From positions 1-40,240 of the forward strand of contig CACBDD010000005.1 in NCBI GenBank assembly GCA_902537905.1: a DNA stretch of 40,240 nucleotides. The letters are read 5' to 3'. Of this stretch, positions 1 through 40,240 are shown in pieces. The number at the start of each line of letters is the position of its first letter. Positions within the stretch are counted from its first letter, which is position 1. The DNA comes from an uncultured Pelagibacteraceae bacterium (GTDB lineage Bacteria > Pseudomonadota > Alphaproteobacteria > Pelagibacterales > Pelagibacteraceae). Under the pieces are notes generated by a model that worked only from the letters and a program-made list of their open reading frames with translations, was not told the DNA's origin and did no database searches. Both the position numbers and the translations under genes were made by a program.

Positions 1-1
1 C

Positions 2-109
2 ATGCAATACATGGATGGTGTAAAAATAGGTGTATTAACTGGTTCATTGCTATCTACTTTATTTGGTTATTTTTTAATATTACTTACACCAAATAAACCT
101 AAGAAATGA
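2..109 (+). CDS. nhaA: Na+/H+ antiporter NhaA, C-terminal end (partial; 5' part outside window)
   Basis: In-frame translation MQYMDGVKIGVLTGSLLSTLFGYFLILLTPNKPKK* resembles the last TM helix of NhaA (GxLxGSxxSxxxGYxLL). Confidence 0.6.
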   Translation: MQYMDGVKIGVLTGSLLSTLFGYFLILLTPNKPKK

Positions 110-648
110 GAAAAATAATATTTTTATTTTCTATATTTATGATTTTGTTTAAAACCTCAGCAATAGCAAACTATGAAAAAAAATTTTATGATTTCAGTAT
201 TGAGAGCATAACCGGCGAAACAATAAATCTAAATGACTACAGAAATAAAGTGATTCTAGTAGTTAATACAGCTAGTTTTTGTGGTTTTACAAAACAATAC
301 GATGAATTACAGAAATTATGGGATTTATATAAAGAAAAAGGTTTAGTTGTACTTGGTGTTCCGTCAAATTCATTTAACCAAGAAAAAAAAAATAATGCAG
401 ATGTAAAAGAATTTTGTGAAGTAAATTTCAATATTAATTTTCCACTAACGACGATCACAGAAGTTAAAGGAGAAAATGCTCATGAACTTTTCAAATGGGC
501 GAAAAATAATCATGGTAAATCGGCAGTTCCAAAATGGAATTTTCATAAAATTTTAATTAACAAAGAAGGTAAAGTTGAAGAAACTTTTGCGTCATTTACT
601 AAACCAATGTCAAAAAAGTTAATTAATTCAATTGAAAGTATATTATAA
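106..648 (+). CDS. glutathione peroxidase family protein with signal peptide
   Basis: VVNTASFCGFTKQYDELQKLW, LGVPSNSF, KWNFHKILINKEG motifs of GPx family; N-terminal hydrophobic leader. Confidence 0.92.
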   Translation: MRKIIFLFSIFMILFKTSAIANYEKKFYDFSIESITGETINLNDYRNKVILVVNTASFCGFTKQYDELQKLWDLYKEKGLVVLGVPSNSFNQEKKNNADVKEFCEVNFNINFPLTTITEVKGENAHELFKWAKNNHGKSAVPKWNFHKILINKEGKVEETFASFTKPMSKKLINSIESIL

Positions 649-1413
649 TTCCAAAGTTAAGCCATCATGTGCTGGTATAACGTTTTTTGGGCATAACTTT
701 TTAAGAACTTTATAATCTAAAACAGGTGATAAATTTGTAAGAATAGCTTTTTTTGGCTTAAATTTTTTAATTACATTAAGTGAATTTTCTAAATTAAAAT
801 GCGACGGATGAAAATTGTACCACAAACAATCAATTATTAAATATTTTAAGTTTTTAAAATATTTAAAATCCTTTTCAAATATTTTGCTTACATCACTTAT
901 GTAGGCTAATTTTTTATCAATAATAAAACAATTTGAATTTACTTTACCATGTTCAACTATAACAGATTGTATATTAATTTTTTTATTATTATTTTTAGTA
1001 TAAATATTTTTTTGCAATTTATTTAAATTTAATGTAGCTGGATATTCTTTTGTGTAGCTTTTAAAGATATATGAAAAAGAATTTTTTAAATATTTGGATG
1101 TGGAACTATCTGCATAAACATTTATTTGTTTTCTACTATTTATATAAAAAGATCTTAAGTCGTTTATTCCATGAGTTTGATCTCCATGCATATGTGAAAA
1201 AAGAACTTTATTAATTTTTTTAATTTTATGTCTTAAAAGTTGTTGTCTTAAATCTGGAGATGTATCTATTAGTATATTTTCTTCAGTGGTTCTCAATAAA
1301 GCAGAACATCTAGTTCTGTAATTTTTTTTATTATTTGGATCACAATTTCCAAAAAAACCATCTGGTCTTGGTACACCCATTGAACTACCACATCCTAAAA
1401 TTATAAATTTCAT
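643..1413 (-). CDS. MBL-fold metallo-hydrolase (PhnP/RNase Z-like)
   Basis: MKFIILGCGSSMGVPRPDG...; FSHMHGDQTHGI metal-binding motif; YISDVSK. Confidence 0.85.
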   Translation of the reverse strand: MKFIILGCGSSMGVPRPDGFFGNCDPNNKKNYRTRCSALLRTTEENILIDTSPDLRQQLLRHKIKKINKVLFSHMHGDQTHGINDLRSFYINSRKQINVYADSSTSKYLKNSFSYIFKSYTKEYPATLNLNKLQKNIYTKNNNKKINIQSVIVEHGKVNSNCFIIDKKLAYISDVSKIFEKDFKYFKNLKYLIIDCLWYNFHPSHFNLENSLNVIKKFKPKKAILTNLSPVLDYKVLKKLCPKNVIPAHDGLTLEL

Positions 1414-1418
1414 CTTTT

Positions 1419-2180
1419 TTAATTAAAAAAAAGTTTATTAAAATTTTTAGTAGTTATTTCTATAAGCTCCTCTTTAGAAATATCCTTTATTTCAGCTAAC
1501 TTAGCAGCAGTAAAATCGATAAATGATGGTTCATTTTTTTTTCCTCTATTAGGCACTGGTGCCAAAAAAGGACTATCTGTTTCAATTAAAATGCTTTCAA
1601 TTGGGATTGATTTAAATGTCTCTTGTAAATCAACTGAATTTTTAAAAGTAATGATACCACTAGCTGAAAAGTAAGAATTTAAGGTTAATAATTTTTCTGA
1701 AAATTCTTTTGAACCTGTAAAGCAATGCATTAAAATTTTAATATTTTTATCTTTATATTGATTTAAAATTTCAAATGTTTCATTTTCAGCATTTCTAGAA
1801 TGAACAATTAATGGAATATTAGTTTTTACTGATGCTTCAATATGCTCTTTAAAGCTTGCTATTTGTTTATTTTTTTCACTATTATTATAATAAAAATCTA
1901 ATCCAGTTTCACCAATACCTATAATTTTTTTATTGTCTTTTAAATTATCAATTATCTCATTTGCAGAAATTATATTAGAAGAACTTTCATGTGGATGAAT
2001 ACCAATTGTGCCATAAATCATTTCATCTCTATTGACTAACTCCTTAACTCTAGAGAAGCTTTTAAAGGATGTAGATATTGTTAATAATTTTTTGATGCCA
2101 ACATCTCTCGATCTTTGCAAAACATTTGGTAAGTCAGAGAATAAAGGTTCATGATCTAAATGACAGTGTGAATCAATCAT
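1419..2180 (-). CDS. tatD: TatD family hydrolase/DNase
   Basis: MIDSHCHLDHEPL, GIHPHES, GIGETGLDFYY, LIVHSRNA, LMHCFTGS, ETDSPFLAPVPNRGKKNEPSF. Confidence 0.95.
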   Translation of the reverse strand: MIDSHCHLDHEPLFSDLPNVLQRSRDVGIKKLLTISTSFKSFSRVKELVNRDEMIYGTIGIHPHESSSNIISANEIIDNLKDNKKIIGIGETGLDFYYNNSEKNKQIASFKEHIEASVKTNIPLIVHSRNAENETFEILNQYKDKNIKILMHCFTGSKEFSEKLLTLNSYFSASGIITFKNSVDLQETFKSIPIESILIETDSPFLAPVPNRGKKNEPSFIDFTAAKLAEIKDISKEELIEITTKNFNKLFFN

Positions 2181-3714
2181 TATTTTTTTCTATTTTTTGA
2201 AATAGTATATCAATTTTATTGATATTATCTCCTTTGGTTAAATATTCATTATTTGAAATAGTATTTAATTTTATTTGAGTTTCATTAATATCAAAAATTT
2301 TCAGTGCTTTTAGAGAAGATACTGGAATGATTGGATATAGTAAGAAACTTATTTTCCTAACAATTTCTAATGTAGTATATACAATTGTATTTAATCTGAT
2401 TTTTTCATCTTTCTTTTTCCATGGTTCCTGATCATTAAAATACTTATTGGCCTCAAAAAGAGAATTAACAATATAGTCTATATAAAAGTTGATATTTTGA
2501 TGATCAATTTTAGATCTAATATTATCTAAATTATCTTGGTACTTATTTAAAATTAATAAATCTTCATCTTGAAATTTAATTTCAGATGGAATTTTTCCAT
2601 CACAGTTTTTTATAGCAAAAGCCGTTACTCTTTGGCATAAATTTCCATAGTTATTTGCTAAATCGCTGTTGATACAATCTTCCAATCTATCCTGAGAAAT
2701 GTTGCCATCATTACCGAAAGAAACTTCTTTAATTAAATAATATCTTAATGGATCTAAACCATATTCTTTAATTATCACTAAAGGATCCAAAATATTTCCC
2801 TTGGATTTTGACATTTTTTCTTCTCCAGATAAAATCCAACCATGACCATAAACTCTTTTTGGTAAATCAATTTTAGCAGCTAATAAAAAAGCTGGCCAAT
2901 ATACAGCGTGAAATCGTAGTATATCTTTACCAATTAAATGTATTGAAGCGGGCCAAAATTTTTTGAACAATTCATCTTTTTTATTAGGATAATTTAATGC
3001 ACTTAAATAATTTGTAAGTGCATCTAACCAAACATATATAACGTGATTTTTATTACTTGGAACTGGTATTCCCCATGAAAAACTTTTCCTACTGACAGAA
3101 AGATCTTTTAGACCACTTTTTACAAAACTAATAACTTCATTTCGTCTAGATTCTGGATAGATAAAATCTGGATTGTCTTCATAATATTTTATTAATGGTT
3201 TTTCCCATTTTGAAAGTCTAAAAAAATAAGACTCTTCCTCAATCCATTCCACTGGAGATTTGGATGATATAGCTATTTTTTTACCATCTATTTCTTCAAT
3301 TTCATCTTCGTTATAAAAAGCCTCATCAGATACTGAATACCATCCAGAATAATTTGATAGATAAATATCATCGTTTTTTTCAAGTTCAGACCAAAGATAT
3401 TGCACAGTTTTTTTATGTCTATCCTCAGTTGTTCTGATGAAATCAGTGTTGCATAAATTGAGCGTATCAGATAGGTCACGAAAAGTTTTGCTTATTTGAT
3501 CACAAAATTTTTGAGGAGTTTCACCTGCTCGTTCTGCTGATCTTTGTATTTTTAAACCGTGCTCATCAGTTCCAGTTAGAAAATGTACTTTATAATCATC
3601 AATAATTTTAAATCTTGCAAAAAAATCTGCAACTATACTTGAATATGCATGTCCCATATGAGGTTTAGCTGATGGATAATATATAGGAGTTGTAATATAA
3701 AAATTTTTATTCAT
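2173..3714 (-). CDS. metG: methionyl-tRNA synthetase
   Basis: YYPSAKPHMGHAYSSIVADFFAR (HIGH-like), GTDEHGLKIQ, KMSKSKGN (KMSKS). Confidence 0.96.
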   Translation of the reverse strand: MNKNFYITTPIYYPSAKPHMGHAYSSIVADFFARFKIIDDYKVHFLTGTDEHGLKIQRSAERAGETPQKFCDQISKTFRDLSDTLNLCNTDFIRTTEDRHKKTVQYLWSELEKNDDIYLSNYSGWYSVSDEAFYNEDEIEEIDGKKIAISSKSPVEWIEEESYFFRLSKWEKPLIKYYEDNPDFIYPESRRNEVISFVKSGLKDLSVSRKSFSWGIPVPSNKNHVIYVWLDALTNYLSALNYPNKKDELFKKFWPASIHLIGKDILRFHAVYWPAFLLAAKIDLPKRVYGHGWILSGEEKMSKSKGNILDPLVIIKEYGLDPLRYYLIKEVSFGNDGNISQDRLEDCINSDLANNYGNLCQRVTAFAIKNCDGKIPSEIKFQDEDLLILNKYQDNLDNIRSKIDHQNINFYIDYIVNSLFEANKYFNDQEPWKKKDEKIRLNTIVYTTLEIVRKISFLLYPIIPVSSLKALKIFDINETQIKLNTISNNEYLTKGDNINKIDILFQKIEKNND

Positions 3715-4636
3715 TTAAAACTTTATCCTCAAATTCCATAAATAGTGTCTCTTCGTCTAAATTATATATTTTAGTGTCATTAATTTTTTTTAAAAAATAA
3801 TGATAATGATGAAATAAATTAATATTTTTTGTAGATATATTGTTTCTAAAATAAACTTCAATAAAAGAATAAATTAATTGAATAATTGGTTTACTTTTTT
3901 TGTAAGCTTTACTTGTTATTAAACTTTTCAAAAAAATATCTAAATTACTATTCTTAAGATCTAAATCATAATCTTCAGCTAGTTTTAATAATTCATATAA
4001 TTTACCTGGTGTTATAAAATAACTTAATAAATTTTGATTTATTAAGTTATGAACATCATCATTTATTAATTGATTGATAATTTCAATAGACTGATCATTT
4101 GTTAAAAAAATTTTGAAATTTAAACATCTTGACTTAAGTGTAGGTAAAACTCTTTTGTTATTATTAATTAAGATAAAATTTATATTTTCATTAGGTTCTT
4201 CCAATACTTTTAGTAAAGCATTGATTGAATTCAAATTTAATAACTCAATATTATCAATTAAAACAAATCTTTTTTTTTTATTAAATGAGGATTTATTTAG
4301 ATTAATTATTAAGTCTCTTATTTGATTTATATCTATATTTTTTTTATCTTCTGCAACGTCTATAAGATTAAAATTTGGATTAGATTTATTTTGTATAAGT
4401 TTAAATGATTTATTCTCTAAATTAATTTCATTATTTTTAATATCATATGAATTTTCCTCATCTTCTGATAATACAAAGTTTATTAAATGATAACCTAAAG
4501 TTGCTTTACCTATTCCTTTTTCTCCAGATAAAAGTATTTTATTTGGTAATTTGTTATTTAAAAATAATTTACATAAGTGATTAAAAATTTCGTGATGTCC
4601 ATATAAATTATGTTGTATAGATGAATTTAATTTCAT
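3707..4636 (-). CDS. holB: DNA polymerase III delta' subunit-like AAA+ protein
   Basis: LLSGEKGIGKATLGYHL (Walker A), LLKVLEEPNENINFILINNN, SRC motif; between metG and tmk. Confidence 0.85.
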   Translation of the reverse strand: MKLNSSIQHNLYGHHEIFNHLCKLFLNNKLPNKILLSGEKGIGKATLGYHLINFVLSEDEENSYDIKNNEINLENKSFKLIQNKSNPNFNLIDVAEDKKNIDINQIRDLIINLNKSSFNKKKRFVLIDNIELLNLNSINALLKVLEEPNENINFILINNNKRVLPTLKSRCLNFKIFLTNDQSIEIINQLINDDVHNLINQNLLSYFITPGKLYELLKLAEDYDLDLKNSNLDIFLKSLITSKAYKKSKPIIQLIYSFIEVYFRNNISTKNINLFHHYHYFLKKINDTKIYNLDEETLFMEFEDKVLNE

Positions 4637-5250
4637 TTAATTAATTTTTTAACTTGATTGATAATTAGTTCTTCATTTTTCTTAATATCTAAATTTGAGT
4701 CAATTACTTTATATTTTTTTTTATTTAATTTAGATAAATCGAGAAATCCCTTTTGAACCTTGTTATAAAAACTAGCATTAAATTGATCATATCTATTTAA
4801 AGATTTACGCATTTTTAATCTTAAGAAAAGATTTTTTTTATTAACAACATTAAGAAATGTAAAATTCACTTTTATATTTTTTAATAAATATTTATTTAAT
4901 GTATTTATAATCTTAATATCAACACCCATACCAAAGTGCTGATAAGCAATTGTTGAGTCTGTAAATCTATCAATCAAGATAATTTTTTTTTTATAAAATT
5001 TTTTAATAAGGTTAATATTTTCACTTCTAGCAGCTAAATATAAAAGTAGATCTGTTTTTACATTAAAATTAGATTTTTTATTTAAAATTAATTTTCTGAT
5101 TTTTTCAGAATTTAAACTTCCACCTGGTTCTCTGATTCTTATGTATTTAAATTTATTTTTTTCTAAAAACCTGGATATAACTTTAATATGGTGGCTTTTA
5201 CCACTGCCCTCAATACCTTCAAAAACTATTATGGGTTTCTTAGACATCAC
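4633..5250 (-). CDS. tmk: thymidylate kinase
   Basis: PIIVFEGIEGSGKSHH (P-loop), REPGGS, DRFTDSTIAYQ. Confidence 0.95.
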   Translation of the reverse strand: MMSKKPIIVFEGIEGSGKSHHIKVISRFLEKNKFKYIRIREPGGSLNSEKIRKLILNKKSNFNVKTDLLLYLAARSENINLIKKFYKKKIILIDRFTDSTIAYQHFGMGVDIKIINTLNKYLLKNIKVNFTFLNVVNKKNLFLRLKMRKSLNRYDQFNASFYNKVQKGFLDLSKLNKKKYKVIDSNLDIKKNEELIINQVKKLIK

Positions 5251-6391
5251 CCCAAATTAGGTAGTTTAATGATTTAAGCAATCTAGAAAAGAAATTTACT
5301 TTTTTAATTTCTTTTGAAGCAAGCAAATCATATTCACCTACTAATTCTTGGTCATAAACCACTTTTAATGTTGCAACTTTTTGATCTTTATTTATTGGCG
5401 CTTCAACAGGACCATTGTAGTTTACAGAAACTTTTAGTAATTTTTTCTTTGCTTTTTTAATTGTTTTGTAAATATCTTCATTTGTATAAACATCTACTGT
5501 CTTTTCTTTGCCTAACCAAACGTCTATTTTTTGAAAAGGTTTATTTGCCTCAGTTATTTTTACTAAATCAAAATTTGTAAGTGCATATGTTAACATTTTT
5601 GTGCTCTCTTTAGATCTTGAATTTTTTGATTTAAAACCACTTCCAACTGCAATCAACCTTCTACCATTTCTATCTATTGATGATGCTAATGAATATTTTT
5701 CTAAAGCGAGATATCCAGTTTTAATACCATCTGCGCCAAGATTTTTATATAAGAGAGGATTTCTATTACCTTGTGTTATTGGATCACCTCCTGTTCTGTC
5801 CCAAGTAAATTCTTTTTCTGCAAACATTTTATAAAATTCGGGATGTTCTTTGATTAAATATCTTGACATAATCATTATATCTCTAACTGTTGAACGATTA
5901 TCGGGATGATTGATACCAGATGAATTAGAAAAAATCGTATTATCCATACCTAACTCTTTAGCTTTGGCTGTCATTAAAATTGCAAATTCTTCTTCCGTAC
6001 CAGCTATACCTTCAGCTAATGCTACACAAGCATCATTGCCGGATGCTATGATTATTCCTTTGAGTAAATTTTCAACTGAAACCTGATCTCCAACCATAAT
6101 AAACATTGACGAGTATCCTGAGGTGGATAATCTCCAAGCTCTTTCTGAGATAATAAACTTTTCATCCATATTTAAATCACCAGACTTAATTAAATCAAAG
6201 GCAATAATTGAAGTCATGATTTTTGTCATAGACGCAGGATAGATTGATAAGTCTGCCTCTTTTTCAAAAAGAATTTCTCCAGAATGATAATCTTGAATTA
6301 TTGCAGTTTTTGCTTTGACATCAAAATTTGCAAATGATTTAGTTACAAAAAATATGAATATTAAAATAATTAAATATAATTTTTTATACAT
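5240..6391 (-). CDS. D-alanyl-D-alanine carboxypeptidase (PBP5/6 family, S11)
   Basis: YPASMTKIMTSIIAF (SxxK), SGNDACVALAEG (SxN), DGIKTGYL (KTG), signal peptide. Confidence 0.94.
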   Translation of the reverse strand: MYKKLYLIILIFIFFVTKSFANFDVKAKTAIIQDYHSGEILFEKEADLSIYPASMTKIMTSIIAFDLIKSGDLNMDEKFIISERAWRLSTSGYSSMFIMVGDQVSVENLLKGIIIASGNDACVALAEGIAGTEEEFAILMTAKAKELGMDNTIFSNSSGINHPDNRSTVRDIMIMSRYLIKEHPEFYKMFAEKEFTWDRTGGDPITQGNRNPLLYKNLGADGIKTGYLALEKYSLASSIDRNGRRLIAVGSGFKSKNSRSKESTKMLTYALTNFDLVKITEANKPFQKIDVWLGKEKTVDVYTNEDIYKTIKKAKKKLLKVSVNYNGPVEAPINKDQKVATLKVVYDQELVGEYDLLASKEIKKVNFFSRLLKSLNYLIWGDV

Positions 6392-7223
6392 CTTTAATAA
6401 TTTTCAGGTTTTCAAAGTTTAGTTTTTCAATTTCGTCAAATGACTCTTGAATTTTTTTTATATCATTATATGGACCTAATAATACCCTAAATTTTGTTTG
6501 TGATAATTTTTTTATTATGGGGTTTTTTATGTCAGTTTCATCCTTGATTCTTTTAATCATATTTTCTGCTGAGTCCTTATAATAAAAGTCTGCGATTTTA
6601 ATTGAGTACAGAAAATTACTTTGGGCAATTTTAGGTAATTCTTTTTTTTCTACAGTTCCTAAATTATCTATAGTTATTCCATCAACGGGAGCTTTTTGAG
6701 CAACTTTTTTTTCCTCATCAAATGTTTTTGCTTTTTTTGCTACAAAAGTTGATTTATTAGAAATTAAAGATAATTCAACATAAGGTTCATTTTCATCAAG
6801 TAATAATTCATCAACGATTCTTTTAGTGATTACTGAATTATAAAAATTTGAAAAAATTGCATTATTAGATATTACTTGAGCAATCACAGTTTTTGTATTT
6901 TCAGGATTAGTAATTTTTACAAAAGAATTTTTTCTAATTTTTGTATGAAATATATATAATCCTCTGTTGTCTATTTTTTTTGATATTTTTTTTTCATTAA
7001 ATAATATTTCATTATAAATTAAAGCAAAACCTTGATTGGTATATTCTCTATTAAAAATATATTTTGAGCTGTCTTCTTCGATTTTTTTTGGAGGTTTGGA
7101 AGATACCTTTTCTTTAATTATATCAGGTTCTGTTTTAATTATTATTTTTTGAGGTTTTTCTACTTGTTTGCAGCCAATAAGTAAAACTAATAAAAATAAT
7201 GAAATTATTATTTTAAAGCTCAT
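6384..7223 (-). CDS. lipoprotein with degenerate RlpA-like region and C-terminal SPOR domain
   Basis: Lipobox LLIGCKQ; NQGFALIYNE...IDNRGLYIFHTKIRKNSFVKITNP RlpA-like; C-term YSIKIADFYYKDSAENMIKRI...FRVLLGPY SPOR-like. Confidence 0.7.
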   Translation of the reverse strand: MSFKIIISLFLLVLLIGCKQVEKPQKIIIKTEPDIIKEKVSSKPPKKIEEDSSKYIFNREYTNQGFALIYNEILFNEKKISKKIDNRGLYIFHTKIRKNSFVKITNPENTKTVIAQVISNNAIFSNFYNSVITKRIVDELLLDENEPYVELSLISNKSTFVAKKAKTFDEEKKVAQKAPVDGITIDNLGTVEKKELPKIAQSNFLYSIKIADFYYKDSAENMIKRIKDETDIKNPIIKKLSQTKFRVLLGPYNDIKKIQESFDEIEKLNFENLKIIKDV

Positions 7224-8214
7224 TTTTAAATTTATCCTTTAATGTACAAACAGCTAAAGCAAATCTCAATGACCTGTTCCATTGTAAAATTATTTCATAA
7301 TTATCGAATACTACATAAGCTGGATTTAAAGTTTCAGCATCAGGAATTATATCTTTATCCGGTGTTATTATTGCTACCTCTAAATCATTGTAAGTATTTG
7401 GGATAATTGAATTATTTTGAATATATTTTCTAAAAAACTTTAATTGATTTTTGTCATGTAATTTTTTTGCAGAAATATTTAAATATTTTTTTGGAATTTC
7501 GTTTTTTAAATCAATTCTGTAAAAACATGGTCCATTAGTCTTCCAACCTATTTTTTTCAAATAATTACTTGCGGAAGCGTACGCATCAGGATTGCTTTTT
7601 AAGTTTATAGAACCATTTTTATCATAGTCGGTAGCATAATTTTTTATCGTAGAGGGCATGAATTGGAAATAACCAAAAGCACCTGCCCATGAACCATACA
7701 ATGTTTTATAATTAATTTTTTTTTTTTCTATTAAATTTAAAAGTATTAAGAGTTCTTTAGTAAAAAATTCAGATCTTCTTTTATCAAAACTTAATGTGGC
7801 AAGTGAAGAAAGAATATCCATTTTACCTACATAAGTTCCAAAATTTGTTTCTATCCCCATTAATGATAAAAGAAGTTCTTTTTCTATATTAAACTCATTT
7901 TCAACAGAATTAATTAATTTTAAATTATCAATATATAATTTTTTTCCTAATTTAACTTTTTTGTCGGTGGTTCTTTTTGTTATGTATGTTTTTGTATCTT
8001 CATAAAACTCAGGTTGATATCTATCATATTTAATTACATTTGATAAAAACTGAGTGTTAGACATAACTAGATCAAATGTTTCTTCTGAAATATTATTTTT
8101 AAGAGCAATTTTTTTGAAATTTTTTTTCCAATTTTCAAATTCAATATTTACGTCTGCTAGACTGATATTATGTAAAAAGAGAGATAAAAAAAATATAAGT
8201 TTAATTAGTTTCAT
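7213..8214 (-). CDS. lytic murein transglycosylase (MltB family)
   Basis: LLSLMGIETNFGTYVGKMDILSSLATLSFD, GSWAGAFGYFQFMPSTIKNYATDYDKNG; signal peptide. Confidence 0.92.
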   Translation of the reverse strand: MKLIKLIFFLSLFLHNISLADVNIEFENWKKNFKKIALKNNISEETFDLVMSNTQFLSNVIKYDRYQPEFYEDTKTYITKRTTDKKVKLGKKLYIDNLKLINSVENEFNIEKELLLSLMGIETNFGTYVGKMDILSSLATLSFDKRRSEFFTKELLILLNLIEKKKINYKTLYGSWAGAFGYFQFMPSTIKNYATDYDKNGSINLKSNPDAYASASNYLKKIGWKTNGPCFYRIDLKNEIPKKYLNISAKKLHDKNQLKFFRKYIQNNSIIPNTYNDLEVAIITPDKDIIPDAETLNPAYVVFDNYEIILQWNRSLRFALAVCTLKDKFKNEL

Positions 8215-9079
8215 ATAAATCTCTCAAATATATAATTACAGCAAACCAGATTATAATAAAACTTACTAATTTATTAAATGAGAAAACTTCATTGTAATAA
8301 AAAAAACCTAATAAAAATTGAAGAGTTGGTGTAATGTAGAAAATCATTCCTGACGGTCCTAAACCACATAATTCAACTCCTCTTACATATAAAAATAGAG
8401 GTATTACAGTCATTGGACCGGCTAATAATATTATTAACATCATTGAAGGATTGGATAATGAGAAATCATTGTAACCTTTGGCTGCAATCATATAAAATAC
8501 AATTATTGCAATTGGTAATATAAATAAACTTTCTATTAAAAGACCAATATCAGTATCTACATTTATTTTTTTTCTCACTAAATTGTAAAACCCCCAACTT
8601 AAAGCTACAATTAAACCAACCCAAGGAAGAGATTTTAAGCTTACAAAAATTAAATATAAAATTGATAAAATAACTAACGTAATTGAAAATATTCTTTTAT
8701 TATTTAATTTCTCTTTAAAAAAAATATAACCAAGAAGCACACTTAATATTGGCATTATAAAATAACCAAAACTAGCATCAATTATTCTATTAGTAGCGAT
8801 AGCGTAAATCCAAACTCCCCAATTAAGAAAAATCAAGAAACCTGAGATAAATAAATAAATAAGATTTTTTTTATTTTTAATTATTTTTAAAAAAATATCC
8901 CATTTAGAAAAAAAGAAGGTTGTTAATATTAAAGTCAACGTTGTCCATAAACATCTGTGAATTACAAGTTCAATATAACCAATAAAAGTAACATATTTAA
9001 AATACAAAACTCCAAAAAAACCCCACCAAAAAGATCCAAATCCAGCAAGTAAAAGACCTTTATTAAATTCTTTATTCAT
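8201..9079 (-). CDS. rarD: EamA/DMT family transporter, RarD-like
   Basis: ~10 TM helices; GSFWWGFFGVLYFKYV, ELVIHRCLWT, GPMTVIPLFLYVRGVELCGLGPSGMIFYITPTLQFLLG. Confidence 0.87.
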   Translation of the reverse strand: MNKEFNKGLLLAGFGSFWWGFFGVLYFKYVTFIGYIELVIHRCLWTTLTLILTTFFFSKWDIFLKIIKNKKNLIYLFISGFLIFLNWGVWIYAIATNRIIDASFGYFIMPILSVLLGYIFFKEKLNNKRIFSITLVILSILYLIFVSLKSLPWVGLIVALSWGFYNLVRKKINVDTDIGLLIESLFILPIAIIVFYMIAAKGYNDFSLSNPSMMLIILLAGPMTVIPLFLYVRGVELCGLGPSGMIFYITPTLQFLLGFFYYNEVFSFNKLVSFIIIWFAVIIYLRDLYETN

Positions 9080-9164
9080 TGTGCGTTGATATTAGTCTTT
9101 AATGAGTTTTTTACGACTATTTTATGGTTGAATTAAATAATTATAATTATAAAACCTTGCTCAC

Positions 9165-9203
9165 GGAGAGATGGCTGAGCGGTTGAAAGCACCGGTCTTG
9201 AAA
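9165..9203 (+). repeat. tRNA-Ser(UGA) 5'-half fragment 1 (39 nt; left junction of unit 1, inferred attL)
   Basis: Exact match to nt 1-39 of the intact tRNA at 14479-14568; diverges after the anticodon loop (cttgaaaTACCAAG versus cttgaaaACCGGC). Confidence 0.97.
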
Positions 9204-9319
9204 TACCAAGTTTACCCTACCCTCTTTAAGACGATTCACATACTTATCAAGACAATCCTCATTTTTTGAAATTTAGCTTTTACGAAAAATACATCATTCC
9301 TGACTAGCCTAAGCTAGAA

Positions 9320-9340
9320 AACTTGTACCAAACTTGTACC
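9320..9340 (+). repeat. Unit 1 left arm repeat R1: AACTTGTACCA AACTTGTACC
   Basis: Two 11-bp-period copies; same 21-mer at 11664-11684. Confidence 0.95.
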
Positions 9341-9351
9341 AAGAATTATAT

Positions 9352-11622
9352 TTATCTGTAACTAATTAAAACTTTATCTGGGTCACCAGATAAAGATGGA
9401 TTTTGTTCTCTTCCAAGCTCTGCTGCCTTTTGAGATACATTATCATCCATATAAGAAAGTAACTCACCGTTAGTTATTTTTTTATCTTGGTTGCTATCTG
9501 CCTTACCTTCTAATCCCTTCATAAGATAATATGAAAATATTCCGTGTTCAGCTTCTTTTAAACCAGATGATATTTGATCTAATTTAGATGCAGTAAATAT
9601 TGTAAAGTTATCAGGTATTCCTTCTTGATCATCTGCAACAATTCTTATTGGACGTGCTGATGCAAGTAGCATTTTTTCGTCTCTTGAAATACCGCTATAA
9701 CAAGTGTCCATAAACATAGTTACAGATTTCGGATTTAATTTAATAATTTGTTCAAATAGTTCTGTTCTTGATAAAGCAGTTCTACTTAACAAATCTGGGT
9801 CACTATCTTGAGGTAAAATATATAATTCTTCACCGTTATTAGATGCTAAACCGTGACCAGCAAAGAATATTATTAATTCTGTTTGATTATTCTTAATTTT
9901 GCTTGGTAACCATTTATTTATCGTACTAATAGATTTTATTAAACTTGCGTCTTCATCTACCAATAATTTAATATTAGCTTTTGGTATTCCAAATCCTTTT
10001 CTTGCGTATTCATAAAAATACTGAGCATCTAAATTAGCAAAATTAGCAGCTGGTGTTTGTTCGTATTTTTCAATACCAATGATTAATGCTACTCTGTTTT
10101 TATTAGATCTTGATTTAATTAATGAAGGATTTAATTGCTCAAGTTTATCTGCAACTATAGTTTCTTTAATATCAACAGTAACATTTACAATTTTTGGCTT
10201 AGATTTATTGCCCCATTGGTCTATTGCAACTATTTTTAATTGTTCATCAATAGGGCTAAATCTTGGAATTGAAAATTTACCATCTTTAACAACTATAGTT
10301 TCTCCATCTACTTGGACAAATAATTTCTTAGATTTATCGATTACTTTACCTTTAATTTCATAATTGCTGTCATTAACAGTTATATTCTCAGCTATCTCAA
10401 TTATTGGTGCATCATTATCTTTATCTTCAGGTTTAAATTCCTCTTGTTTAGACTCTTCTACCTTAGCAATTTTAACTTTTTTCTTTTGTTTTATAGGAAT
10501 CTTGGGTTTCCAGTAACCAAGAGGTTCTAAAGTTCTGAAATTTTTTTCTTCTACAATGCCAATTGTATCAACTAAGTATGCATAAAAAAGTTCGTCTTTA
10601 TAGTTCTGATCTATAATAAAATTAGAATTACACGTATAGTATGGGTTATCAAATCTTCTAATTTTATATTTGTATTCATTTGTTTTCGTATCATACGACC
10701 TATGATTATTTACACAAAATTTGATATTTTTATCCATCTCCTGCGTTTGACTTGGTTTTCCTTTAGCAATTTCAGTTTTTTTATCTTCTATTGATGGTGT
10801 TCCAAACAATATATTTCTAGCATCAACTTTAATAATAATTTCACGATCTTTAATAAGATTAACTTTATAAGGTGCGCATAGTTGAATTGCTCTCAAAACA
10901 CTTTCTGAAAGAACTTTGTAAAATTCTTGACCTGGTTGTTTTAATCTCTTTTGATCAAGTATTTGTGTATGAAATACTGAACCATCATAGTCTAATAGCA
11001 ACTTTACTTTTACTATAAGATTTTTTTCATTTACTGGAAGTCCCATAGGAAGACTAAGACAGCTGCTTATTTTATTTGAAATCATAGTAGAAACTATTTC
11101 ATTACTATCACCGAAAGAATAAATGTCTGGTTCAGGGTTTTTTGCTTTTGAAATTAAATCAGCTATCTTATCTGGATCGGTCAACAATTCATTTTCTTTA
11201 GATTCTTTTTTAGCTAATTTTGTTTTTTCCAATTTGTCAATCTTTGCAAAAGTTTTGGAAAAATAATTTCGATGATTAGAAGGAAGTAAATTTTTAAAAT
11301 TAGCTAATTTAAGATTTTTCCATAATGGTGAACTGAATGCAATATTGCCTTTGCCATAAGTTTTTTCAAAAAATAAATATAGTGATTTATTTTTCTTTTT
11401 ACTTATTTCGTACAAATCATATTTTGGTCCTGTTGTAGTTCTGTAACACTCTGCTTTAAGCAAATGAGTTCTTTTGTCAGTTATGGATACTTGTTCTTTG
11501 TAGCTTTTTTTTGGATCCTCCAGATAAATTTTTACACAAAATACCCTGCCCGCTTCAGCATTTATACTAAATACTAATCCAAAACCAAAAACTATAAATA
11601 GATATGCTAGTAACCTCTTCAT
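9352..11622 (-). CDS. secreted caspase-like (peptidase C14) protein with TolA-C-like and Ig-like domains and an EF-hand-like loop
   Basis: Signal peptide MKRLLAYLFIVFGFGLVFSINAEA; KISSCLSLPMG..LIVKVKLLLDYDGSVFHTQILDQKRL..SESVLRAIQLCAPY (TolA-C-like); DNDAPIIEIAENITV..IKGKVIDKSK (Ig-like); RVALIIGIEKY, IIFFAGHG (catalytic His), TMFMDTCYSG (catalytic Cys); DSNQDKKITNGEL. Confidence 0.92.
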   Translation of the reverse strand: MKRLLAYLFIVFGFGLVFSINAEAGRVFCVKIYLEDPKKSYKEQVSITDKRTHLLKAECYRTTTGPKYDLYEISKKKNKSLYLFFEKTYGKGNIAFSSPLWKNLKLANFKNLLPSNHRNYFSKTFAKIDKLEKTKLAKKESKENELLTDPDKIADLISKAKNPEPDIYSFGDSNEIVSTMISNKISSCLSLPMGLPVNEKNLIVKVKLLLDYDGSVFHTQILDQKRLKQPGQEFYKVLSESVLRAIQLCAPYKVNLIKDREIIIKVDARNILFGTPSIEDKKTEIAKGKPSQTQEMDKNIKFCVNNHRSYDTKTNEYKYKIRRFDNPYYTCNSNFIIDQNYKDELFYAYLVDTIGIVEEKNFRTLEPLGYWKPKIPIKQKKKVKIAKVEESKQEEFKPEDKDNDAPIIEIAENITVNDSNYEIKGKVIDKSKKLFVQVDGETIVVKDGKFSIPRFSPIDEQLKIVAIDQWGNKSKPKIVNVTVDIKETIVADKLEQLNPSLIKSRSNKNRVALIIGIEKYEQTPAANFANLDAQYFYEYARKGFGIPKANIKLLVDEDASLIKSISTINKWLPSKIKNNQTELIIFFAGHGLASNNGEELYILPQDSDPDLLSRTALSRTELFEQIIKLNPKSVTMFMDTCYSGISRDEKMLLASARPIRIVADDQEGIPDNFTIFTASKLDQISSGLKEAEHGIFSYYLMKGLEGKADSNQDKKITNGELLSYMDDNVSQKAAELGREQNPSLSGDPDKVLISYR

Positions 11623-11641
11623 AGTATTACTTTACCAAATG

Positions 11642-11647
11642 ATTATA
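11642..11647 (-). promoter_or_regulatory. candidate -10 (TATAAT) of unit 1 caspase gene
   Basis: Minus strand CCTATAATCATTTGGTAAAGTAATACT-ATG; conserved in unit 2. Confidence 0.5.
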
Positions 11648-11663
11648 GGATTTTACAGGATGA

Positions 11664-11684
11664 AACTTGTACCAAACTTGTACC
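11664..11684 (+). repeat. Unit 1 right arm repeat R1: AACTTGTACCA AACTTGTACC
   Basis: Identical 21-mer to 9320-9340, same orientation. Confidence 0.95.
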
Positions 11685-11759
11685 TTTTGAAAATTTCTTA
11701 AAAAAAAAGCTCTGTTTTTTTGTTGAATTTATAATTTATACTTATAAAACCTTGCTCAC

Positions 11760-11798
11760 GGAGAGATGGCTGAGCGGTTGAAAGCACCGGTCTTGAAA
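11760..11798 (+). repeat. tRNA-Ser(UGA) 5'-half fragment 2 (39 nt; junction between unit 1 and unit 2)
   Basis: Identical to 9165-9203 and 14479-14517, followed by the same TACCAAGTTTACCCTAC as fragment 1. Confidence 0.97.
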
Positions 11799-11914
11799 TA
11801 CCAAGTTTACCCTACTCACTTTAAGACGTTTCACATACTTATCAAGTCATTGCTTACGTTTTGAAATTTAGCTTTTACGAAAAACGCATCATTCTTGAAC
11901 AGCCTAAGCTCCAA

Positions 11915-11936
11915 AACTTGAAGTAAACTTGAAGTA
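11915..11936 (+). repeat. Unit 2 left arm repeat R2: AACTTGAAGTA AACTTGAAGTA
   Basis: Two perfect 11-bp copies; matched at 14383-14402. Confidence 0.95.
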
Positions 11937-11946
11937 AAAATTATTT

Positions 11947-14343
11947 TTATCTATAACTAATTAAAACTTTATCTGGATCACCTGATAACATCGGTTCTTG
12001 TTGTCTGTTGTTAATAAATGCTTCCTCAGAAACATTTTGTTTTAAATAAGCTATTAATTCTCCATTTGTAATTTTTTTATCTTGATTGGAATCTGCCTTA
12101 CCTTGCATACCCATCATTAGATAGTAAGAAAATATTCCGTGTTTAGCTTCTTCAATGCTACCAGAAGTTTGGTCATAATTTGAAGCAGTAAATATAGTAA
12201 AATTATTTTGTACTTCTTGCTCCTCTGCAACTAATCTTATTGGTCTTAATCCGGCAACTAACATTCTTTCATCTCTTGTTTGACCGCTATAACAAGTATC
12301 AAAAAACATCGTAACTGAGTTAGGCTCAACTCTATTTATTAAATCAAAAATTTCTAATCTTGAAAGTGCAGTGTATTGTAATAAATCAGCATCACCATCT
12401 TGAGGTAAGATATATAGGTTTTTACCATCATCAGACGCTAAACCGTGACCAGCAAAGAAAACATAAATATCTTTATTTTTTCCTCTTGCAATTTGTGGAA
12501 GCCACAAAGTTAATGCTTTTAAGGTTTCTCCTCTTGTTGCATTCTCATCAATTAAAACTTTTATATTTTTATTAGGTATTCCCAAGGCTCTGTTTGCATA
12601 AGCTCTAAATGCATTTGCATCTCTATTTGCATATGGTGCATCAATATTTTTAAGAGTTTTATATTTTTCAATTCCTATAATTATTGCTATTTTATTTTTA
12701 TCTTGCTTAACTTTTATCTTGCTTGGATTGGGTTTTTCATAAGATCTTAATTCAGCTATTTCCTTAAATTCAACTTTAATATTTATCGTTTTTTCAGATT
12801 TATTTTGCCATTGATCTATAGCAACTATTTTAATCTTATCACCTGCATCAGGATCAACAACGAAACCTTCTAATTCAAAATTACCTCTTTTTGATATTTT
12901 TAAAGGTCTACCATTAGCTTCTAGATATAACTTGCTCTTGTCATTTACCTTCCCCTTCAAAGTATAAGTTTGGCTATCAACAATAATATTTTGAGCTATC
13001 TCAATTACAGGTGCATCATTATCAATATCTCTATTCTCAGGTTTAAATTCCTCTTGTTTAGGTTCTTCTACTTTAGCAACTTTAACTTTTTTCTTAGGGG
13101 TTGTTGTTAATTTTTCTAAAACATTTTTTTCATATGCAGTAAGTAGCTCTAAATATTTAGTTTTTGAGACTGCAAAAAAATATTTACTACAATTTTTTTT
13201 AATTTGAAAATAAAGACCTGGTGATTTACTTAAACCAACAAAATTTTTAATTCTTTCATGAGATTTTACATAAGAATGTGTGCAGTACAGAAGGTTATCC
13301 TCATTTTGGCTTGGTTCTGCTTTAGCGATTTGGGTTTTTTTATCTAAACTATTTATAAAATTTTCAATAGGTGAAATATCAAGTCCCCATGCTTGATATT
13401 GACTTCTTAAATTGGCTAACCTGACTTTGAAAAATTTATCATTTTCTTTATAATCTAGTGCAGCTGCAATATACTCATTTTCAGATATCCTTGATACAGT
13501 TACGGGTCCTCCTGTAGGACCCTGAACAGCTTTACAACTTTTCTTTGAAATAAAATAATCACCTCTGTTATCACAAAAATATATATTTGATTTAATTTCT
13601 TTTTTCTGCGTTTGGCTTGGTTCTGCTTTAGATATTTGGGTATTTTCGCAATCAAAACCTTTTTTTAAATTATCAAAATTTATTTTTAAATCGTTAAATT
13701 TTAAAGCAGATCTAACAAAATTATCTGGAATAGGAGTTTTTTTAAAATAATTTATTTCATTTTCTATACGGTCAATATCGATTTTAATTTTATTTTTTAA
13801 ATTATTACAGCTGTTAAAACTAAAATTTGTAGTATTTAATTTTTTATATTCAAACTCTTCTTTTCTATTAGTCAACTCTTTAATATCTTCTTCAAAATTG
13901 GTTAATTTTGTGAAGAAAAGTTCTCTGTCAAAATTTTGGCTTGGTTCTTTCGTTTTATTCTTTTTGTTCTCATTTGTATTTATTTCTGCAGCAAATGCTC
14001 CTCTTTTTAATGTTTTTAAATCTTTAATAATAATATTAATAAATTTTTTTTCTTTAAAATTAGAATTTTTTAATTGTGAAGATAATTTTTTTACAGCATT
14101 GTCCATGCTATCAATAGAATTATTTACATAATTAGTTTCTGCTTCTGAAATACCTTTACTTAATGCTTTTGAATAAACTAATCGCTCTAATGTTCTTAAT
14201 TCTTTCTGCAAACATTCTAAGTATTTTACATCTGGTTTCACTTCTAAATTTGAACATGCGTATTTTTCTTGAGCAATACAACTTGTATTTAACACCAACC
14301 CCAAACCAAGAATGATGAACAGATATGCTAGTAGACGCTTCAT
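11947..14343 (-). CDS. secreted caspase-like (peptidase C14) protein with coiled-coil/Cys-module N-terminus, Ig-like domain and EF-hand-like loop
   Basis: Signal peptide MKRLLAYLFIILGLGLVLN; repeated AKAEPSQ linkers; DNDAPVIEIAQNIIV..LKGKVNDKSK; KIAIIIGIEKY, VFFAGHG, TMFFDTCYSG; DSNQDKKITNGEL. Confidence 0.92.
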   Translation of the reverse strand: MKRLLAYLFIILGLGLVLNTSCIAQEKYACSNLEVKPDVKYLECLQKELRTLERLVYSKALSKGISEAETNYVNNSIDSMDNAVKKLSSQLKNSNFKEKKFINIIIKDLKTLKRGAFAAEINTNENKKNKTKEPSQNFDRELFFTKLTNFEEDIKELTNRKEEFEYKKLNTTNFSFNSCNNLKNKIKIDIDRIENEINYFKKTPIPDNFVRSALKFNDLKINFDNLKKGFDCENTQISKAEPSQTQKKEIKSNIYFCDNRGDYFISKKSCKAVQGPTGGPVTVSRISENEYIAAALDYKENDKFFKVRLANLRSQYQAWGLDISPIENFINSLDKKTQIAKAEPSQNEDNLLYCTHSYVKSHERIKNFVGLSKSPGLYFQIKKNCSKYFFAVSKTKYLELLTAYEKNVLEKLTTTPKKKVKVAKVEEPKQEEFKPENRDIDNDAPVIEIAQNIIVDSQTYTLKGKVNDKSKLYLEANGRPLKISKRGNFELEGFVVDPDAGDKIKIVAIDQWQNKSEKTINIKVEFKEIAELRSYEKPNPSKIKVKQDKNKIAIIIGIEKYKTLKNIDAPYANRDANAFRAYANRALGIPNKNIKVLIDENATRGETLKALTLWLPQIARGKNKDIYVFFAGHGLASDDGKNLYILPQDGDADLLQYTALSRLEIFDLINRVEPNSVTMFFDTCYSGQTRDERMLVAGLRPIRLVAEEQEVQNNFTIFTASNYDQTSGSIEEAKHGIFSYYLMMGMQGKADSNQDKKITNGELIAYLKQNVSEEAFINNRQQEPMLSGDPDKVLISYR

Positions 14344-14363
14344 AGTATTACTTTACCAAATGA

Positions 14364-14369
14364 TTATAG
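14364..14369 (-). promoter_or_regulatory. candidate -10 (TATAAT) of unit 2 caspase gene
   Basis: Minus strand CCTATAATCATTTGGTAAAGTAATACT-ATG, same as unit 1. Confidence 0.5.
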
Positions 14370-14382
14370 GATTTTATAGGAC

Positions 14383-14402
14383 AACTTGAAGTAAACTTGA
14401 AG
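14383..14402 (+). repeat. Unit 2 right arm repeat R2: AACTTGAAGTA AACTTGAAG
   Basis: Matches 11915-11934 except the final base, same orientation. Confidence 0.93.
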
Positions 14403-14478
14403 CGACATTAAAATTTATAAAAAAAACAGCTCTGTTTTTTGTTGAATTTTACAATTATACTTATAAAACCTTGCTCAC

Positions 14479-14568
14479 GGAGAGATGGCTGAGCGGTTGA
14501 AAGCACCGGTCTTGAAAACCGGCAAAGGGGCAACTCTTTCCTGGGTTCGAATCCCAGTCTCTCCGCCA
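14479..14568 (+). tRNA. tRNA-Ser (anticodon TGA/UGA)
   Basis: GGAGAGA/TCTCTCC acceptor stem, anticodon stem CCGGT-CTTGAAA-ACCGG, long variable arm, GGGTTCGAATCCC T-arm, encoded GCCA end. Confidence 0.97.
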
Positions 14569-14573
14569 TCACT

Positions 14574-14831
14574 TTAATATTTAAAGCTTTTAAACATCAA
14601 ACTGATATTGTTATTTTCTATTTCAACATCAGTTTCAAAACCATTATAAAAATTATACAAATTTGTATCATCAATTTTAAGAAATTTTTTTAGATCAATT
14701 AAATCTTTCTCTTGTAAATCATTTATATATTTTTTAACAAATTTACCTAAAAGTTTATCCATTTCCTTGGTACCTCGATAATTAGAACGATAAATAATTT
14801 TTTTTTTTAATTCATCTATATTGCTACTCAT
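14574..14831 (-). CDS. sdhE: FAD assembly factor SdhE-like
   Basis: IIYRSNYRGTKEMDKLLGKFV (RGxxE-type signature), 85 aa. Confidence 0.9.
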   Translation of the reverse strand: MSSNIDELKKKIIYRSNYRGTKEMDKLLGKFVKKYINDLQEKDLIDLKKFLKIDDTNLYNFYNGFETDVEIENNNISLMFKSFKY

Positions 14832-14854
14832 TATTAGAATATAATTAATTTATT

Positions 14855-16906
14855 ATGGATAATAAAACTAATTATGAATATTTATTATCTAACTTAACTG
14901 CTTTGAGTGGTGTTGGTATAAAAACAACAAATTTACTAAAAAAAAAGAATATAAATAATATTTTTGATTTGCTTTGGAAGCTACCAAAGTCTTATACAGA
15001 TAGAAGTTTATCAACAAAAGTAAAAGATTTAAAAATCGGTGAAAATCAAACTGTTACTATTGTCGCAAATAAATATTTGTTTCCAAGAATTAGAAAATTG
15101 CCAAATAGAGTTAAATGCTCTGACGAAACGGGTGACTTAGATTGTGTTTTTTTTAACAGTTATGAGGGATATATTAAAAAAATATTACCTTTAGGAAAAG
15201 AAATAACTGTAAGTGGAAAAATTGGCTATTTTAAAAACAAATATCAAATTACTAACCCAAAGTATGTATCTGAGGATTCTAGTCTAATAAAACAAGTTCA
15301 TAATAAATATTCGTTAACCGATGGTATATCTGAAAAAATTTATAATAAAATTATTAAACAAATAATAGATAAATTGCCTAACCTTAAAGAATGGCATTCG
15401 AATAAAATTTTAAATAAATTTGATAATATCAGTTGGAATGATGCCATTAAAGAATTACACAAACATGAGAATATAGGAAAATACAAAAATCATTTTTATC
15501 AAAGACTTGCCTATGATGAAATATTTGCAACATTTCTAGTTAATTCAGAAATAAGAAAAAAAATAAAGAAAGTTAAAAAGAGAAATAAAATTATTAATTT
15601 AAATAAACAAAAACAACTAATTAATAAATTAGATTTTTCGTTAACAAATGATCAAGTTAAGTCGATTAACGAAATTAATGAGGATTTGTCATCCTCAACT
15701 AAAATGTTCAGACTATTACAAGGAGATGTTGGCAGTGGAAAAACAATTGTCTCATTGTTAGCTGCGTTTAATACTATTAATTCTGGTTTCCAAGTAGCAG
15801 TTATGGCCCCTACTGAAATACTAGCAAGACAGCATTATAATTTGGCAAAAAAAATTTTTCCATCAAACATATCAACAGAGTTAATTTCTGGTAAATCTAG
15901 CTACAAGGAAAAAAAATTGATCACCAATGAGCTAATAAATAATAAGATTAATATAATCTTTGGCACTCATGCTATTTTTCAAAAAACAGTTAATTTTAAA
16001 AAATTAGGATTAATAATTATTGATGAACAACATAAGTTTGGAGTTAACCAAAGAAAAAGGTTGTCTGATAAAGGAGGAAATGATTGTGATGTATTATTAA
16101 TGACTGCAACACCTATTCCAAGAACTTTAACAATGACAATTTATGGTGATATGGATTTATCAATTATTAGAGAAAAACCAAAAAACCGTAAAATGATAAA
16201 AACTTACAGTAAATTAGAAAGTAAAATTGATGATGTAATCAAATTTATAAAAAAAGAGATTAATTTAGGAAATCAAATTTTTTGGGTTTGTCCTTTAATT
16301 GAAGAATCTAAAAAACTAGATCATGCATCTGCAATGCAAAAATTTGAATATTTAAAAAAATTATTCCCTAAACAAGTCTCAATACTTCATGGAAAAACAG
16401 ATATAAGTAAAAAAGAGGAAATATTAAAAAAGTTTTTAAAAAAAGAATTTAAAATATTGGTATCAACAACTATTATTGAGGTTGGCATAGATTTCCCAAA
16501 TGCAAATGTAATAATAATTGAAAATGCAAATAAGTTTGGTTTATCTCAACTTCACCAATTAAGGGGTAGAGTTGGTCGAGGAGAAAAAGAGGCTACTTGT
16601 ATTCTTATGTTTAAATCAAACTTAAGTGAAAATGCTAAAAAAAGAATAAATATTTTAAAAGAAACAAATGATGGATTTGTTATTTCCGAGGAAGATATGA
16701 AGATCAGAGGTTTTGGTGATATTTTAGGCTTTAAACAAAGTGGTGTTAAAAATTTCAAGCTAGCAGATCCAATTCAGAATAGTGATTTATTTGAATTAGC
16801 CGAAAAAGAAATAAAAAGAATTGAACTTGAAAATGAAAATTTAAGTAAATTCAAACCTTTAATAAAATTATACGATAGAGCAGATATAATTAACGATATA
16901 GCTTAA
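14855..16906 (+). CDS. recG: ATP-dependent DNA helicase RecG
   Basis: LLQGDVGSGKTIVSLLAA, IIDEQHKFGVNQR, LMTATPIPRTL, QLRGRVGRGEKEATC; OB-fold N-term. Confidence 0.97.
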   Translation: MDNKTNYEYLLSNLTALSGVGIKTTNLLKKKNINNIFDLLWKLPKSYTDRSLSTKVKDLKIGENQTVTIVANKYLFPRIRKLPNRVKCSDETGDLDCVFFNSYEGYIKKILPLGKEITVSGKIGYFKNKYQITNPKYVSEDSSLIKQVHNKYSLTDGISEKIYNKIIKQIIDKLPNLKEWHSNKILNKFDNISWNDAIKELHKHENIGKYKNHFYQRLAYDEIFATFLVNSEIRKKIKKVKKRNKIINLNKQKQLINKLDFSLTNDQVKSINEINEDLSSSTKMFRLLQGDVGSGKTIVSLLAAFNTINSGFQVAVMAPTEILARQHYNLAKKIFPSNISTELISGKSSYKEKKLITNELINNKINIIFGTHAIFQKTVNFKKLGLIIIDEQHKFGVNQRKRLSDKGGNDCDVLLMTATPIPRTLTMTIYGDMDLSIIREKPKNRKMIKTYSKLESKIDDVIKFIKKEINLGNQIFWVCPLIEESKKLDHASAMQKFEYLKKLFPKQVSILHGKTDISKKEEILKKFLKKEFKILVSTTIIEVGIDFPNANVIIIENANKFGLSQLHQLRGRVGRGEKEATCILMFKSNLSENAKKRINILKETNDGFVISEEDMKIRGFGDILGFKQSGVKNFKLADPIQNSDLFELAEKEIKRIELENENLSKFKPLIKLYDRADIINDIA

Positions 16907-17517
16907 GAATTATTAGAAGTTCCAGCAGAAACTATAAATTTAGAAGCCTCTTCAAAAGACATATTTAAATAAATAACATCCTCAACTGGGAACATTAGTA
17001 AAAAACCACTTGTTGGATTGGGTGTTGTAGGAACAAAAACATTTACTAATTTTTTATTTGTCTTCTTTGCCATTTCACCAGTATTTTCTTTAGTAGCAAA
17101 ACCAACGGCCCAAACACCTTTTCTAGGATATTCAATTAACACTACACTTTTTTTTCCATCATCCTTTTTAGAAAAGGTTTCTGTCATCTGTACGATTGCA
17201 GAATAAACAGTTCTTAGAAAAGGAATTCTTTTAAATAAATCATCTATTAATTTTAAAATTCTTTTACCAAAAAAAGATAAGGATAAACCACCAACTAAAG
17301 TAATAAATATAACTGTTATTACAATTTCTACCCCTGGTATATTAAAAGGAAGGTAGTTATTTGGATTTATATTCTTAGGTATTAAATTTGATGATATTCC
17401 AATTAAAATTTTACTTAGGTAAAGTGTAAAACCAATTGGAATTAATACAACTACACCTGTAATAAAGTAATTTCTTAAGGTTAGAGAAAAAGATTTTTTA
17501 GAGCCTTTTTTTGACAT
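16903..17517 (-). CDS. DUF502 family membrane protein
   Basis: YFITGVVVLIPIGFTLYL, RIPFLRTVYSAIVQMTETF, VLIEYPRKGVWAVGFAT, FVPTTPNPTSGFLLMFP. Confidence 0.92.
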   Translation of the reverse strand: MSKKGSKKSFSLTLRNYFITGVVVLIPIGFTLYLSKILIGISSNLIPKNINPNNYLPFNIPGVEIVITVIFITLVGGLSLSFFGKRILKLIDDLFKRIPFLRTVYSAIVQMTETFSKKDDGKKSVVLIEYPRKGVWAVGFATKENTGEMAKKTNKKLVNVFVPTTPNPTSGFLLMFPVEDVIYLNMSFEEASKFIVSAGTSNNS

Positions 17518-17634
17518 ATTTTTTTTTAACTATAACTAGCATACACAACAAAAATTATTGCAATGATAAATAATACAACTAAAATTTTATTATTGAGATT
17601 CATTATGATAAATTATTATCAATTTTAGAATGAA

Positions 17635-18462
17635 ATGAATAGAAGAAAATTTTTAACATATGTTGGTTGTGGTTGTGGAAGTTTACTTTTACATTCATGC
17701 GCAAGTGCTCCAATTACTGACAGAAAACAATTAAAATTAATCCCTGAAGCAAAATTAAATGCTCAAGCTGCTCAGATTTATGAAAAAGTTAAAGAAAAAG
17801 AGAAAATGAGCGATGACACAAAAACTTTAAATGAAATAAAAGAAATTGGAAAAAAAATGGAGGATTCAATTAGTGAATATTTCTATAGATCTAATTTAAA
17901 TGACCCAACCGCAAACTTTGATTGGGAATATATTTTAATTGATAATAAAAAAGTTAGAAATGCATGGTGTATGCCAGGTGGTAAAATTGCCGTTTATACT
18001 GGAATACTTGATGTTACAAAAAATACCAATGGTCTCGCAGCAGTAATGGGTCATGAAGTTGCTCATGCTGTGGCAAAACATTCTGTAGAAAGAGCTAGCA
18101 GAGGAGTTTTACTAAACACTGGTACCAGAATTATTGATATCGCAAGTGGTGGTATATTATCAGATATTAACAGAACTACTGGAATGGATACAGTTGGTCT
18201 ATTATCTCAAATTGGATTAATGAACCCATTCAATAGAAAACAAGAAAGTGAAGCTGATTATCTTGGTATGATTTTTTCATCTTTATCAGGTTACGATATT
18301 AGAGAAACAGTTAAAATTTGGGAGAGAATGAAAGAATTTAATAAAGGCAAAGAACCTCCACAATTTATGAGTACACACCCATCATCAGATACAAGAATTA
18401 AGCAATTAAATGATTGGATGAATGAGGTAATTCTTGATTATCCACCAATTGAAATAAGTTAA
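17635..18462 (+). CDS. M48 family metallopeptidase, lipoprotein
   Basis: MNRRKFLTYVGCGCGSLLLHSCAS (RR + lipobox), VMGHEVAHAVAKHSVER (HExxH), ESEADYLG. Confidence 0.93.
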   Translation: MNRRKFLTYVGCGCGSLLLHSCASAPITDRKQLKLIPEAKLNAQAAQIYEKVKEKEKMSDDTKTLNEIKEIGKKMEDSISEYFYRSNLNDPTANFDWEYILIDNKKVRNAWCMPGGKIAVYTGILDVTKNTNGLAAVMGHEVAHAVAKHSVERASRGVLLNTGTRIIDIASGGILSDINRTTGMDTVGLLSQIGLMNPFNRKQESEADYLGMIFSSLSGYDIRETVKIWERMKEFNKGKEPPQFMSTHPSSDTRIKQLNDWMNEVILDYPPIEIS

Positions 18463-18472
18463 AATCAAAAAG

Positions 18473-18548
<76 letters not shown>

Positions 18549-18700
18549 ACAAAGATTCATTTTTATGAAAATGAATATTGTTTGTATACAGATAAATTTT
18601 AATATTTCAATTCGTTCAATGTAATTTTTATAAATATAATTCGTTATAAATTAGGGGTTTTTATTGCAAAGTTGTACACATAATAGCACAGTAATTAAAA

Positions 18701-19813
18701 CTACAACTTATCAATGTATTTATCGTGAAATTCATCGAAGGTATTATTCATAATATTTTTTCTAATTTCAGACATTAATTCTTGATAAAAATTTATATTG
18801 TGAAGCGTTAACAGCATGGATGCTAATATTTCATTGGTATTAAACAAATGATTTAAGTAATTTTTTGAATATTTATTTAAATTTAAATTTTCACAATTAG
18901 GATCTAAAGGAGTATTATCATATTGATATTTATTATTTTTGATATTTACCCTTCCATCCCATGTAAAAGCAAGACCTGTTCTACCTGATCTCGTTGGAAG
19001 AACACAATCAAACATATCTATACCTCTTTTTACAGCCCCTAAAATATCTGAGGGCGTACCAACACCCATTAAATAATGAGGTTTTTCTTCTGGTAAATAT
19101 TCTTTAATGTCATCTAAAACATTAAACATTTCATTTTGAGTTTCACCTACAGCCAAACCTCCAACCGCATAACCATCAAATCCAATATTTGTAAGTCCCT
19201 CTAACGATTTCAGTCTTAATTCTTTGAACAGTCCACCTTGAATAATGCCAAATAATGCTTTTTGAGGATTGTTGCCAAATGCCTTTTTAGATCTTTCAGC
19301 CCAATATAAAGATAAATCCATAGATTTTTTTATTAAATTATAATCTTCAGTTTTTTTTGGACATTCATCCATTATCATTACAATATCTGAGTTTAGGCCT
19401 AATTGAATTCTAATGCTTTCTTCAGGGCTTAAATAAAATTTTTTCCCATCTACATGTGAATTAAAAATGGCTCCTTTTTCACGATCTATTTTATTTAACT
19501 TTGAAAGTGACATTACCTGAAATCCACCAGAATCAGTTAGTATTGGTAAATCACAATTCATGAAACTATGTAAACCACCTGCAGCCTCAATTCTCTCTAC
19601 ACCAGGACGTATCATTAAATGATATGTATTGGAAAGTATTATTTCTGATCCGGTTTTCTTAATATCATCGATCGTGCAAGCTTTAACAGTTGCTTGTGTA
19701 CCAACAGGCATAAATGCTGGTGTATTAATCTCACCTCTATGAGTTTCTATAACACCACGTCTGGCAAATTTATCTTTTTTTAAAACTTGAAAGGCAAAAT
19801 TTTTCAATGCCAT
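18701..19813 (-). CDS. tgt: queuine tRNA-ribosyltransferase
   Basis: PAFMPVGTQATVKA, LSNTYHL, LTDSGGFQVMSL, GVGTPSDILGAVKRGIDMFDCVLPTRSGRTG. Confidence 0.96.
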   Translation of the reverse strand: MALKNFAFQVLKKDKFARRGVIETHRGEINTPAFMPVGTQATVKACTIDDIKKTGSEIILSNTYHLMIRPGVERIEAAGGLHSFMNCDLPILTDSGGFQVMSLSKLNKIDREKGAIFNSHVDGKKFYLSPEESIRIQLGLNSDIVMIMDECPKKTEDYNLIKKSMDLSLYWAERSKKAFGNNPQKALFGIIQGGLFKELRLKSLEGLTNIGFDGYAVGGLAVGETQNEMFNVLDDIKEYLPEEKPHYLMGVGTPSDILGAVKRGIDMFDCVLPTRSGRTGLAFTWDGRVNIKNNKYQYDNTPLDPNCENLNLNKYSKNYLNHLFNTNEILASMLLTLHNINFYQELMSEIRKNIMNNTFDEFHDKYIDKL

Positions 19814-19821
19814 TTAATATT

Positions 19822-20382
19822 TTACAAAGATTTAAAACTTATAATTTTATCAGGATCTGTTACAGCTCCATTATTGTTTTGGTCACCTCTTTTGATTTTA
19901 TCTACAAACTCCATTCCTTCTACAACTTTTCCAAAAACAGTATACTGTCTGTCTAAAAAGGGAGCAGGTTGAAAGCAGATAAAAAATTGACTATTCGCAC
20001 TATTTGGATCTTGAGCTCTAGCCATAGATAAAGTGCCTCTATCATGAGGTAAACTGTTAAATTCTTGTTCTAAATCAGGCATATCAGATCCGCCCATACC
20101 TGCTCTTCTTAAGTCAAATTCTTTAGTTTCTGAATTTCCAAATTTAACATCGCCTGTTTGAGCCATGAAACCATCAATCACTCTATGAAAAACAACATTG
20201 TCATATTTCCCACTGTTAGCTAAATCTTTAATTCTTTTGACATGGTTTGGTGCCACGTCTTCAAATAATTCAATTTTTACATCACCATCTTTTAGTTTTA
20301 AAATCATTATATTCTCCTCAGCTATTAATTGATTTGCACTAATAAAAAATAAAATAAATATGTAAGATAAAATTCTATTCAT
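19822..20382 (-). CDS. cyclophilin-type peptidyl-prolyl cis-trans isomerase, signal peptide
   Basis: VVFHRVIDGFMAQTGD, GTLSMARAQDPNSANSQFFI, YTVFGKVVEGMEFVDKI. Confidence 0.95.
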   Translation of the reverse strand: MNRILSYIFILFFISANQLIAEENIMILKLKDGDVKIELFEDVAPNHVKRIKDLANSGKYDNVVFHRVIDGFMAQTGDVKFGNSETKEFDLRRAGMGGSDMPDLEQEFNSLPHDRGTLSMARAQDPNSANSQFFICFQPAPFLDRQYTVFGKVVEGMEFVDKIKRGDQNNNGAVTDPDKIISFKSL

Positions 20383-20869
20383 ATTTTTCTTTTAAAGATT
20401 TTATAGTGCTTTTGGTAGTAAATTTTTTAATATTTCCATTTAATTTTACTATTTCTTTAACAAATCTAGATGAAATAATTTGATTTTCTACATCTGACAT
20501 TAAAAAAATTGTTTCAATGTTTTGGTTCAGCTTTCTATTCATTCCAGCAAGTTGAAATTCGTATTCAAAATCAGATACCGCTCTTAAGCCACGCAATATG
20601 ATGTTTGATTTATATTTTTTACATAAATCAGTTGTTAGTGATCCAAAGGAAACAACAATAATTTTTTTTTTATTTAATTTTAAATCCTTGAATAAAGCTT
20701 TATTGACAATTTCTATTCTTTCTTCTGATGAAAATAAGTAATTTTTATTACTAACATCCGAGACACCAACTACAATTTTATCAAATAGCTTTAGTGCTTT
20801 TTTAATTACATCTATATGACCATAAGTAATTGGATCAAAAGTTCCAGGATATATAGCAATTTTACTCAT
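20375..20869 (-). CDS. coaD: phosphopantetheine adenylyltransferase
   Basis: IAIYPGTFDPITYGHIDVI, LRGLRAVSDFEYEFQLAGMNR, ISSRFVKEI. Confidence 0.96.
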   Translation of the reverse strand: MSKIAIYPGTFDPITYGHIDVIKKALKLFDKIVVGVSDVSNKNYLFSSEERIEIVNKALFKDLKLNKKKIIVVSFGSLTTDLCKKYKSNIILRGLRAVSDFEYEFQLAGMNRKLNQNIETIFLMSDVENQIISSRFVKEIVKLNGNIKKFTTKSTIKSLKEKYE

Positions 20870-23448
20870 TAAATTAAATTATCATCAATTTTGATTGCAG
20901 AAACTACTTTTTCATCACCAGATAATTTTATAATTCTTACACCCTGAGTATTTCTACTTGCAGTTCTTATTTCTTTTACAGCAACTCTAATAACTCTTCC
21001 TTTATTTGTAGATATCAAAATTTCATCACCTTCAAATACTGGAAAAGAAGATGTTATATTTCCATTTCTAGGAGAATTTATAATTCCAATAATACCCTTT
21101 CCTCCTCTATTAGTAACTCTATAGTCTAAATGAGAAGTCTTCTTACCATAACCATTTTCACTTATTGCTAATACAAATTTTTCTTTTGCTTTTAATTCTG
21201 ATTTTTCATCTTTTGATTTTTTTCCATTTTTTTTCAATTTATCATTATCAATTACGGATAAAGAAACAATTTGATCACCTGAAGCAAGTTCAATACCCTT
21301 TATTCCTTTTGAAGATCTTCCTTTAAATACTCTTAGTTTTCTAGCCTCAAAACGAATACATTTTCCAAATCTAGTACTTAGAATTATGTCTTGATCATCT
21401 TTGCAAATTTTAACTCCAACAATTTTATCATTATTGTCAAGTTTCATTGCAATTTTTCCAGAAGCATTAATTGAAGAGAAATCCTCTAAACTATTTTTTC
21501 TAACTTTACCTTGTGCAGTTGCAAAAATAATTTGGTAACTTTTTGAGTCTGTATCTTCATCAGGCATTGGCATAATTGAACTGATAGATTGATGACTCTT
21601 TAATGGAAGTATATTAAATAAAGATTTACCTTTTGAAGCTGATGATCCTTCAGGTATTTTCCATGCTTTAATTTTATAGACTAATCCTTCTGTTGAAAAA
21701 AACAAAACTGAGGTATGTGTATTTACCGAAAGTGTCTGTATTACAGAGTCTTGATCTCTAGTTGTAATTCCCGATTTACCTTTTCCACCTCTTTTTTGTT
21801 GTTTCACATTATTTAATGAGCCTCTTTTAATGTAACCTTGTAAAGTTACTGTAATAATTACAGATTGTTTTTGAATTGTTTCTTCGATGTCATAATTTAA
21901 CACTGCATCAATAATTTTAGTTCTTCTTGGAACGGCAAATTTCTCTTTAATATTTTTTAATTCTTCACTTATTACTCTCAAAAGCTCTTTTTTAGACGAT
22001 ATAATTTTTTTATATTTTACAATTAATTCAGCTAATTTTTTAATCTCAACTTCAATTTCATTGATACCAAGAGCTGTTAATTTTTGTAATCTTAATTCTA
22101 AAATAGCTAAAACTTGTGGTTCAGATAAAGAATAAACATTTTTACCTTTTTTTCCTTCAACTAAAGAAATTAATTTTTGTGATTTGTTTATTTTCCACTT
22201 AGTTTTAAGAATAGCATTTTTTGCGTCTTCAGGTGTTTTAGAAGATCTAATAATTTTTATAATTTTATCTAAGTTTTCTACAGCTACAGATAGACCAATT
22301 AAGATATGAGCTCGCTCCTCTGCTTTTTGAAGATCAAATTTAGTTTTTTTGATTACTACATCTTCTCTAAATGATAAAAAATTAGAAAGAAATTCTTTTA
22401 AAGTGCATGTTTTTGGTTTCCCTTCTACTATTGCTAAAGTGTTAAAACCAAAAGAACTCTCTATTTGAGTATTTTTATAAAGTTGCCTTTTAATTGTTTC
22501 TGGTTCAACACCATTTCTTAAATCAATAGCAACTCTTATACCTTCTCTATTAGACTCGTCTCTAATATCTTTAATTCCTTCAATTTTCTTTTCTCTAACT
22601 AATTGTGCAATTCTTTCATTTAATACAGCTTTGTTTACTTGGTATGGAATGGAAGTTATTACTAATCTATCTCTTCCATTTTTTAAAGTTTCTATTGATA
22701 CCTCACCTCTAATTTTAAAAGAGCCTCTTCCATTGTTGTAACCTTGTTTAATTATATCTTTGCCAATTATTACTCCTCCAGTAGGAAAATCTGGTCCTGG
22801 AATATATTTCATCAATTCTTTTATTTTAATATCTTTATTGTCTATTAAGGCTAATGTACCATTAATTATCTCACCAAGATTATGAGGAGGAATACTTGTT
22901 GCCATACCAACAGCTATTCCACCAGCACCATTTACTAATAAATTTGGAAATTGTGCAGGTAATACGCTAGGTTCTTTTTCAGTTTCATCGTAATTACTTT
23001 TAAAACTAATCGTATTTTTTTCTATATCATCAATTAAATATTGTGAAACTTTAGATAATCTTGTTTCAGTGTACCTCATAGCAGCCGCAGGATCACCATC
23101 AATAGATCCAAAATTACCCTGTCCTTGAACCAAAGGTAAACTCATTGAAAAATCTTGCACCATCCTAACTAAAGCATCGTATACAGATTGGTCACCATGA
23201 GGGTGATATTTACCAATTACATCCCCGACTATTCTTGCTGATTTTCTAAATTGTTTTGACCAATCATAACCACCCTTGTACATTGCATAAAGAATTCTTC
23301 TGTGAACTGGTTTTAATCCATCTCTTACATCAGGTAATGCACGACTAACAATAACACTCATTGCATAAGACAAATAAGACGAGCTCATCTCGTCATGCAT
23401 AGAGATTAGATTAATATTTTTATCTTTAGGTTCTTCAGTTTTTTGCAT
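20869..23448 (-). CDS. gyrA: DNA gyrase subunit A
   Basis: [58 protein letters not shown]-terminal GyrA repeats incl. [10 protein letters not shown]. Confidence 0.97.
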
Positions 23449-23453
23449 AGAAA

Positions 23454-23906
23454 TTAAAATGGTATTTCGTCATCCATATCATTTGACACTTGAGAAGAAT
23501 CCTCAATATTATTTTGTTGAGTTGTGTCATTCTGAATTCCACCACCAGTATTTCCTCCACCTAACATTGTAAGTGAGGAATTGTAACCTTGTATTACAAT
23601 TTCTGTTGAATACTTATCTTGGCCAGATTGTTCATCTTTCCATTTTCTTGTTGTGAGTTGACCTTCGACATAAACTTGAGCACCTTTTTTTAAATATTGC
23701 TGAACAACATTTACTAATCCTTCATTGAATACAACTATACGGTGCCATTCAGTTTTTTCTTTTCTTTCACCTGTGTTTTTATCTTTCCACGTCTGGCTGG
23801 TTGCAAGACTAAGTCTAGCTACACTCTTACCATTTACCATTTGTTTAATTTCTGGGTCTGCGCCCAAACGACCAATTAATAATACTTTATTTAAACTTCC
23901 AGCCAT
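23454..23906 (-). CDS. ssb: single-stranded DNA-binding protein
   Basis: [41 protein letters not shown]-terminal DDEIPF tip. Confidence 0.96.
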
Positions 23907-23995
23907 AATATTTTAATATTTGTTAAATTAATTAATAAGATTTATATCACAATTCTTCTGAATATTAATTTTATTGACTCAAAGCAACTAAAAAT

Positions 23996-26848
23996 ATGAT
24001 GAAAAAGATAGTTATAAAGGGCGCTAAAGAACACAATTTGAAGAATGTGACTGTAGAGATTCCAAAAGATAAATTTGTTGTGATAACAGGTTTGTCTGGG
24101 TCAGGAAAATCTTCATTAGCTTTTGATACTATCTATGCTGAAGGTCAAAGAAGGTATGTCGAAAGCTTATCTGCTTATGCCCGCCAGTTTTTAGATAAGA
24201 TGAAAAAACCAAATGTAGATTTAATTGAAGGATTAAGTCCTGCTATAGCAATTGAGCAAAAAAATACCTCTAAAAATCCAAGATCAACAGTTGCAACTGT
24301 TACGGAAATTTATGATTATATGAGGGTGCTATATGCAAGAGCAGGTATACCCTACTCTCCTTTTACAGGTAAGCCAATAACCTCTCAAACAATTACTCAA
24401 ATTGTTGATTTAATTAAAAAATTACCAAAAAAGTCTACAATTTATATTTATGCACCTGTGGTTAGAGGTCGTAAAGGTGAATATAAAAAAGATATTTTAA
24501 GCTATAAGAGACGTGGATTTAGAAAAATAAAAATTGATAACGTATTATACGATATAGAAAAATCTCCTAACCTTGATAAAAAATTAAAGCACGATATTTC
24601 AATTCTAGTAGATAGAATTGTACTTAATTCAAAACTTGGAAACAGATTAGCTGAAAGCGTAGAAACAGCTGTAAATTTAGCTAATGGATTAGTTTTTGTT
24701 GAATATGAGGATGAAACGCTTCCTCAAAAATTTAGAAAAATAGAAAAATTAATTTATTCAACAAAGTTCGCTTGTCCAGAAAGTGGTTTTACTATCGAAG
24801 AAATTGAACCAAGACTATTTTCTTTTAACAGTCCTTATGGTGCTTGTGAAGAATGTGAAGGTATTGGCATGAAGTTAAATGTAGATCCTAATTTAGTAGT
24901 ACCAGATGAACGTAAAAGTTTGGCAGACGGAGCAATTGAACCATGGGCTAAATCGACAACTTTATATTATGCACAAACATTAGCTTCACTTGCTAAACAT
25001 TATGAGTTTTCACTTGATGAAAAATGGAAAAAACTCCCAAAAAAAATAAAAGATATAATTCTATATGGTTCTGATGAAGATGAAATTAAATTCAATTATG
25101 ATGATGGATATGAAAAATATTCTTATAAAAAAACTTTTGAAGGTGTAATAAATAATCTTGAAAGACGTTTTTTGGAGTCTGATAGTGAGTGGAAAAGAGA
25201 AGCAATAGCCGAATACCAATCTGATACAGCCTGTGAAGCTTGTAATGGTGATAGATTAAAAGAAGAGGCATTATGTGTTAAAATTAATGATTTAAATATT
25301 AGTGAAGTTACTAAAAAATCAATTCATGATGCAGCTGAATGGTTTAAGAGCTTAGAAAATAGTTTAGACAAAAGGCAATTTAAAATTGCTGAGCATGTTT
25401 TAAAAGAAATAAATGAAAGATTAAATTTCTTACTTAATGTTGGTTTAGATTACTTAACACTTTCAAGAGAGTCTGGGACTTTATCAGGTGGAGAGGCTCA
25501 AAGAATTAGGTTAGCATCACAAATTGGATCTGGTTTGACTGGAGTTTTATATGTTTTAGACGAACCATCAATTGGTTTACATCAAAAAGATAATGTAAAA
25601 TTAATAAATGCATTAAAAAGATTAAGAGATCTTGGAAACACAGTAATTGTCGTTGAACATGATACTGAAACTATGGAAAATGCAGATCATATTATTGATC
25701 TTGGACCTGAAGCTGGAACAAATGGTGGAGAAATAACAGCTCAAGGAACTTATGAAGAAATTAAAAAAGATAAGAATAGTATAACTGGGCAATATCTAGC
25801 AAATAAACAATCGATAGAAATTCCTAAAACAAGACGATTAGCAAAAAACGGAAGATTTGTCGAAATCAATGGCGCCAGTGGAAATAATTTAAATAATGTT
25901 AATCTTAAAATTCCTACTGGAACATTCACTTGTGTAACAGGAGTTTCAGGCAGCGGTAAATCTACATTAGTATTACAAACATTGTTTCATGCATTAAATT
26001 TAACCCTTAATAACAAAGCTAGAAAAACTCCTAAAGCTTTCAAAGGTTATAAAGGTGTGGAACTAATTGATAAAATTATTGATATCGATCAATCCCCTAT
26101 TGGTAGAACTCCAAGATCTAATCCAGCAACATATACAGGAGCTTTTGGTCCAATAAGAGATTGGTTTACTAGCTTACCAGAGTCCAAAACAAGGGGTTAT
26201 AAGCCAGGAAGATTTTCGTTTAATGTTAAAGGTGGTAGATGTGAAGCTTGTGAAGGTGATGGTGTTATTACTTATGAAATGCACTTTCTACCAGATGTAT
26301 ATATTCAATGCGATGAGTGCAAAGGGACAAGATACAATAGAGAAACTTTAGAAATTAAGTTTAAAGGGAAAAGTATAGCAGATGTTTTAGATATGTCTGT
26401 TGATGAAGGTTGTGAATATTTTGAAAACATATCTAATATTAAAACAAAATTACTAACCTTAAAAAAAGTTGGACTTGGTTACATTAAGATTGGACAACAA
26501 GCTACCACCCTATCTGGTGGGGAAGCGCAAAGAATTAAACTAGCTAAAGAATTATCAAAAAGATCAACTGGTAGAACAATGTACATATTAGATGAACCAA
26601 CAACTGGTTTGCATCAACATGATATTAAAAAATTACTAGAAATCCTTCACACTTTCGTGAAATTAGGAAACACTGTTGTAGTAATCGAACATAATTTAGA
26701 TGTCATTAAAACAGCTGATTACATAGTTGATATGGGTCCAGATGGTGGTGTTAAAGGTGGTAAAATTGTTGCAGAAGGAAAACCCGAGGAAGTTTGTAAA
26801 GTAAAAGATAGTTACACCGGACAGTTTTTAAAAACCCTTTTAAACTAG
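23996..26848 (+). CDS. uvrA: excinuclease ABC subunit A
   Basis: [34 protein letters not shown], zinc CxxC modules, [28 protein letters not shown]. Confidence 0.97.
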
Positions 26849-26898
26849 ATATAAAAACTTAAAAATAATCTAAAATTAGTGTATAAATAATAAGAATC

Positions 26899-27501
26899 AT
26901 GAGTAGTTTATTATCATCACTATCTAAAACAATTCACGCATCACTAGCATTAGCTATCATATTGTTTTTTGGTCTATCTTTCTTAAACGATGGGATAGCC
27001 ATTGATACTCTTTTCTGGAGTTGGCTATTTAGATACATTCATGTTGTCGTTGCAATAATGTGGATAGGATTATTATGGTATTTTAATTTTGTTCAAATCC
27101 CTAACATGGGAAAAATACCTGATGAACAAAAACCAGCTATTGGAAAAGTGATTGCTCCAGCTGCATTATTTTATTTTAGATGGGCAGCTGCATTTACAGT
27201 TTTATCTGGTTTAATTCTAGCTTTATTAAATGGATATCTACATGACGCAATGACTTTAAGCATTGGTTCTGGTGTTCCAAAACATACAGCTATAGGTATT
27301 GGAATGTGGTTAGGAATTATAATGGCATTTAATGTTTGGTTTGTAATCTGGCCGAACCAAAAAAGAGCTTTAGGAATAGTTGAAGCTGATCCAGAAACAA
27401 AAGCTAAGTCTGCTAAGACTGCAATGTTATTTTCAAGAACAAATACATTATTATCTCTACCAATGTTGTTAACAATGGTAATTGCTCAAAATTTATATTA
27501 A
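26899..27501 (+). CDS. PuuD-like (urate hydroxylase family) membrane domain protein
   Basis: RYIHVVVAIMWIGLLWYFNFVQIP, FYFRWAAAFTVLSGL, GIGMWLGIIMAFNVWFVIWPNQKRALG; no cytochrome c CxxCH. Confidence 0.75.
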   Translation: MSSLLSSLSKTIHASLALAIILFFGLSFLNDGIAIDTLFWSWLFRYIHVVVAIMWIGLLWYFNFVQIPNMGKIPDEQKPAIGKVIAPAALFYFRWAAAFTVLSGLILALLNGYLHDAMTLSIGSGVPKHTAIGIGMWLGIIMAFNVWFVIWPNQKRALGIVEADPETKAKSAKTAMLFSRTNTLLSLPMLLTMVIAQNLY

Positions 27502-28394
27502 ATAGTTTTGTTATCGTCTTCTCTCAAGACTGTTTTCTGCGAAACCCTTAACCTGACTAAAACTGTATTTGCTATATAAATTGAAGAATATGTACCAAAT
27601 ACAACACCAAGTATCATCGCTAAAGAAAAACCTTTTAATATTTCACCACCAAAAAAGAATATTGCCAATAGAGCTAATAAAGTTGTAGCTGAAGTAATTA
27701 TCGTTCTTGATAAAGTTTCGTTGATTGAAATATTTGTTAATTCAAAAATTTTGATATCAGAATATTTTCTTAGATTTTCTCTAACACGGTCAAAAATTAC
27801 AACAGTATCGTTCATTGAATAACCAACAATAGTTAAAACAGCTGCAATAATTGACAAATTAATCTCAAGACTGAATAATGAAAAAATTCCTAATGTAACA
27901 ATTACATCATGAAATAAAGCCAAAATAGCACCCAAACTAAATTGCCATTCAAAACGTATCCAAATATAAATAAGCATCACTGCTAAAGATAAAGAAATAG
28001 CTATTACACCAGCTTTAAGCAATTCAGCACTAACCTTAGGACCTACATTTTCAACTCTTCTAAAGTCATAATTGCTCCCAAAAGAACTATCTAAATTCTT
28101 TTTAATTTCTTCAATTATATTTTTTTTATTATCTTTGTTTTCAAATTTAATTAGAAAGTCAGTATCATTTCCAAATTTTTTAACTGAAACATCACCTAAA
28201 TCCATTTGATTAAACTTATCTCTTAAAGAACTTACGTTGATTTTGCTATCTGATGACCTTAATTCAATTAAAGTTCCACCTTTAAAGTCAATACCATAAT
28301 TTAAACCTTTAAATATTAATAATAAAAGAGAAGCTGTTATTAATAATATAGATAATATATTAAATTGATTATAATATTTGTTAAAAGCTATCAT
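27498..28394 (-). CDS. secF: protein translocase subunit SecF
   Basis: GLNYGIDFKGGTLIELR, VGYSMNDTVVIFDRVREN. Confidence 0.96.
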   Translation of the reverse strand: MIAFNKYYNQFNILSILLITASLLLLIFKGLNYGIDFKGGTLIELRSSDSKINVSSLRDKFNQMDLGDVSVKKFGNDTDFLIKFENKDNKKNIIEEIKKNLDSSFGSNYDFRRVENVGPKVSAELLKAGVIAISLSLAVMLIYIWIRFEWQFSLGAILALFHDVIVTLGIFSLFSLEINLSIIAAVLTIVGYSMNDTVVIFDRVRENLRKYSDIKIFELTNISINETLSRTIITSATTLLALLAIFFFGGEILKGFSLAMILGVVFGTYSSIYIANTVLVRLRVSQKTVLREDDNKTI

Positions 28395-29947
28395 TAGATT
28401 AATTTTTCCTTATTTTTATTTCTGGTTACATAAAGACTAGTGAACAGTCTTGCTATAAAATAAACTGAAAATAGAGTTGTAAATATTCCAACACCCAAGG
28501 TAACTGCAAATCCTTTTACTGGTCCAGATCCCATAAAAAATAAAATTATAGCGGCCAATAATGTAGTAATATTTGCATCAATAATTGCTGTTCTTGACTT
28601 TGTATAACCTCCATCAAAAGCTAAAATATTATTACTCTCACCCTTTAACTCTTCTTTAATTCTTTCAAAAATTAAAACATTTGCATCAACTGCCATTCCT
28701 ACAGTTAAAATTATCCCCGCAATACCAGGAAGAGTTAAAGTTGCTTCAAATAACGTTAAAATACCAAGTAATAAAAATAAATTTATTATTAATGTTACGT
28801 TGGTGATTAATCCAAAAACTTTGTATTTCACAAACATAAAAATAATAACTAATAAAAAACCTATAGCTAAAGCAATCATACCTGCATTAATTGAGTCTTG
28901 TCCTAAATCAGGTCCAACAGTTCTTTCTTCTATGATTTCTAATGGAGCAGGTAAAGCTCCAGATCTTAATAATAAAGCTAAATCTGTTGCAGTTTGAAAA
29001 GTAAACCCACCACTGATTTGTCCAGATCCACTTGCTATTGTATCTCTAACAACTGGTGCACTAATTATTTTTCCATCCAAAACAATAGCTAATTGCTTGC
29101 CAATTCCTGTTGATGTTGCTTTACCAAATCTTTTGGCACCTACTCTATCTAAAGTAAATGAAACAATAGTTTGATTTGTCTGAGTATCCATTTTTGGTTG
29201 AGCATCTAATAGATTTTCCCCACTAATGATTATTCTTTTACTTACAGTTGCTTCCTCTAAGCCATCTTCAAATTTTAACTTATCAACACCAAATCTGTCA
29301 CTTTCGTCACTGGTTACAAATCTAAAAGTTAAATTTGCAGTTTTTCCTAAAAGAGATTTAATTCTTTGTGGATCATCCAACCCAGGAAGTTCAACTAAAA
29401 TCCTATCATTACCTCGTTTTAAAATATTGGGTTCATTTGTTCCAACTTCATCTACTCTTCTTCTTACAATCTCTATAGCTTGATCTTGTGATGAATTTTT
29501 AAGATTAATTACACCTTGTCTAGAGAAACTTACTTTTAAATTAATACCAGTATCTTCAATATCGAGTTGATGTGACTTAAACCTTGGGTAATAAGGATTT
29601 AGATCACTATTCTCATCTTGGAATACATCTATTACTGCTTGCTTGTCTAAATCAGTAACATTAAAAAAAATATTTTGATTATCAATTTTAATATTATTAA
29701 CTTTAATGTTCTTCTCTTTAAAATAATTTCTAATAGTGGTTGTTAAATTTTGTAATTTTTGTTCAATTACAGGTTCATTATCAATTTCAAGTAGGAGGTA
29801 TGAACCACCTTGTAAATCTAAACCAAGATTTATTTTTTTATCAAAAAAACTATCATCAAACTTAAATAAATTTGATGATGCAATTAAGATAAATAATAAA
29901 GAAAATATAGTTACAAATAAGATTCTTAGTTTAGAAAAATAAAGCAC
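28394..29947 (-). CDS. secD: protein translocase subunit SecD
   Basis: LGLDLQGGSYLLLEI, IVRRRVDEVGTNEP, VGMAVDANVLIFERIKEE. Confidence 0.96.
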   Translation of the reverse strand: MLYFSKLRILFVTIFSLLFILIASSNLFKFDDSFFDKKINLGLDLQGGSYLLLEIDNEPVIEQKLQNLTTTIRNYFKEKNIKVNNIKIDNQNIFFNVTDLDKQAVIDVFQDENSDLNPYYPRFKSHQLDIEDTGINLKVSFSRQGVINLKNSSQDQAIEIVRRRVDEVGTNEPNILKRGNDRILVELPGLDDPQRIKSLLGKTANLTFRFVTSDESDRFGVDKLKFEDGLEEATVSKRIIISGENLLDAQPKMDTQTNQTIVSFTLDRVGAKRFGKATSTGIGKQLAIVLDGKIISAPVVRDTIASGSGQISGGFTFQTATDLALLLRSGALPAPLEIIEERTVGPDLGQDSINAGMIALAIGFLLVIIFMFVKYKVFGLITNVTLIINLFLLLGILTLFEATLTLPGIAGIILTVGMAVDANVLIFERIKEELKGESNNILAFDGGYTKSRTAIIDANITTLLAAIILFFMGSGPVKGFAVTLGVGIFTTLFSVYFIARLFTSLYVTRNKNKEKLI

Positions 29948-29960
29948 TTATCTAAATTGA

Positions 29961-30251
29961 TTATTTTTTAACTTCTGGAGTATTGTTTAAGAGACTTTGA
30001 ATACCTGTTGCTTTAACTATTTCAACTTTGACATTCTCAGCTATTTCAACTTCTACTTTGTCATTATCAATTAATCTTTCTACTCTTCCTGTGATACCAC
30101 CAGAAGTGACTACTTTATCACCTCTCTTTAATCCTTCGACCATTGCTTTATGCTCTTTAACTTTTTTTTGCTGTGGTCTTATTAAGAAAAAATAAAAAAT
30201 AACAAAAATTAAAATTAACGGTATAAATTGACCTATTCCTGAACCTTCCAT
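29961..30251 (-). CDS. yajC: preprotein translocase subunit YajC
   Basis: FYFFLIRPQQKKVKEHKAMVEGLKRGDKVVTSGGITG. Confidence 0.96.
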   Translation of the reverse strand: MEGSGIGQFIPLILIFVIFYFFLIRPQQKKVKEHKAMVEGLKRGDKVVTSGGITGRVERLIDNDKVEVEIAENVKVEIVKATGIQSLLNNTPEVKK

Positions 30252-30304
30252 AAATCTCCTTTAAATTATGGCATTCTTATACCATCTAACTGATTAAAAC
30301 AACT

Positions 30305-31564
30305 TTAATTGTTGGAAATCAATTCCATATTGTTCATATAAGGTCTTAGAACTTTAGGAACTATAATAGAACCATCTTTTTGTTGATAGTTTTCCATAAT
30401 TGCAATCAGTGTTCTTCCAACAGCTAAACCACTTCCATTTAAAGTACCAGCAAAAACATTTTCCTTATTTTTATTTTTATATCTAGCCTTCATCCTCTGA
30501 GCTTGAAAGGTCGAACAAGATGAACAAGAAGATATTTCTCTATATTTGTTTTCAGATGGTAACCATACTTCAATGTCATAGGTCTTCTCTGCACTAAATC
30601 CCATATCTCCCGAACACAAAATTACCTTTCGGTAAGGTAATTCTAATTTGTCAAGTATATCAGTAGCACAATTTGTCATTCTTTCTAATTCTTCTAGACA
30701 TTTTTCATTTTCAACAACACTTACCATTTCGACTTTATAAAATTGATGCTGTCTAATCATACCTCTTGTATCTTTTCCGTAACTTCCAGCTTCTTTTCTA
30801 AAGCAAGGTGTTGAAGCAACAAATCTCATTGGTAAATTATTAAGATCAATCATTTTGTCTTTGACAATGTTGGTTAAGATCACCTCAGCTGTTGGGATTA
30901 AAAATTTTCTATCAGATCCTTCATCAAATTTAATTTCAAACTGATCATTTTCAAATTTAGGTAGCTGTCCAGTGCCATACATTGTGCTTTCTGATGCAAT
31001 TAGCGGAGGTGATATCTCCTGATAACCATTTTGATTAATATGCGTATCAAGCATAAAATTAGATATTGCTCTTTCTAATAGAGCTAATTTATCTTTTACA
31101 AAAACAAATCTTGATCCAGTTGTTTTTGTAGCTAAATCAAAATCAAGCATATTTAGTTTTTCGCCTAATTCGTAATGTGTTTTAGGTTTAAATTCTAAAT
31201 TAGGTATTTCTCCTGATTTTAATATTTCTTTATTATCATTTTCATCTTTACCGTTTGGAACATCTTCGTGTGGTATATTTGGTATGCTAGACAACAAACT
31301 ATCTAGATCAAACTTAATTTGTTTTTGATCTTCTACTATTTTATCAAGTTCCTTACTAATTTCTTTGGATTTTTTAAATAAGCTTTCATCTTTAGATTTA
31401 GAAATATTTTTTTTCTCTTTTTCTAAACTTTCTTTTTTTTGAATCAAATCTCTATTTTGTTCATCAAATTTTTGAATTTTTTCAAAATCAACATTTATAT
31501 TCCTTTTTTCTAGTGATTTTTGAAATTTAGAAAAATCTTTTCGTATTTCTTTAATGTTATGCAT
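30305..31564 (-). CDS. serS: seryl-tRNA synthetase
   Basis: N-terminal coiled coil, FRKEAGSYGKDTRGMIRQHQFYKVEMV, EISSCSSCSTFQAQRMKARYK, LNGSGLAVGRTLIAIMENYQ. Confidence 0.97.
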   Translation of the reverse strand: MHNIKEIRKDFSKFQKSLEKRNINVDFEKIQKFDEQNRDLIQKKESLEKEKKNISKSKDESLFKKSKEISKELDKIVEDQKQIKFDLDSLLSSIPNIPHEDVPNGKDENDNKEILKSGEIPNLEFKPKTHYELGEKLNMLDFDLATKTTGSRFVFVKDKLALLERAISNFMLDTHINQNGYQEISPPLIASESTMYGTGQLPKFENDQFEIKFDEGSDRKFLIPTAEVILTNIVKDKMIDLNNLPMRFVASTPCFRKEAGSYGKDTRGMIRQHQFYKVEMVSVVENEKCLEELERMTNCATDILDKLELPYRKVILCSGDMGFSAEKTYDIEVWLPSENKYREISSCSSCSTFQAQRMKARYKNKNKENVFAGTLNGSGLAVGRTLIAIMENYQQKDGSIIVPKVLRPYMNNMELISNN

Positions 31565-32327
31565 CTTCTTTTTGTAAATTTTTGTTTTCTATAAATTTTA
31601 CTGAAAATATTGATAATTCATACAGAATTAATAAAGGTATTGCTAAACCTATTTGAGTTATTGGATCAGGTGGTGTTAACAATGCAGCTGCTGCAAATAT
31701 AATAACAACAACATATTTTCTTCTCTCTTTTAAAAACTGACTATCAACTATACCAATTCTAGCCAATAAACTTAAAACGACAGGTAACTGAAAGCTAATA
31801 CCAAATGCAAAAATTAATTTCATGACTAGAGATAAATATTCATTCACTTTAGCCTCTAATTGAATTGGTAAATTTGTAGAAAGACCTGTGCTTTCAAATG
31901 AAAGAAAAAATTTAATCGCAAGGGGCATTATCAAATAATAAACCAGCATGCCTCCTAAAAAGAATAATATAGGTGTTAATATAAGGTAAGGCAGAATTGC
32001 CACCTTTTCATGTTTGTACAAACCTGGGGCAATAAATTTCCAAATTTGCATCAAAATAAAAGGACATGTAACAAAAAAAGCAGTGAAAAATGATACTTTT
32101 AAATATGTTAAAAAGGTTTCTTGTAAAGCAGTAAATATCAATCTTCGATCAGATCCATCTTCTTTCACAGCTTTTGCGAATGGATCAACAAGGAAGCCAT
32201 AAATATGTTCAGCAAATAAGTAACAAATTACAAAAAAAATAAATAAAAAGATAAAGCTATTTATTAACCTTTTTCTCAACTCTGTTAGGTGACTTACAAA
32301 TCCACCACCCTGATCTTCATTGCTCAT
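31557..32327 (-). CDS. tatC: Sec-independent translocase TatC
   Basis: FVSHLTELRKRLINSF, PFILMQIWKFIAPGLYKHEK, AFGISFQLPVVLSLL. Confidence 0.96.
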   Translation of the reverse strand: MSNEDQGGGFVSHLTELRKRLINSFIFLFIFFVICYLFAEHIYGFLVDPFAKAVKEDGSDRRLIFTALQETFLTYLKVSFFTAFFVTCPFILMQIWKFIAPGLYKHEKVAILPYLILTPILFFLGGMLVYYLIMPLAIKFFLSFESTGLSTNLPIQLEAKVNEYLSLVMKLIFAFGISFQLPVVLSLLARIGIVDSQFLKERRKYVVVIIFAAAALLTPPDPITQIGLAIPLLILYELSIFSVKFIENKNLQKEDA

Positions 32328-32538
32328 CTTTTTTAATTTCTTTTTTTATTTCATTATCAATTTTTTCTTCATCTATCTCTAGATTTGAAACTTCATTTTG
32401 AATTTTATTTACATACCTTTTGGCAGACCCAATCAAAGAACCTGCTTTCTTTAACATTACTGGAAAATCTTTAGGACCAAGAACTATTATAGCAATAGCA
32501 ACAACAATTAAAATTTCAAACCAACCGATAGTAGGCAT
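32317..32538 (-). CDS. tatB: Sec-independent translocase TatB
   Basis: MPTIGWFEILIVVAIAIIVLGPKDFPVMLKKAGSLIG. Confidence 0.92.
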   Translation of the reverse strand: MPTIGWFEILIVVAIAIIVLGPKDFPVMLKKAGSLIGSAKRYVNKIQNEVSNLEIDEEKIDNEIKKEIKKDEQ

Positions 32539-32543
32539 TTAAA

Positions 32544-32744
32544 TTAATTTTTGTTATCCGAGTCTTTGTTATCGTCAGATATATTTTTTGGCTCTGTATC
32601 GTCAGTCACATCTGACGCCATTCCTTTTTTAAAACTTTTAATACCTTTAGCTACATCACCCATTAAGCTTGAAATTTTTCCTCTTCCAAACAATAAAACA
32701 ACCAATATAACTACAATAGCTATTTGCCAAATTCCTATGCTCAT
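32544..32744 (-). CDS. tatA: Sec-independent translocase TatA
   Basis: [40 protein letters not shown]. Confidence 0.95.
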
Positions 32745-32791
32745 AAAAAACTTATAACCTTTTTAAGGTTATTTTTAAAGTTACTTTTTTG

Positions 32792-33493
32792 TTAATCTTT
32801 GTCTTCTGGATCTAGAGTGCTATTTAACATTTCATCTATATTGGAATATATATCCTCTTTTTTCTCTTCTTGCTTTTCCTTGTAAAATTTTCCAGTTCCA
32901 AAAATAGCATTATCAACACTCGAGCTATCAATTAAACCAGCAGCACCCAATTCATCGATTGTTGGAAGATCAGATATTTTTTGTATGTTGAAATGACTTA
33001 AAAAATCATCAGTAGTTATGTATTGAATTGGTCTACCTGGAACATCTTTTCGACCACCTGGTTTAACCCAATTCAATTCCATTAAAATCTCTAAAGTGTT
33101 AGTGCCAAAAGCAACTCCCCTTATTTCCTCTATCTCAGCTCTGGTAACCGGTTGATGATAAACAATTATAGCTAATGTTTCTACTGCGGCTCTAGACAGT
33201 TTCTTTTCAACAGTTTTTTCTTGAGACATCAAATTTGATAGATTTGGAGATGTTCTAAAGGACCACTTATCTTTTATACAAATTAAATTAATTCCTCTGT
33301 TTGAATATTCTTGCCTCAATTTTTCTAAAGACTCTGGAACGTTACCTCTTTTAGAAACTTTACTTTCTATAGTATCAACATCTAAAGGCTCAGCTGCTGC
33401 AAAAATAATTGCTTCTATTTCTTTATCTAAATCTGATAATTTTGATGGAAATTTTACAATATTATCTTTTGAAGCTTTTGGTTTTTTAATCAT
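32792..33493 (-). CDS. scpB: segregation and condensation protein B
   Basis: EAIIFAAAEPLD, AAVETLAIIVYHQPVTRAEIEEIRGV, GRKDVPGRPIQYITTDDFL. Confidence 0.95.
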   Translation of the reverse strand: MIKKPKASKDNIVKFPSKLSDLDKEIEAIIFAAAEPLDVDTIESKVSKRGNVPESLEKLRQEYSNRGINLICIKDKWSFRTSPNLSNLMSQEKTVEKKLSRAAVETLAIIVYHQPVTRAEIEEIRGVAFGTNTLEILMELNWVKPGGRKDVPGRPIQYITTDDFLSHFNIQKISDLPTIDELGAAGLIDSSSVDNAIFGTGKFYKEKQEEKKEDIYSNIDEMLNSTLDPEDKD

Positions 33494-34229
33494 TTATTTC
33501 CTTTATATAAATTTCATCAAACAATTTATCTTGTTTAATTGATAAATTTCCTTCTTTAACTAATTCTAATGAACCTGCAAAAATTCCAGCCTTACCAGTT
33601 TTCTTGTATTTAGAACCACTTTTAAAATTATTTGGTATTAATTCATCCAATTTTTTCCACTCAAATAATTTTCCAAAAAATTCTCTGATAGTTTTAATAC
33701 CATCTTCTGCTGTAAATACAGGAAGTTTAGGAATATTAATTTTTTGAAAATCTTTAGTCATTATTATTGTTGAGTAAGCCTTCATTAATTCAAATAAACT
33801 TAAGTTATATTCAGCACTATAAATCGATCTTATATTTCCTTTCATTCCTCTAGTTCTTATTTCTCTGCCTAATCTTTTTCTCTTAAGCATTTGTTCGGAT
33901 AGTAATCTGATCAATTCTAATTTCTTTAGCTGTAATTTTAATTTTTCTGCAACTTCTTGTACTTTAAATTCTTCTTCTGGAGTTCCAGGTAAAAGTAATT
34001 TTGACTTTAAATAAGCTAACCATGTTGCCATTAAAAGATATTCAGAAGCAATTTCTAAATTTAAATTTTTTTCATTAGTAATATACTCGTGAAATTGATC
34101 TGCTAACTTAGTTATAGATATTTCTTCTAAGTCAACTTTTTGAGCTTTCGCTAAATCTAAGAGTACGTCTAATGGACCATTATAATTATTTATATCAACA
34201 TTAAATAATTCAGAATCATTGACAGACAT
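33486..34229 (-). CDS. scpA: segregation and condensation protein A
   Basis: YNGPLDVLLDLAKAQKVDLEEISI, ASEYLLMATWLAYLKSKLLLP. Confidence 0.95.
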   Translation of the reverse strand: MSVNDSELFNVDINNYNGPLDVLLDLAKAQKVDLEEISITKLADQFHEYITNEKNLNLEIASEYLLMATWLAYLKSKLLLPGTPEEEFKVQEVAEKLKLQLKKLELIRLLSEQMLKRKRLGREIRTRGMKGNIRSIYSAEYNLSLFELMKAYSTIIMTKDFQKINIPKLPVFTAEDGIKTIREFFGKLFEWKKLDELIPNNFKSGSKYKKTGKAGIFAGSLELVKEGNLSIKQDKLFDEIYIKEIND

Positions 34230-34238
34230 AAAAAGATA

Positions 34239-35189
34239 TTAACTTAAAATTTTATAAAATTGAGATGTTTTTTTAACAACAAAACTATTCACTTGAGGTG
34301 AATTTTCCGCCACTATCTTCATTTCCTTCATGTTTCCATTGCAATGAAGAGCTAGATTGCAACCTGCGCTGAATAAATTAATAGTATTAAGTTTTAAATC
34401 ATCGCTTAAGCTCTTCATAGATAAGTCATCTGAAATTAAAATATTTTTAAATCCTATGTTTTTTCTAATAATATTTATAATTTTCTTAGAATGTGTGGCG
34501 GTGTTATTTTTGTCAATTTTTGAATAGACAAGATGTCCTGTCATAGCAAATAAACATTTTTTATTTTTAAATGTCCAAAAATCATTTTTAAGAAGATATC
34601 CATGTGTTTTGTTAATAATTGGTGTTAAGTAATGACTATCAACTTTTGCTAAACCATGACCAGGTATATGCTTCATCACTGTCCCTATTGAGTTATTTTG
34701 AAATAATTCAATGCAAATATCTCCTAATTTAGAGACAATTTTTTTATTTTTTGAATAAGATCTATCCCCAATTACTTTGCTTGCACCATTAACTCTAAGA
34801 TCTAGTACTGGGACAGTATTGATATTAACACCGATTAAATTCAATAAATAAGAAGTTTTATCTACAAATAACCTATAAACGATTTCGAATTTTTTTTTAT
34901 CTTTATTAAACAAATCTCCAAAATATTCAGATGTCATATTATCAAAGGAAATTAAATCTCTTAGTCTATTAACCCTTCCACCTTCTTGATCAATCATGAT
35001 TGGATATTTGTTATCTTTAAAAATTTTTCTAATACTTGAGGTTAATTTTTTTACTTGATCAAAAGACTTAATATTTCTGGTAAAGAGAATAATTCCCCAA
35101 GGTTTTTGTTTTTTAAGAAATAGAATTTCATTATTAGATAACTTTGTTGATTTTAAACCAACTATGAAAGATTTTCTTTTACTTATCAT
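34239..35189 (-). CDS. nagZ: beta-N-acetylhexosaminidase (GH3, NagZ-like)
   Basis: PWGIILFTRNIKS, MIDQEGGRVNRLR, VMKHIPGHGLAKVDSHY, ILISDDLSMKSL. Confidence 0.92.
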   Translation of the reverse strand: MISKRKSFIVGLKSTKLSNNEILFLKKQKPWGIILFTRNIKSFDQVKKLTSSIRKIFKDNKYPIMIDQEGGRVNRLRDLISFDNMTSEYFGDLFNKDKKKFEIVYRLFVDKTSYLLNLIGVNINTVPVLDLRVNGASKVIGDRSYSKNKKIVSKLGDICIELFQNNSIGTVMKHIPGHGLAKVDSHYLTPIINKTHGYLLKNDFWTFKNKKCLFAMTGHLVYSKIDKNNTATHSKKIINIIRKNIGFKNILISDDLSMKSLSDDLKLNTINLFSAGCNLALHCNGNMKEMKIVAENSPQVNSFVVKKTSQFYKILS

Positions 35190-35442
35190 TATCTAATAAT
35201 TTCCAAAAATTAAATTTTTTCTTTTTCTCTTTGTTTGTTTGCTTAACATACTCAATTACATTTTGAGTATCATTCTCTAAAACTGGCAAATTTTTTGAAT
35301 ATAATTTTATTTTCTCGTCAATATTTTTATGAGATCTGTATGATTTTTTTTTATGTTCATCTGAAAAATAATATTTTCCTGTAAAAAAAATAAATAAAAG
35401 TATTACTAAAATGAATATTAAGTACTTTATTTCTTTAAGCAT
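35179..35442 (-). CDS. small single-TM hypothetical protein between nagZ and argS
   Basis: Overlaps flanking coding ends; one N-terminal TM segment and charged tail. Confidence 0.65.
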   Translation of the reverse strand: MLKEIKYLIFILVILLFIFFTGKYYFSDEHKKKSYRSHKNIDEKIKLYSKNLPVLENDTQNVIEYVKQTNKEKKKKFNFWKLLDNDK

Positions 35443-37175
35443 TACATTTGATTGGGTGTATCAACACCAACGATATCCATACCTGTTTTAATAACATTAG
35501 AAATAGCCTTCAAAAAAATCAGTTTATCTGGTGACACTGTATTTTGATCATTAATAAATCTTTTTTCTGGAAATTGTTTTCCTAAATTCCAATAAGAATG
35601 AAATTCAGATGCTAAATCATATAAGTAAACAGGTATTCTATGTGGTTCTAATTTATTGCTTGCAGAGTCGATACATTTTGGCCACTCAGATAATTTTTTT
35701 AATATTTTAATTTCATCATTTGAATACTCGAAATTAAAATCATTTAATTCAATCTTTGAATTTAAATCTTTGTTTATGTGTCTGAAGACAGATGAAATTC
35801 TAGCGTAACAATATTGAACATAATATAATGGATTATCTTTAGATTTTTCTTTGACAGCATCAAAATCAAAATCTAATTCAACATCACTACTTCTGTTAAG
35901 CATAATAAATCTTGTTGCATCTTTTCCAACTTCTTCAATCAAATCATCTACTGTGATATAATCCCCTTTTCTTTTTGACATTTTAAAAGGTTTCTTATTT
36001 TTTATTAATTTTACTAACTGACTTATTTTACAAATTAATTTATCTTTTTTTCCTGAAAGAGCTTCAACAGATGAGGTAATCCGTTTTATATAACCAGCAT
36101 GATCTGCGCCTAGTATATTGATTAAATAATCAAATTTTCTATCAACTTTATTTTTATGATAGGCAACATCACTTGCAAAATAAGTCCATGTACCATCAGA
36201 TTTTTGAAGTGCACGATCTTTATCGTCACCAAAGTCAGTAGATTTAAATAATAATTGCTCCCTTTCAACCCAATCCTTGTTATCTTCACCAGCTGGTGCT
36301 TTAATTTTTCCTTTATAAATGAAGTTATTTTTTTCTAAAAAATCTATTACACTTTCAACTTCATTGTTTAAAACAATACTCTTTTCGCTTACAAAATTAT
36401 CATGATTAATACCCAAACTATTAAGATTATTTTTGATAAGCAAGAGCGCTTGCTCAATAGACAAAGCAGTCAATTTATCATTAATTTCATCAAAATTATC
36501 AAAGTTAAGACCTGAATTATTTGAAATAATATTTTTTGCAAAATCAATTAGATAATCTCCAGGATACAAATCAGGATTATCTTTAGGAAATGTCTCATTA
36601 AAATGAACTTCTCTAATTCTAAAATAAACTGATTTAGTAAAATTTATAATTTGGTTACCATAGTCATTTACATAGTATTCTTTTGTAACTTGATGTTTAT
36701 TAAAAATTAAAACATTAGAGATAACATCTCCTAGAATAGCACCTCGACAATGTCCCACATGTAAAGGGCCTGTTGGGTTTGCCGAAACAAACTCTACTAA
36801 ATAATTATTTTTTTTCTCTTTTTCATTTATTCCAAAACTATCTGCATTATTTGTAATATTTTTAATAAAATTTGACCAATAGGATGGTTTAAATTTAATA
36901 TTAATAAATCCTGGTTTGGCTACAGATATAGTTTCAATTTGACTGTCTTTATTTTTAATTTCGGGAGCAAGTTTTTCCGCAAGCTCTAGTGGTGAAGTTT
37001 TATTAATTTTTGACAAAACCATCGCAACATTCGTTGATATGTCACAATCAAATTTTGGTGGAGGTATTTCTGCATTAATACCATTAAAACTTTTAGGAAT
37101 TTCTAGTTGATTATTTTTATTTAAATCAACAATTATAGATTTAATCTTATCTAAATATAATTCAAAAATATTCAT
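35442..37175 (-). CDS. argS: arginyl-tRNA synthetase
   Basis: VEFVSANPTGPLHVGHCRGAILGDVIS, ILGADHAGYIKR, FKMSKRKGDYITVDDL. Confidence 0.96.
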   Translation of the reverse strand: MNIFELYLDKIKSIIVDLNKNNQLEIPKSFNGINAEIPPPKFDCDISTNVAMVLSKINKTSPLELAEKLAPEIKNKDSQIETISVAKPGFINIKFKPSYWSNFIKNITNNADSFGINEKEKKNNYLVEFVSANPTGPLHVGHCRGAILGDVISNVLIFNKHQVTKEYYVNDYGNQIINFTKSVYFRIREVHFNETFPKDNPDLYPGDYLIDFAKNIISNNSGLNFDNFDEINDKLTALSIEQALLLIKNNLNSLGINHDNFVSEKSIVLNNEVESVIDFLEKNNFIYKGKIKAPAGEDNKDWVEREQLLFKSTDFGDDKDRALQKSDGTWTYFASDVAYHKNKVDRKFDYLINILGADHAGYIKRITSSVEALSGKKDKLICKISQLVKLIKNKKPFKMSKRKGDYITVDDLIEEVGKDATRFIMLNRSSDVELDFDFDAVKEKSKDNPLYYVQYCYARISSVFRHINKDLNSKIELNDFNFEYSNDEIKILKKLSEWPKCIDSASNKLEPHRIPVYLYDLASEFHSYWNLGKQFPEKRFINDQNTVSPDKLIFLKAISNVIKTGMDIVGVDTPNQM

Positions 37176-38290
37176 TTATTATCGTTATAAAGGTTAATTG
37201 CAAATCTATCCGTCATTCCAGATATAAAATCTGAAATAGCTCTATATTTATCTTTAGTCAATTGATCTTTAGACAAAAATTTTCTTGGTTTTGATTTAAT
37301 TATTTTAAATAATTTCTTAATTATCGATTTACCCTTTTGGTTCTTTAGTAATACTGACTTGTTATCGTACATTTTGTGTCTTAAGAAAGATTTAATTTCT
37401 TTTTCTGCATTCTTAATTTGATCAGAAAAACAAACGATTAACTCATTAGATTTAGGCACATCTTTGTAAGATTTTACCTGAAGCTTTTGAATATTTTTCT
37501 GAGTATTATTTAATAAATCTCTAACCATTAGATCAATTGAATCTCTTATAATTTGATAAATTGCAATTTTATAATTTTTACTAGTAATTTTATTCCTATA
37601 TTTTTTATGAATATTTTTAAAAAAATCTATTTCAACTAATTCTTCCATTTTAAACATGTTAGCTTTTATTCCATCTTGAATATCATGATTGTTATATGCA
37701 ATGTCATCTGAAATAGCTGAAATTTGAGCTTCAAGAGATGGAAATGAATTAAATTTAATTTTACCTTTAAAAGTTTTTACCCCTATTAACTTGTTAACCA
37801 AATGAATGTCCTCAACGGGTCCGTTATGTTTAAGAAGACCTTCTAACGTTTCTATAGTTAAGTTTAATCCTTTAAACTTAAAATATTTATTTTCTAAAAA
37901 CATAACTATTCTTAATGTTTGAAGGTTGTGATCAAATCCACCATAATTCTCCATACATTCATGTAAGGCATCTTCTCCAGCATGACCGAACGGAGTGTGG
38001 CCTAGATCATGTGCTAAACTTAAAGTTTCAGTTAAATCCTCGTTTAATTTTAAATATTTTGCTATCGATCTTGCTATTTGAGCAACTTCTATTGAGTGAG
38101 TAATCCTAGTTCTAAAATGATCTCCTTCAGTATTCACAAACACTTGGGTTTTATGTTTTAACCTTCTAAATGATGCACTATGAATAATACGATCTCTATC
38201 TCTTTGAAAAGGAGATCGATATTTTGAATTAGCTTCCTTAATTAGTCTGCCTTTACTTTTGTATACCCCTAACAAAGCGTCTTTTTTCAT
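37172..38290 (-). CDS. dgt: deoxyguanosinetriphosphate triphosphohydrolase-like HD protein
   Basis: YRSPFQRDRDRIIHSASFRRLKHKTQVF, RTRITHSIEVAQIARS, LAHDLGHTPFGHAGE. Confidence 0.95.
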   Translation of the reverse strand: MKKDALLGVYKSKGRLIKEANSKYRSPFQRDRDRIIHSASFRRLKHKTQVFVNTEGDHFRTRITHSIEVAQIARSIAKYLKLNEDLTETLSLAHDLGHTPFGHAGEDALHECMENYGGFDHNLQTLRIVMFLENKYFKFKGLNLTIETLEGLLKHNGPVEDIHLVNKLIGVKTFKGKIKFNSFPSLEAQISAISDDIAYNNHDIQDGIKANMFKMEELVEIDFFKNIHKKYRNKITSKNYKIAIYQIIRDSIDLMVRDLLNNTQKNIQKLQVKSYKDVPKSNELIVCFSDQIKNAEKEIKSFLRHKMYDNKSVLLKNQKGKSIIKKLFKIIKSKPRKFLSKDQLTKDKYRAISDFISGMTDRFAINLYNDNK

Positions 38291-38340
38291 CCTTTAATTA
38301 AAATAATTAAGTATTATATTAGTAATATCAGTGTTGAGAC

Positions 38341-38658
38341 ATGATTAAAGAAATTAAATTTACAGATAATGCGTTAAAACAAATAGAAAGTTTGTTAGCA
38401 AAAAAAGACAAAGGATCTTTTTTTAGAATCGCAATTAAAGGTGGGGGTTGTTCGGGCTTTCAATACGAATTCACTTTTGAAAAATCAAAACAAGATGACG
38501 ATCTAAATTATCAAAATATTTTAATTGATAAAACTTCTGCAGATTTACTTAAAGGATCTGAAGTTGATTATGTTTCTGAGTTAATAGGTGAACAGTTTAA
38601 AATATCTAACCCACAAACAAAATCTTCTTGTGGTTGCGGTGTTTCTTTTTCACTTTAA
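38341..38658 (+). CDS. erpA: A-type iron-sulfur cluster insertion protein (ErpA/IscA family)
   Basis: IAIKGGGCSGFQYEFTFE and C-terminal SSCGCGVSFSL (C..CGC). Confidence 0.93.
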   Translation: MIKEIKFTDNALKQIESLLAKKDKGSFFRIAIKGGGCSGFQYEFTFEKSKQDDDLNYQNILIDKTSADLLKGSEVDYVSELIGEQFKISNPQTKSSCGCGVSFSL

Positions 38659-39434
38659 TGCTAATTTCATCCTGGAATGTCAATTCTGTAAGAGCAAGAA
38701 TTGAAAATATCAAAAGTTATTTATTAAAATATAAACCAGATATTTTAATGATGCAGGAAATCAAAACTGAGGATGTCAATTTTCCTTATGATGATTTTTC
38801 TTCAATGAATTATGAAAGTCACGTATTTGGTCAAAAAAGTTATAATGGTGTAGCAATTATTTCTAAAAATAAATTAAAAAACATTAAAACTGATTTAATT
38901 AAGGATAAATTAAAACAATCAAGAATAATTTCTGCTGAATTTGAACATAAGAAAAAAAATATTCAATTAATTAATATATACACACCAAATGGAAATCCTG
39001 TTGATACTGAAAAATATGATTACAAAAAAAATTGGCTTGATCAATTAATTAAACAACTAAAAACTTTATCCAAGAAAAATCCAAATTTAATTCTAGCTGG
39101 CGATTTTAATATAATTCCATCAGCAGAAGATGTTTACAATGTAAAAAGTTTTGAGGATGACGCATTATATAGATTAGAAATCAGAAAAAAATTTAGAGAG
39201 ATGATAAATTTAGGTTTCAACGATGTGTTTAGATATTTTAATGAAGAGAAAGAAGGATATACTTTTTGGGATTATATGAGGGGTGCTTGGCAAAAAAATA
39301 ATGGAATGAGAATTGATCATTTTTTAGTGTCTAATTCATTAATTGATCAAATTAAGGATATAAATATCAATAAAGATCCTCGTGGAAGAGAAAAACCTTC
39401 TGATCACACACCAATTGAAATTACTTTAACTTAA
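38658..39434 (+). CDS. xth: exodeoxyribonuclease III (xth family); ORF track start 38628 is too early
   Basis: MLISSWNVNSVRARIENIKSYLLKYKPDILMMQEIKTE, LAGDFNIIPSAEDVY, RIDHFLVSN, PSDHTPIEI; ATG at 38658 overlaps the erpA stop (TAATG). Confidence 0.94.
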   Translation: MLISSWNVNSVRARIENIKSYLLKYKPDILMMQEIKTEDVNFPYDDFSSMNYESHVFGQKSYNGVAIISKNKLKNIKTDLIKDKLKQSRIISAEFEHKKKNIQLINIYTPNGNPVDTEKYDYKKNWLDQLIKQLKTLSKKNPNLILAGDFNIIPSAEDVYNVKSFEDDALYRLEIRKKFREMINLGFNDVFRYFNEEKEGYTFWDYMRGAWQKNNGMRIDHFLVSNSLIDQIKDININKDPRGREKPSDHTPIEITLT

Positions 39435-40240
39435 AGATTTAATTTTATTAACTAACTCTTCGTTTATATTTCTTGGACCAGTGTCCAATCTATTTTTATG
39501 ACGTCTTTCTCCTGGCAATCTTACTTCACCCATTGATTTCATCTTCTCAAAAAATTCTTCCGCATGTTTTTGCCAGTTAGTTCCTGAAGTTTTATCTGGA
39601 CTTATTGCCAATATAAATTCACCACCACTTGGAGGACCACCATCGTTATTATCTTTAGCTGCAGTTTCGTAACTAAAATTATCACCTACTAAAGCACCTG
39701 CTAATAATTCTACCATCATTGCAATTGCAGAACCTTTATAACTACCAAAAGGTAATAAAACTCCACCATCAGCAATTTCACCTGGATCAGTTGTTTCTTT
39801 ACCCTCTTTAGTTAATCCTGTTCCAAGTGGAACTTTGTGCCCTTCTCTTTTAGCAACCTGAACTTCTCCCATTGCCATCGATGCTGTTGCCATATCATAA
39901 ACAACTGGAGTTTTACCAGGTCTAGGCCAAGCAAATGAAATTGGGTTCGTTCCAAATAATGGTTTTATAGCACCCGCAGGTGCTACAGCAGGTTTGTAAG
40001 ATGTACATGCAAATGCAACTAAACCTTCTACTGCTAACTTTTCTGTTTCAGGCCACATAGCAGCCATATGATGTGAATTATTTATTGCTAACACTGCAAC
40101 ACCATTTTCTTTTGCAGCTTTTGCTAATTCCGGTAAACCTTTATTTAAAACAACAGGTGCTAAGCAATTATTTCCCTCAACTTTAATTACTGATGGAGAT
40201 ATTTTTTTTACTTCAGGTTTCCCTTTACCATTTATCTTTC
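39426..40240 (-). CDS. malate/L-lactate dehydrogenase family (Ldh2/YlbC type) oxidoreductase, partial
   Basis: NNSHHMAAMWPETEKLA, AFACTSYKP, FGTNPISFAWP, VYDMATASMAMGEV; frame stays open upstream of 40094 to the window edge. Confidence 0.9.
   Translation of the reverse strand, partial: KINGKGKPEVKKISPSVIKVEGNNCLAPVVLNKGLPELAKAAKENGVAVLAINNSHHMAAMWPETEKLAVEGLVAFACTSYKPAVAPAGAIKPLFGTNPISFAWPRPGKTPVVYDMATASMAMGEVQVAKREGHKVPLGTGLTKEGKETTDPGEIADGGVLLPFGSYKGSAIAMMVELLAGALVGDNFSYETAAKDNNDGGPPSGGEFILAISPDKTSGTNWQKHAEEFFEKMKSMGEVRLPGERRHKNRLDTGPRNINEELVNKIKSLS

Follow-up and report, generated by a model that had tools for sequence, protein, structure and literature searches.

Two stacked caspase cassettes lacking an integrase at a tRNA-Ser gene of an uncultured SAR11 bacterium, and the helper elements that may mobilise them

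The window, by which is meant the whole stretch of 40,240 nucleotides analysed here, contains between a rarD-like transporter gene and sdhE a tRNA-Ser(UGA) gene whose 5′ half (39 nt) is present in three identical copies, of which only the third continues into a full tRNA with the anticodon TGA (Table 1). The copies bound two units of 2.6–2.7 kb with one caspase (Peptidase_C14) gene in each, and the repeat reaches beyond the 39 nt to approximately 45 nt upstream of the tRNA. The window belongs to the draft genome (757 kb, 57% complete) of an uncultured Pelagibacteraceae bacterium, in which no further copies of the 39 nt were found at ≤3 mismatches (control matches: 0). Among public genomes, its relatives are single-cell assemblies of uncultured Pelagibacteraceae or SAR11, and it should be kept in mind that the genomes compared are incomplete drafts, many of them from single cells.

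Table 1. Features of the tRNA-Ser(UGA) locus, with positions counted from the first nucleotide of the window.
Feature	Position	Strand	Evidence
rarD-like EamA transporter, conserved left neighbour	8201-9079	-	PF00892; syntenic in all fetched rarD-bearing loci
Native tRNA-Ser leader/promoter region, shifted leftwards by the insertions	9080-9164	+	93% to G063 empty-site leader; unit-borne leaders 58%
Displaced native tRNA-Ser(UGA) 5′ half	9165-9203	+	exact 39-nt repeat
Proposed overlap region: anticodon loop CTTGAAA, last 7 nt of the displaced half	9197-9203		
Unit 1 left end, conserved att-like region	9204-9320	.	alignment A2; sequence-only model R1
Unit 1 left arm repeats ACTTGTACC	9321-9340 (9321-9329, 9332-9340)	.	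fixed offset +117; same as right arms
Unit 1 cargo, caspase-like protease, 756 aa	9352-11622	-	PF00656 (E 1.6e-13) and alignment
Unit 1 right arm repeats ACTTGTACC x2	11665-11684	.	offset -95
Unit 1 right end: promoter-like leader and element-borne tRNA-Ser 5′ half (11760-11798)	11685-11798	+	
Unit 2 left end	11799-11915	.	86% to unit 1 left end, 93% to that of G543
Unit 2 left arm repeats ACTTGAAGT x2	11916-11935	.	offset +117
Unit 2 cargo, caspase-like protease, 798 aa	11947-14343	-	PF00656 (E 7.3e-14); closest relative in G452, 68.7%
Unit 2 right arm repeats ACTTGAAGT, ACTTGAAGC	14384-14403	.	offset -95
Unit 2 right end, element-borne leader now preceding the intact tRNA	14404-14478	+	97% to G543 and G662 ends
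Intact tRNA-Ser(UGA): 5′ half (14479-14517) from unit 2, 3′ half native	14479-14568	+	ARAGORN
sdhE, conserved right neighbour	14574-14831	-	PF03937

Copies 1 and 2 depart from the tRNA directly 3′ of the 7-nt anticodon loop CTTGAAA, where both pass into TACCAAGTTTACCCTAC. In the intact gene this loop is bracketed by the anticodon stem CCGGT...ACCGG, and anticodon loop and stem correspond, according to a review, to the 7-bp overlap and the core-site organisation of tyrosine recombinases (PMC8371274). An end of the identity at the 3′ edge of CTTGAAA is what the core site of a tyrosine recombinase would be expected to show (PMC8371274). In G063, the closest relative fetched (core genes 89–91% identical at the DNA level), rarD, tRNA and sdhE follow each other uninterrupted, which is an exact empty site, and the outer flanks of the window, when joined at the tRNA, are 93% identical to G063 across the junction. 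The leader of the leftmost copy is of this native type, those of the other two copies are not, and each unit thus supplies a leader and a 5′ half that rebuild the tRNA. The leader preceding the intact tRNA was not recognised in a promoter scan, the sole match of which overlaps the arm repeats described below. By inference, new units insert into the intact tRNA, which would make unit 2 younger than unit 1. In all three arrays that contain a full element (G662, SAG-MED01 and AG-909-L14) it is this element that adjoins the tRNA.

The locus had been read before from the sequence alone as an insertion at tRNA-Ser, with three 39-nt copies but a single full tRNA, divergence of the first two copies at the same base after the anticodon loop, and one large minus-strand caspase-like ORF per interval, all of which was borne out. 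That reading had also predicted that the same junctions would elsewhere be empty, hold a single unit or hold different cargo, and all three situations were encountered.

Each unit consists of a left end of approximately 117 nt, two 9-nt arm repeats, the cargo, the same arm repeats once more, and a right end in which the tRNA 5′ half follows a promoter-like leader; left ends and right ends align across units. The arm repeats are paired at an 11-nt period and are observed at fixed offsets, approximately +117 counted from the core for the left pair and −96 counted from the tRNA for the right pair. In unit 1 they read ACTTGTACC at either end and in unit 2 ACTTGAAGT at either end, only the last copy being ACTTGAAGC. 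This agreement within and difference between units, already stated in the sequence-only reading, is found also in other genomes. At tRNA-Ser the best left and right arm copies, as extracted by script, are identical within 22 of 27 elements as compared with 4.6% between elements, and the mismatches total 10 versus a mean of 77 after permutation, with none of 20,000 permutations reaching 10; the result is unchanged when one representative per code is used. Units at tRNA-Leu(UAA) have the same design (28 units, offsets +126/−103), with arms exact within the unit in 17 of 28 as compared with 3.4% between units (0 of 20,000 permutations). It should be noted that relatedness among the elements makes these permutation counts too favourable, although the pairing is still visible unit by unit. 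What had been said of minimal single-gene units is true of both units in the window, but not as a rule, since unit size extends from 251 bp without a gene up to 14.7 kb.

Two gene-less mini units were seen (L041 ~4125-4376, 251 bp; L220 2708-2975, 267 bp; both in reverse complement), of which that in L041 retains one arm pair, as if the cargo had been lost between the arm repeats. The 14.7-kb unit, in G662 (L180 1950-16652, reverse complement), contains several caspases; its left arms are ACTTGTACC and its right arms ACTTGAAGT/C, which are the codes of the window units and in the order found there, as would result from the fusion of two cassettes. A conserved RNA structure of the left end was ruled out, the consensus having only 7 pairs and −1.3 kcal/mol.

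In the genus, tRNA-Ser 5′ halves were detected in 105 of 161 genomes. With the window counted in, 79 of 101 tRNA-Ser loci are empty (rarD-tRNA gap 49–157 bp), and others contain units of 0.25–7.5 kb, including a tandem pair in G497. The left-end model R1, which rests on sequence only and on 12 training sequences, most of them among its own matches, yielded, at E<1e-14, 30 left ends distributed over 25 of the 399 genomes, among them a triple array (G534) and a pair (G662). The 5′ half of tRNA-Leu(UAA) is present in 2–4 copies in 22 of the 60 genomes with a match, including the window's own genome. There, a 5.5-kb unit at tRNA-Leu(UAA) (L213, G000:C18:5500-15342) has right arms ACTAGAAAC, the code of a helper element in AG-903-K07 (see below); a left arm pair was looked for in this unit and not found. 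In L065 (11517-13479) and L067 (11023-14191), both with the tRNA oriented +, the space between rarD and tRNA-Ser is occupied by insertions in which no tRNA half copy is recognisable; that in L067 has two large ORFs (490 and 467 aa), neither of which was identified.

Both caspases of the window start with a signal-peptide-like segment, are variable in the N-terminal half and contain an EF-hand-like loop. In that of unit 1 the variable half is followed by an Ig-like region and by the caspase domain with the motifs FFAGHG and DTCYSG, and the EF-hand-like loop lies close to the C-terminus. The catalytic His/Cys motifs AGHG and D(T/A)C(Y/F)SG are kept in all aligned caspase homologues, and a PDB sequence search gave a weak match to metacaspase-9 (E 0.0053). 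A sensor-effector role in defence is plausible, the function being inferred without assay data. Other cargo at tRNA-Ser comprises, besides further caspases, restriction-modification systems (MmeI-like type IIG, type III, type I and Eco57I-type) and NB-ARC, NOV_C, HNH, UvrD and MORN proteins, and that at tRNA-Leu an Mrr nuclease, autotransporters, pilin-like arrays, a trypsin-like protease and ATP-grasp proteins. The cargo thus consists mostly of host-benefit genes, defence above all. Two of the tRNA-Leu cassettes (L204 1315-6866 and L223 2330-8016) are made up of many pilin-like genes with an N-terminal methylation motif, whose first residues are common and whose remainders differ.

The two units have a common layout, similar left ends and the C-terminal caspase domain in common, as would be expected if one caspase unit had been tandemly duplicated and had then diverged. 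However, the two caspases are only 48.6% identical to each other and are nearer to caspases of cassettes in other genomes (71.7 and 68.7%, respectively), the arm codes match within the units and differ between them, and the unit ends have nearly identical counterparts in distant genomes. Over 233 bp, the right end of unit 1 shares 93.6% identity with that of G452, of which sdhE-recG is only 77% identical, and the right end of unit 2 is 97.0% identical over 232 bp to that of G662 (core 80.5%) and 95.9% over 222 bp to that of G543 (core 74.6%). These cross-genome relations (ends 94–97%, core 75–80%) refute tandem duplication as the main process; the sequence-only reading had judged it a poor fit, and there is hardly any room left for it. 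The identities show that unit ends have been transferred recently between species.

Homologous recombination, between tRNA flanks or between the common ends, could in principle bring about such a transfer in place of site-specific recombination. This would account for the mosaic of cargo behind conserved ends: caspases cross arm codes, the type of unit 1 being found with ACTTGAAGT arms in G543 and that of unit 2 with ACTTGTACC arms in G452, and the 14.7-kb element of G662 has different codes on its left and right. They also cross tRNA targets, the caspase of a tRNA-Leu cassette in G452 being 71% identical to that of a tRNA-Ser cassette in G543. It would not account for native flanks that are unchanged at an exact crossover, nor for the identical exchange point and unit layout at the unrelated tRNA-Leu gene. 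Homologous recombination is therefore improbable as the process that moves the cassettes and likely contributes to the shuffling of cargo only.

Site-specific movement calls for a recombinase, and an integrase gene was found neither in the two units of the window nor in any other cassette. The window's genome encodes one PF00589 protein (292 aa), which is unassigned. Autonomous relatives, referred to here as helpers, were found in other genomes. In G662 (AG-439-C21) a 9.0-kb element adjoining the caspase-rich unit encodes an integrase of 558 aa, a primase-helicase and a RusA-like resolvase; six proteins of one helper, compared with Pfam and PHROGs, gave matches to integrase, primase and RusA-like families and none to a relaxase or a conjugation family, not every helper gene having been scanned. 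Related helpers are present at tRNA-Leu(UAA) in AG-414-K15, AG-909-L14, AG-903-K07 and SAG-MED01. The helper integrase is a tyrosine recombinase (phrog_1 integrase, E 6.5e-15; PF00589 in 3 of 5 members) in which R365, R498 and Y531 are invariant. A PDB sequence search revealed no real relative, and with the predicted structure, which is of moderate quality (pLDDT 72.6, pTM 0.44), Foldseek found 22 matches at E≤0.001, all of them tyrosine recombinases, including Tn1549 Int, Cre and lambda Int. A more distant integrase in the same alignment (L207/L199, 539 aa) ends just before tRNA-Ser(GCU), which is possibly a third target of the family.

Helpers with arms matching those of cassettes were observed. 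Their right arms lie at the cassette offsets in 4 of 5 cases (SAG-MED01: −91/−80 with the 9-mer used), and their left arms lie near or within the start of the integrase gene; in the tRNA-Ser helper they are at +130/+155 as compared with +117/+128 in cassettes, and the sequence from core to arm is only ~35–55% identical to that of most cassettes. Four of the five helper codes recur in cassettes, namely ACTTGAGAC (Ser) and ACCAGCACA, ACCAGTACC and ACTAGAAAC (Leu) in 2, 2, 2 and 5 cassettes, respectively; for GTTCCACAC there was no match among the cassettes, and no helper with the window codes ACTTGTACC or ACTTGAAGT was found. All 11 cassettes with a helper code are located at that helper's own tRNA, which only 4 of 50,000 label shuffles reached, a count that overstates the significance, since neither the cassettes nor the helpers are phylogenetically independent. 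The integrases of AG-414-K15 and AG-909-L14, whose arms differ, are 95% identical after the first ~150 residues and only 58% within these, which suggests that the N-terminus reads the arms. This is inferred without binding data: in the moderate model the N-terminus shows strands and a helix, and the match to an arm-binding domain is only weak (3ju0, E 0.31).

Helpers are rare (7 of 399 genomes) and are far outnumbered by cassettes. The integrase of this family is absent from 27 of 28 genomes with tRNA-Ser cassettes (A3 profile) and was not found in the 28 tRNA-Leu units. In viral contigs and phage records the helper integrase was searched for and not found, the left-end junction was not found when viral contigs were scanned for its exact pattern, and a 33-nt junction search of phages gave chance matches only.

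The cassettes could then be immobile relics, decayed elements like CIMEs that have lost their integrase and move by accretion in cis together with a full neighbour, or never. CIMEs and gene-less microCIMEs are already known (PMC7563491), the cassettes do lack an integrase, some ends are decayed (G497, G137, G458), and a full element adjoins the tRNA beside cassettes in three arrays. However, mobilisation in cis does not require the identical arm code at both ends of a cassette, which is the rule, the ends have moved between species recently, and full elements are far fewer than cassettes. That the cassettes are relics is unlikely, yet it deserves more weight than the two alternatives considered above. 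The favoured interpretation, to which we assign a probability of about 0.8, is that the units are non-autonomous integrative cassettes that are mobilised in trans and addressed by a tRNA core and an arm code.

Such cassettes would move as follows. A tyrosine recombinase supplied from elsewhere would join a circular cassette to the tRNA-Ser gene by strand exchange across the 7-nt anticodon loop; the cassette's own leader and tRNA 5′ half would rebuild the tRNA, and the old 5′ half would be pushed to the left. Since the next cassette would enter the rebuilt tRNA, arrays would grow at the tRNA, with the newest unit adjoining it. In a two-part address, the catalytic and core-binding domains would recognise the tRNA core as the first part, and the second would be the 9-nt arm repeat at both ends, presumably read by an exchangeable N-terminal domain of the matching helper integrase. 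Helper action in trans and the circular form are inferences: neither an excised circle nor a rejoined empty site within one population was seen, and excision was thus not observed. A further generalisation, for which the odds appear to us about balanced, is a distributed cassette system common to SAR11 populations: most mobile units would be enzyme-less, the two-part address of anticodon-loop core and diversifying arm code would sort cassettes into compatibility groups served by rare helpers, and swap or diversification of the integrase N-terminus would make new groups.

By kind, the cassettes come near to CIMEs (PMC7563491) and to the tRNA-cassette islands of streamlined marine bacteria (PMC7771536, PMC10872708). 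With CIMEs and microCIMEs they share att sites without an integrase, tandem stacking at one gene beside full elements, and units of 1.2–13 kb with cargo or of 130–220 bp without genes (PMC7563491); like CIMEs, they keep att sites and have lost integrase and transfer genes. CIMEs, however, have their origin in conjugative elements and are mobilised in cis (PMC7563491), whereas the SAR11 cassettes have one arm code at both ends and occur predominantly singly. In the additive flexible genomic islands of Actinomarinales (PMC7771536) and at tRNA-Lys of Methylopumilus (PMC10872708) small cassettes are likewise added at tRNAs, leaving a direct repeat of part of the tRNA; in the portions of these two accounts available to us no recombinase, arm repeats or helper code are given, and, as far as these portions go, insertion into the anticodon loop with restoration of the 5′ half sets the SAR11 cassettes apart. 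Tycheposons and VEIMEs, known here only from partial, secondary accounts (PMC11389934, PMC10872708), are also tRNA-associated tyrosine-recombinase elements of streamlined ocean bacteria, and the SAR11 helpers, too, carry a primase. As far as these accounts go, tycheposons are cargo elements of 4–200 kb, unlike the bulk of the SAR11 units, which are recombinase-less cassettes of a few kb with paired arm codes, and a tRNA-flanked element with its own tyrosine recombinase is matched in part by the helpers and not by the window units. A recombinase gene inside, by which tRNA elements are recognised, is likewise found only in the autonomous relatives.

The use of the tRNA 5′ half, the 7-bp overlap in the anticodon loop and the reliance of the rebuilt tRNA on an element-borne leader are shared with the anticodon-loop integrases of the pTN3 type, which belong to autonomous archaeal elements (PMC8371274). 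It was noted for integrases of the pT26-2 type that tRNAs with a long variable arm (Ser, Leu) are interchangeable targets, and a rebuilt tRNA driven by an element promoter is seldom encountered in bacteria (PMC8371274). The likeness to an integron array seen in the sequence-only reading holds for the stacking only, the autonomous relatives encoding a tyrosine recombinase of the phage type that targets the anticodon loops of tRNAs. In mobile integrons, too, stacked cargo enters at one array end and the recombinase comes from outside the cassette; the SAR11 cassettes, however, use tRNA core and arm sites rather than attC hairpins, and their recombinase comes from another mobile element. No description of a paired, diversifying arm code matching rare helpers was found in the literature searched, and the cassettes represent a family that is widespread and had not been filed before.

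Few cells on Earth are as abundant as those of SAR11, whose genomes are streamlined and have few recognised mobile elements. The cassettes are a concrete means, and one that can be counted, by which such cells acquire and lose genes for defence and the cell surface, with the tRNA half and the arm pairs as hallmarks. Because the arm code makes the matching of helper and cassette predictable from sequence, the question of how flexible genes are exchanged can be put to the test in vitro with a single integrase and short DNAs as substrates. Finally, the right arms (e.g., those of unit 2) lie just upstream of the start of the minus-strand cargo gene and may overlap its promoter, so that arm binding could also control expression of the cargo.

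Follow-up and report, generated by a model that had tools for sequence, protein, structure and literature searches.

Cargo-bearing units inserted at tRNA genes of SAR11 bacteria carry the same pair of short repeated words at both of their ends, and the words differ among units. To judge from the sequence comparisons described here, these repeats are probably integrase arm sites that serve as addresses, the units being moved in trans by satellite-encoded integrases. In the lambda, Tn1549 and P4-type systems, a core site lies between arm sites, to which the integrase binds with an N-terminal beta-sheet domain. Few organisms in the sea are as abundant as SAR11, and the exchange of accessory genes in its streamlined genomes is poorly understood.

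The window, i.e., the whole stretch that was analysed, is a 40,240-base contig of genome G000 (757 kb, 57% complete). It holds two stacked integrase-less units at tRNA-Ser(TGA), with one secreted caspase gene apiece. The relevant features are as follows:

8201–9079, minus strand: DMT/RarD-like transporter gene, the left chromosomal flank (tblastn identity of 69–93% in the empty-site loci of five relatives)
9165–9203, plus strand: outer left junction, the native 5' half of tRNA-Ser(TGA) that remained after insertion (identity stops at the anticodon loop CTTGAAA)
9320–9340, plus strand: left arm pair of unit 1, words ACTTGTACC twice with an 11-bp period; the repeat is AACTTGTACCAAACTTGTACC
9352–11622, minus strand: cargo of unit 1, a 756-aa secreted caspase-family protein (PF00656)
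11664–11684, plus strand: right arm pair of unit 1, words ACTTGTACC twice; the repeat is AACTTGTACCAAACTTGTACC
11716–11798, plus strand: element-borne tRNA upstream region and tRNA-Ser 5' half (11760–11798), the junction between units 1 and 2 (repeat family D4)
11915–11936, plus strand: left arm pair of unit 2, words ACTTGAAGT twice; the repeat is AACTTGAAGTAAACTTGAAGTA
11947–14343, minus strand: cargo of unit 2, a 798-aa secreted caspase-family protein (PF00656)
14383–14402, plus strand: right arm pair of unit 2, words ACTTGAAGT and ACTTGAAGC; the repeat is AACTTGAAGTAAACTTGAAG
14479–14568, plus strand: intact tRNA-Ser(TGA), its 5' half (to 14517) from unit 2 and its 3' half (from 14518) native (ARAGORN; empty-site comparison)
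14855–16906, plus strand: recG, the right chromosomal flank (tblastn identity of 55–95% in the empty-site loci)

An earlier, sequence-only reading of this DNA had described the four repeats, and all of them were located at exactly the positions and on the strand that it gave. The left copies begin 116 nt past the end of the tRNA identity in both units (9203 and 11798), as had been claimed, and the right copies stop 114 and 115 nt ahead of that end (11798 and 14517), within the range of about 113–115 nt proposed. Exactly four copies of the motif AACTTGNNNNAAACTTG are present in the 40,240 bases, whereas 100 dinucleotide-preserving shuffles yielded no copy; a chance origin of the repeats was rejected. 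The two caspases share a near-constant MKRLLAYLF leader and the caspase end, with a very variable middle. Further short conserved repeats lie between the core and the left arms, both in the window (9204–9319 and 11799–11914, with TTTAAGACG at tRNA-Ser) and in the tRNA-Leu units, where they are GTAGTC-like. These are possibly the sites of another factor.

The direction of insertion can be read from empty sites. Five congeneric genomes have an uninterrupted locus of transporter gene, tRNA-Ser, small ORF and recG. In the window, the leftmost half is preceded by native sequence, which resembles that of the empty site of a near relative (G082, locus L261), and the region upstream of the restored right-hand tRNA is element-derived. 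The upstream promoter region of the tRNA is repeated along with the 5'-half copies. Each unit thus brings a tRNA 5' half with its promoter, and stacking therefore leaves dead halves at the left.

Searching with the caspases and the junction patterns led to Pelagibacteraceae loci with units at tRNA-Ser and tRNA-Leu(TAA). Of 300 genomes of the genus, 67 have a tRNA-Leu half-junction, and the regions around these junctions were parsed for units. The complete units found comprise 62 at tRNA-Leu(TAA), six at tRNA-Ser (those of the window included) and 24 at a protein-coding gene. At tRNA-Leu, the left arm pair stands 123–128 nt past the junction, and the right pair ends about 83 nt before the next tRNA. 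The claim that the left and right repeats of a unit co-vary was put to the test with these units. Across the 62 tRNA-Leu units, the left and right ends (two 9-mers each) differ by 1.26 mismatches per 18 nt, against 6.94 when the right ends are shuffled among units, with a minimum of 5.60 in 10,000 shuffles; identical ends were found in 31 units, where 1.9 are expected. The automatic word extraction misread the register in L020 and L200, and both were retained in the statistic, which can only weaken it. At tRNA-Ser, the ends match in all six complete non-composite units, which use three words: ACTTGTACC (window unit 1), ACTTGAAGT (window unit 2, L016 and L292) and ACTTGAGAC (cargo unit L291 and satellite L299, in which the first left copy has diverged to ACTTGGTAG). 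The third target is the 5' end of a small protein-coding gene (CAGGAAGCTGGCGATTATTT), where arms of the same kind, often with a 12-bp period, differ by 2.62 mismatches per 18 nt against 6.75 shuffled (minimum of 4.92; 24 units). Co-variation of the two ends thus held at three targets that are unrelated to one another.

More than 25 distinct words were found among the units. They follow the 9-bp consensus nCYNGWNNN, in which C2 is invariant, G5 is nearly so, and positions 3, 4 and 6–9 vary and co-vary between the ends. Mismatched or exceptional ends were seen in L203 and L226, in the third-target units L293 and L350, and in L022, a 14.7-kb array at tRNA-Ser with TACC at its far left and AAGT at its far right that is taken as a composite with its inner junctions lost. 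The core of L292 is that of satellite L299 and the words of the two differ, so core and word recombine. A further tRNA-Leu unit, L235, was noticed in the window's own genome (G000:C18, about 2439–7921, reverse complement), with right words ACTAGAAAC twice and an eroded left pair.

The cargo units are mostly 0.9–6 kb long and carry no recombinase. A total of 193 ORFs of at least 150 aa, satellite genes included, fell into 121 clusters, and the cargo ranges from caspases, Zorya ZorA/ZorB, type I and IIG restriction systems, McrB and Mrr to proteases, an autotransporter and an ABC transporter. In the tRNA-Leu units, 166 of 174 ORFs are co-directional with the tRNA; the start of the first gene is usually 164–230 nt past the junction. 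The orientation of the words is constant, whereas that of the genes differs between the tRNA-Ser and tRNA-Leu units. Gene-free micro units of about 210–236 nt also exist, in which only one arm pair is left, spaced from each junction roughly as expected; their form is as deletion between matched arms would leave. The unit with the word ACTAGACGT is 96–99% identical in L023, L188, L213 and L228, and the downstream chromosomal DNA is only 75–76% identical between the pairs L023/L188 and L228/L213; across genomes with flanks this divergent, the identity of the unit is 96–97%. Judged by these identities, a cargo unit has moved laterally between genomes.

The sequence-only reading had likened the arrangement to a tyrosine-recombinase attP, and the units do present repeated arm sites to the left and right of a core that lies at the target identity. 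It was found that ends with matched words also occur in integrase-bearing elements at the same tRNAs. The IMG/VR contigs L145 (terminally repeated, with a 7.7-kb unit) and L158 have the tRNA-Leu junction, end-matched words and a 545-aa tyrosine recombinase, and L164 likewise combines the junction, matched end words and a tyrosine recombinase. Chromosomally integrated members of this integrase family are present in SAR11 at tRNA-Leu (L199, L192 and L182) and at tRNA-Ser (L299), and in these four the integrase is the first gene past the junction. The left arms of the satellites fall inside or just ahead of the integrase reading frame, and the elements carry a primase-helicase in addition to the integrase. 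L145, L192 and L199 may be phage satellites (VEIME or PICI-like), a class defined by an integrase, replication genes and packaging by a helper phage: integrase and primase-helicase are present, and one of the contigs, in a viral collection, is terminally repeated. Some words are common to satellites and cargo units: ACCAGCACA to satellite L199 and cargo units L177, L178, L182, L207 and L209; ACTAGAAAC to satellite L192, unit L227 and the right ends of L201 and L235; ACTTGAGAC to satellite L299 and cargo unit L291. The words therefore probably tell the enzyme which cassettes to move. Most satellite integrases match PF00589, with family scores near the cut-off. In the integrase alignment (satellites only), the catalytic R-K-R-H-Y residues are invariant, and the fold matches given below predict an N-terminal arm-binding domain.

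Among all units scanned with phmmer, integrases were found only in four satellite units. The satellite integrase is rare, being present in about four of the 300 genomes as compared with the 67 that have tRNA-Leu junctions, and most cargo units are therefore without a resident helper. No integrase bearing the window words ACTTGTACC or ACTTGAAGT was found in the 300 genomes or the viral contigs, and the window words together with the tRNA-Ser half-junction are absent from the viral contigs, where alignment of the caspases found no relative either. Nothing in the phage collection matched the L199 integrase. A PF00589 search of the window's own genome returned no match, in a genome that is 57% complete and for an integrase family that scores near the cut-off. 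Most PF00589 matches in the genus belong to a conserved gene of about 325 aa and were set aside as Xer-like, and five core-pattern loci in viral contigs were rejected as chance matches inside phage coding sequence.

The arm-binding domain was approached through an AlphaFold model of the L199 integrase. The model is moderate overall (mean pLDDT of 73, pTM of 0.43), and a beta-beta-beta-alpha domain is predicted near residues 73–125 with a pLDDT of 80–90. Foldseek matched the model to Tn1549, Xer and lambda integrases (6en2 and 1z1b among the matches) and matched the arm domain separately to the HPI integrase 3jtz (TM of 0.77) and the P4-like integrase 3rmp (0.70). The predicted N-terminal domain of the satellite integrase thus resembles P4-type arm-binding domains. 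The domain also appears modular: the N-terminus of L161 is 73% identical to L192 and 47% to L145, and the next 160 columns are 50% and 85% identical, respectively, a pattern that identifies the L161 integrase, at the level of sequence, as a domain swap between integrases. L145 and L164, which have a common word, are 94% identical in the N-terminus; L158, with a different word, is 76–77% identical to them there and 93–98% elsewhere. This association of N-terminal domain and word is a correlation in few sequences. Taken together, the reading of the repeats as putative arm-type tyrosine-recombinase sites is supported.

In the mechanism proposed, a satellite-encoded tyrosine recombinase would bind the 9-bp words, two copies at 11 bp, via its N-terminal domain, and recombination would take place at the anticodon stem-loop of the tRNA or, in the third class, at the 5' end of the small gene. 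The same word would be needed at both ends, because one integrase must bridge both arms. The right end of the element would carry the 5' part of the target and a promoter, so that insertion restores a working gene and the old 5' half remains. Repeated insertion would then stack the units. The cargo units would have lost, or never had, an integrase, and satellites with the same word would move them in trans.

Other explanations of the matched ends have to be weighed against this mechanism. The match could reflect recent copying of one end from the other, by gene conversion or duplication, rather than one protein reading both. The ends within a unit are indeed similar, and related units have shared descent. 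However, among the 60 units that have no more than four mismatches, left/right identity exceeds shuffled values by 0.33 within the words, but by only 0.01 over the 25 nt upstream of them and by 0.02 over the 25 nt downstream. Shared descent lifts the similarity of both ends jointly and does not explain a border at the edge of the word. Moreover, the copy-specific variants TCTCGTACA/CCTCGTACA and ACTTGCACC/ACTTGCACA recur at both ends, and copying is thus very improbable. The same border bears on the earlier proposal of two specificities acting on otherwise similar ends: the agreement is indeed confined to the words, whereas the number of specificities, more than 25, is far from two.

A role of the repeats as transcription-factor operators of the caspase genes, in the manner of PhoB-like 11-bp direct repeats, is scarcely credible at all. 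The right copies in the window are indeed located upstream of the caspase start codons, at a distance of about 40 nt, but the repeats stand at both ends, in units with unrelated cargo and in gene-free micro units, and the genes are flipped relative to the words at tRNA-Leu. The words could also be sites of a recombination directionality factor (excisionase), in which case they would label the ends for excision and differ from one excisionase to another. Repeats in direct orientation at about 11 bp suit wHTH excisionases as well, and small satellite proteins of about 97–116 aa, encoded after the integrase, are candidates for this role. This explanation is unlikely, although less so than the previous two, as the placement of the words is near-symmetrical at both arms, divergence and swapping hit the arm domain of the integrase rather than its catalytic part, and the N-terminal domain resembles known arm-binding domains.

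Arm sites read by an integrase would place the SAR11 units beside the lambda, Tn1549 and P4-type systems, with which they have in common a core with flanking arm sites and a similar predicted N-terminal domain. What the literature covered does not describe is a large set of non-autonomous units with dozens of matched arm words and a domain swapped between integrases. The definition of an integron cassette (attC hairpins, IntI and a resident integrase) does not apply, as the ends consist of tRNA halves and arm words; no integrase was found in the 57% complete genome G000.

Integrase-less tandem islands are already known. The CIMEs and microCIMEs of Streptococcus are integrase-less tandem units that retain att sites and carry cargo, with gene-free micro forms of 130–220 bp (PMC7563491). 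The SAR11 units likewise keep their att sites, lack a recombinase, stand in tandem with cargo and have micro forms. CIMEs derive from ICEs or IMEs and move by accretion and conjugation; on incidental inspection, no gene for conjugation was noticed in the relatives of the SAR11 units. These autonomous relatives are primase-helicase satellites rather than demonstrated ICEs or IMEs, many units are solitary and without a resident helper, and the ends carry diversified matched words. The ssrA islands of Dehalococcoides are also arranged in tandem at one RNA gene, with an integration module in some and variable cargo (PMC3146451), but they use a serine recombinase and an ssrA 3' fragment, in contrast to the tyrosine recombinase, tRNA 5' half and variable arm words of SAR11. 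Tycheposons are bordered by tRNAs, measure 4–200 kb and have their own tyrosine recombinase (PMC10872708). With these and other additive flexible islands, the SAR11 units have in common tRNA-anchored variable cargo and tRNA-fragment repeats in streamlined marine bacteria (PMC10872708); at about 2.6–2.7 kb and without a recombinase, the units of the window fall outside the tycheposon definition. The new element is the diversified, end-matched addresses, of which no published report was found in the literature covered, which omits most subscription journals.

There is about an even chance that SAR11 as a whole has a dispersed form of cassette exchange, in which rare satellites carry small promoter-bearing cassettes, address-tagged at both ends, from species to species at three fixed chromosomal sites, and in which the integrase arm domains of the satellites diversify and are exchanged along with the words; such a system would be integron-like, with the integrase travelling separately. 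If so, tRNA-Leu, tRNA-Ser and one small gene would be the places at which defence systems, secreted caspases and other cargo pass between species in cassette form with the help of these satellites. With dozens of matched words, nature offers a data set for the recognition code of integrase arm domains, through which long-assumed features of arm sites (the same protein at both arms, specificity in the N-terminal domain) become directly testable. They could also yield orthogonal integration tools.

Several related elements were seen along the way. Elements that use different sites were set aside, namely prophages at tRNA-Leu(TAG) and the satellites of tmRNA and tRNA-Val. L167 and L171, at tmRNA and beside tRNA-Val in SAR11 genomes, have related satellite-like gene sets with other integrases. 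Six phage-like contigs (L146, L149, L150, L162, L163 and L165) carry a 335-aa integrase beside a tRNA-Leu-type core, with arm words of about 10-bp period that, compared by eye only, are apparently matched on both sides (GTGTCCT; GTGGCGT). Transfer by satellites or phages would fit the mechanism proposed. On contig L176 (IMG/VR 3300025897_000973), which has phage-like genes (PhoH-like), positions 4950–5100 hold the right end of a unit (words ACCTGTACA twice, GAGATAA) and a tRNA-Leu 5' half that runs into non-tRNA sequence; the contig may be a phage genome that carries a cargo cassette.

Follow-up and report, generated by a model that had tools for sequence, protein, structure and literature searches.

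Secreted caspase-like proteins with exchangeable middle modules are encoded on small tRNA cassettes in SAR11 bacteria and are candidate sensor-effectors of the cell envelope

A few percent of SAR11 bacteria carry secreted caspase-like proteins, and many of the corresponding genes are located on small tRNA cassettes. Two such genes, P1 and P2, lie side by side in the window, i.e., the whole stretch of 40,240 nucleotides analyzed here, which belongs to a SAR11 (Pelagibacteraceae) genome of 757 kb and 57% completeness. Each of them forms a cassette of its own, with the anticodon loop of tRNA-Ser(TGA) as insertion point (Table 1). From their sequences, both gene products are predicted to be secreted caspase-like proteases. 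We see even chances that they are sensor-effectors of an envelope protease surveillance, most likely protecting SAR11 cells from phages or other invaders. SAR11 bacteria are among the most abundant marine bacteria and are exposed to heavy phage pressure; to our knowledge, their defences are poorly known. An earlier description of the system was not found in the open-access literature.

Table 1. Features of the two caspase cassettes and their insertion site; positions refer to the window.
Feature	Position	Strand	Basis
Outer remnant: tRNA-Ser(TGA) promoter and first 39 nt, to the anticodon loop (CGGTCTTGAAA)	9121..9203	+	Promoter version resembles empty site in G082
Cassette 1 (P1), closed by a tRNA promoter and 5' half of its own (11716-11798)	9204..11798		
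Cassette 1 inner repeat pair, AAACTTGTACC twice, 11-bp spacing, 116 bp from core	9319..9342		
P1, predicted secreted bait-Ig-caspase protein	9352..11622	-	ORF, 756 aa; Pfam; AlphaFold
P1 caspase domain, about residues 504-756	9355..10113	-	GHG 589-591, DTCYSG with Cys641; PF00656 E 1.6e-13; metacaspase Z 22.2
P1 Ig-like domain, about residues 400-485	10168..10425	-	Glucodextran_B sub-threshold (E 2e-4); beta domain in AF2 model, pLDDT mostly ~90
P1 last module, residues 282-371	10510..10779	-	73% identical to module of L035_7164; dS 0.22, dN/dS 0.70
P1 module related to TolA C-terminal domain, residues 147-274	10801..11184	-	39% identity, E 6e-26 to resident TolA
Cassette 1 counterpart of the inner repeat pair at the opposite end, upstream of P1 start	11663..11684		
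Cassette 2 (P2); promoter and 5' half (14435-14517) now the 5' part of the intact tRNA-Ser	11799..14517		
Cassette 2 inner repeat pair, AAACTTGAAGT twice	11914..11938		
P2, predicted secreted modular-Ig-caspase protein	11947..14343	-	ORF, 798 aa; Pfam; structure model
P2 caspase domain, about residues 545-798	11950..12711	-	His633, Cys684
P2 second module, residues 132-247	13603..13950	-	86% identical to L035_4408 270-385, in a protein with a caspase of the other clade
Cassette 2 counterpart of the inner repeat pair at the opposite end, upstream of P2 start	14383..14402		
Intact composite tRNA-Ser (TGA), insertion target	14479..14568	+	ARAGORN

Domain architecture of P1 and P2

The initial annotation had described two proteins with a common signal peptide, Ig-like domain and caspase domain but unrelated sequences in between, and this is what pairwise alignment reveals. 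The signal peptides are 64% identical over the first 22 residues and the C-termini comprising Ig and caspase domains 55% identical, with the His/Cys dyad intact in both proteins, whereas the sole match between the middles is a linker of about 25 residues, the remainder being unrelated. This linker is indeed common to P1 and P2 but does not represent one fixed element, recurring instead between modules. Uniform divergence of the two proteins, the pattern that would have spoken against an exchange of domains, is ruled out by the pairwise and module comparisons, which show exchange at the level of modules.

Assignment to the caspase-type peptidases (Peptidase C14) is clear from PF00656 scores of 51.4 and 52.4 bits for P1 and P2, respectively, against a gathering cut-off of 21.4. 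Among 39 complete members of the family, the catalytic dyad is well conserved, with GHG present in all of them and D[TSA]C[YF]SG in 38. In structure, the caspase part is closest to Arabidopsis metacaspase 4 (Z 22.2), followed by MALT1 (Z about 19.8). Searching the PDB by sequence with P1 gave zero matches. With 61.6 and 70.8 bits, both proteins stay under the curated cut-off of 140 for the EACC1-associated caspase subfamily (NF047832). The DxC motif of the caspase is presumably a hint of specificity for basic residues at the P1 position of the substrate. The SAR11 proteins have the caspase fold and the His/Cys dyad in common with metacaspases, orthocaspases and the MALT1 paracaspase (PF00656), but differ from these in being secreted, in having an Ig domain before the caspase and in the variable strings of modules in front.

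The Glucodextran_B/Big_6 matches for the Ig-like domain, located just before the caspase in both proteins, are below the Pfam cut-off, but the AlphaFold model of P1 shows a beta domain in this region, with Ig and caspase parts both predicted confidently (pLDDT mostly about 90 or more). Models of the bait or module regions of P1 and P2 are of low confidence. A hydrophobic signal-like N-terminus was found in 38 of the 39 complete family members by a simple hydrophobicity rule, no dedicated predictor being employed. The MKRLLAYLF start is not a general SAR11 signal peptide, as it was found in only 9 of 399 genomes, eight of which are caspase carriers. It also occurs in members (L085:7013-7600, L087:17992-18609 and L127:4251-4832) of a secreted family of about 195 aa (..ADDIxDFQIEGxSIGDSLL..) that is often present in multiple copies near caspase genes.

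Exchange and possible origin of the middle modules

The N-terminal parts of the family are strings of modules, a subset of them joined by linkers such as TQIAKAEPSQTQ. In six family members, modules are related to host envelope proteins. As initially supposed, P1 carries a TolA-C-like domain, and it is related to the genome's own TolA, the gene of which adjoins a TolR gene. The other relatives are YbgF/CpoB in L035_4408, SurA_N in L037 and solute-binding proteins in three members (SBP_bac_8 in L076_2200 and L082, OpuAC in L045), stand-alone solute-binding homologues being 65-72% identical to the latter modules. MORN and PDZ modules are present in further family members. Most modules, including those of P2, are without a recognized parent, so that the interpretation as bait rests on six proteins, and a PHROGs search gave no phage parent for the modules.

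The same protease is combined with different modules and vice versa. The P1 caspase is 93% identical to that of the YbgF/CpoB carrier and 86% identical to that of one carrier of a solute-binding module. Conversely, P2 and L035_4408 have a nearly identical module (86%), while their caspases share merely 54%. In the caspase tree, proteins with unlike N-termini sit as neighbours, and modules reappear in new combinations across family members. For two shared modules, dS is about 0.2, compared to 0.34-1.6 between caspase pairs, and dN/dS reaches 0.31 and 0.70, compared to 0.06-0.08 in the caspase, indicating that the modules moved more recently and with faster amino-acid change, whereas the protease is conserved. 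The initial idea of a fixed delivery signal and a fixed putative protease with a swapped middle is thus well supported.

Insertion of P1 and P2 at tRNA-Ser(TGA)

A location at tRNA genes, which the initial annotation had suggested checking, is evident for both genes. The tRNA promoter plus the first 39 nucleotides of the tRNA occurs three times in the window, with one gene per interval, resulting in cassettes of about 2.6-2.7 kb without an integrase. In a close relative (G082), the order is rarD, tRNA-Ser(TGA) and recG, with an empty gap between rarD and the tRNA (flanks 90-92% identical). As expected of tRNA-integrated elements, a portion of the tRNA is thus directly repeated on either side of each cassette, and the site is empty in a relative. 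The promoter of the outer copy is similar to the empty-site version, and the intact tRNA now uses the copy delivered by cassette 2. Inside the tRNA-derived ends, each cassette has, at either end, paired direct repeats with 11-bp spacing whose unit is the same within the cassette but different between the two (AACTTGTACC in cassette 1 and AACTTGAAGT in cassette 2). The attP junction predicted for the P1 cassette is CGGTCTTGAAA joined to TACCAAGTTTACC.

Distribution and companion genes

Among 399 genomes sampled from the window's genus, 16 encode the Ig-caspase family, as do 9 of 297 genomes drawn from the order, the own genome counted; carriers are thus rare, and they are mostly incomplete single-cell genomes. 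About 47 members were present among the fetched loci, with up to four copies per carrier, often in tandem. P1 and P2 are real, but the initial count of two units falls short, the more so as a third paralog with a different N-terminus is encoded in the same genome (G000:C1), near an RseP-like protease. Recurrent sites of caspase genes are tRNA-Ser/recG, tRNA-Leu/NAD-kinase-like and others. Core genes at a fixed locus, the alternative named at the outset, can be ruled out in favour of accessory genes, despite their preference for tRNA hot spots. Relatives of the caspase were not found in IMG/VR.

Three genes for secreted proteins, designated TPR-trypsin, DUF4384 and LPP20, are situated near many caspase genes, in some cases as whole partner sets between tRNA-Ser remnants (L083). 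The full-length TPR-trypsin is encoded in 12 of the 16 carriers but in none of the 383 non-carriers (Fisher p 6e-20, phylogeny not corrected); in the remaining 4 carriers, it was not detected. Outside the family Pelagibacteraceae, a genome from the same class (G657) has all four homologues together on one strand, with identities of about 43-44% for the Ig-caspase, 29% for the trypsin, 29-32% for DUF4384 and 27-30% for LPP20.

As the protease domain of the TPR-trypsin matches DegP/HtrA models, caspase and HtrA-like companion might also represent a proteolysis and stress system for envelope quality control, in which the modules dock the protease to Tol-Pal, SurA or transporters. Modules matching Tol-Pal, chaperone and transport proteins are in line with this. 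However, presence in 16 of 399 genomes, mobile cassettes and fast-evolving, shuffled modules are unlike housekeeping, and we regard a quality control function as unlikely. Being modular, polymorphic and secreted, the caspases could alternatively be released onto neighbouring cells, with the modules employed for docking or entry; Tol components are import routes for some bacteriocins. But neither an immunity gene nor secretion machinery was seen beside the caspase genes, and the conserved companions look periplasmic, making such a competitive role very unlikely. As an immunity-like neighbour was not seen and the C-terminus is the conserved part, the proteins are not assigned to polymorphic toxin systems, and the comparison with polymorphic effectors drawn initially has to be modified: the variable part is the N-terminal and middle region rather than a C-terminal toxin. 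The second part of that proposal, a conflict system residing in the envelope, is plausible, given that a trypsin-like protease accompanies the caspases, that restriction systems use the same kind of tRNA cassettes and that the modules evolve fast.

Proposed role in envelope defence

Defence with decoys is favoured because a fast-evolving, exchangeable sensor with relatives among host envelope proteins is combined with a conserved protease, a second protease and the company of restriction genes. According to this proposal, invader proteins touching the periplasmic machinery would encounter the modules as bait or decoys. Binding or cleavage of a module might release the caspase, with the Lys-rich linkers as candidate cleavage sites, and caspase and trypsin could form a short protease cascade leading to envelope damage or death of the infected cell. 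By means of the cassettes, in turn, cells could gain, accumulate and exchange sensor-effector genes. Host-derived decoy logic is best known from plant NLRs, where copies of host proteins are fused as bait to a death-linked protein; this is an analogy in the way of working only, without homology to the SAR11 proteins. If true, SAR11 would possess an envelope-located protease immunity with host-derived decoys and a compact trading of sensor-effector genes.

The closest known counterparts are the trypsin/caspase conflict systems of multicellular bacteria (PMC7159879), which are diversified by DGRs (PMC10907252). Both have a variable sensor, a constant peptidase, trypsin- and caspase-type effectors and proposed protease cascades in common. 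In contrast to these systems, the SAR11 set is predicted to be periplasmic, its diversity stems from cassette and module exchange, and its host is a streamlined, planktonic bacterium. MoxR, vWA or STAND proteins of the NTPase core were not seen among the recurrent neighbours of caspase genes in these incomplete genomes. In PADLOC, none of the known defence systems was matched above threshold as a complete set; the search gave weak matches of P1 and P2 to a generic 'caspase' model (E 7e-6 and 4e-12, respectively), together with RT-protease matches on the trypsin domain.

Cassettes across SAR11 and their proposed mobilization

The same cassette plan is found at tRNA-Leu(TAA). Repeats were seen at either end in 42 of 51 SAR11 cassettes, and the repeat unit matches between the ends in 41 of these 42, compared to 6.8 matches on average and at most 15 in 5000 shuffles of the end pairings; the background rate of 11-bp-spaced repeats is 1%. 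The paired end repeats might be integrase arm-type sites, which they resemble. A role as promoter elements only is unlikely, since they are present at both ends whichever the gene direction; as the pair on the gene side overlaps with the promoter region, it may nevertheless serve both roles. Whatever the function of the cargo, such integrase-less cassettes with matched, variable end repeats suggest a single-gene swapping route for a streamlined genome.

Remnants of tRNA-Leu were detected in 34 of 151 genomes, so that cassettes are much more common than caspases. Caspase cassettes are mostly about 2.2-4 kb in size and contain between one and three genes. The tRNA-Leu site also harbours restriction-type cargo, i.e., GmrSD plus a Cas4-like nuclease (L127), a type IIG system (L215) and a type I system (L232), and further cassettes carry arrays of pilin-like genes, genes for secreted proteins and a number of metabolic genes. 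As non-defence cargo travels in this way as well, the vehicle is no proof of a defence role. Integrase-less tRNA-Leu cassettes with matched end repeats (L213, L215-L245 and L127) are widespread in SAR11. One of them, in the window's own genome (L213:7422-12903), encodes ATP-grasp, proteasome-like and two secreted proteins, and another single cassette (L216:3868-9514) harbours at least 10 pilin-like genes in tandem, the products of which are almost identical at the N-terminus but differ in their C-terminal parts.

Among 138 cargo ORFs, the only integrase is a 551-aa protein in L229. This locus (L229:9511-18277) contains an autonomous 8.8-kb element at the same tRNA-Leu, encoding a tyrosine recombinase, an AEP primase/DUF5906 and a RusA-like resolvase, and bears ACCAGCACA repeats, a unit also present in the integrase-less cassettes L218 and L234. 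L229 is a candidate helper element, and the cassettes might be moved in trans by tyrosine integrases of such related autonomous elements. Relatives of the L229 integrase were found neither in IMG/VR nor in the phage collection. As the caspase cassettes lack an integrase and most carriers show a single integrase match of XerC/D size, homologous recombination or tandem duplication could be considered as the origin of the cassette structure instead of site-specific integration. This is extremely unlikely, however, as the anticodon loop is the precise position of the junctions in both tRNAs concerned, the ends are conserved while the cargo differs, repeats match within a cassette, and the autonomous relative with integrase shares site and ends.

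Cargo units separated by tRNA-fragment repeats are also known from additive flexible genomic islands, for example the tRNA-Lys repeats in Methylopumilus (PMC10872708). In SAR11, by contrast, the repeated part is the 5' half of a tRNA, with the cut at the anticodon loop, and the units are often single genes, each of which has a matched repeat pair of its own. Tycheposons and hitcher elements or phage satellites are tRNA-targeted marine elements as well, hitchers needing a helper for mobility (PMC11389934, PMC10803314). L229, carrying integrase, primase and RusA, may be compared with these, but caspase cassettes have neither an integrase nor a replication gene. With about 2.6-2.7 kb and one gene each, the P1 and P2 cassettes do not qualify as Tycheposons, which are large (4-200 kb) tRNA-bordered elements with a tyrosine recombinase (PMC10872708).

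Taken together with bait-caspase fusions, some of them with self-derived bait, and a chromosomal trypsin partner set, we tentatively propose an exchangeable envelope immune repertoire of SAR11 in which single-gene tRNA cassettes have variable end repeats read by different trans-acting integrases, a wider scheme that we hold to be possible rather than probable. Alternatively, the caspase could be selfish cargo serving the cassette itself, e.g., through exclusion of phages or elements competing for the tRNA. The att sites of pelagiphages HTVC105P and HTVC109P in the same tRNA-Leu and the accumulation of cassettes in tandem are in line with this. But tandem arrays show that insertion is not blocked, and a benefit to the cassette is compatible with the defence reading; as a separate explanation, we judge it quite unlikely.

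Both pelagiphages have the tRNA-Leu 5' half beside their integrase gene without paired repeats. Consequently, a pelagiphage integrase was rejected as direct helper, as the tRNA-Leu core is shared but the flanks do not contain 11-bp-spaced repeats. Exact attP junctions or P1 repeats were not found in IMG/VR, and five IMG/VR matches to CCAGTACC pairs were judged to be chance from context and composition. In the pelagiphage att flanks (L184 and L186), CCTCGTACA occurs once, at a distance of about 80 bp ahead of the tRNA-Leu core and possibly by chance; in some cassettes, this unit is doubled.
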